31,277 bases of DNA from a virus: the IMG/VR virus record IMGVR_UViG_3300022204_000016, positions 1 through 31,277 of that record. One strand, 5' to 3'. The translations under genes were made by a program, and so were the position numbers. This document shows, one piece after another, positions 1 through 31,277 of the stretch (positions are counted from its first letter, which is position 1; each line of letters begins with the position of its first letter). The notes beneath the pieces are model-generated. The model was given only the letters and a program-made list of their open reading frames with translations. It was not told the origin of the DNA and ran no database searches.

Positions 1-6
1 TGTGGG

Positions 7-480
7 TCAACGTATTTCGCCACTGATTAGCCATCCCCAGTTCACCTTCTCAAGACTGCAATAGCGGATATTTGGTGTCAACTTTGAGATGCTGGCTGGC
101 TCCTCTGGAAAGTCTTTAATATCGAGGAAAGCTAGAAGCCTGAATTTTTGGAATAGGAGCGCGTATCCAGCGATGCAGTTCGGGTTGCTTCCAGCCCATG
201 TCTTAAGCGCCGCCAGTTGATGTCGGGATTTATTCCTGTAGAGTCGTGAGGCTGGGATTTTTTCTTGTCTCGTTTGTTTTGCTTCGATGAGTAGAGGCCT
301 ACCGCGATAATGGCCAATAAAATCAGCAGGCACACGCTTACGATGATAGTTTCCATATAGTTTACCGTCCCCTATTTTATAGAGCACTGTGTGTTGATCC
401 ATTTCAGCCAGTCGCTGAATCATGGGTTCAAGCACATTAGCGGCACGTCCTATATTCAGTGCAAACCTCCATTCTAACAA
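7..480 (-). CDS. RecU-like Holliday junction resolvase
   Basis: Probable structure-specific endonuclease that cuts Holliday junctions during phage recombination or replication. The protein (157 aa from the TTG at 480) follows the RecU layout. An N-terminal NIGRAANVLEPMI segment matches the family's N-terminal NRGK-type helix. DFIGHYRG (D53) comes next, then LLIEAKQT (E66, K68), the acidic-x-Lys nuclease core, and a later RHQLAAL segment equivalent to the conserved HQ. It is the last gene seen in a leftward operon after an ERF annealing protein, so a recombination role fits. The start is uncertain. TTG 480 has no ribosome site, while a CTG at 459 has GGAGG six bases upstream and still keeps the conserved N-terminus. 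A parS-like palindrome abuts the TTG. I am confident of the fold family, less so of the precise substrate. Confidence 0.75.
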   Translation of the reverse strand: MLEWRFALNIGRAANVLEPMIQRLAEMDQHTVLYKIGDGKLYGNYHRKRVPADFIGHYRGRPLLIEAKQTRQEKIPASRLYRNKSRHQLAALKTWAGSNPNCIAGYALLFQKFRLLAFLDIKDFPEEPASISKLTPNIRYCSLEKVNWGWLISGEIR

Positions 481-496
481 AGTTTCACGTGAAACA
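481..496. promoter_or_regulatory. parS-like ParB binding site
   Basis: AGTTTCACGTGAAACA matches the widely conserved chromosomal parS consensus TGTTTCACGTGAAACA at 15 of 16 positions. The inner 14 bases are a perfect palindrome. It exactly fills the gap between the stop of the 36-aa membrane peptide (497) and the TTG of the RecU-like gene (480). By simple base-count arithmetic, a 16-mer within one mismatch is expected about 0.0004 times in a window this size. It could recruit host ParB, or act as an operator that happens to share the sequence. The phage ParB-like protein at 4643 has no visible parS-reading helix-turn-helix domain. Confidence 0.6.
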
Positions 497-607
497 TCAC
501 GGGTTGTTTTTGTGGTCTAACAATATCATGACGATACATGCGCAACTAAATAAAGCTAGTACTATGCATGAGCCCAGAAACAAGCCTAACAGAATTGTGC
601 CAATCAT
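497..607 (-). CDS. 36-aa membrane peptide
   Basis: A small leftward gene with ATG at 607 and TGA at 497-499. Its ATG overlaps the stop of the preceding 30-aa gene (ATGA junction), which suggests translational coupling. The peptide begins MIGTILLGLF and is almost entirely hydrophobic for about 29 residues, with three cysteines (C14, C22, C24). It ends in a polar tail, DHKNNP. This is a single membrane-spanning segment with a short hydrophilic C-terminus. I do not recognise a family. Position between a ribbon-helix-helix gene and the resolvase makes it part of the early operon. It could be a host-takeover or exclusion peptide, but nothing in the sequence fixes its function. Exact coupling on both sides and uniform hydrophobicity argue that it is real. 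Confidence 0.55.
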   Translation of the reverse strand: MIGTILLGLFLGSCIVLALFSCACIVMILLDHKNNP

Positions 608-696
608 CTATTACCTCGAATTAAAAGTACGGCTCCTATAACAGTTATCGCAGCCGAGGTGAGTATCAGAGCTGATATGATATCAACAGGCTCCAT
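604..696 (-). CDS. 30-aa membrane peptide
   Basis: A leftward mini-gene with ATG at 696, immediately after the TAA of the ribbon-helix-helix gene, and TGA at 604-606. The peptide starts MEPVDIISAL, runs through a hydrophobic stretch of about 20 residues (roughly 6-26) and ends with the basic tail LIRGNR. This is a classic single-pass pattern with a positively charged, probably cytoplasmic, C-terminus. Zero spacing from the upstream gene and a 4-base overlap with the next one indicate a co-translated string. No family is recognised and function is unknown. Confidence 0.55.
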   Translation of the reverse strand: MEPVDIISALILTSAAITVIGAVLLIRGNR

Positions 697-903
697 TTAA
701 GCTGCCAGTAGCTCTTCGATCATTGTGCGAATCATCTCTGAGCGTGTAAAGCTGTACTGCTCGCATATTAAATCAAAGGCCTTGAGCTCCTGTTTGGGAA
801 CCTTGATAGCTATCAGCTGGTGCTTGGTTTGAGGCTGCTCCTTGATTTTCTTTTTCACTCGTTTAGCTACAAGCCTTGTTTTACGTTCAATGTTGCGTCT
901 CAT
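697..903 (-). CDS. Ribbon-helix-helix (CopG-like) DNA-binding protein
   Basis: A 68-aa basic protein. Residues 1-28 are a strongly Lys/Arg-rich tail (ERKTRLVAKRVKKKIKEQ). They are followed by a short beta-like segment (QLIAIKVP), then helix-turn-helix-like segments ELKAFDLICEQY and SFTRSEMIRTMIEELL. This is the order of a CopG/MetJ ribbon-helix-helix domain, so DNA binding as a dimer is likely. I prefer the ATG at 903: it overlaps the ERF stop codon (ATGA) and has GGGAG just upstream. A longer form from 951 (84 aa) is open but has a badly spaced ribosome site. It may be an autoregulator of the early operon, perhaps acting on the repeats near 2353-2437; that is inference. Confidence 0.65.
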   Translation of the reverse strand: MRRNIERKTRLVAKRVKKKIKEQPQTKHQLIAIKVPKQELKAFDLICEQYSFTRSEMIRTMIEELLAA

Positions 904-1490
904 TTTTCTCCCATGAATTCGAGCCATATGTTTAGCTCTTTTGTCGTCCATTCCCTCGGATGGCTTTTGTTGAATGTCTCTTTGGAATATCCAATCACAT
1001 CGGAGGCCAGAATATTTCTCTTCTTAACTATCGCACGCACCATGTTTTGCTGATTGTCGGTGAGGCCGGCGACAGCTGGTGCGCTGCTTTGTTTTCGTGG
1101 TTGGTACTCATGCCCTGTTGAGCCCGCATCGTCGTCCTCAATGGAATCTAGGTTTAGCAGGCAGCTTATGTTATAGCGGCGCCCATAGGTTATCAAAGAG
1201 CCCACAGCCTGCGCTTTGTTCGGCTCATTGCCTGAGGGCTCCACTGGCCAAACGCTTGTTAGCTGCTCGCCTGAGGCGTGTCTGAGCACTGTTGTGAGGT
1301 TTAGTTGCCCATCGTGGTAGAACAATTGATGAAAGAGTACAAACCCGTTTGATTTTAGCGGTCCTGATATCTTTGTTATAACTTCATGCAAATCCGAATA
1401 CTTATATTTATGCCCTGTTCTGTTTTTCTCAACAGGTGGGATTGTGTGAATCAGATTAAAATATGCTTTATCAAAGTCTGTGCTTCCCAT
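900..1490 (-). CDS. erf: ERF-family single-strand DNA annealing protein
   Basis: Phage recombinase that anneals complementary single strands, used in genome circularisation and repair (family role known from P22 Erf). The 196-aa protein has the family signatures: KYKYSDLHEVI near residues 28-38, a GFVLFHQ strand near 50-55, then QAVGSLITYGRRY at 94-106 followed by the acidic EDDDAG at 118-123. The C-terminal third is more variable, as usual, and ends in a Trp-containing basic/helical segment. The ATG at 1490 has a strong AAGGAG seven bases upstream, placed inside the end of the previous gene (20-base overlap). Together with the downstream RecU-like resolvase it forms a recombination module. 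Confidence 0.88.
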   Translation of the reverse strand: MGSTDFDKAYFNLIHTIPPVEKNRTGHKYKYSDLHEVITKISGPLKSNGFVLFHQLFYHDGQLNLTTVLRHASGEQLTSVWPVEPSGNEPNKAQAVGSLITYGRRYNISCLLNLDSIEDDDAGSTGHEYQPRKQSSAPAVAGLTDNQQNMVRAIVKKRNILASDVIGYSKETFNKSHPREWTTKELNIWLEFMGEK

Positions 1491-1851
1491 TTTCTCGCTC
1501 CTTGTTCAACTGCCTTAAGAGTCTGATTTTACGCTTGAACTCGCTCAATTTTTCCAACATTAGAGCTTTGTTCCTCAGTTTAATCTCTTTATGCGTACTG
1601 CGAGAATCTTTATATGTATTTGCGTACATACGCAAGGTTAACCTCTGCGCACTGAGTATCAATTTGAATTGTTTAGCCCGTTTGACCATGCTCTTCATGG
1701 ATTCGCTGTATGGCCATTCGATCTCCTTGTCTGTAGGGGGAGGCAGGGGGTAGTAGCGCATCATCCACGTCGAAAAATCAGGGCATTCACGCTCGGCCCC
1801 AGGGTATTGTCTAAGCCATTTCTCATACTTAAGTTGATACTCATCGAGCAT
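1471..1851 (-). CDS. Hypothetical helical protein
   Basis: A 126-aa leftward gene overlapping the ERF gene by 20 bases. The N-terminal half is rich in aromatic residues and proline (DFSTWMMRYYPLPPPTD at about 25-41). The C-terminal half is very basic and helical, with repeated Lys/Arg and Leu (EIKLRNKALMLEKL, RKIRLLRQL), probably a coiled coil or nucleic-acid contact. The start ATG at 1851 has only weak ribosome-site resemblance. No family is recognised. Location directly before the annealing protein suggests a DNA-metabolism accessory role, by inference only. Confidence 0.6.
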   Translation of the reverse strand: MLDEYQLKYEKWLRQYPGAERECPDFSTWMMRYYPLPPPTDKEIEWPYSESMKSMVKRAKQFKLILSAQRLTLRMYANTYKDSRSTHKEIKLRNKALMLEKLSEFKRKIRLLRQLNKERENGKHRL

Positions 1852-1911
1852 ACGCCAAGCATATACATGTTTTTTTATTGCGCACCAAGCAAAAAGCTCA
1901 TATGCAGCTTG

Positions 1912-2343
1912 TCAATGGCTTAGGCCCTCGTCCGACTGATTATCATTTTGTTGTTTAGCTTGTTGTGCCAGTTGAATGGCTCGTTCATGTGAAAGTCTAA
2001 AGTAGCGCATCTCCCGAAGCCATTCTTCCCCTCCCGCCTTTCCCGCCTCCAGAAGTAACTTTAGGCGTACCTTAAGGGGGTAGCGTTTGGCTGTATGGGC
2101 CTCCACACGGGCCTGTAATTGGCGTTGGATGGTTCTCTGGCGGCTATCGGCCTGCTCAAGCATATCGGGCTGTGAGGCAGCGTTTAATTCCCTTTGGAGG
2201 GCATCTAGTTGCTCAGCCTGCCAGTTTATGTGCCAAACCAAGGGGGCTATGCGCTCCAGGGTGCCCCGGTCCAGGCCTCGGCGCAGCTCCCCTAGCAGGT
2301 TGTACAGCTGTTTAGATGTTAGTTTCTCCGCTTTCTTGCTCAT
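1912..2343 (-). CDS. Hypothetical alpha-helical early protein
   Basis: First gene of the leftward early operon, 143 aa. Nearly all of it is predicted helix with many Gln, Arg, Leu and Ala. LTSKQLYNLLGELRRGLDRG is near the N-terminus, a long Gln/Arg-rich helix (RQRTIQRQLQARVEAH) lies in the middle, and there is a Gln/Asn-rich tail. No catalytic motif or family is recognised. The ATG at 2343 has GAGG five bases upstream. The gene lies directly downstream of the 22-bp repeats and candidate promoter at 2350-2440, so it is likely the first protein made from this operon. Confidence 0.65.
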   Translation of the reverse strand: MSKKAEKLTSKQLYNLLGELRRGLDRGTLERIAPLVWHINWQAEQLDALQRELNAASQPDMLEQADSRQRTIQRQLQARVEAHTAKRYPLKVRLKLLLEAGKAGGEEWLREMRYFRLSHERAIQLAQQAKQQNDNQSDEGLSH

Positions 2344-2352
2344 ATAACCTCA

Positions 2353-2396
2353 CTTGAATATGGCGCACCTCTATCTTGATTATGGCGCTCCTATCT
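2353..2396. repeat. 22-bp tandem repeat, operator-like
   Basis: Two head-to-tail 22-base units, CTTGAATATGGCGCACCTCTAT (2353-2374) and CTTGATTATGGCGCTCCTATCT (2375-2396), match at 18 of 22 positions. A shorter copy of the core lies in the opposite orientation at 2428-2437 (GCCATATTCAA-like, with flanking GATAG). The units sit directly upstream of the first early gene. They overlap a candidate leftward -10 (CATAAT), as expected for repressor or activator binding sites. Confidence 0.6.
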
Positions 2397-2410
2397 CAAC
2401 AGAATCAATT
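2379..2410 (-). promoter_or_regulatory. Candidate early leftward promoter
   Basis: On the minus strand TTGATT (4/6 to TTGACA) is followed after 18 bases by CATAAT (5/6 to TATAAT). The -10 lies inside the second 22-bp repeat. Transcription would start just before the 143-aa gene at 2343. The assignment rests on sequence resemblance only; a TTGCAC a few bases further upstream is an alternative -35. Confidence 0.4.
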
Positions 2411-2435
2411 GTTGTGCAACGACGATAGCCATATT

Positions 2436-2475
2436 CAAAAATAATGGGCCACCCAGTTGATAGTTGAGTGGCCCA
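2436..2475 (-). terminator. Leftward intrinsic terminator
   Basis: A perfect 8-bp stem, TGGGCCAC (2445-2452) with GTGGCCCA (2468-2475), is followed on the minus strand by TTATTTTTG. This is the layout of a Rho-independent terminator for leftward transcripts. It would insulate the early operon from the leftward genes at 2818-3926. Confidence 0.6.
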
Positions 2476-2817
2476 ATCCTAAACCCAAACCAACTATTTA
2501 GAGATGCAATTCTTTTTAGTTGGTCCGGGCGAAGGCTTAGTGTTGAGCCGCTAGTGGGCCTAAAATTAGCTAGCATAATGATTACAACACACTGCAGACT
2601 TCGAGGACTCAGGGTCAGAAGGACTACAGGACAGCATGATCTCTACAGTAGACGTACACGCCATAGGGGGCCTCTGGAAATCTACCCATCCTCGTTAGCG
2701 GGGTTGAGACGAGCGGACTAAGGCTCCGTACCATAGGGCTAACCTGCTGTGCTAAAAATGGGACCGCCATAGGGCGAAGCCCTTCCTGCGCCATCTCGGA
2801 TCTAGGGTCAGCTCGCA
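2476..2817. other. Stretch without a convincing gene
   Basis: About 340 bases between the leftward terminator and the stop of the 93-aa gene. I see no convincing protein or tRNA. The octamer CCATAGGG occurs three times (2661-2668, 2731-2738, 2767-2774). A short GC hairpin (AGGGCTTCGCCCT on the minus strand) lies next to the third. A possible 65-aa leftward frame (2624-2821, GTG start coupled to the upstream stop) is open, but its composition is unconvincing. A small RNA or leftover untranslated sequence is equally possible. Confidence 0.4.
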
Positions 2818-3099
2818 TCACAACTTTAAGTAGCAGCCTTCCAAATAACGAGATTGCCCTTCGCTGAGTAGCTGATTCTTGATGAAAACTTTTTCTAAAC
2901 AGCTCATTACAAAGTTACGCTCTTTGGTACTTAGGACCAGCGGAGACTGCATGATTTCCTCTAACATGCAATCGTCTGACGGCAAGGGTTTCAACTTCAG
3001 TCGGGTGCGGAAAAAATTCATAGCTTCCCTATGAGTTTTCATAGATTTTACTGTTTCACGCATGGACGTTTTGGTTGGACTTATGCTATGAAGATTCAT
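2818..3099 (-). CDS. Hypothetical protein
   Basis: A 93-aa leftward gene. I place the start at the ATG at 3099 because it has AAGGAAG seven bases upstream; a 118-aa reading from 3174 lacks such a site. The N-terminus is polar and basic (SPTKTSMRETVKSMKTHREAM). The C-terminal half is helical, with alternating charged and hydrophobic residues (LSTKERNFVMSCLEKVF, LLSEGQSRYLEGCYLKL). The last segment has the look of small phage proteins that end in a short helix pair, but I do not recognise a family. Function unknown. Confidence 0.55.
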   Translation of the reverse strand: MNLHSISPTKTSMRETVKSMKTHREAMNFFRTRLKLKPLPSDDCMLEEIMQSPLVLSTKERNFVMSCLEKVFIKNQLLSEGQSRYLEGCYLKL

Positions 3100-3212
3100 A
3101 TCAAGTCTTCCTTTCCCTGTAGAGGAAGCATCATTGCTTAGCCTCGCTTTGTTGCAAAAACAGGGCTTAAGCAAAGAGATGGGCTCGATACCTAAATAAA
3201 ATTACACTTCGT

Positions 3213-3509
3213 CTAGTTTCCATTCCTATTTCTATTCTCTAATGAGTGTTTGATCATTTCAATAAATCTATTCAAATCATCTTCACGAACTATATTAAGA
3301 ATGGTTATAACCTTCATAGCCCATTCTCTGTCCTTCTGTTTCTGCTCCTCTGTTAAGTCCTCATATGGCATCCAACAAGCAGACCATCTTGTACGTGTAT
3401 CGTCATCTACTTTATCGGCAATAGCCTTTGACCAATGCATCCATTGTTCATGCTCCAACCTAGCCAGGTATTCTAAGATTTCCAATTCTGAGTTGAACAT
3501 TAGACCCAT
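3213..3509 (-). CDS. RyR-domain-like small protein
   Basis: A 98-aa protein with the segment LARLEHEQWMHWSKAI near residues 16-31. An aromatic/acidic stretch, WMPYEDLTEEQKQKDREWA, follows near 46-64. The pattern EHE.WM ... PYE.L ... K..DR resembles the RyR domain found in ryanodine receptors and in many small phage proteins of unknown role. The remainder is helical and charged, ending in a polar RNRNGN tail. It follows the 136-aa gene with a 6-base gap, so the two are probably co-transcribed. Ligand and role in the phage are unknown. Confidence 0.6.
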   Translation of the reverse strand: MGLMFNSELEILEYLARLEHEQWMHWSKAIADKVDDDTRTRWSACWMPYEDLTEEQKQKDREWAMKVITILNIVREDDLNRFIEMIKHSLENRNRNGN

Positions 3510-3515
3510 GGATAT

Positions 3516-3926
3516 TTAATTCTTTTTAGGCAGAAACCCACCAGCATCAAGCTCATCTTCAATATATTGCTTCATAGCCTTCTTAAAGAGCGGCAACAAG
3601 CTCGGATCAGCCATTTCGAGCAACGTCTCGTACTCGTTAAATGTCAATTCTCCGTCGCCTTGAATCCGCTTGGACAACCTCTTCAAGTCCACCTCGAACT
3701 CGCGACCGAACGGCCCGCGCAGCGTTCTAGCAATCATTCCGGCCTCATCGTCAACAGGAGCATCGCCCCACTGCAACAAGTATTTATTGAATAAAACCGA
3801 TGGACTCATGCTTGCCAATATAACCGATTTATGGTCAAATTGAAGTACGGGAATCTTTCCAACAGATTCCTCCCGAAAGTTCTTTTGTAAGAAACTGCAC
3901 CTAAAGGCGGGCCCCTTGTAACTCAA
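3516..3926 (-). CDS. Hypothetical protein
   Basis: A 136-aa frame from TTG 3926; an internal ATG (residue 40, MSPSVLFNKYLLQW) could be the true start. A GGAAGGA lies about 12 bases before the TTG, which is long spacing. The protein is acidic at its C-terminus (YIEDELDAGGF) with helical segments around LTFNEYETLLEMADPSLLPLF. No domain is recognised. It is the first gene left of the divergent switch region, so it is probably expressed from a leftward promoter there. Confidence 0.5.
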   Translation of the reverse strand: MSYKGPAFRCSFLQKNFREESVGKIPVLQFDHKSVILASMSPSVLFNKYLLQWGDAPVDDEAGMIARTLRGPFGREFEVDLKRLSKRIQGDGELTFNEYETLLEMADPSLLPLFKKAMKQYIEDELDAGGFLPKKN

Positions 3927-4084
3927 GGGATTCGTCTGTCCTTCCGATAAAACCTACGAATGCTAGTCCCATTCAACGTGAGATCCTTCTAGGGGGGCTA
4001 AGTCCAGTTGGGTAGCGCGCCATTGAGCCCCGGCGCGGCACATCCAGGCTGCCCAGCTGGCACTTTTATTGATATCCTGGATGC
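3927..4084. promoter_or_regulatory. Divergent, palindrome-rich switch region
   Basis: This is where gene direction changes from leftward to rightward. It contains an inverted repeat ATCCAGG (4042-4048) / CCTGGAT (4076-4082) enclosing the 8-bp palindrome CCAGCTGG (4053-4060). A GC stem CGCGCC (4016-4021) / GGCGCG (4032-4037) is also present. I found no promoter pair with good spacing, so promoter locations are unassigned. The palindromes are candidate operators. Confidence 0.4.
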
Positions 4085-4300
4085 GTGAGCAAGATATACT
4101 ACCGCAGACCGCAAGCTCATCCAATGCCCGTATATCGCATCTATTTCGACATGCACTACATCTCACGTGAGCTAACCCCACAGGTTTTTGTTGTCCCAGA
4201 ATTAAACATGTACTGTATAGATGGCCATGAGTTCTTCTACGACGAAGATATCGTTATGCGACCCGACATCCTGGAGCAATGTTGTGACCACGACGAGTAG
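4085..4300 (+). CDS. Hypothetical small acidic protein
   Basis: First rightward gene. The frame opens with GTG at 4085 (71 aa); an ATG at residue 14 (MPVYRIYFDMHY) may be the real start, giving 58 aa. It is rich in tyrosine, aspartate and glutamate, with a C-terminal CCDHDE. No domain is recognised. Its end overlaps the start of the next gene, whose ribosome site GGAG lies inside it, which supports both being translated. Confidence 0.4.
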   Translation: MSKIYYRRPQAHPMPVYRIYFDMHYISRELTPQVFVVPELNMYCIDGHEFFYDEDIVMRPDILEQCCDHDE

Positions 4301-4607
4301 AAAACCACTCCACCGCTTTCTCACCTTTGCACAAAAACTCGAAACTCAACACATACTCATCACAAACTCCAACAACCAACGCATGCTTGAAAACGAAGGC
4401 ATCTGCCAAGCCTGCCGTGAGCTCGATATCCCCATCATTATCGACAAAGGACACGGCATCGGTATCATTCAAGCCATATACGGACACGAGCTGCCAGACA
4501 TCGACGAAGTCGGATTCTACCTAGTCTCAGCCCTAGAGCTTGAACAAACACCTAAATCCATCTTTGAATTCCGCAAACGCACCAAACGCGCTAAAAAAGG
4601 CAACTAA
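4284..4607 (+). CDS. Hypothetical protein
   Basis: A 107-aa protein from the GTG at 4284, chosen because GGAG lies seven bases upstream. A longer in-frame reading from 4221 would overlap the previous gene more deeply. The centre reads CQACRELDIPIIIDKGHGIG, a helix followed by a hydrophobic strand and a Gly/His-rich loop. The C-terminus is very basic (FRKRTKRAKKGN). The alternation of helix and strand suggests a small alpha/beta fold. No family is recognised, so no function is assigned. Confidence 0.55.
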   Translation: MTTTSRKPLHRFLTFAQKLETQHILITNSNNQRMLENEGICQACRELDIPIIIDKGHGIGIIQAIYGHELPDIDEVGFYLVSALELEQTPKSIFEFRKRTKRAKKGN

Positions 4608-4642
4608 TTTACAAACTTATAGCTATCGCTTAGACTGGGTAT
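4608..4642 (+). promoter_or_regulatory. Candidate promoter before ParB-like gene
   Basis: TTTACA (4608-4613) is separated by 17 bases from TAGACT (4631-4636). The next gene's ATG is at 4643, about where transcription would begin, and it lacks a clear ribosome site. If used, this promoter would make a nearly leaderless message. Sequence resemblance only. Confidence 0.35.
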
Positions 4643-5158
4643 ATGCCCAATCAACAGATAGTTGTAGTTCAGCAGCCAATCGGGGATCTAAAACCCCACC
4701 CAAAAAACCCAAACATACACCCACCTGAACAAATCGAGCGCCTCGCTAAGCTCATAAAATACCAAGGATTCCGAACACCTATAGTCGTATCCAAAGGCTC
4801 AGGCTTTGTCATATCAGGACACGGCAGGCTAGCCGCAGCCAAGCTGCTCGGCATGACCCACGTGCCTGTCTCAGTACAAGAATTCGACTCATACGATCAA
4901 GAATACGCACATCTGGTCGGTGATAACGCTATAGCCGAATGGGCTGACCTGAACTTCGCTGAAATCAACGCTGAGATTCAAAACCTCGGCCCAGATTTTG
5001 ACATCGATTGCCTCGGCATAGAGGACTTTGAAATCGAGCCCGCTGATAAGGTCCAAGAAGAAGTCGTTGAGGCTACTATCAAAAAACCAAACCTGACTAA
5101 GTGTCCGCATTGTCAAAATATATTTGATTCAAACTCACATCCTGCCGACACGAACTAA
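4643..5158 (+). CDS. ParB/Srx-fold domain protein
   Basis: A 171-aa protein with an N-terminal ParB-like domain. IGDLKPHPKNPNIHPPEQI (about 13-31) is the usual first motif. GFRTPIVVSKGSGFVISGHGRLAAAKLLG (42-70) includes GHGRLAAAK, the counterpart of the ParB nucleotide-binding GxRR box. The middle is acidic. The C-terminus has CPHC (154-157) and H166, a partial zinc-finger-like motif. The helix-turn-helix part of true partition ParB proteins is absent. Such proteins are common next to phage terminase genes; their role is unsettled (nuclease or NTP-binding activity, or DNA-modification association). It sits directly upstream of the small terminase. Confidence 0.75.
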   Translation: MPNQQIVVVQQPIGDLKPHPKNPNIHPPEQIERLAKLIKYQGFRTPIVVSKGSGFVISGHGRLAAAKLLGMTHVPVSVQEFDSYDQEYAHLVGDNAIAEWADLNFAEINAEIQNLGPDFDIDCLGIEDFEIEPADKVQEEVVEATIKKPNLTKCPHCQNIFDSNSHPADTN

Positions 5159-5193
5159 ACCAACATACTAACCTAGATAAGGGAGGCCAAGGT

Positions 5194-5562
5194 ATGGCAC
5201 AAATGGGAAGACCAAGAATTGACATCCGCTGGGAAGAAGTAGACAAACTCTGCGCTCTGCACTGCACAGGCGATGAAATAGCAGCGTTCTTTGACTGCAC
5301 ATACGACACTTTGCAGAACCATTGCCTCGAAGAAAAAGGCATGAGATTTTCAGACTACTTCAAACAAAAGAGTGGCGCTGGGAAAATCTCCCTCAGAAGA
5401 CGCCAATACGAGATGGCTAAACACTCCTGCGCTATGGCTATCTGGCTCGGCAAACAATGGCTCGGACAAACTGAGAAAATGATATCAGTGAACGCGGACT
5501 CCGCTGTACTTCTTAAATACAACTTGGATGAGCTCGCCAACCTCGATACCGACACTAAGTAA
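5194..5562 (+). CDS. Terminase small subunit
   Basis: Likely DNA-recognition subunit of the packaging motor. The 122-aa protein starts with a helix-turn-helix region, DIRWEEVDKLCALHCTGDEI ... FFDCTYDTLQNHC (about 9-44). It is followed by the arrangement typical of phage small terminases of this kind: a basic helix RRRQYEMAK, then AIWLGKQWLGQTE (about 83-95). A clear GGGAGG lies ahead of the ATG at 5194. Its 3' end overlaps the large terminase gene by 35 bases, the expected partner. Confidence 0.8.
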   Translation: MAQMGRPRIDIRWEEVDKLCALHCTGDEIAAFFDCTYDTLQNHCLEEKGMRFSDYFKQKSGAGKISLRRRQYEMAKHSCAMAIWLGKQWLGQTEKMISVNADSAVLLKYNLDELANLDTDTK

Positions 5563-6874
5563 CTTCGACCCAAAGGCTATCCCATACCAAGGAAAGGTTA
5601 TCTACGACCTGCGCCGAAGGTTTGCCGATAGACAACAGGTCCAACAAGTTCTGCTCTCAGGCAGTGTGGGTAGCGCCAAAAGTATAACGCTCGCCCACAT
5701 GGTTGTATCCCATTGCCTGCTCTATCCCGGAAGCCGAGTGGGTATCGGTCGCTTGTCCATGCCCGCTCTTAAGGGAACCATATTCAGAACCATACTTGAG
5801 CACATGTCCAATATTGTCAGCTATGAGCTCAACGAAACCAGCGCCATTATAAAGTTTAACAACGGCTCTGAGATTCGCTCATTCTCTTGGCAGGATAAGA
5901 AATACATGAAGCTGCGCTCATTCGAATTCTCAGCTTTCGCCATAGAGGAGCTAACCGAGAATATAACCGATGAGGCGTACTTTGAAATCCTCATGCGAGT
6001 CGGGCGACTGCCACACATTAGAGAGAACTGGATACTATGCGCAACAAACCCCGACGGGCCCGAGCACTGGGCCTATAAACATTTCGTTGAATCAAAAGAC
6101 CAAAATGTGCATGTGTACTACTCACGCACTGAAGACAACCCCTTTCTCCCCAAACATTACATAGAAAACCTAAGAGCCAACCTGGATGCCAAGCGTGTCC
6201 AGCGAATGATCTATGGCAAATGGGTCTCGATAAACCAGGACATCGTCTATCACACATACGACAAGGCTAAGAACTACAAGGATCAAGACTACCAAATAGA
6301 CCTGCGATTTCCGGTCTACATATCATTCGACTTCAATATCGGGGAAGGAAAACCCATGAGCTGTGTGCTCGCACAGTACATAAACGACACCGCCCACTTC
6401 TTTGACCAATGTGTTGTTGATGGCGCTCGAACCGCCGACATTATGGACGAGCTGGAATCACGCGGGCTGTTTGATCTTAACGCTAACTTCTACATAACAG
6501 GCGATGCAACTGGAAGGTCACGCAACACCCGCTCCATAAAATCCGATTACGATATCATCAAAGAGTTTCTATCTAACTACAAACGACCCATTCGCTTTGA
6601 AGTCCACGTACCCAGAGGCAACCCTCCAATTAGAACGCGCCACAATTTGGTTAACACCTACTGTCAAAACTCCCTGGGACAGACTAGGCTGTATGTTTAC
6701 AAAAAAGCGGATAAACTAGACGAGGGCCTTCGCATGACAAAACTCAAAAAAGGCGGAAACTATATTGAGGACGATAGCTTCTCAGCACAACATATCACCA
6801 CAGCGTGTGGCTACGCATTGGTGCAGATGGTAAAAGGAAGTAACAAACAGGCAATCAGTATTGCCAAGAGGTGA
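5528..6874 (+). CDS. terL: Terminase large subunit
   Basis: ATPase/nuclease that drives DNA into the procapsid and cuts it. The 448-aa protein shows a Walker A-like SGSVGSAKS (44-52), Walker B FAIEE (137-141) and coupling motif ATNPDG (172-177). An RNase H-like nuclease domain follows, with ISFDFNIG (D268), ITGDATGR (D326) and a late acidic/His segment IEDDSFSAQH (413-422). Length and order are normal for TerL. The ATG at 5528 lies within the small-terminase gene; the ribosome site is weak, suggesting coupled translation. The portal gene follows immediately. Confidence 0.93.
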   Translation: MSSPTSIPTLSNFDPKAIPYQGKVIYDLRRRFADRQQVQQVLLSGSVGSAKSITLAHMVVSHCLLYPGSRVGIGRLSMPALKGTIFRTILEHMSNIVSYELNETSAIIKFNNGSEIRSFSWQDKKYMKLRSFEFSAFAIEELTENITDEAYFEILMRVGRLPHIRENWILCATNPDGPEHWAYKHFVESKDQNVHVYYSRTEDNPFLPKHYIENLRANLDAKRVQRMIYGKWVSINQDIVYHTYDKAKNYKDQDYQIDLRFPVYISFDFNIGEGKPMSCVLAQYINDTAHFFDQCVVDGARTADIMDELESRGLFDLNANFYITGDATGRSRNTRSIKSDYDIIKEFLSNYKRPIRFEVHVPRGNPPIRTRHNLVNTYCQNSLGQTRLYVYKKADKLDEGLRMTKLKKGGNYIEDDSFSAQHITTACGYALVQMVKGSNKQAISIAKR

Positions 6875-6876
6875 AA

Positions 6877-8430
6877 ATGGCAGCAGATCAAGTTCTAGAC
6901 CCCGCCTATCGACGATACATAATTGATGAAATCAACGGCGAGGAAAACCGACAGCGTAAAGAAGAATCCTTTATCCGCTCCGAATACTACAACGGACGAC
7001 AACAACAATATATTCTCGACGCACTTGCTAAGGAATTCTCAGCCAAAGTCGTATGCGAAATGCGTACTATCACCTCCATATCCCTAACCAATAGGATTGT
7101 TGACGAGCTAGCAGCCGTTTACTCCGACGCTCCAGAGCGCAGTTTCACCAACGTAGCTAACGAGCAAATCCAAGAGCAGATAGACAACCTCTACCAAATG
7201 TCAGCTGCGAACGTGGCCCTAAAGCGTGCGAACAAGATGCTAAAGCTACACAAGCAATGTGCCCTGCAGACCGTGCCTAAAAACGGTATGGTCAAAATTC
7301 GCCTGCTTCAACCCCACCAATACGATGTGGTCAACGACCCCGAGTCGCCTGAAGATGCGGCCATATACATTATCAACACCTATGACCGCTCACTGACTCA
7401 AGCGTCAACAAATCTGCAGTCCAGGTCCAGTCCAAGGCCAAGCTTTGCCGATAACTCCAACCAAAATATAGCCGATCAGGACGACTACAAGAAGAGCTTG
7501 CAGAGGTTGGTGTGGTGGACTGGCCAGTTTAATTTCATCACAGACGGCTGGGGTAACGTCGTATCAGACCCCAACGCTATCGAGAATCCCATAGGTCGGC
7601 TTCCCTTTATCGACATCCATGAGGACAAAGAGTTCGAATTCTGGGTTCGATGCGGCTGCCCTATCGTTGATTTCGATCGGGACTTCGGCAAACTGCTCTC
7701 CGATACGGCTAACATCTCAAGGCTTCAGGGGTATGCCCAGGCCATAATATACGCTGAGACTATTCCAGAAAACCTCGTGGTGGGACCCAACCATATCCTT
7801 AGAATCCCGCTAAACCCTGATTCTGAGAAAGACCCTCGCTTTGAGTTTGTATCTCCGAGCCCAGATCTGACCGCATCCCTAAGCTTGCTTGAGAATTACC
7901 TGCGCTTCTTTCTAGCATCCCAAAACCTACAGCCAGGTGAGGTGGGCTCAGGCGAAACCAAGTCCTACTCTTCAGGCCTAGAGCGTATGCTTGCACTTAT
8001 AGAAAAGTTCGATGCGTCGCGTGATGATTTCGACAAGTTTGAATATGTTGAGATGCAGCTATTCGATCAACTGCGTTTGTGGTCCAACGTCCTTCAGGGA
8101 ACCGATGCTCTGGTGCCTGAGCTAAACTTTGGAACCGTACCTGACGATGTGAATGTCACAGTGAACTTCGCACGTCCGGAAGCTATCCAAACCCGAAGTG
8201 AGCTACTCGATTCTGTCGTTAAGCAAATGGAGCAGGGTTTGATGAGTCGGGCTGAAGCCATATCCGAAATGCGTGGTGTGGACCTTGAGAAAGCCAAAGA
8301 GTTACTGGGAGAAATAGATGGCGAAACTTTCGGAAGCAATCGAGCGATTTCTATCCAAGGACGAAGTCAAGATGAGGGTGAACTTGAAGGAGCTCTTCGG
8401 GACGAGCCTGCCGAAGGACCCGAAGCTTAG
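6877..8430 (+). CDS. Portal protein
   Basis: The dodecameric vertex channel through which DNA is packaged and ejected. About 517 aa. Evidence is position straight after TerL, normal length, and portal-like composition. There is an N-terminal helical region with YYNGRQQQYILDAL. A segment TITSISLTNRIVDELAAVYSD (about 68-88) matches the usual portal core. A late helical clip/stem region ends with VDLEKAKELLGEID. I choose the ATG at 6877 because AGAGG lies five bases upstream; a GTG six bases earlier overlaps the terminase stop. The last 113 bases overlap the next gene in another frame. Confidence 0.85.
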   Translation: MAADQVLDPAYRRYIIDEINGEENRQRKEESFIRSEYYNGRQQQYILDALAKEFSAKVVCEMRTITSISLTNRIVDELAAVYSDAPERSFTNVANEQIQEQIDNLYQMSAANVALKRANKMLKLHKQCALQTVPKNGMVKIRLLQPHQYDVVNDPESPEDAAIYIINTYDRSLTQASTNLQSRSSPRPSFADNSNQNIADQDDYKKSLQRLVWWTGQFNFITDGWGNVVSDPNAIENPIGRLPFIDIHEDKEFEFWVRCGCPIVDFDRDFGKLLSDTANISRLQGYAQAIIYAETIPENLVVGPNHILRIPLNPDSEKDPRFEFVSPSPDLTASLSLLENYLRFFLASQNLQPGEVGSGETKSYSSGLERMLALIEKFDASRDDFDKFEYVEMQLFDQLRLWSNVLQGTDALVPELNFGTVPDDVNVTVNFARPEAIQTRSELLDSVVKQMEQGLMSRAEAISEMRGVDLEKAKELLGEIDGETFGSNRAISIQGRSQDEGELEGALRDEPAEGPEA

Positions 8431-8875
8431 AGACGCCATAGCCCAGTCCATTATCGACAAGATCGTTAACCGTACAACAAAGGATAACACCGGTTGGGAT
8501 GGACGAGAGTTTAAGGGCTACTCCAAAAGCTACAAGAAATCAGACAATTTCGGCATATTCGGCAAGTCAGCTAACAAGGTCAACCTAACTTTGACAGGTG
8601 ATATGCTCGGCAACATGGACGTATCCGAATCAAACACCGACGCTATTGAAATTAAGATAGACCGCTCCGATGCACCCAAAGCCTTTAACCACATCACAGG
8701 GGACACGCTTCCTAAACGTGATTTCTTCGGCCTCTCAAAGTCTGAGATGAGAGAAATCCGCTCCACATTCAAAGAAGCTGTTGAGGCTGAGTCTCGCTCA
8801 GCGCGTCAAGATATCCTCAAGTCCTTGGTAGCCCAGCTGGTGCAGGAAGGCGAGGGCGATGGCCGCGAGAGTTAA
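8318..8875 (+). CDS. Virion morphogenesis protein (copy 1)
   Basis: A 185-aa protein starting at an ATG preceded by GGGAG and lying 113 bases inside the portal gene. After a charged N-terminus it carries GREFKGYSKSYKK, then VNLTLTGDMLGNMDV (about 86-100) and, near the end, RDFFGLSKSEMREI. This resembles small phage morphogenesis proteins in which a Y..Y segment precedes L.LTG.ML...V, generally placed between portal and capsid or tail genes. The order of motifs is repeated in the next gene, suggesting duplication. The exact structural role (head completion or neck) is inferred. Confidence 0.6.
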   Translation: MAKLSEAIERFLSKDEVKMRVNLKELFGTSLPKDPKLRDAIAQSIIDKIVNRTTKDNTGWDGREFKGYSKSYKKSDNFGIFGKSANKVNLTLTGDMLGNMDVSESNTDAIEIKIDRSDAPKAFNHITGDTLPKRDFFGLSKSEMREIRSTFKEAVEAESRSARQDILKSLVAQLVQEGEGDGRES

Positions 8876-9362
8876 GGTCCGCACCAAGTTCGATCTGGCC
8901 TCTGTCAGAAATGTGCTCGCCCCAACCGTTGAGGTGCTCGAAGATGTGGGTCGATTCTCAGCAACTCGTATTCAGCAGTTCACTCGCTCCGGCAAAACTC
9001 TCGCCAAAGCAGATAAGCCCGAGCCGCTAAAGCCTCTATCAAAACCCTACAAGCTTCAAAGAGCCGAGTGGGTTAAGCAGGGCCGCCAATTATCCGATTT
9101 CTTCAAGGTCAACAAATCAAACCTGCAGGCCACAGGTCAGCTCATTGATTCAGTCACATTTAAAATACCACGAGAGAAAAACACAGTTGATGTCACAGTA
9201 TCTGGGAATCGTCGTGGCGAGCAGCTAAGCAACCAACAACTGGCCAGCTATGTTGCCAAACAAGGCAGGCCTTTTCTCGGTTTGGATTTAAACGGAATTA
9301 AACGTATAAAAAACATTGTTCTTAGAGCACTTAGGCGCAGGCTTAAGGCTTATAACAAATAA
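8859..9362 (+). CDS. Virion morphogenesis protein (copy 2)
   Basis: A 167-aa basic protein overlapping the previous gene by 17 bases, with a good AGGAAGG/GAGGG ribosome site. It repeats the previous protein's layout: PLSKPYKLQR, then NLQATGQLIDSVTF (about 90-103) and GRPFLGLDLNGIKRI near the C-terminus. The end is very basic (ALRRRLKAYNK). Probably a paralogue of copy 1 with the same kind of role in head assembly or completion. The exact position in the virion cannot be read from sequence. Confidence 0.6.
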   Translation: MAARVKVRTKFDLASVRNVLAPTVEVLEDVGRFSATRIQQFTRSGKTLAKADKPEPLKPLSKPYKLQRAEWVKQGRQLSDFFKVNKSNLQATGQLIDSVTFKIPREKNTVDVTVSGNRRGEQLSNQQLASYVAKQGRPFLGLDLNGIKRIKNIVLRALRRRLKAYNK

Positions 9363-9363
9363 C

Positions 9364-9404
9364 GCCGATATGAGCTCGGCATTTGCATTAGCAAGGAGGC
9401 TAAT
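9364..9404 (+). promoter_or_regulatory. Twin hairpins, ribosome site in loop
   Basis: A 5-bp stem GCCGA/TCGGC (9364-9380) is followed by a perfect 6-bp stem ATTAGC (9387-9392) / GCTAAT (9399-9404). The 6-base loop of the second is AAGGAG, the ribosome binding site of the scaffold gene at 9411. The arrangement could tune scaffold translation; the first stem lacks a T-run and is a poor terminator. Confidence 0.45.
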
Positions 9405-9410
9405 AATATA

Positions 9411-10043
9411 ATGGATCAACAAACAGATACCCAGACAGGGGTCGACGCTACTCAGACAGAGGGCGAAGAAAACCAAGCCACTGAAGGAAAACAGATAGAT
9501 TATACGGAGCTTAACGAGCGCTATTACAAGACTATCGGGGAAAATAAAAAATATAGAACCCGACTGCAGGCTCAACAAGCCGAACTTGAAGAGCTGCGAG
9601 TGAATCTCCAAAAAGCTGAGCAGGAAAAGCTTCGATCACAAGGCAAGTACAAGGAACTCTATGAGACAGAGCGGAGTCAAAGAGAGGAAATTGAAAAAGC
9701 TCGCCAGAAAGAACGAAGTGCATTCGCATATAGAAGCGTTGCCTCGCAGGTCGCGAGTGAACTTGCAAAAGCTGGATGTGTGGACACAGAAGCCGCACTT
9801 AGACTGGCTGATATTGATGCTATTGAAGTTGATGAAAACTTCAACATCGATACTGGCTCGGTTAAGTCGCTACTTGAGACCATGCAAAAAGAAAGAAGTT
9901 ATCTGTTCCGAAGGGCAGCTCCAACTGTACGCGATGGCGTGCCGACAAAAGGAGCAAACGGTTTTCAAAAACAACCGACGGATTTTAATAAACTGTCTCG
10001 CGAAGACCTTATGGAGCTCGCGAAACAAATGGATAGGAGATAA
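9411..10043 (+). CDS. Scaffolding protein
   Basis: Internal assembly scaffold for the capsid. The 210-aa protein has an acidic, Gln/Thr-rich N-terminus and a long charged coiled coil (about 50-110, with EELRVNLQKAEQEKLR and RSQREEIEKARQKER). A compact segment with DTEAALRLADIDAI then follows, and the protein has a polar C-terminal tail ending LMELAKQMDRR. This, with position immediately before the capsid gene, is typical of phage scaffolds. Translation uses the AAGGAGG lying in a hairpin loop. Confidence 0.85.
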   Translation: MDQQTDTQTGVDATQTEGEENQATEGKQIDYTELNERYYKTIGENKKYRTRLQAQQAELEELRVNLQKAEQEKLRSQGKYKELYETERSQREEIEKARQKERSAFAYRSVASQVASELAKAGCVDTEAALRLADIDAIEVDENFNIDTGSVKSLLETMQKERSYLFRRAAPTVRDGVPTKGANGFQKQPTDFNKLSREDLMELAKQMDRR

Positions 10044-10045
10044 CA

Positions 10046-10894
10046 ATGGCAGACATCATAATGGGCAACACCGAGCTTGTTGCTACGAAAATGGATTTGA
10101 TCGCTTCGATCGTACAGAAGGAGTTGGCTTTCCAAGCTAAGCTCGTTCCCACCATCACCGACTACTCGTTTCTTGTAGGCAAAGGTGCTAAGAGCTTATC
10201 GCTTCCTTTGGCGACTTCTTTCACTGCAGTTGACCGTGCAAGTGGCGTATGCGGCGATGCTACAGCTCTGACTTTCAGTGCTGAGCAAATGTTGCTCAAC
10301 CACTGTGCGTACGTGTCCTGGATCGTTGACAGCTGTGATGAAATTCAAAGCACTGTAAACGTACAGGCTGAGCTTGCTAAGCGAGCTGCTACTGCACATG
10401 GTCGCAAAGTTGACAGCGAAGTATTGGCCGAGTTGGAAGCTGTTGCACAGCCTACCGCTACTGCAGGAGCTATCACTAAGGACATTATCCTTGAAATGAG
10501 AAAAGTTTTGGTTGGCCGTTTCGCCGATCTAAACGCTTTGACTCTTTTGGTTGGACCGGACTCAGAGTGCGTGATGCTCGGAATCGCTGACTTCGTTCGC
10601 GCTGACGCGTACGGCAGCTCGGCTATCCCCTCCGGCAGCTTGGGCCGAATCTACGGAATGAACGTAGTCGTCCACCCAGCTATCGGTTTGAACACCTACT
10701 ACATCTACGAGAAAGGTGCTGCTGCTATCGCATTCCAGAAATCTCCTACGCTGGCTAGCCAGAAAGAGATTTGCTATGGAACTGGCGCTGAGCGCTGGGC
10801 TATGGACCAAATGTACGGAATCAAAGGCTTGCAACTCGCTCAAGCGGGTGCTGGCGCTGGTATCTCCGCATTGGCTGTTAAAGACGCTAACTAA
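10046..10894 (+). CDS. Major capsid protein (HK97-fold candidate)
   Basis: Probable main head shell protein, 282 aa, directly behind the scaffold (2-base gap) with AGGAGA ahead of its ATG. The composition is that of a shell protein: alanine-rich, balanced charge, no long hydrophobic segments. Recognisable capsid-type stretches include VQAELAKRAATAHGRKVDSE (about 109-128), LTLLVGPDSECVML, and the late SGSLGRIYGMNVVVHP (about 198-213), a strand/loop seen in many HK97-fold proteins. Codon choice is noticeably enriched for GCT and similar, as for a highly expressed gene. HK97 fold is inferred, not proven. Confidence 0.82.
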   Translation: MADIIMGNTELVATKMDLIASIVQKELAFQAKLVPTITDYSFLVGKGAKSLSLPLATSFTAVDRASGVCGDATALTFSAEQMLLNHCAYVSWIVDSCDEIQSTVNVQAELAKRAATAHGRKVDSEVLAELEAVAQPTATAGAITKDIILEMRKVLVGRFADLNALTLLVGPDSECVMLGIADFVRADAYGSSAIPSGSLGRIYGMNVVVHPAIGLNTYYIYEKGAAAIAFQKSPTLASQKEICYGTGAERWAMDQMYGIKGLQLAQAGAGAGISALAVKDAN

Positions 10895-10896
10895 TA

Positions 10897-11133
10897 ATGT
10901 CTTCTCAGTTGGTCACGATACCCAACTACGTCGCCGCCGGGAGTCCTCAGGGCCTCCGGCGGCTCATGATATTGAATAATGTCAAGCGTGGTACGTGGTA
11001 CAAGTATTTCGACATTCAGCTAAACCCAAAAGATGGGCGCTGGTATGCGTGGTTCCTTGAAACCGTGACTGACCAAGATCTTCTGCAGTTCGCAGACGAA
11101 TCCAAATATGAAAAAGCCAAGGGGGCTGAATAA
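10897..11133 (+). CDS. Small head-associated protein
   Basis: A 78-aa protein with no recognised family. It has a compact aromatic core (GTWYKYFDIQLNPKDGRWYAWFLETV, about 31-57), suggesting a small beta domain. It starts two bases after the capsid stop. Residues 12-23 are encoded by a strong GC hairpin (10933-10963); an in-frame ATG at 10966 just after it would give a 55-aa form. Position suggests a capsid accessory or head completion role. Confidence 0.55.
   Translation: MSSQLVTIPNYVAAGSPQGLRRLMILNNVKRGTWYKYFDIQLNPKDGRWYAWFLETVTDQDLLQFADESKYEKAKGAE
10933..10963 (+). promoter_or_regulatory. GC hairpin just after capsid gene
   Basis: GCCGCCGG (10933-10940) pairs perfectly with CCGGCGGC (10956-10963), and GAG/CTC can extend the stem inward around a one-base bulge. 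There is no T-run after it, so it is not a standard terminator. It could reduce read-through or translation downstream of the capsid gene, or protect the capsid message 3' end. Confidence 0.45.
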
Positions 11134-11537
11134 TGGCCATGGCTAAGTGTTCCCTTGAAGATAGGGAGTTTGCAAAGTTCCGAGAGGGAGAAAATGGCGA
11201 GACGTGCATCGCAGTTACCGGATGCGACGGCGGGCCTGTTCATGTTGAGCTACCACAAATAGCAATACCCGAGCACTTCAACGGCACTGCCACAACCACT
11301 CCAATATCTATCCCTCCTGTAGCTGGGAACGATATCAAAGAAATCCTAATTAAAAACAAGCATACTAATAACCTCACAGAAGAGCTGTTTGTTTCCTTCG
11401 ATGCTGGAGCTACTTTTTTCACGCTACTCAGACAGGACGTACTCGAATCCGTTGACAATGGACCGCTTAAACAAGTTCAAATAAAGGGAAGCAGCGCCAC
11501 TGTTGACTATGAGATTATCGTCAAGAGGTACTTATGA
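11133..11537 (+). CDS. Probable head decoration or accessory protein
   Basis: A 134-aa protein starting at a TAATG junction. The N-terminal part (about 1-35) is charged, with two cysteines. The rest looks like a beta domain with alternating Thr/Ile/Pro and Asn/Gly turns (TATTTPISIPPVAGND, ELFVSFDAGATFFTLL, DYEIIVKRYL). No family is recognised with confidence. It lies between capsid and connector genes, so a decoration protein or part of a capsid-attached structure is a fair inference. Confidence 0.55.
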   Translation: MAMAKCSLEDREFAKFREGENGETCIAVTGCDGGPVHVELPQIAIPEHFNGTATTTPISIPPVAGNDIKEILIKNKHTNNLTEELFVSFDAGATFFTLLRQDVLESVDNGPLKQVQIKGSSATVDYEIIVKRYL

Positions 11538-11821
11538 GTCTGTTTAATGCGGTAGCGCCTCGCAACCCCCCCACACAAAAAGACGATGTCACTATCGTTG
11601 AAGAAACCAATACTCTCAACTTCGAGGGTAATGTCCTTGTAACTAACGAAGGCAATGGCAAAGCAACCGTAACTATACTGGGAGCCGATGCAGCTCCCAA
11701 ACTCATGCAAGTAGCCTGTCTTTCGCTGCCATGCGGCACTATAAACTATGCAGTCTGCAAACTCTGGGAAGCAGACCAAGTAAATCATCTGGTACATTCA
11801 CTGATTGAAGGGACTTGCTAA
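11534..11821 (+). CDS. Small beta-domain structural protein
   Basis: A 95-aa protein beginning at an ATGA overlap. Residues about 27-49 (TLNFEGNVLVTNEGNGKATVTI) resemble a beta module that recurs in phage fibre proteins, including the collagen-like protein encoded at 13942. The C-terminus has several cysteines (C62, C67, C75, C95). Likely part of a head appendage or decoration, with a fold shared with the fibre genes downstream. Confidence 0.5.
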   Translation: MSLFNAVAPRNPPTQKDDVTIVEETNTLNFEGNVLVTNEGNGKATVTILGADAAPKLMQVACLSLPCGTINYAVCKLWEADQVNHLVHSLIEGTC

Positions 11822-11822
11822 C

Positions 11823-12332
11823 ATGAGCGATATTATTCACGTCATAACATGCTCGGGGCCGCCGACAGTTGCCCCGCTCAGAGTCGGACAGCATTGGGTA
11901 GACACAACTAATGGCGATATGTATTTCTCTGTCGGAACATCTTCAGTAGCCGACTGGGTGCCACTAATAGGGTCCGACAAAGATTTAAAAACATACACAT
12001 GTCCGGCAGGTGTGGCAGTTAACGATATCGTTTACTCATCTGGCTTAGACACAGTCGACCAAGCTATAGCTAACGATGTAAACAAAAAATATGCTATAGG
12101 GATGGTATATGAGAAGCCAACCGCTACAACTGCAGTAGTGGTTTCCATAGGCAAATACTCCGGTTTTTCTGGGCTAACCCAGGGACTGCCGGTTTTCCTT
12201 TCAACATCAACATTAGGCGGCATAACACAAACCCCACCGACAGGAGCAGGAAATTGGCTACAAATACTCGGAATGGCAGTGGACGCAGACAAAATAGATC
12301 TGAATCTAAGCCCACCGATAAAAAGGACCTAG
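11823..12332 (+). CDS. Probable head fibre or decoration protein
   Basis: I start this at the ATG at 11823 (169 aa) rather than an upstream in-frame ATG at 11805, because GAAGGG precedes it and the previous gene ends at 11821. The N-terminal half has aromatic beta segments (VGQHWVDTTNGDMYF). The C-terminal half contains VFLSTSTLGGITQTPPTGAG and LQILGMAVDADKIDL, a pattern common in phage head-fibre and decoration proteins, in which a value is set as a threefold beta repeat. A related segment appears in the 203-aa protein at 12635. Confidence 0.55.
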   Translation: MSDIIHVITCSGPPTVAPLRVGQHWVDTTNGDMYFSVGTSSVADWVPLIGSDKDLKTYTCPAGVAVNDIVYSSGLDTVDQAIANDVNKKYAIGMVYEKPTATTAVVVSIGKYSGFSGLTQGLPVFLSTSTLGGITQTPPTGAGNWLQILGMAVDADKIDLNLSPPIKRT

Positions 12333-12634
12333 CACTATCTGACGCTCAGTTCTGGCGTCTATCCACTCTGCAAAAAGACGTGGAATTATGCGAGCAGTCC
12401 TTAAAGATAAATGACAGGGATTCGGAGATATCAAAACTTCGCCGACGGATTCATGAATTAGAACACGCCCTTATGCTTGAAAAACAAAACATTTTAAAGG
12501 TCAAGAAGCAAAAAACCGAACTATTTTTGACTGAGTATAGGGCTCAGCTCGCTAAGGATTTGGGGCTACAATCTTTAGACAGCTACATTGTAGACACAGA
12601 TTCGTTTAAACTAATTCATGAGGGGGAGATATAA
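12254..12634 (+). CDS. Coiled-coil protein
   Basis: A 126-aa protein from TTG 12254, which overlaps the preceding gene by 79 bases; AGGAG lies seven bases upstream of the TTG. The N-terminal 20 residues are basic and Ser/Asn-rich. A long charged helix follows (about 38-100, with EISKLRRRIHELEHALMLEK), probably a coiled coil. It ends against the start of the next gene with no gap. Function is unknown; phages often carry a similar short coiled-coil gene near fibre or decoration genes. Confidence 0.5.
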   Translation: MATNTRNGSGRRQNRSESKPTDKKDLALSDAQFWRLSTLQKDVELCEQSLKINDRDSEISKLRRRIHELEHALMLEKQNILKVKKQKTELFLTEYRAQLAKDLGLQSLDSYIVDTDSFKLIHEGEI

Positions 12635-13246
12635 ATGGCTTTAATACGTGTTTTATCAATAGGCGCAGACGGACTTGAGACTGAGCACGATCCAGCGGTG
12701 GATTCCGTTGCGTTCTTGGACGTGACACTCAACGGTAGCTCTTTAACCGGCACCGGAGGTGTGGATGTTATCGGAGATTTGGCATCGGCTTATACCTACA
12801 TTAGCCCTGCAGGTAACACTCTACAGGATACCTTAAACGCTATCGACTCATATGTTGGAACTCTTGAGAACGAGTCCTGCATGGTCGGTGAGGATTTCAC
12901 AAACGGGGAAGCTACACCCATTACCCTTGGTAAAGTGGTTTACATTTCCGGAAACAACGAAGTTAAACTCGCTAAGAACGACGATGTCGCCAAGGACGAC
13001 CCAGTGGGTTTAGTGGGAGATGCTTCGATCGCTGCTGCCGCGATTGGAAAGATTTGGTATTTTGGATGCGCAGATGGCGTGCTAACAGGCGCTACTGCAG
13101 GAACCAAATACTTTCTGGATTCGGTGGCTGGCGGTATGACTGCAACTGTTCCTACTGGTTCGGGTAAGAATGTGGTTTTGATGGGTTATGCTAAAAACGC
13201 AACTGATTTGTTTTTGAGAATTCAAAACATCGGAAAGCGCGCGTAA
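12635..13246 (+). CDS. Probable decoration/fibre-base protein
   Basis: A 203-aa protein. The middle and end consist of short beta segments rich in Gly, Ala, Thr and Asp. ITLGKVVYISGNNEVKLA and GTKYFLDSVAGGMTATVPTG lead to a C-terminal LMGYAKNATDLFLRI. This layout, in which a value is reported as a beta repeat ending in L.LRIQ, resembles capsid decoration and fibre-base domains in tailed phages. It is the last gene before a strong hairpin, closing the group that starts at the capsid. Confidence 0.55.
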   Translation: MALIRVLSIGADGLETEHDPAVDSVAFLDVTLNGSSLTGTGGVDVIGDLASAYTYISPAGNTLQDTLNAIDSYVGTLENESCMVGEDFTNGEATPITLGKVVYISGNNEVKLAKNDDVAKDDPVGLVGDASIAAAAIGKIWYFGCADGVLTGATAGTKYFLDSVAGGMTATVPTGSGKNVVLMGYAKNATDLFLRIQNIGKRA

Positions 13247-13256
13247 ATTAAGAAAA

Positions 13257-13289
13257 ATGGGGGGGGCCTCTGGCCTCTCCCATTAGTTT
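13257..13289 (+). terminator. Strong hairpin after head genes
   Basis: A 12-bp stem with two G-T pairs, ATGGGGGGGGCC (13257-13268) with GGCCTCTCCCAT (13272-13283), has a 3-base loop and is followed by TAGTTTGAG. It lies in the only sizeable gap of this region (13247-13300). The T-run is short, so partial termination or attenuation is more likely than a full stop. Confidence 0.5.
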
Positions 13290-13300
13290 GAGAGGATTGA

Positions 13301-13942
13301 ATGGCAGATAAAAAGCCACTGAGGATTTCAGATGATACTAACGATTTGCAGCCAGTTGAATTTGCTGCAGCCGATAGCGTGGGAATCGTTGATGGCGGCA
13401 CTAGCGCCACAACTGCCAATGGCGCATTAAATAATCTATTGCCATCTCAAGCGGGGAACAACGGTAAAGTTTTGGGCACCAACGGAAGTAACACCTCATG
13501 GGTCGATTCTTCAACAAATGGGGCTGGAGTAGGCGGTGTTAGAGTTAATTTCTGGAGCGATGGGTCTACTTATAATAAATGGCTTCGCAGAGACAACAAC
13601 CATTCCGAACCAAGCGGACCTAACTCTGAAAGCAAAAGCGAACCATGGGTTTTTGTGTTTGCAGGTGAAATTAGAGCACTGTCCTTTGTTAATAAAAAGA
13701 TTGACTCGGACACAGATATACAGATTTTTAAAAACGGCACACTTCAATTCACGTGGAATATTTTGAATAAAAAATGGGCCACCAAGACTAACCTAACTCC
13801 GATAGTTTTTGCCGCAGGAGATAAACTTTCAGTATTTGCCAAAGAAATTGGTGGAGGCGACAAACCTGAGGATGTTTTGCTTGATGTCTATATAGCCTTT
13901 ACTAATAGCGTGGCTCAAGAGCTTGGCGGGGGGACTTTGTAA
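13301..13942 (+). CDS. Head-fibre or fibre-neck protein
   Basis: A 213-aa protein with GAGAGG ahead of its ATG. The N-terminus contains [20 protein letters not shown] and [15 protein letters not shown] (about 37-71), a module often found in phage fibre proteins. The second half is a beta domain ([32 protein letters not shown]) with the look of a jelly-roll or receptor-binding domain. It is joined to the collagen-like fibre gene by a TAATG junction, so the two probably build one appendage. Confidence 0.6.
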
Positions 13943-15633
13943 TGTCCAAATTTATAAAAAATGATTCCGGGACTACAAAAACATATCTTGGCAGTCAGTT
14001 AATAAATCAAGAGATTTTAAAGCTTGAATATGATTGGGTTTTTAAATGGTCTGAAGAAGCAAGAAACCCGTCGTCGACAATCTATTCTGACATACTCTCT
14101 GGGGCTATAAAGGTCAGCGAAGACAATTTTGTCACGACTATGAGCGCAGCCGATGGGCTTGTGTTTATTCAGGCCATAGATGCGGGATGCATTCGCCAAG
14201 TCTTGGTCGATGATACCGCAAAAGCTGATAACAAGTTCCTAAAATACAATGCGACCAGTAAAAAAATAGAATACGCAGACGCCATTGTTCAATCAAACCA
14301 AGTTATCTATAGGCTCTACAATGATCAATATGAGGATAACAATCTTGGTATCTATTTTGATACTGGTCCAGTAGTTAGTGTCTGGGGGAGAATCAACGCG
14401 TGGAAAGATGACGCCAATGTAGGCAGTGGATTCACACGTCAAAAAGTTGCAATTAATAATATAATAGACGCAGGAGATGATACCGTCGTTATCGTTGGCG
14501 ATTATACCGCTTATTTTAAAAACGATAACGCGATAAGGATTGTTGGCTCAACTTCTAACAACGGCCTCTATACAATAAGAAACGATTCGATTTTAAACGC
14601 CGGCAAAACTGAAATTAAAATAGATAATGGATTTCCAAATCCTGCTGATTTCACTGGCTATATTCTTTTGGGCGATGTCGTTGTTACAGCTGCGGGCGCT
14701 GGTTATAATCTATTTTCCTTCAACTGCTCCATAGACGCGAATAACTTTGATTTTGAAGTGGGCCTTTTTAAGGACAACGCACTAATCCCCGGTAGCATAT
14801 CTATGTGCCACCCTCCAGCTGCGGGCGACAACCAATGTTTGTCTATAACCTTTCCCATAAATCTAGTTCAAGGTTCCGTTTATGACATTAGATTCAGAAG
14901 CGGCTCGGGCACTAACAAAGAAGGTTGGATCGAGCAGAGCAATATAGCGTTTACGCGATTTCAGGGAGTTCAAGGACCCGCTGGACCGCAAGGCCCACAA
15001 GGAACTGTCGGACCCACGGGTGCAGGTGGACCCACCGGGCCAACTGGAGCACAAGGGCCAGTTGGCGCGACTGGACCAGCGGGGGCTCAAGGAATTCAGG
15101 GACCACAAGGGCCCCAAGGTCCAGCTGGTTCTGCCAATATCAGCTTAAAGGACGAGGGCTCGCTAATAACGAACACCCCGCATGGAACCCTAAACTTTGT
15201 GGGCGCCGGAGTGGTTGTAACAGACAATGCCGACGGCTCGGCTAATGTGACAATTTCTGGTGGAACCTCAGTATTTGGCCAACAATATCAGTATATTGAA
15301 AGTGAGGCTGACACCAGCACAACATCTTCAAGCTGGGTGGATAAGCTAACACTCACAACAACCTCATTGCCTTTAGGAGATTATCGAATCGGTTTTAACT
15401 ATACTCCAGGATGTGACTCAAACGGGGTAATCATGCACTATAGAGTAACAAAAGACGGGGTCTCTTTTGACGACGCGTCTTTTGAAGCTGATAACGATAG
15501 GCATGAATTTGCTGGCTTTAAAAAATTCTCGGCCATTAGCGGAATCCAGACATTTAAAATTCAATTCAAAAGCAATGGAACCGCTACCTGTAGAATCAGA
15601 ACTGCAAGGCTAGAACTCTGGAGAGTCGCATAA
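13942..15633 (+). CDS. Collagen-like fibre protein
   Basis: A 563-aa fibre. Residues 342-395 are 18 consecutive Gly-X-Y triplets rich in Pro, Gln and Thr (encoded at 14965-15126), expected to form a triple helix. A beta module [19 protein letters not shown] (about 410-430) follows, then a C-terminal jelly-roll-like domain starting [16 protein letters not shown] that ends in [11 protein letters not shown]; this C-terminal type is often paired with collagen repeats in phages. The N-terminal part contains a small beta domain ([15 protein letters not shown], about 197-211). Position before the connector genes suggests a head or neck fibre rather than a tail-tip fibre. Confidence 0.75.
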
Positions 15634-16142
15634 TGAAAAAATATCAAGTTTATTGCAACACGGACAAAACATGGGAAACAGTAATCTCCTCAGCTGAGCC
15701 CACACAGTGCCCAGTCAATCCAGCTCATGAAATTCACAGTCCAAGAGTTATAAAAGAAGCTGTTCTAGTTCGCGATGGCTCACACCTTGACGTTACCTTG
15801 AACGACTTAAAGCAGCTGCGAATCAACGAAATTGATTTGAGGACTCAAGAACTAATTGAGCAAGGGTTTGTCTATAACTCACAGACCTTCAGCTTATCCA
15901 GCTCAGCCCAGCGGAACTGGCTTGCAGTCGAGCAATTCAAAGACTCGCTCACATACCCGTTCGGTATCTCAACAAAGGACAGCGGGCAGTACCTGATAGC
16001 GGATGCCACAGAAGCACATACATTTTCACTCACTGCTTTGGGGGCCGCTGAAACGCACTATTCGTCAGGACGTGCATTGAAACAAAGCGTTAAATCAGCG
16101 GTTGATGCTGCAGCAGTGGATGCTGTGGTGGATAACAGATAG
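15633..16142 (+). CDS. Fibre assembly-like protein (DUF4376-like)
   Basis: A 169-aa protein starting at a TAATG junction with the collagen-like fibre. Its N-terminus (YCNTDKTWETVISSAEPTQC) has the small domain with paired cysteines often found at the start of such proteins. The rest resembles DUF4376-type proteins: INEIDLRTQELIEQGFVYN, then FSLSSSAQRNWLAVE, then helices. These are usually encoded beside tail or head fibres and are thought to help attach or fold them. Function by family and position, not proven. Confidence 0.65.
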   Translation: MKKYQVYCNTDKTWETVISSAEPTQCPVNPAHEIHSPRVIKEAVLVRDGSHLDVTLNDLKQLRINEIDLRTQELIEQGFVYNSQTFSLSSSAQRNWLAVEQFKDSLTYPFGISTKDSGQYLIADATEAHTFSLTALGAAETHYSSGRALKQSVKSAVDAAAVDAVVDNR

Positions 16143-16156
16143 ACTAAGGATAAGAC

Positions 16157-16849
16157 ATGGCAATATTTGGAATCCTGGAACTAGAAGACAAGGTGCAAGA
16201 AAATGAGAAAACACGCCTTAGCGCTCTTAAGTCGTTTATATCGCCCAATGAAGCAAACGTATCTCTCATCGAAATCGAGCCTGAAGCTGCGGCTGGTTTT
16301 ATTGATATTACGTCTCAACAATATCTTGACTGGGCATATTCAACGGCTGGAAGCAAAACAGTTACCCTTAGGATCACCACAGACGCTGCGCCTGTCAGCT
16401 TCCCTGACACTATTGAAGTGGTTACTGCGGCCTCTGAGAAGCTGTTCTCGAATGATGACATGCTGGTTAAACACGAATCAGACATCCTTAATTGGGTGCC
16501 AAATGGAAAAGCTGATTTCAGATACATTCACCGACGTTGCCAATCAAGAATCATCTCCTGGCTCGACGAAAAACGGTACTGGGACAACGCCGGACAACCC
16601 CTGACTATCGACGATTTGCTCAGGCTTGAAGAGTTCGAAGAATGGTCTACCTTTATGGCGCTTCGCCTTATATTCGAATCCTTATCTAACGCGATTGACG
16701 ATGTGTTCGACCAAAAGTCTAAGCGCTATAAAGGCCTTGAAGTGCAGGCTAGAAATCGTGGAGCCCTGCGATTTGATAAAAACAACGACGGCAATCTGGG
16801 AAGCAATGAAGGCCAGGACGTGTGGACGCACAACCTGATTAGACGATGA
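16157..16849 (+). CDS. Head-tail connector protein with EF-hand-like loop
   Basis: A 230-aa protein. Central helices (ILNWVPNGKADFRYIHRRCQ, about 110-129; LLRLEEFEEWSTFMALRLIF, about 154-173) have the helical layout of phage head-tail adaptor proteins. Order (after the head genes, before the tail terminator) supports this. Residues 207-218, DKNNDGNLGSNE, match the twelve-position EF-hand calcium loop: acidic or Asn at positions 1, 3 and 5, Gly at 6, Leu at 8, Glu at 12. Its 3' end overlaps the next gene at ATGA. Confidence 0.65.
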   Translation: MAIFGILELEDKVQENEKTRLSALKSFISPNEANVSLIEIEPEAAAGFIDITSQQYLDWAYSTAGSKTVTLRITTDAAPVSFPDTIEVVTAASEKLFSNDDMLVKHESDILNWVPNGKADFRYIHRRCQSRIISWLDEKRYWDNAGQPLTIDDLLRLEEFEEWSTFMALRLIFESLSNAIDDVFDQKSKRYKGLEVQARNRGALRFDKNNDGNLGSNEGQDVWTHNLIRR

Positions 16850-17274
16850 AGCTATCCGACGTTCTACCCTTTTTCAGGTCTCAGCTCAACGCTCTGCAAT
16901 ACAAGGAATGGACGGACTCGTTTAACTTCGAGAATATACCCAGTACAATTTTGGATAGGAGATATCACCTAGAGCTAAATGATGCGCTAGGTGTTAGAAA
17001 TAATCAGCTTGACCAGGAATGCAATGCGCCTGTGACGATACGGATCTTTTTTAAAGCCTTCCGTGACACGTCAGCCGCTCGGGACCTTGCAATCAAAAAG
17101 GGTCAAGAGATTATCGAAACGGTTCTGAAGCCCGAGGTTAGGGTAACAGATTATGCAGATGGCATAAAAAATATCGTATTCGACTCAATGCTGATAGAGG
17201 ACGCTATAGTGTCAAACGACAATATAACTGTTCTAACCCTAGGTTTTACAGCGCTTGTTTTTTTACAGACATGA
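16846..17274 (+). CDS. Tail terminator protein
   Basis: A 142-aa protein between the connector and tail-tube genes, the standard position of the tail terminator that caps the tube. An N-terminal helix precedes the segment RRYHLELNDALGVRNNQLDQ; then come a strand VTIRIFFKAF, a helix AARDLAIKKGQEIIETVL, and C-terminal strands (IVSNDNITVLTLGFTALVF). The alpha/beta order fits this family. No direct motif proves it, so the call rests on size, predicted fold and position. Confidence 0.65.
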   Translation: MKLSDVLPFFRSQLNALQYKEWTDSFNFENIPSTILDRRYHLELNDALGVRNNQLDQECNAPVTIRIFFKAFRDTSAARDLAIKKGQEIIETVLKPEVRVTDYADGIKNIVFDSMLIEDAIVSNDNITVLTLGFTALVFLQT

Positions 17275-17289
17275 TCATGGAGGTTTTAA

Positions 17290-18183
17290 ATGTCGCGATC
17301 ACAATCGAATATTAAGGTTGATCCCGCGAAGGTATTTTTCGTTAACAAAGCAACTTTCTGTGTGGCTGTTGAAGCCAACACAGCGAACGCTTTGGACGGA
17401 TTGTACTGGGAGCTAAACGGAGCAGCCGGAACAAATTACTATGTATGGTACAACGGCGGTGGAGCAGATCCTGCACCCGTAGGGCGCACTGGAATCGCTG
17501 TTGTTGTCAGCTCTGGCTGGACAGCTAAGCAAGTTGCCACAGCTACAGCAGCAGCTATCGAAGCTGAAGCTGACTTTAACGCCCTGGTTAACCCCGGCAA
17601 TGCTGAGCAAGTTATAGTTAAAACAGCTACTTATGCAGATGCAGCTATCCCCGCAGCGGGAACCACAACTGGGCATGGGTTCATCAAGGTTCATGAGGGC
17701 TTTGAGTACGACTTCGGGTACACCGATGGCGACCTAGAGGTGAGCCTCGACCAGGCATTGCTAGATATTTCTGCACATCAAACCGGGACCAACATCCTGA
17801 CAAGCTTGGTCACAGGTAACAACGTGGAGATATCCATTGCTTTTAAAGAGTACAGCGCTGGAAACCTTCAGAAGTTGATAGCTGAGACAAGCGGTGGGGC
17901 TTTCACGCCCGGCGGTGGAACCGAGGTTATTGGATACGGCGCAGGCCAGAACTCCAACAACACCTTGGACAAGTCTGCTCGCTTGGTTCTACACCCAGCT
18001 CGTTTGGTTGATACCGATCGGTCTGAGGATTTGTGCCTACTTCTGGCCTATCCAAAGCCTGACTCGATCACCATCTCTGGGGAGAATCCTAAGCTTCTGA
18101 ATTTCACTTTCCGCGTATACGAGGATAGCTTCGTGAATGCGGCTGTGAACAAAGTTGCGATTGGAGATCACTTACAGTTATAA
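17290..18183 (+). CDS. Tail tube (major tail) protein with extra domain
   Basis: A 297-aa protein preceded by GGAGG. The C-terminal two thirds (from HEGFEYDFGYTDGDLEV, about 136 on) carry tube-protein features: LDQALLDISAHQTG, VEISIAFKEY, and a late LNFTFRVYEDS. Between about 30 and 130 lies an extra domain: LYWELNGAAGTNYYVWYNGGG, PVGRTGIAVVVSSG, then AATAAAIEAEADFNALV. This order recurs in many bacterial surface and phage proteins and looks like an insertion. Followed by the chaperone and tape-measure genes, as expected. Confidence 0.8.
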   Translation: MSRSQSNIKVDPAKVFFVNKATFCVAVEANTANALDGLYWELNGAAGTNYYVWYNGGGADPAPVGRTGIAVVVSSGWTAKQVATATAAAIEAEADFNALVNPGNAEQVIVKTATYADAAIPAAGTTTGHGFIKVHEGFEYDFGYTDGDLEVSLDQALLDISAHQTGTNILTSLVTGNNVEISIAFKEYSAGNLQKLIAETSGGAFTPGGGTEVIGYGAGQNSNNTLDKSARLVLHPARLVDTDRSEDLCLLLAYPKPDSITISGENPKLLNFTFRVYEDSFVNAAVNKVAIGDHLQL

Positions 18184-18186
18184 CAT

Positions 18187-18204
18187 ACCTATTCCCATAG
18201 GAGG
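18187..18204 (+). promoter_or_regulatory. Ribosome-site hairpin before chaperone gene
   Basis: CCTAT and ATAGG (18188-18201) form a 5-bp stem with a 4-base loop. The stem reaches into the GGAGG ribosome site (18200-18204) of the GTG-started chaperone gene at 18210. It could weaken initiation; low stem length makes the effect uncertain. Confidence 0.3.
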
Positions 18205-18209
18205 TTATA

Positions 18210-18482
18210 GTGGAACTGATTATCCCAGAAGTCGTAAAGCTAGTTGTTAAGATCGGCGGTAATTCATACGATTGCCGTCCGGTCTTAGTTAAGGATTTGA
18301 AGAAAATCAGAGGCATTCAAGCCAGTCTGACTTCTGACAATCCAGACGCGCAGAATGAGGGCTTTGATGCCATGGTCGATTTAATATCCGATCATGGAAT
18401 ACCAAAGCAAGTGCTTGAGAATCTATCAACTCAAAGTTTCAACTCGTTAGTTGAGTATTTGGTTGGTAGCGAAAAAAAGTAG
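18210..18482 (+). CDS. Tail assembly chaperone, short form (G-like)
   Basis: A 90-aa protein from GTG 18210, with GGAGG five bases ahead. The first half is a beta region (ELIIPEVVKLVVKIGGNSYD), the second helical. It ends GSEKK at a TAG. The gene lies between tail tube and tape measure, where tailed phages encode a chaperone made in two lengths. The A AAA AAG just before the stop lets a fraction of ribosomes continue in the -1 frame. The short form would bind the tape measure during tail assembly (family knowledge). Confidence 0.85.
   Translation: MELIIPEVVKLVVKIGGNSYDCRPVLVKDLKKIRGIQASLTSDNPDAQNEGFDAMVDLISDHGIPKQVLENLSTQSFNSLVEYLVGSEKK
18473..18479 (+). promoter_or_regulatory. -1 frameshift slip site A AAA AAG
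   Basis: A heptamer A AAA AAG in the correct phase, with the zero-frame stop TAG right behind it. A -1 shift re-reads G18479 and continues GTA GAC AGC, which stays open to 18793. GCGAA before the site and TTCGC after it can pair around it, a possible stimulator. Confidence 0.88.
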
Positions 18483-18793
18483 ACAGCCTCTCGCTTCGCG
18501 TTGCCAAAGCCATACGCTTCTATGGATTCAGTTACAGTGAAATCCAAACGATGCGAGTAAACGAATTTGAAAACCTATATCAGTGCATTCAGGCGATAGA
18601 GGCTCAAGAAATGCTTCTTCAGTTGACCGTGGCTGACTTCCCTCAGATGAAGCCATCTCAGAGAAAGAAGAAACATGAGCACATATCAAAGCTAGCTAGA
18701 GCTGGCGTTGATACGCGGGAGCCAATGAGTTTCAAGAAGTTGGCTGCTATAATAGGTTCAACGGGGGCGAGCGGCAATGGCGACAAACGATAA
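18479..18793 (+). CDS. Tail chaperone frameshift extension (T-like)
   Basis: The -1 extension joined to the 90-aa chaperone, adding 104 aa (about 194 in total). It reads VDSLSLRVAKAIRFYGFSYS and then, in the same frame, the region annotated by an ATG at 18551. It is helical and basic, including QMKPSQRKKKHEHISKLARA and a C-terminal FKKLAAIIGSTGASGN. The T part of these fusions recruits tail tube subunits in known systems. An independent start at 18551 has no convincing ribosome site, so the frameshift reading is preferred. The 3' end overlaps the tape-measure gene by 17 bases. Confidence 0.85.
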   Translation, partial: VDSLSLRVAKAIRFYGFSYSEIQTMRVNEFENLYQCIQAIEAQEMLLQLTVADFPQMKPSQRKKKHEHISKLARAGVDTREPMSFKKLAAIIGSTGASGNGDKR

Positions 18794-20783
18794 TAAGATC
18801 GAAATTGAGATCGTCCTCGACGACGGCACGATTAAAAAAGGCTTCGCTCGTGTTGAGGCTGAAGCCCAGAGCTCCGGTGCAAAAATAGGTAGCGCTTTCG
18901 GAGGGAAGATCTTCGGAGGCTTTAGCAAGGCGCTGACTGGTTTAGGAGCTCAGATAGCTGTGGTTGGCAGCGCATTCTTGGCAGCCTTTGCAAGTAAAAA
19001 AGTTATAGATGCCGCCGTTGAACAACAGAATGCTATAAGTGCACTCAATTCATCTCTGCGCACAGCTGGGTCATTCTCACGAGAGGCCAGCCTAGATTTT
19101 CAGCAGTTCGCAGCTCAATTGCAGAAGGTCACAACTATCAGTGATGACGCTATTCTAACCAATGCAGCACTTGCTCGAAACTTTACAAAAACCAACGAAG
19201 AAGCAAAAAAGCTAACAGAAGCTGCAATAAACCTATCAGCTGCCACGGGTATTTCTTTAGAGTCCGCAGTTAAGAACCTGGGGAAAACATATGCAGGCCT
19301 AGCCGGTGAACTTGGTGAATCTATCCCCACTATCAGGACTCTAACTCAAGAGCAGCTAAAGTCCGGTGCCGCAATCGATCTTGTGGCCAATAGATTCGCT
19401 GGGGCTGCTTCAGATAAACTAAATACGTTTAGTGGTGCTTTAGAGAGTCTGAAGAATCGTAATCAGGACTTTTTGGTTTCGATCGGCAATCTTATTATTA
19501 AAAGTCCAGTAGTTGTTGAGTTGTTCAAGCTCATGGCAAAGAGCTTTAACGGACTCTCCGAGACAATCAAAGCACTCGGCGATCGAGATGCATTTGGACA
19601 ACTAATAATATCTGCTTTCAAATTTGCTCAAACAGTAAACCAGACCCTCACACCTGTATTCACATTCTTTTACAACACAGCTATCTCTGCAATTAAAGGT
19701 GTTGGCCAGGGACTGTTCTTATTAACCAATACCGTTACAACTTTAGGGCAGGCATTCCTTGAGAAATTCATTGTGCCTGTTAACGAAAGCGCTGCAGCTG
19801 TTGAGAGATTCATAGGCAAAATCACCGGTGGAATAATCGGTGGGGAGAAATTTGCTAGACAGATTGAAGCCGACACCATGGCGTCTGTGCAGTTTCAAGA
19901 GAAGCTTAACAGCCTTAATGGCAGCATGTCGGAGCTTGCAACTATTGCAACAACCGTGAGTGATAGCCTCACACTGCCTGATTTCACCGATCAACTTGAC
20001 GCTACACTTCAGGCTTATACAACCTCTCTTGAAAACGCTAAGGCTGTCACTGAAGAAATTCAGAATACTGCAACGGATGCTACTCAAGAGCAGCTGGTTA
20101 GAACCACTAACTTCATGGGTTTTCTGACGAACGTATCAACTGGCTTTACAGGCCAAATGAAAAAAAATGTTCAAAATCTTGAGATCCTAACAAAAACAGG
20201 TGGCGAGAAACTAGCTGAACTCAAAGCTGCTGTATTGGCCAATGACAACCAAATGCTAGCTAGCATGCAGCAGACCTTTGTGCAGGGAGCAAGCAACGCA
20301 TTCGTATCCTTCGGACAAGCCTTAGCTAAAGGTGAGAATGCTATGGCAGCTCTTGGCAAAGGTATTCTCGGCATCTTTGGTGACATCCTTGTGCAACTCG
20401 GAACACAATTATTAGCCGTTGGTCTGGCTATGTCAGCCGTGCCTATCTTATTCGGTTTCCAGGGTCCTGCAGCATTGGCAGCAGGTGCAGCATTCTTGGT
20501 AGCAGGTGGGTTGCTTAAGGCGATCGCTGGTATGGGAGGCGGAGGCGGAGGCGGAGCTGCAGCTGGTAGTGTTGCGCCAGTCAGCAGTGAGGGAATCGGA
20601 GATGTTGGAGGTGGACTATCCGATCAAGTGACAGAGCTTGAAACCCTAGGCGCCACAGCCGTTGGCGGGCAGCTTGTGGTCAACGTAAACGGAAACATAT
20701 TAGACCGCAAAGAGACAGGACTTGAGCTGGCTGAAATCATACGCGAGAGTTTCGGTGAGCAGGGAGTGGCATTTAACGTATGA
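18777..20783 (+). CDS. Tape measure protein
   Basis: Determines tail length and is ejected before DNA. A 668-aa protein with an N-terminal basic amphipathic part, a hydrophobic segment (GAQIAVVGSAFLAAFAS, about 57-73), and then the tape-measure signature EQQNAISALNSSLRTAG followed by LAKTISDDAILTN-type repeats (about 82-135). Further hydrophobic stretches occur near the C-terminus (ILGIFGDILVQLGTQLL, AALAAGAAFLVAGGLL), next to a Gly-rich GMGGGGGGGAAAG. By the usual rule of about 1.5 A per residue the tail would be near 100 nm long. Confidence 0.9.
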   Translation: MATNDNKIEIEIVLDDGTIKKGFARVEAEAQSSGAKIGSAFGGKIFGGFSKALTGLGAQIAVVGSAFLAAFASKKVIDAAVEQQNAISALNSSLRTAGSFSREASLDFQQFAAQLQKVTTISDDAILTNAALARNFTKTNEEAKKLTEAAINLSAATGISLESAVKNLGKTYAGLAGELGESIPTIRTLTQEQLKSGAAIDLVANRFAGAASDKLNTFSGALESLKNRNQDFLVSIGNLIIKSPVVVELFKLMAKSFNGLSETIKALGDRDAFGQLIISAFKFAQTVNQTLTPVFTFFYNTAISAIKGVGQGLFLLTNTVTTLGQAFLEKFIVPVNESAAAVERFIGKITGGIIGGEKFARQIEADTMASVQFQEKLNSLNGSMSELATIATTVSDSLTLPDFTDQLDATLQAYTTSLENAKAVTEEIQNTATDATQEQLVRTTNFMGFLTNVSTGFTGQMKKNVQNLEILTKTGGEKLAELKAAVLANDNQMLASMQQTFVQGASNAFVSFGQALAKGENAMAALGKGILGIFGDILVQLGTQLLAVGLAMSAVPILFGFQGPAALAAGAAFLVAGGLLKAIAGMGGGGGGGAAAGSVAPVSSEGIGDVGGGLSDQVTELETLGATAVGGQLVVNVNGNILDRKETGLELAEIIRESFGEQGVAFNV

Positions 20784-21559
20784 GCCTAACAACATTCTCC
20801 ACATTCCTTTATGGGCACCGGGTGCTAAGCAACGTCAACGACTCGCTTGACTTCAACGAGGGAGCAGGTGAGCTTCAGGCTACAATCACTCCAGGGGGCT
20901 ATTCTTTCTCAGAACTAGCTGAGGCTATCGAAACTGCTCTAAATGCAGTAGGAGCAAACACATATGTGGTTAGTACAAATCGTGATGGCTTTACATATAC
21001 GATATCCGCAGGCGCTACTTTCTCTCTTTTGGCTTCCACCGGAACTCGTGTTGGGACAGGTATCTGGGACACCATTGGTTTTTCTGCAGTCAATCTTTCT
21101 GGATCCAATACCTACACAAGCGATTCTCAATCAGGCTTTGTCTATAGGCCACAATTTATCCTCCAGGACCACATAGATTTCTCAAACAATGTTGAGGCAA
21201 TCGACCCTTCTGTGAACGAGTCAGCTAGTGGCGAGATAGAGGTTATCAAGTTTGGCGACAGAAGCTTCATGGAGGCCAACATCCGATTTGCCACGAATAT
21301 CCCTCAGCCTAAGCGTGGCCCCATTGAGCATAATCCTACAGGTGTTGAAGATTTAAGAGCCTTTTTGCAATACGCCACAACCAAATCTAAGTTTGAGATA
21401 ATGCAGAATGCTAACCAGCCAGGCTTTTATAACATAGTGCTGCTTGAAAAAACTCCTGATTCCAAGGATGGAACTGGATTTACGCTCAGTGAATTGTACA
21501 ATAAAGGAGCGCCCGGATATTTCGATACTGGGGTTCTCACGTTTAGAAAGGTGCTATAA
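20780..21559 (+). CDS. Distal tail protein candidate
   Basis: A 259-aa protein joined to the tape measure by ATGA, the usual place for a distal tail protein. The N-terminal part has ITPGGYSFSELAEAIETALN (about 36-55), followed by beta strands with NRDGFTYTISAG. This module is shared by several phage structural proteins, in which a helix separates two strand pairs. The C-terminal half (from about 145) is beta-rich with a late LRAFLQYATTKSKFEIM helix. Role inferred mainly from position. Confidence 0.6.
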   Translation: MSLTTFSTFLYGHRVLSNVNDSLDFNEGAGELQATITPGGYSFSELAEAIETALNAVGANTYVVSTNRDGFTYTISAGATFSLLASTGTRVGTGIWDTIGFSAVNLSGSNTYTSDSQSGFVYRPQFILQDHIDFSNNVEAIDPSVNESASGEIEVIKFGDRSFMEANIRFATNIPQPKRGPIEHNPTGVEDLRAFLQYATTKSKFEIMQNANQPGFYNIVLLEKTPDSKDGTGFTLSELYNKGAPGYFDTGVLTFRKVL

Positions 21560-23941
21560 ATGGCAGTATCCGACGGTCAACCGGTCAACGCGTCAGTCAC
21601 AAACGCGGCATTCGTTTCTCGCACAGTTGACTCCGATACCATAGGTGTTGTTGGCATGAACAACACTACGGACGCAGATTCCGGCGCCGCCATTGGAAAC
21701 GTACAACAAGCCATAAACGAATTAGGCGATGCCGTTGGTTTAGCCTCCCCGAATGACGATACCAACCGGAAGGTCTACGCCAGCAACAATGTCCTCGTTG
21801 ATACCCAAAGTCACAAACAAAACCTTGAGAACCTTGATGAGCGATTCAACGGAACAACAGGCCATACACACGACGGAACGGATGGCGAAGGCGCACAGAT
21901 TAGCGCTCAGAGTTTACTTGATATTAATCAGCTGCAAGCTGCTTATGCCGACTTCGCCTTCGCGGGTGCGAGTGGGACAAGCACCGATGTATCGGCGAGT
22001 TTTGCGGCAAAAAGCCCAGGTGGAAACGCAACTACCCCCGGAGTTATTACTTCTGCGCCTGCGAATAAAGTATCGATTATAGAGACAGCCACTGGCACCG
22101 AAATTGAGGACGGCACTGGGAAGCGAGTTTACGGTCGACTCACTGAAGCTGCAGGTGTTTGGACCCTAAACTACTACGTGAACAACGCTGGCACTGAGAC
22201 GGCTCATAACTTAGCAAGTACTAATATCTCAGTATTCTACAGAGAGGTTTTCACGCTTGCGACTCGCCCGACTATTGGCAGTGATATTGCGGCTATTGAT
22301 TCTCTGGACGTGGTTGTAGACATTCCCGATGCAGCTGTAGCTCAGCCTGGAAAGGTTAGCATAACCGCTCAGACATTCGGCGGGGATAAGACATTCAACG
22401 CCCGATTGATCGCAGACTCAGCCCTATCAACATCAGGGCAAAACATAGCGACAGCAGCCACGATTGCTGCTCTAAGCTCGACCAAATCATTTGTGAAACT
22501 CACGGGTGCCACAGTTACCGATATTCAGGGTGTCACTGCAGGGTTGGACGGTCAGTATCTCACTATACATAATGCCTCAACTGCCATTGTAACACTAAAG
22601 CATGAGGATGCGGGTGCTATCGCTGCAGATAGGTTAACGCTTCCAGGCGCTGTTGATATCACCTTAAACCCACAAGAGTCAGCCGATCTTATATACTCGC
22701 TGACCGACACGCGCTGGAAAGTTAAATCCAGCCCAGGCGGCGGCGGTGCTTCAAGTGAGGCGGCAAACCAGGATAGAAATATAGCCTTAGTAGCTGGTGG
22801 AACCATAAGCACAACGAGCGGGGCTCCTGTCACTTTTGTCGATACCCTGGCTCAGACTACCACTGGATCGGATGCTATGACGGGCGCTGGCACCCGGATA
22901 GCTCAGACGTTCACACCAGGCTCATCTGGCACTGTGGATTTGGTCACATATAACATATTCACAAACGCCACAACCGGCTCGATTCGTTGTACAATTTGCC
23001 CCACATCTGGAGGCAGTCCTTTGCACGGCTCGCCCATTCAGGTTTCAAACACCATATTGTGCTCCACTCTGACTGGCGTTACTCAAAACGTACCCTTTAC
23101 TTTCTCGACACCAGCTGCTGTGACTGGCGGCACAGTTTACGCAGCGGTTGTTGAATACGTTGTGACAGCCAATGCAAACGTGCTTTTTCAAGATAATAAT
23201 ACAAATCCATATGCTGGCGGTGGGGTTTACACCTTTAACGGAGCAACATGGTCGGCTGCCTTGGCTGCGACTCGTGATTTTATTGTTAAAATAGAATCCA
23301 CCTCTAGCACAGGACTTGATTTCTCAGCCGATGCCTACATCCAAGTGCCAGGCCTATCCAATGTTAGAAATACAATTCCAGCTGGAAGCTACGCTATCGC
23401 AGATGGGGATGTGCTCTGGGCTGACATATTAAGAACAGCAGGTGGGGCAACCAACCTGACCGTGAACAGCTCACCTGTTGCATCTGTTGATCTGACAAGT
23501 CCGGCAGGTGATAACAGAGTTGTGTTCGCACGGCGCATAGGCTCAACCATTTATTGGGGCGTGTCCGGTGAGACTGGAGCTGGAGCTGGCGGCAGTGCTG
23601 CCATCGAAGGTGATCTCTCTACAACTGTGAACGTGCCCGATGGCTCCTCACTTTCCCCATCTCTTATAGCTAACTCACAGATAATCAGAATTCAGTCTGA
23701 TACAGCAGACACTCTGGCCACTCTGAGTGCAAATCCATTTGGCACATCCTCTGCTGTTGATAATGCTGTGCTGATTCTCTACGGAAGTGACGACACAAGG
23801 CCTGTTAAAGTGCCATTCTCAAATGGTGCGTATGGAGCGGTTTTGGCAGGTGACTGCACGTTGGGTGAGCATGATATTCTAGCAATGATTTGGAATAGCA
23901 CAAACCTTAGATGGATTGAGCTTTATAGGAGCATCAAATAA
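21560..23941 (+). CDS. Large tail appendage/fibre protein
   Basis: A 793-aa protein starting directly behind the previous stop. The N-terminal part (about 1-125) has IGNVQQAINELGDAVG and GTTGHTHDGTDGEGAQIS, a short module seen in many phage fibre proteins. The middle is built of Thr/Ala/Ser-rich beta segments; around 430-575 is a beta-sandwich-like region beginning TGAGTRIAQTFTPGSSG, similar to surface-anchored bacterial domains. A Gly-rich linker (SSPGGGGAS) sits near 390. The C-terminus is beta-rich, ending ILAMIWNSTNLRWIELYR. Probably part of the host-contacting tail structure. Confidence 0.65.
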   Translation: MAVSDGQPVNASVTNAAFVSRTVDSDTIGVVGMNNTTDADSGAAIGNVQQAINELGDAVGLASPNDDTNRKVYASNNVLVDTQSHKQNLENLDERFNGTTGHTHDGTDGEGAQISAQSLLDINQLQAAYADFAFAGASGTSTDVSASFAAKSPGGNATTPGVITSAPANKVSIIETATGTEIEDGTGKRVYGRLTEAAGVWTLNYYVNNAGTETAHNLASTNISVFYREVFTLATRPTIGSDIAAIDSLDVVVDIPDAAVAQPGKVSITAQTFGGDKTFNARLIADSALSTSGQNIATAATIAALSSTKSFVKLTGATVTDIQGVTAGLDGQYLTIHNASTAIVTLKHEDAGAIAADRLTLPGAVDITLNPQESADLIYSLTDTRWKVKSSPGGGGASSEAANQDRNIALVAGGTISTTSGAPVTFVDTLAQTTTGSDAMTGAGTRIAQTFTPGSSGTVDLVTYNIFTNATTGSIRCTICPTSGGSPLHGSPIQVSNTILCSTLTGVTQNVPFTFSTPAAVTGGTVYAAVVEYVVTANANVLFQDNNTNPYAGGGVYTFNGATWSAALAATRDFIVKIESTSSTGLDFSADAYIQVPGLSNVRNTIPAGSYAIADGDVLWADILRTAGGATNLTVNSSPVASVDLTSPAGDNRVVFARRIGSTIYWGVSGETGAGAGGSAAIEGDLSTTVNVPDGSSLSPSLIANSQIIRIQSDTADTLATLSANPFGTSSAVDNAVLILYGSDDTRPVKVPFSNGAYGAVLAGDCTLGEHDILAMIWNSTNLRWIELYRSIK

Positions 23942-25458
23942 TGGGAAGCCTGACTCGCTCGACGCATAATTTTGCTAGTGGATTAATCGCAGAAGAAAAT
24001 TTGTTGCTTGATCAATCTAACCCAAAGAGCAAGATTGGGTGGGTATCCTACGACGACAGTACCGTTAATGGGAAGCCTGTGGATGGAACCGGCGGGTCAC
24101 CAAGTGCTGTTAGCGTAGGATACGCTTTAACTGCAGCTAGCTCTGTAGCTGGCATAACTCTGCAAAAATCTGGGGTCAGCGGTGAGGGTGAAGGGATATC
24201 GTACAACTTCACAGTGCCAACGTATCTGCGCACAAAAGTTCTCACCATAGCTTTTGACTATAATGTGATTACAAACAACATCACAGACGGTTTCTTTGGC
24301 GTATTTATTTATGATGTTGATAACGCCACACTTATCGAGCCAGCAAACGTTTCCCTGGGAGGGTTGGTTGTTGGAGCAGAGGGTCAGCATTTGGCCCAAT
24401 TTCAAACAAGTGCCACAGGTACAAACTACCGTTTTATTATTCACTGTGCCACTAACTCGACTACAGCTACAACTCTGCGTGTTGGCAATCTCACTATAGG
24501 CAGGAACAAAGTCAATACTGCTGTGAGCTCCAATGCGGGTCAGAGATTGGTCGCTGAGCAGCGAACCGCACCGGCAGCTCAAAGTATTCCTACCGCTATT
24601 TTCACAACTGTAGACTTTCCAAACCAGGTACAAAGCACAACAGGAGGTTGGGTCACAGGCGCAGGCTACAACTCTGGCACAGGCACATGGACGACTGAGC
24701 CGGGTTGGGTTGCTCAGGAGAGCGGCACATATAACGTACAGTCTGGGATACGTTTCGCAAATGCAGTGTTTACAGTTGGCTCTACATTCACTTTTTCTGT
24801 GGCAGTTAACGGCACAATTATTAAAGTGCTAGCAAGTGATGAACAGGATGCCACCAACACCACTAGCATAGGCCTGGCTGGAAGTTGTTTATTGTTACTC
24901 AACGCCGGTGATTTTGTCACCATGAAGGCCTTCCAGAACGAAGGTGCAAACAGATCAACTGAGGCAAATGCGGTTTTTGATTACCTTGATATCTCCAAGG
25001 TGCAGGGGCCTCAGACTCATGCGCTACCAGAATTTGTTGGAGTCCGAGCGAGCCAGAATTCAGGTCAACTGGTGGCCAATGGGGGCACAGCTACAGTTAT
25101 TTTTAACATAGAGGATTACGACACGCATAATGCATACAACAACCTGACGGGAGTTTTTACTGCACCAGTGGATGGGTATTACTCTCTAGAGTCAACAGTC
25201 ACTTCAATATGTAATGTAGTTAACACCAACCAAATTGAATATAGATGCCGGGTCAATGGCACGATTGTCTCATCCTCTATTTTTGAATATTTAGCCACCA
25301 ATAATGCAGCTACACATAGTTTAAATACGTCCACAGCAGAGCGTTTGAGCGCTGGAGATACGGTTGATTTTGTGTTGGCACCAACCATTAACTCAGGCAG
25401 TGCAAACATAATCGGTCCCTCGTATCGTAATATATTAAAAATAGAAAAAGTAGGATAG
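23941..25458 (+). CDS. Fibre protein with two C1q-like domains
   Basis: A 505-aa protein opening at a TAATG junction. Residues about 20-195 look like a carbohydrate-binding-type beta-sandwich (LLLDQSNPKSKIGWVSYDD, TKVLTIAFDYNVITN, and FFGVFIYDVDN). Two successive C1q/TNF-like jelly-rolls follow: one about 205-350 (VAQESGTYNVQSGIRF, FSVAVNGTIIKVL, LLLLNAGDFVTMKAF), one about 360-505 (FTAPVDGYYSLESTV, RCRVNGTIVSSSIFEY, LSAGDTVDFVLAPT). Such trimeric domains commonly form receptor-binding tips, so host contact is likely. Confidence 0.65.
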   Translation: MGSLTRSTHNFASGLIAEENLLLDQSNPKSKIGWVSYDDSTVNGKPVDGTGGSPSAVSVGYALTAASSVAGITLQKSGVSGEGEGISYNFTVPTYLRTKVLTIAFDYNVITNNITDGFFGVFIYDVDNATLIEPANVSLGGLVVGAEGQHLAQFQTSATGTNYRFIIHCATNSTTATTLRVGNLTIGRNKVNTAVSSNAGQRLVAEQRTAPAAQSIPTAIFTTVDFPNQVQSTTGGWVTGAGYNSGTGTWTTEPGWVAQESGTYNVQSGIRFANAVFTVGSTFTFSVAVNGTIIKVLASDEQDATNTTSIGLAGSCLLLLNAGDFVTMKAFQNEGANRSTEANAVFDYLDISKVQGPQTHALPEFVGVRASQNSGQLVANGGTATVIFNIEDYDTHNAYNNLTGVFTAPVDGYYSLESTVTSICNVVNTNQIEYRCRVNGTIVSSSIFEYLATNNAATHSLNTSTAERLSAGDTVDFVLAPTINSGSANIIGPSYRNILKIEKVG

Positions 25459-25465
25459 CGAAAGC

Positions 25466-26542
25466 ATGAAAAAAGTCACTATTAAAAACCTGGATGGAGT
25501 ACCAACGCACCAAGGCTTTTTTAATACTCAAGAAGAAGCTGACTCCTACATATCCGAGCATTCAGGTGGAGCATTCGGTTTATTGGAAAGGCTAAAGCCT
25601 ACAGTTGATTGTAGTCAATACGAGTTGGACATAGCGATTGGAACTGAAGATGTAGAGGGAGTCGAGCACAAGCGATTGCCTCAAATGTTTACAGTTGAAC
25701 AAGCTGAGGAGCAGGACCCTAGCACTGTTAGAATCCCACTCTCTACTTTCACAAATACAAATATCCCAGAGTCCGCTGAGTTTGTTTTGATGGAAGCCTA
25801 TACCGGGTTGAACAACCTAGAGGCGATAACCGATCAAAAGCTGTGCGTGCTTGAGACAAGGCTTGATTCACTCTCGGATAACACTCCAAGCAAATCTGTT
25901 ATGATCGCGATTGAGAATGAGCTTGAGCAAAAGCTTGATGCTCAGGACTTGCTTGAGCTTGATGCACGTTTTGAAAACAAAGCTGATTGCTCTGAGCTTA
26001 GCGCTGTGGACGCAAAAGTTGATTCAGCCATTGAGCGTCTAGAAAACCTTGCATTAGAGGCTGTTGGCGGGCATGAGGAGCTGATTGTTCTTGAGAATAA
26101 GGTGTCATCTCTTGGTGAGCAGTTCTCTGAGTTTTCCATCGATGTCAGCTCAGAAAGAGAGCAGCTAGCAGCTCTAGCTAGCCTAGTTAACATGAAGGCT
26201 GACGGAAGCTTAGTGGATGAGCTAGGCTGCAACATCTCAGCTCTGAGCGATAAAGTAAAGCAGAACGCTGACACCCTGATTCTTGTTGATCAAGCTATTA
26301 GCAACAAAGCTGATAAAGTAGATTTGATAGATGTGGACATGCGTTTATCTATAGCGACAGAGTCTTTGGACAATGCCAATATTCAACTGTCAGCTCTTAT
26401 TGTGCAGTTTGAACAACTCAAGACTGCGCTCGATAATTTTATGATCAAGCTTGATGCGGATGCAGTAGAGCAAAACTCTGCTGTGACTGGGTCGAGTTTA
26501 GATATTGATTACCAAACAAGTTTTAATAACGATTTAATATAA
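25466..26542 (+). CDS. Coiled-coil fibre stalk protein
   Basis: A 358-aa protein. The N-terminal part (about 1-110) contains a small domain (KNLDGVPTHQGFFNTQEEAD ... GAFGLLER) often found at the start of phage fibre or chaperone proteins. From about 115 to 340 it is a long coiled coil with repeated units built on N/MKAD followed by Leu-rich heptads: FENKADCSEL, VNMKADGSLV, SNKADKVDLI. This repeat is typical of trimeric fibre stalks. The C-terminus (DIDYQTSFNNDLI) is polar. No ribosome site close to the ATG is obvious. Confidence 0.6.
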   Translation: MKKVTIKNLDGVPTHQGFFNTQEEADSYISEHSGGAFGLLERLKPTVDCSQYELDIAIGTEDVEGVEHKRLPQMFTVEQAEEQDPSTVRIPLSTFTNTNIPESAEFVLMEAYTGLNNLEAITDQKLCVLETRLDSLSDNTPSKSVMIAIENELEQKLDAQDLLELDARFENKADCSELSAVDAKVDSAIERLENLALEAVGGHEELIVLENKVSSLGEQFSEFSIDVSSEREQLAALASLVNMKADGSLVDELGCNISALSDKVKQNADTLILVDQAISNKADKVDLIDVDMRLSIATESLDNANIQLSALIVQFEQLKTALDNFMIKLDADAVEQNSAVTGSSLDIDYQTSFNNDLI

Positions 26543-26552
26543 GGAGAATAAA

Positions 26553-27050
26553 ATGGCAGTAACAGATATTTTAACACCAGACTTGACATACGCAGGCAAT
26601 CTTTTGATTGGCGTGCAGTCTAATGCTGGATGGGAAACAATGAAAGATTACGTGTTGACCGATACCTCTGAGGGTATTGTTTACTCTGTTTCAGGCAGGG
26701 GTAGAGGGCGTATCACCGTTTCTATTCATCAAGCTGGACTCGCAACTAAGCACTACACACGATTGCTTAGCCCCGATATTAGCAAGCAAGTGGAAGTGGA
26801 AATGCATTTTAAGGTGGGAGGACCTGGCACTCTTGGTGAGACTTCTTTCAGTGAAACAGAGACATCTATCATCGCTGGATATTTAGTTGATGACACCGCT
26901 GGCCCTGTTACGATCAATGTGGACATTTCTGGAAACCTAGACACCGGGCGTGTCCAGGCACAATTTCTGAGCAGCGGCAATGGCGTAGCTGTAATGCAGA
27001 TTGCTGCCCCAGGCAAAGGGTTGGTATCCTTGTCTCAGAGATGCGAATAG
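26553..27050 (+). CDS. Structural protein, unknown
   Basis: A 165-aa protein with AAGGAG ahead of the ATG. Almost wholly beta-rich: RGRGRITVSIHQAGLATKHY, VEVEMHFKVGGPGTLGE, TINVDISGNLDTGRVQAQF. It ends in MQIAAPGKGLVSLSQRCE. It resembles a small virion protein with a jelly-roll or beta-sandwich fold, but I do not recognise a family. It closes the tail-appendage cluster before a hairpin and the lysis genes. Confidence 0.5.
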   Translation: MAVTDILTPDLTYAGNLLIGVQSNAGWETMKDYVLTDTSEGIVYSVSGRGRGRITVSIHQAGLATKHYTRLLSPDISKQVEVEMHFKVGGPGTLGETSFSETETSIIAGYLVDDTAGPVTINVDISGNLDTGRVQAQFLSSGNGVAVMQIAAPGKGLVSLSQRCE

Positions 27051-27062
27051 TAGTTGTTTAAC

Positions 27063-27101
27063 AGAATCCGGGCGCACTCGAATGTGCGTCCGGTATTCTT
27101 T
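27063..27101 (+). terminator. Hairpin before lysis genes
   Basis: The arms AGAATCCGGGCGCAC (27063-27077) and GTGCGTCCGGTATTCT (27084-27099) form about 15 pairs, including one G-T and one bulged base, around loop TCGAAT, followed by TT. A plausible partial terminator that separates tail-fibre genes from lysis genes. Confidence 0.5.
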
Positions 27102-27113
27102 GGGGGGAGATAT

Positions 27114-27401
27114 ATGGGAGATCCAAGCCAGCTAGCTTCTGTTGTAGAAAAAGGCCCATGGGCCGCTATGGTTATCATTCTTCTTTGGCTTGCTCGGGAA
27201 GTGATGGGGAATCTCAGACAGAAGCAAGACAAGTTCGAAGACGCGCTAAAAGAAAACACGGTAGCTGTAATCAAGCTCACCACAGAGCTGGCACAAATGG
27301 AAAAAGCGTTATCAGCATTGCCTAAAATGCAGCAGGACATAAACGAAGCGCATAGGAAACTCCGGGGGGAGAAAGATGTTAGAGCGGAAAGTTCCGGTTA
27401 A
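27114..27401 (+). CDS. Putative holin
   Basis: A 95-aa protein. I use the ATG at 27114, with GGGGGGAG ahead, rather than an upstream frame opening at 27054 that runs through the hairpin. It has one predicted membrane segment (WAAMVIILLWLAREVM, about 16-31). A long charged coiled coil follows (KQDKFEDALKENTVAV, EKALSALPKMQQDIN). The gene overlaps the endolysin by 26 bases. A single-span protein with a coiled-coil tail in this place is typical of phage holins such as BhlA-type, but it could also be another lysis accessory. Confidence 0.55.
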   Translation: MGDPSQLASVVEKGPWAAMVIILLWLAREVMGNLRQKQDKFEDALKENTVAVIKLTTELAQMEKALSALPKMQQDINEAHRKLRGEKDVRAESSG

Positions 27402-27807
27402 AAGGATTATAATTCATTGCTCAGCATTCGAAGGGCATCACGATATAAAAGAAATCACCGAATGGCATCACAAGCGTGGCTTTGAAGAAGTAGGCTACCA
27501 TTACGTTATAACCACGGACGGCACGATTCAAACAGGCCGCAACATGAAGTTCATAGGCGCTCACTGCAAGAATGAGAACTTTGACTCCATTGGCATATGC
27601 CTGTGCGGTTTGAAGGAATTCTCAGAGAGGCAGCTTGTGGCTATGAGAGTTTGGGTTCGAAAGCTAATGCTTGAGCACAATGTTAAAATCACAAACGTGT
27701 TTGGACATTACGAGTTTGATAAGAACAAGACCTGCCCGAATATTCCAACCTCAGTGCTCAGATTCATCATATCCAGAAACGATTCACCTAGCTCAGGGCT
27801 GAGCTAG
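27376..27807 (+). CDS. Endolysin, N-acetylmuramoyl-L-alanine amidase
   Basis: Zinc amidase that cleaves the bond between muramic acid and the first L-alanine of peptidoglycan. The 143-aa protein is close to T7 lysozyme in layout. HCSA (H14) is the first zinc ligand. GYHYV (Y41) follows, then GAHCK, and GHYEFDKNKTCPN supplies the second His (H111), Lys118 and Cys120. All residues needed by this family are present. It is a single catalytic domain with no binding module, which fits a Gram-negative host. The stop codon lies inside the terminator hairpin at 27788-27807, and the gene ends overlap those of the leftward phospholipase. Confidence 0.9.
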   Translation: MLERKVPVKRIIIHCSAFEGHHDIKEITEWHHKRGFEEVGYHYVITTDGTIQTGRNMKFIGAHCKNENFDSIGICLCGLKEFSERQLVAMRVWVRKLMLEHNVKITNVFGHYEFDKNKTCPNIPTSVLRFIISRNDSPSSGLS

Positions 27808-27821
27808 CTCTTCTTTTTTCC
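27788..27821 (+). terminator. Intrinsic terminator after endolysin
   Basis: A perfect 8-bp stem CTAGCTCA (27788-27795) / TGAGCTAG (27800-27807) with a 4-base loop, followed by CTCTTCTTTTTTCC. It includes the endolysin stop codon. The T-run is on the rightward strand only, so rightward late transcription is stopped before the oppositely oriented phospholipase. Confidence 0.85.
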
Positions 27822-28638
27822 ATTCATCTAACAGATGCTTGGCCCAGTTGTAGCCTTGATAGATGCCCTGCTTTATTTTCTCCTGCTCAAAGTCCATTAC
27901 TCCCATAATCTCCATGGGTGGGGCTATAACTCTGATTTTAACCTCGCTGATTTTGCCGTGCTCACTCCACAGCTCACATACCTCCACGTCCTCCCAATAC
28001 CCCTCATCGAGCATGATATTGATAGTTCGCTCAGCCACTTGCTTGATATTCGTTATTTTGTGCACCTTTGGCAGCGGCTCTTTGATGTCCTTAGGGGAGT
28101 TTATGAACATGTAGACCTCTGTCGCGCCACGGCGAATGGCCTCTCGAACTGGGACATTTTCTCTCACGCCGCCGTCTATCCACTCCCCATCCACTGGATT
28201 TGTTATGATGGGTAGAGATGCGCTGGCTAGAACTTGTTTCTGAAATCCTAGCTCTCCTGACGTTGTGCGTTTTATTTTACCTGTTTTTAGACTCACTGAA
28301 TTCACTGTTACTGGAAATTGAGGCAGTCTACCCACCATAATTCGAGCGATCTTTTTCTCCAATGGGCCTGAATCGTATAGGGATTTGGCTCCAAATAACA
28401 CTCTTAAGAAGCTAGGGGAGGTTTTGCGGAATATATCGCTCCTTGCTTTTATAGATAACCAAAGAGCTTCTAGTTGTTCGATTCCCGCATAGGATATGCC
28501 TACGGCGTTGAGCGCGCCTACTGAATTGGCAGTCACAAAATGCGGCGTGATTCCACTGCCTAGAACAGCTTTAAGTGCTCCACATTGCCATGCGCCCGAA
28601 GCGCCTCCCCCAGCCAATACAAATGCTATTCTCTGCAT
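27793..28638 (-). CDS. Patatin-like phospholipase
   Basis: Probable lipid acyl hydrolase, 281 aa. The oxyanion-hole motif GGGASG is at 10-15. The nucleophile elbow ANSVGALNA contains Ser39; the first position of the GxSxG motif is Ala. The catalytic Asp155 lies in DGGVRENVP, preceded by LASASLPIITNPV as in patatin families. There is no signal peptide, so the product is cytoplasmic unless released by the holin. It is on the opposite strand to all surrounding late genes, convergent with the endolysin and divergent from the tail-tip gene. GGGGAGG lies five bases before its ATG and a TATACT lies further upstream. The family's role in phages is not established. Confidence 0.88.
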   Translation of the reverse strand: MQRIAFVLAGGGASGAWQCGALKAVLGSGITPHFVTANSVGALNAVGISYAGIEQLEALWLSIKARSDIFRKTSPSFLRVLFGAKSLYDSGPLEKKIARIMVGRLPQFPVTVNSVSLKTGKIKRTTSGELGFQKQVLASASLPIITNPVDGEWIDGGVRENVPVREAIRRGATEVYMFINSPKDIKEPLPKVHKITNIKQVAERTINIMLDEGYWEDVEVCELWSEHGKISEVKIRVIAPPMEIMGVMDFEQEKIKQGIYQGYNWAKHLLDEWKKEELAQP

Positions 28639-28675
28639 TCAAACCTCCCCTTAAATCAAGTATACTGGGAGTCGC
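28639..28675. promoter_or_regulatory. Divergent gap between phospholipase and tail-tip gene
   Basis: A 37-base gap carrying ribosome sites for both directions: GGGGAGG for the leftward phospholipase and GGGAG for the rightward gene. TATACT on the minus strand could be a -10 for the phospholipase, but I see no matching -35 at normal spacing. A promoter must exist somewhere near, because the phospholipase is cut off from other leftward transcription. Confidence 0.35.
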
Positions 28676-30922
28676 ATGACCCTACCCGTCACCAATCCAA
28701 CGCTAGCCAAGTTGAAGGATATAAATATCGAGCCGCATCTTGTGCTGTGCATCGAAGGTTTGGATTATTGCTTTACAAATGTGACGATCAAAGAGCTGAT
28801 TCGCTACGGTATGCCGGATTTGTTTTACGGCGACCCTGTAGTTTATGGTGGGGTACGGCCTATCAGCACTCAGAAAGAATATATATCAGGCCAGGGAACA
28901 TCCAATTCTATTAAGCAGCAGCTTCAGCCCGACAAGGGTGCAGTTAGCTCAGTCAGTACCATGACCATTCGCATGATTGATAAGAATCAGGATGTCACAC
29001 GTTTGATATCCCCAGGCTTTGAGCTGCCCGAGCCATTCGGGGCACGTGCCACAGTGTACATGGGCTTTGGTGATACGGCCTTTCCAGAGGATTACCTGAT
29101 AATTCATGCGGGTGTGATATCGGATATCAAAGCCGGTGCAGGTTGGGTGGAGCTTTCAATCAACTCACCTGAAGAGAAAAAACGTCAGAAGATATTTGCA
29201 AAAACTGAGACAAAGTTAAACGGAGCGCTCAACGCTGGTGTGACTACATCGCTAACTCATGAGCCTCTGACAAATGATCAAGGCTTTTTATTGCCTGCGG
29301 ATGCGCTGCGCACGTTCGTTCGAATAGACGATGAGATCATTGAGTACACCACAGCTCCCACAGCCACTAGCCTTGGCGGTTTAACTCGTGGTCAATTCAC
29401 TGTATCTGGAGGCAGCCCTGATACCAATCATGCCGATGAGGCTGAGATCACATCCATATACGTGCTAGAGGGGCACCCGATTGACTTGGCCCTTAAGATT
29501 ATGCTTTCAGACGGGCCTCAGTATTACAGTGAGGATGTTCCCGCTGTGAGATTTGAGCAGATAACTGGAACGCTTAATATTCCAAACGCGGTATTTTTGG
29601 AGAATGTTGATATCTATAGGCTCAACGGAGTCACGCGTGGCGATAAGGTCACAATCACAGGTGCTGCTAATGGCGCAAACAATGTGACCGATGCGGTTAT
29701 TGACAGCGTTGTTAAAACGGATCTGGGAAGCTACTTAGTTCTAACAGGCGTATCGCTTGTGTCAGAGATAGGCTCGTCGGCTTTGGTTAAGTTCTCCAGT
29801 CGCTACAACGTGCTGGGTACGGGGGCAGGCCTTGGCATGATTCCAGTTGAAGTTGACATTGTTCAACACGAAGAGCTTCGGCAGGGATTTCTAGCAAGCG
29901 CTGCGAACGTTCGCATCTATTTGAAAGAAGAAGTTGAGGGCAAAGAGCTTATTGAGAAAGAATTGTATTTGCCGTTTACAGGATACAGCCTACCCAGAAG
30001 TGGCAAAGCCTCAATGGGTGCGCATTTGCCTCCTATACCTGGCTCTGAGATTCAGTTCCTAGATCAGGACAACATCAAGGCACCGAGTACGATTAAGATT
30101 CGCCGAAGCTTTGGAAAGAATTTCTATAACCAGATTATATATAAATACGACGAGCTTATTGTTGAGGAACGTTTTGTTGGTGGAACGATAAGTGTTGATC
30201 AAGACTCAATTGACGAGATAGGCAAAAAATCCAGCCTTGTGATAGAGGCTCTGGGTTTGCGAACGGATTTGCAAGCTGGCAGCAGCACGCTAACATCCTC
30301 TCAGAGATTTTTGCTACGCTATAGGCGGGGTGCTGAATACTTTGAAGGCATTCGGGTGCTCTTTAGGGTAGGTGCGAGAATAGAGCCAGGCGATATTGTT
30401 AGCTTTGATTTTGAGGGTCTTCAGGTCAGCAACACTCGTGATGGTAATAGGAATAAGAAAACCCGGCTGTTTGAAGTTATCAACAAATCGTTGGATCTAA
30501 AGACAGGTGATGTGACACTTGATCTTGTTGATACGAATTTCGATGGCAATGACCGTTTTGGGCTATTTAGCCCCTCAAGCTATATCAAGAGCGGGCTATC
30601 CACGACCCAGTTTGTTATTGGCCAATCGTTTACAGCGCCTTTTGGGATAGATGAGTTTAGGAAGTGGGAAGACATAGTGGGTTGTGCGGTTAAGATTCGC
30701 AATTCAGCCTATACATTGCAGAGTGACAGCTTTGTAACCTCGGCTAGTAGCAATACGATAACGGTATCACCTGCGCTCTCGTTTGTGCCTTCAGCTGGTA
30801 TGTTAATGGAGTTTGCTCACTATGATTTGCAAACTGACCGTGTGAAAGTAATATACACCTTTATGACAGACGATGGGAATCAGTTCCCGTCTGATAATGG
30901 TGACCCGTACACCTTTGCATAG
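28676..30922 (+). CDS. Large tail-tip (hub-like) protein
   Basis: A 748-aa protein, the only large structural gene after the lysis segment. GGGAG precedes its ATG. The first 200 residues are beta-rich with long strands (TMTIRMIDKNQDVTRLI, YLIIHAGVISDIKAGAG), as in tail-hub proteins. A domain with DDEIIEYTTAPTATSLGGLT (about 222-241) recurs in phage tail-tip proteins. An insert near 310-360 (IYRLNGVTRGDKVTITGAAN) resembles a beta module. The late part has LRYRRGAEYFEGIRVLFRVG and VISFDF-like strands. Tail-tip or hub role is inferred from size and fold pattern. Confidence 0.6.
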   Translation: MTLPVTNPTLAKLKDINIEPHLVLCIEGLDYCFTNVTIKELIRYGMPDLFYGDPVVYGGVRPISTQKEYISGQGTSNSIKQQLQPDKGAVSSVSTMTIRMIDKNQDVTRLISPGFELPEPFGARATVYMGFGDTAFPEDYLIIHAGVISDIKAGAGWVELSINSPEEKKRQKIFAKTETKLNGALNAGVTTSLTHEPLTNDQGFLLPADALRTFVRIDDEIIEYTTAPTATSLGGLTRGQFTVSGGSPDTNHADEAEITSIYVLEGHPIDLALKIMLSDGPQYYSEDVPAVRFEQITGTLNIPNAVFLENVDIYRLNGVTRGDKVTITGAANGANNVTDAVIDSVVKTDLGSYLVLTGVSLVSEIGSSALVKFSSRYNVLGTGAGLGMIPVEVDIVQHEELRQGFLASAANVRIYLKEEVEGKELIEKELYLPFTGYSLPRSGKASMGAHLPPIPGSEIQFLDQDNIKAPSTIKIRRSFGKNFYNQIIYKYDELIVEERFVGGTISVDQDSIDEIGKKSSLVIEALGLRTDLQAGSSTLTSSQRFLLRYRRGAEYFEGIRVLFRVGARIEPGDIVSFDFEGLQVSNTRDGNRNKKTRLFEVINKSLDLKTGDVTLDLVDTNFDGNDRFGLFSPSSYIKSGLSTTQFVIGQSFTAPFGIDEFRKWEDIVGCAVKIRNSAYTLQSDSFVTSASSNTITVSPALSFVPSAGMLMEFAHYDLQTDRVKVIYTFMTDDGNQFPSDNGDPYTFA

Positions 30923-30932
30923 GAGATAAGAA

Positions 30933-31277
30933 ATGGCTGACGTACCTGGCGCGCTCGTTAAAATGTTGGTTGAAGAATTAGACTTTCGCTCGCCTAACTC
31001 AGAGGCCGTTCAAACCAAGATCGGCGCTAATATCAATGCGCTTATAGATAACGATGCAGCCAGGTTGTTGAAAGCGCAATCTTTCACAGCCAGTGGTACT
31101 TTTAATGCCCCATCAACTCTGACCTTTAACCGAGCTTTATGCTGGGGTTGGGGTGGAGGAGGCGGCGGTGGAGGCGGCGGGGGTTCTGATGCAGCTGGCG
31201 GCGGCAATGCTGGCGGCGGCGGCTCTGGCGGCGGGGCCTCATTCCCCGGCTGGCGTATTGTGACTATCTCAGCTGGC
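30933..31277 (+). CDS. Gly-rich fibre protein, cut by window end
   Basis: At least 115 aa; the frame is open to the edge. AGGAG precedes the ATG at 30933. An N-terminal helix (ALVKMLVEELDFRSPNS) is followed by SFTASGTFNAPSTLTF and then a Gly-rich tract beginning WGWGGGG at about residue 70 and including GGGNAGGGGSGGGASFPG. This is the pattern of glycine-rich receptor-binding or adhesin domains at the ends of phage fibres. The rest of the gene lies to the right. Confidence 0.7.
   Translation, partial: MADVPGALVKMLVEELDFRSPNSEAVQTKIGANINALIDNDAARLLKAQSFTASGTFNAPSTLTFNRALCWGWGGGGGGGGGGGSDAAGGGNAGGGGSGGGASFPGWRIVTISAG

Follow-up and report, generated by a model that had tools for sequence, protein, structure and literature searches.

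The lysis region of the viral contig analyzed here (IMG/VR record IMGVR_UViG_3300022204_000016, positions 1 to 31,277, hereafter the window) carries a patatin-like phospholipase gene, a patchy accessory gene that is inserted antisense exactly at the junction between the endolysin gene and a conserved tail-type gene, tail748. We tentatively propose, at somewhat less than an even chance, that its product is a late-acting cytosolic phospholipase A that helps to disrupt the host envelope. Phage patatins are already known from phage WO, a megaphage and Burkholderia prophages, where their role has only been guessed, and the window locus offers a small, tractable case in which an ordinary holin-amidase cassette is joined by a patatin where kin have none.

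The patatin gene and its product

The gene (27793-28638, minus strand) encodes a protein of 281 amino acids and was defined from the open reading frame list, Pfam, conservation, an AlphaFold2 model and a PDB match. A strong Shine-Dalgarno sequence, read directly from the DNA, is located 5 nt upstream of the ATG (AAGGGGAGG, 28644-28652, minus strand). Because the protein scored 80.1 bits against PF01734 in Pfam (cut-off 27.7, E 3.2e-22), the match is not due to chance, and we regard the identification of the product as a patatin as close to certain; among PHROG families no match was found at E values up to 0.1. The GC content, GC3 and codon usage of the gene agree with those of the rest of the phage, and this phage-like codon usage, together with the flanking phage genes, rules out host contamination or a recently acquired foreign gene.

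The active site, which an earlier note on this DNA had described as complete, does contain the catalytic dyad, Ser39 in ANSVG and Asp155 in DGG (D155-G156-G157), and the oxyanion hole, a GGGASG loop at residues 10-15 (G10-G11-G12, G15), but its nucleophile elbow is a variant. Among 125 aligned patatins, Ser39 is kept in all and Asp155 in 124, the remaining row having a gap, and position 1 of the GxSxG motif is glycine in 122, cysteine in 2 and alanine only in the window protein, whose A-N-S-V-G elbow retains the serine and the second glycine and replaces the first with a small residue. Elbows of the AxSxG type occur in active Bacillus lipases. An AlphaFold2 model built from an 18-row alignment of the window protein and viral homologues (pLDDT 84.8, pTM 0.85) shows a predicted patatin fold with an intact Ser-Asp dyad. 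Its closest solved structure is that of PlpD (5fya; Z 28.0, 2.6 Å over 241 residues, 23% identity), and it also resembles CapV/CapE (Z 25-27), plant patatin (Z 25.9) and iPLA2-beta (Z 23.8). PlpD possesses a secretion (beta-barrel) part. While the window protein shares the Ser-Asp dyad motifs of the Pseudomonas aeruginosa PlpD patatin domain (PDB 5fya/5fqu), it consists of a patatin domain alone and differs by the alanine at the first GxSxG position. Neither Pfam nor the model revealed a second domain, be it a structural domain, a signal or a fusion, and the protein begins right at beta-strand 1, so that it should be cytosolic, and we infer phospholipase A or lysophospholipase activity for it.

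The fold is shared with CapV and CapE, which are likewise stand-alone cytosolic proteins, and a weak PADLOC effector match (E 0.0012) would agree with a phage-borne, cyclic-nucleotide-activated effector of the CBASS type. Nevertheless, the PADLOC scan of the 39 window proteins revealed no CD-NTase that could act as cyclase partner, and the score against the NCBIfam CBASS_lipase model, 17.6 bits, fell far below the cut-off of 200. On these grounds we rejected the CBASS reading, to which we give hardly any weight, and the earlier note's view of a stand-alone enzyme with no nucleotide-sensing partner is supported.

Insertion at the endolysin/tail748 junction

The contig derives from a tailed phage (Erf, ParB-like protein, terminase, portal, capsid, fibres, a C1q-domain fibre and amidase) in which early genes occupy the minus strand at the left end and late genes the plus strand from about 4.2 kb; the patatin gene is the only clear minus-strand gene inside the late region. 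As had been noted from the sequence, it lies on the opposite strand beside the lysis genes. The first of these (27114-27401, plus strand) is a holin-like or inner-spanin-like ORF of 95 aa with an N-terminal hydrophobic segment and a charged coiled coil, a layout also seen in kin proteins; its matches are weak (PHROG Rz-like spanin, E 0.013; Pfam BhlA holin, E 0.043). The second (27376-27807, plus strand) encodes an N-acetylmuramoyl-L-alanine amidase endolysin (Amidase_2, Pfam E 6.5e-17; PHROG amidase, E 1.1e-34) in which a signal peptide was not seen. The patatin gene converges on the endolysin gene, with a 15 bp overlap at the amidase stop, and a hairpin with a T-rich tail in the plus direction only (27788-27817) is the likely terminator of the lysis genes. 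The endolysin gene is separated from tail748 (28676-30922, plus strand; PHROG tail fiber, E 4e-4) by 868 bp, which hold the antisense patatin. The contig stops 355 bp beyond tail748, within a glycine-rich tail-type ORF (30933-31277) that is cut off by the contig end, and the genes farther downstream lie out of view. In the head-side gene cluster, a fibre-type protein with collagen-like GPxGPx repeats is encoded at 13942-15633.

Neither the portal nor tail748 matched any of 50,697 phage records, which indicates that the lineage is uncultured, and kin were therefore taken from IMG/VR, L002-L007 via tail748 and 49 loci via the portal. In L003, L006 and L227-L231, tail748 is preceded, at a distance of 0-4 bp, by a gene for an endolysin or a cell-wall-hydrolase-like enzyme; Pfam identifies CHAP in L006, L228 and L231, the L003 enzyme was assigned by eye as M15-like, and the L227 counterpart has no Pfam match. 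In other kin, an SLT or NlpC/P60 enzyme is encoded directly downstream of tail748. The endolysin type (CHAP, SLT, NlpC/P60, M15-like or, in the window, Amidase_2) is swapped freely around a fixed spot beside tail748. No patatin was found in the kin records (0/7 and 0/44, 51 in total), many of which are fragments. A close relative, L025 (portal 1e-104, TerL 6e-162), has a patatin gene in a different place, where it is in line with structural genes and just upstream of a g16157 homologue, and L020 and L021, which are linked to the window by the tape measure, carry one as well.

The antisense orientation, the gene's own Shine-Dalgarno sequence and this patchiness, that is, its absence from 7 and 44 kin records with kin junctions of 0-4 bp and its different locus in L025, favor a moron-type accessory gene with its own opposite-strand expression, which would remodel host membrane lipids or exclude superinfecting phages. 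The lysis genes would then be neighbors only because the junction tolerates insertions, as in the case of lambda bor, which is located downstream of Rz/Rz1. Patatins have also been reported among the morons of Burkholderia prophages (PMC2920897). However, the closest phage relatives of the gene run in line with late genes, and the best minus-strand promoter-like site matched only 9 of 12 consensus positions (a minus-strand terminator was likewise absent) in a consensus scan that is not proof of function. Moreover, there is no sign of lysogeny: no tyrosine or serine integrase was found in the window or in 12 related or patatin-bearing records, although these contigs may be incomplete. We consider the moron explanation, the main rival of a role in lysis, possible but doubtful, and a lysogenic-conversion gene, more specifically, is disfavored by the lack of such an integrase in all 13 records.

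Phage-only patatin clades

Cultured phages seldom carry patatins: matches, at 25-31% identity, turned up in just 6 of 50,697 phage records, and a scan of viral contigs with the single protein found no close relatives. Alignment-based scans, on the other hand, yielded 44 viral and 80 cellular patatin loci, and in the resulting tree the viral patatins group together (6 changes, versus 23.7 in shuffles). A first all-viral clade of 10 rows (L020, L021, L023, L025, L044, L051-L053, L056 and L057; support 97/93) is adjoined with moderate support (90/73) by L024 and the window protein, the long branch of which makes its exact placement unsure. A second all-viral clade comprises 15 rows (L026, L028-L030, L034-L036, L038, L039, L045, L047, L058-L060 and L065; support 95/92). 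Viral patatin genes are in line with the preceding gene in 36 of 38 cases, separated from it by no more than 30 nt in 26, and the window gene, inverted with respect to the late genes, is an exception. In the first clade the gene lies mostly between fibre-like and head-tail-joining genes, and this placement in line with late structural genes makes late expression of these patatins probable.

The location of the nearest-clade genes among fibre-like and head-tail-joining genes would also suit an enzyme that acts early or as part of the virion, being carried in the particle and used on the host membrane at entry. Since the window patatin possesses no structural domain, signal or fusion, and its gene is not in line with structural genes, we find such an enzyme distinctly unlikely here.

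Among the by-products of this analysis, the phage-only clades deserve most notice; the window gene itself is a phage patatin in an unusual position. That two such clades reside in late operons suggests enzymes kept for the phage's own use rather than passing host genes. The tailed phages concerned differ otherwise, yet in both clades the patatin gene runs in line with their late or structural genes, which suggests that phages have kept it over the long term. A separate viral group (L022, L040, L054 and L055) is found in replication-type neighborhoods beside exonuclease-type genes, outside tail and lysis modules. Two further loci are of other kinds. In L012 (CAKLQH020000002.1), one of the 6 matching phage records and labeled 'Acinetobacter phage', only host-type genes (bcr, yaaJ, tdcB, sbmA and pepO) flank the patatin, and the record is probably a mislabeled chromosome. 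In L016 (NZ_CP071949.1), a patatin-like gene (3037-3828) lies between merE and a DUF3330 gene and adjoins a Tn3-family transposase on a mercury-resistance plasmid. Large fibre-type proteins in L005 (7348-9363), L007 (7053-9086) and L023 (1201-2652) have apparent N-terminal Sec signal peptides, an unusual feature in virion proteins.

A possible role in envelope disruption

A role in lysis or exclusion, as suggested in the earlier note, is plausible for the window patatin, and of these we favor late envelope disruption. The patatin would be made during infection and would attack the phospholipids of the host membranes when the cycle ends, gaining access to the membrane from the cytosol or, with the likewise signal-less amidase, through the holin lesion. 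The inner and/or outer membrane would thereby be permeabilized, and envelope rupture would be accelerated or completed, in a role parallel to that of LysB in mycobacteriophages. The activity, timing, target membrane and effect on lysis that we infer for the enzyme draw on its fold and intact catalytic residues, its insertion exactly between two genes that are 0-4 bp apart in kin, and the membership of the nearest phage patatins in a phage-only clade that is in line with late structural genes. The antisense orientation to the late operon and the lack of a convincing minus-strand promoter argue against this role.

Lysis-linked viral patatins elsewhere also favor envelope disruption: the patatin gene follows a GH108 endolysin gene in L010 and an M15 endolysin gene in L037, precedes an amidase gene in L026 and a holin gene in L043, and lies about 2.4 kb downstream of an amidase gene on the L044 contig. 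Nevertheless, viral patatins in general are not significantly enriched next to lysis genes, as only 4 of the 39 others lie within two genes of a recognized lysis gene, compared with about 2.5 expected when each genome is roughly modeled as having a single two-gene cassette (P 0.24). Because adjacency is no better than chance, which weighs against the proposed role, the position of the window gene by itself proves nothing.

A better argument than adjacency is a local one, built on a lipoprotein of the kin, on its absence in line in the window and on the presence of the patatin at the adjacent junction. A small lipoprotein is encoded near the lysis genes, around the tail748 homologue, in all 12 kin examined (L002-L007 and L226-L231); 9 of the 12 pass a lipobox and Shine-Dalgarno test and 3 were assigned by eye. 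No lysis-region lipoprotein was found in line in the window, which covers only 355 bp past tail748, and the patatin may partly replace it. This argument is weakened by the early end of the contig, since several kin encode the lipoprotein downstream of tail748, in a stretch outside the window contig, and could be located past the contig end here as well. It is also weakened by L025 and L044, both of which carry a patatin and a lipoprotein, so that a strict exchange of one for the other is not general. A locus that lacks the kin lipoprotein and has a patatin where kin have none makes it testable whether the outer-membrane step of lysis can be carried out by lipolysis. It is improbable, though worth stating, that patatins provide a third, phospholipase-based lysis step, doing or assisting the outer-membrane job of spanins or lipoproteins in phages of (probably) Gram-negative hosts, and that tailed phages have come to share a phage-specific patatin lineage that serves to disrupt the envelope late in infection.

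Two precedents favor the envelope-disruption reading. In phage WO a patatin-based lytic cassette has been proposed, its lytic role being itself a proposal (PMC9203015). There, as in the window, the patatin stands beside a small holin-like protein with an N-terminal TM segment and a C-terminal coiled coil, and beside a tail module (PMC9203015), but WO has no endolysin, whereas the window has an adjacent Amidase_2 enzyme. Membership of the window protein in the WO patatin subfamily was rejected, as there is no BLASTP similarity and only a remote profile match. LysB, the function of which has been shown experimentally, is an accessory lipolytic enzyme able to serve the final lysis step (PMC6116114). 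Like the window patatin, it is a phage serine hydrolase encoded near lysis genes, and we propose it as an analogue for the outer-membrane step, although it is a cutinase-like alpha/beta-hydrolase that cuts mycolate esters and thus differs in fold and substrate. Patatin-like phospholipases of putative function are also encoded by the marine megaphage Mar_Mega_1 (PMC9723777) and by Burkholderia prophages (PMC2920897), but these are other types of phage, and their patatins have been read as possible host-virulence or metabolic genes.
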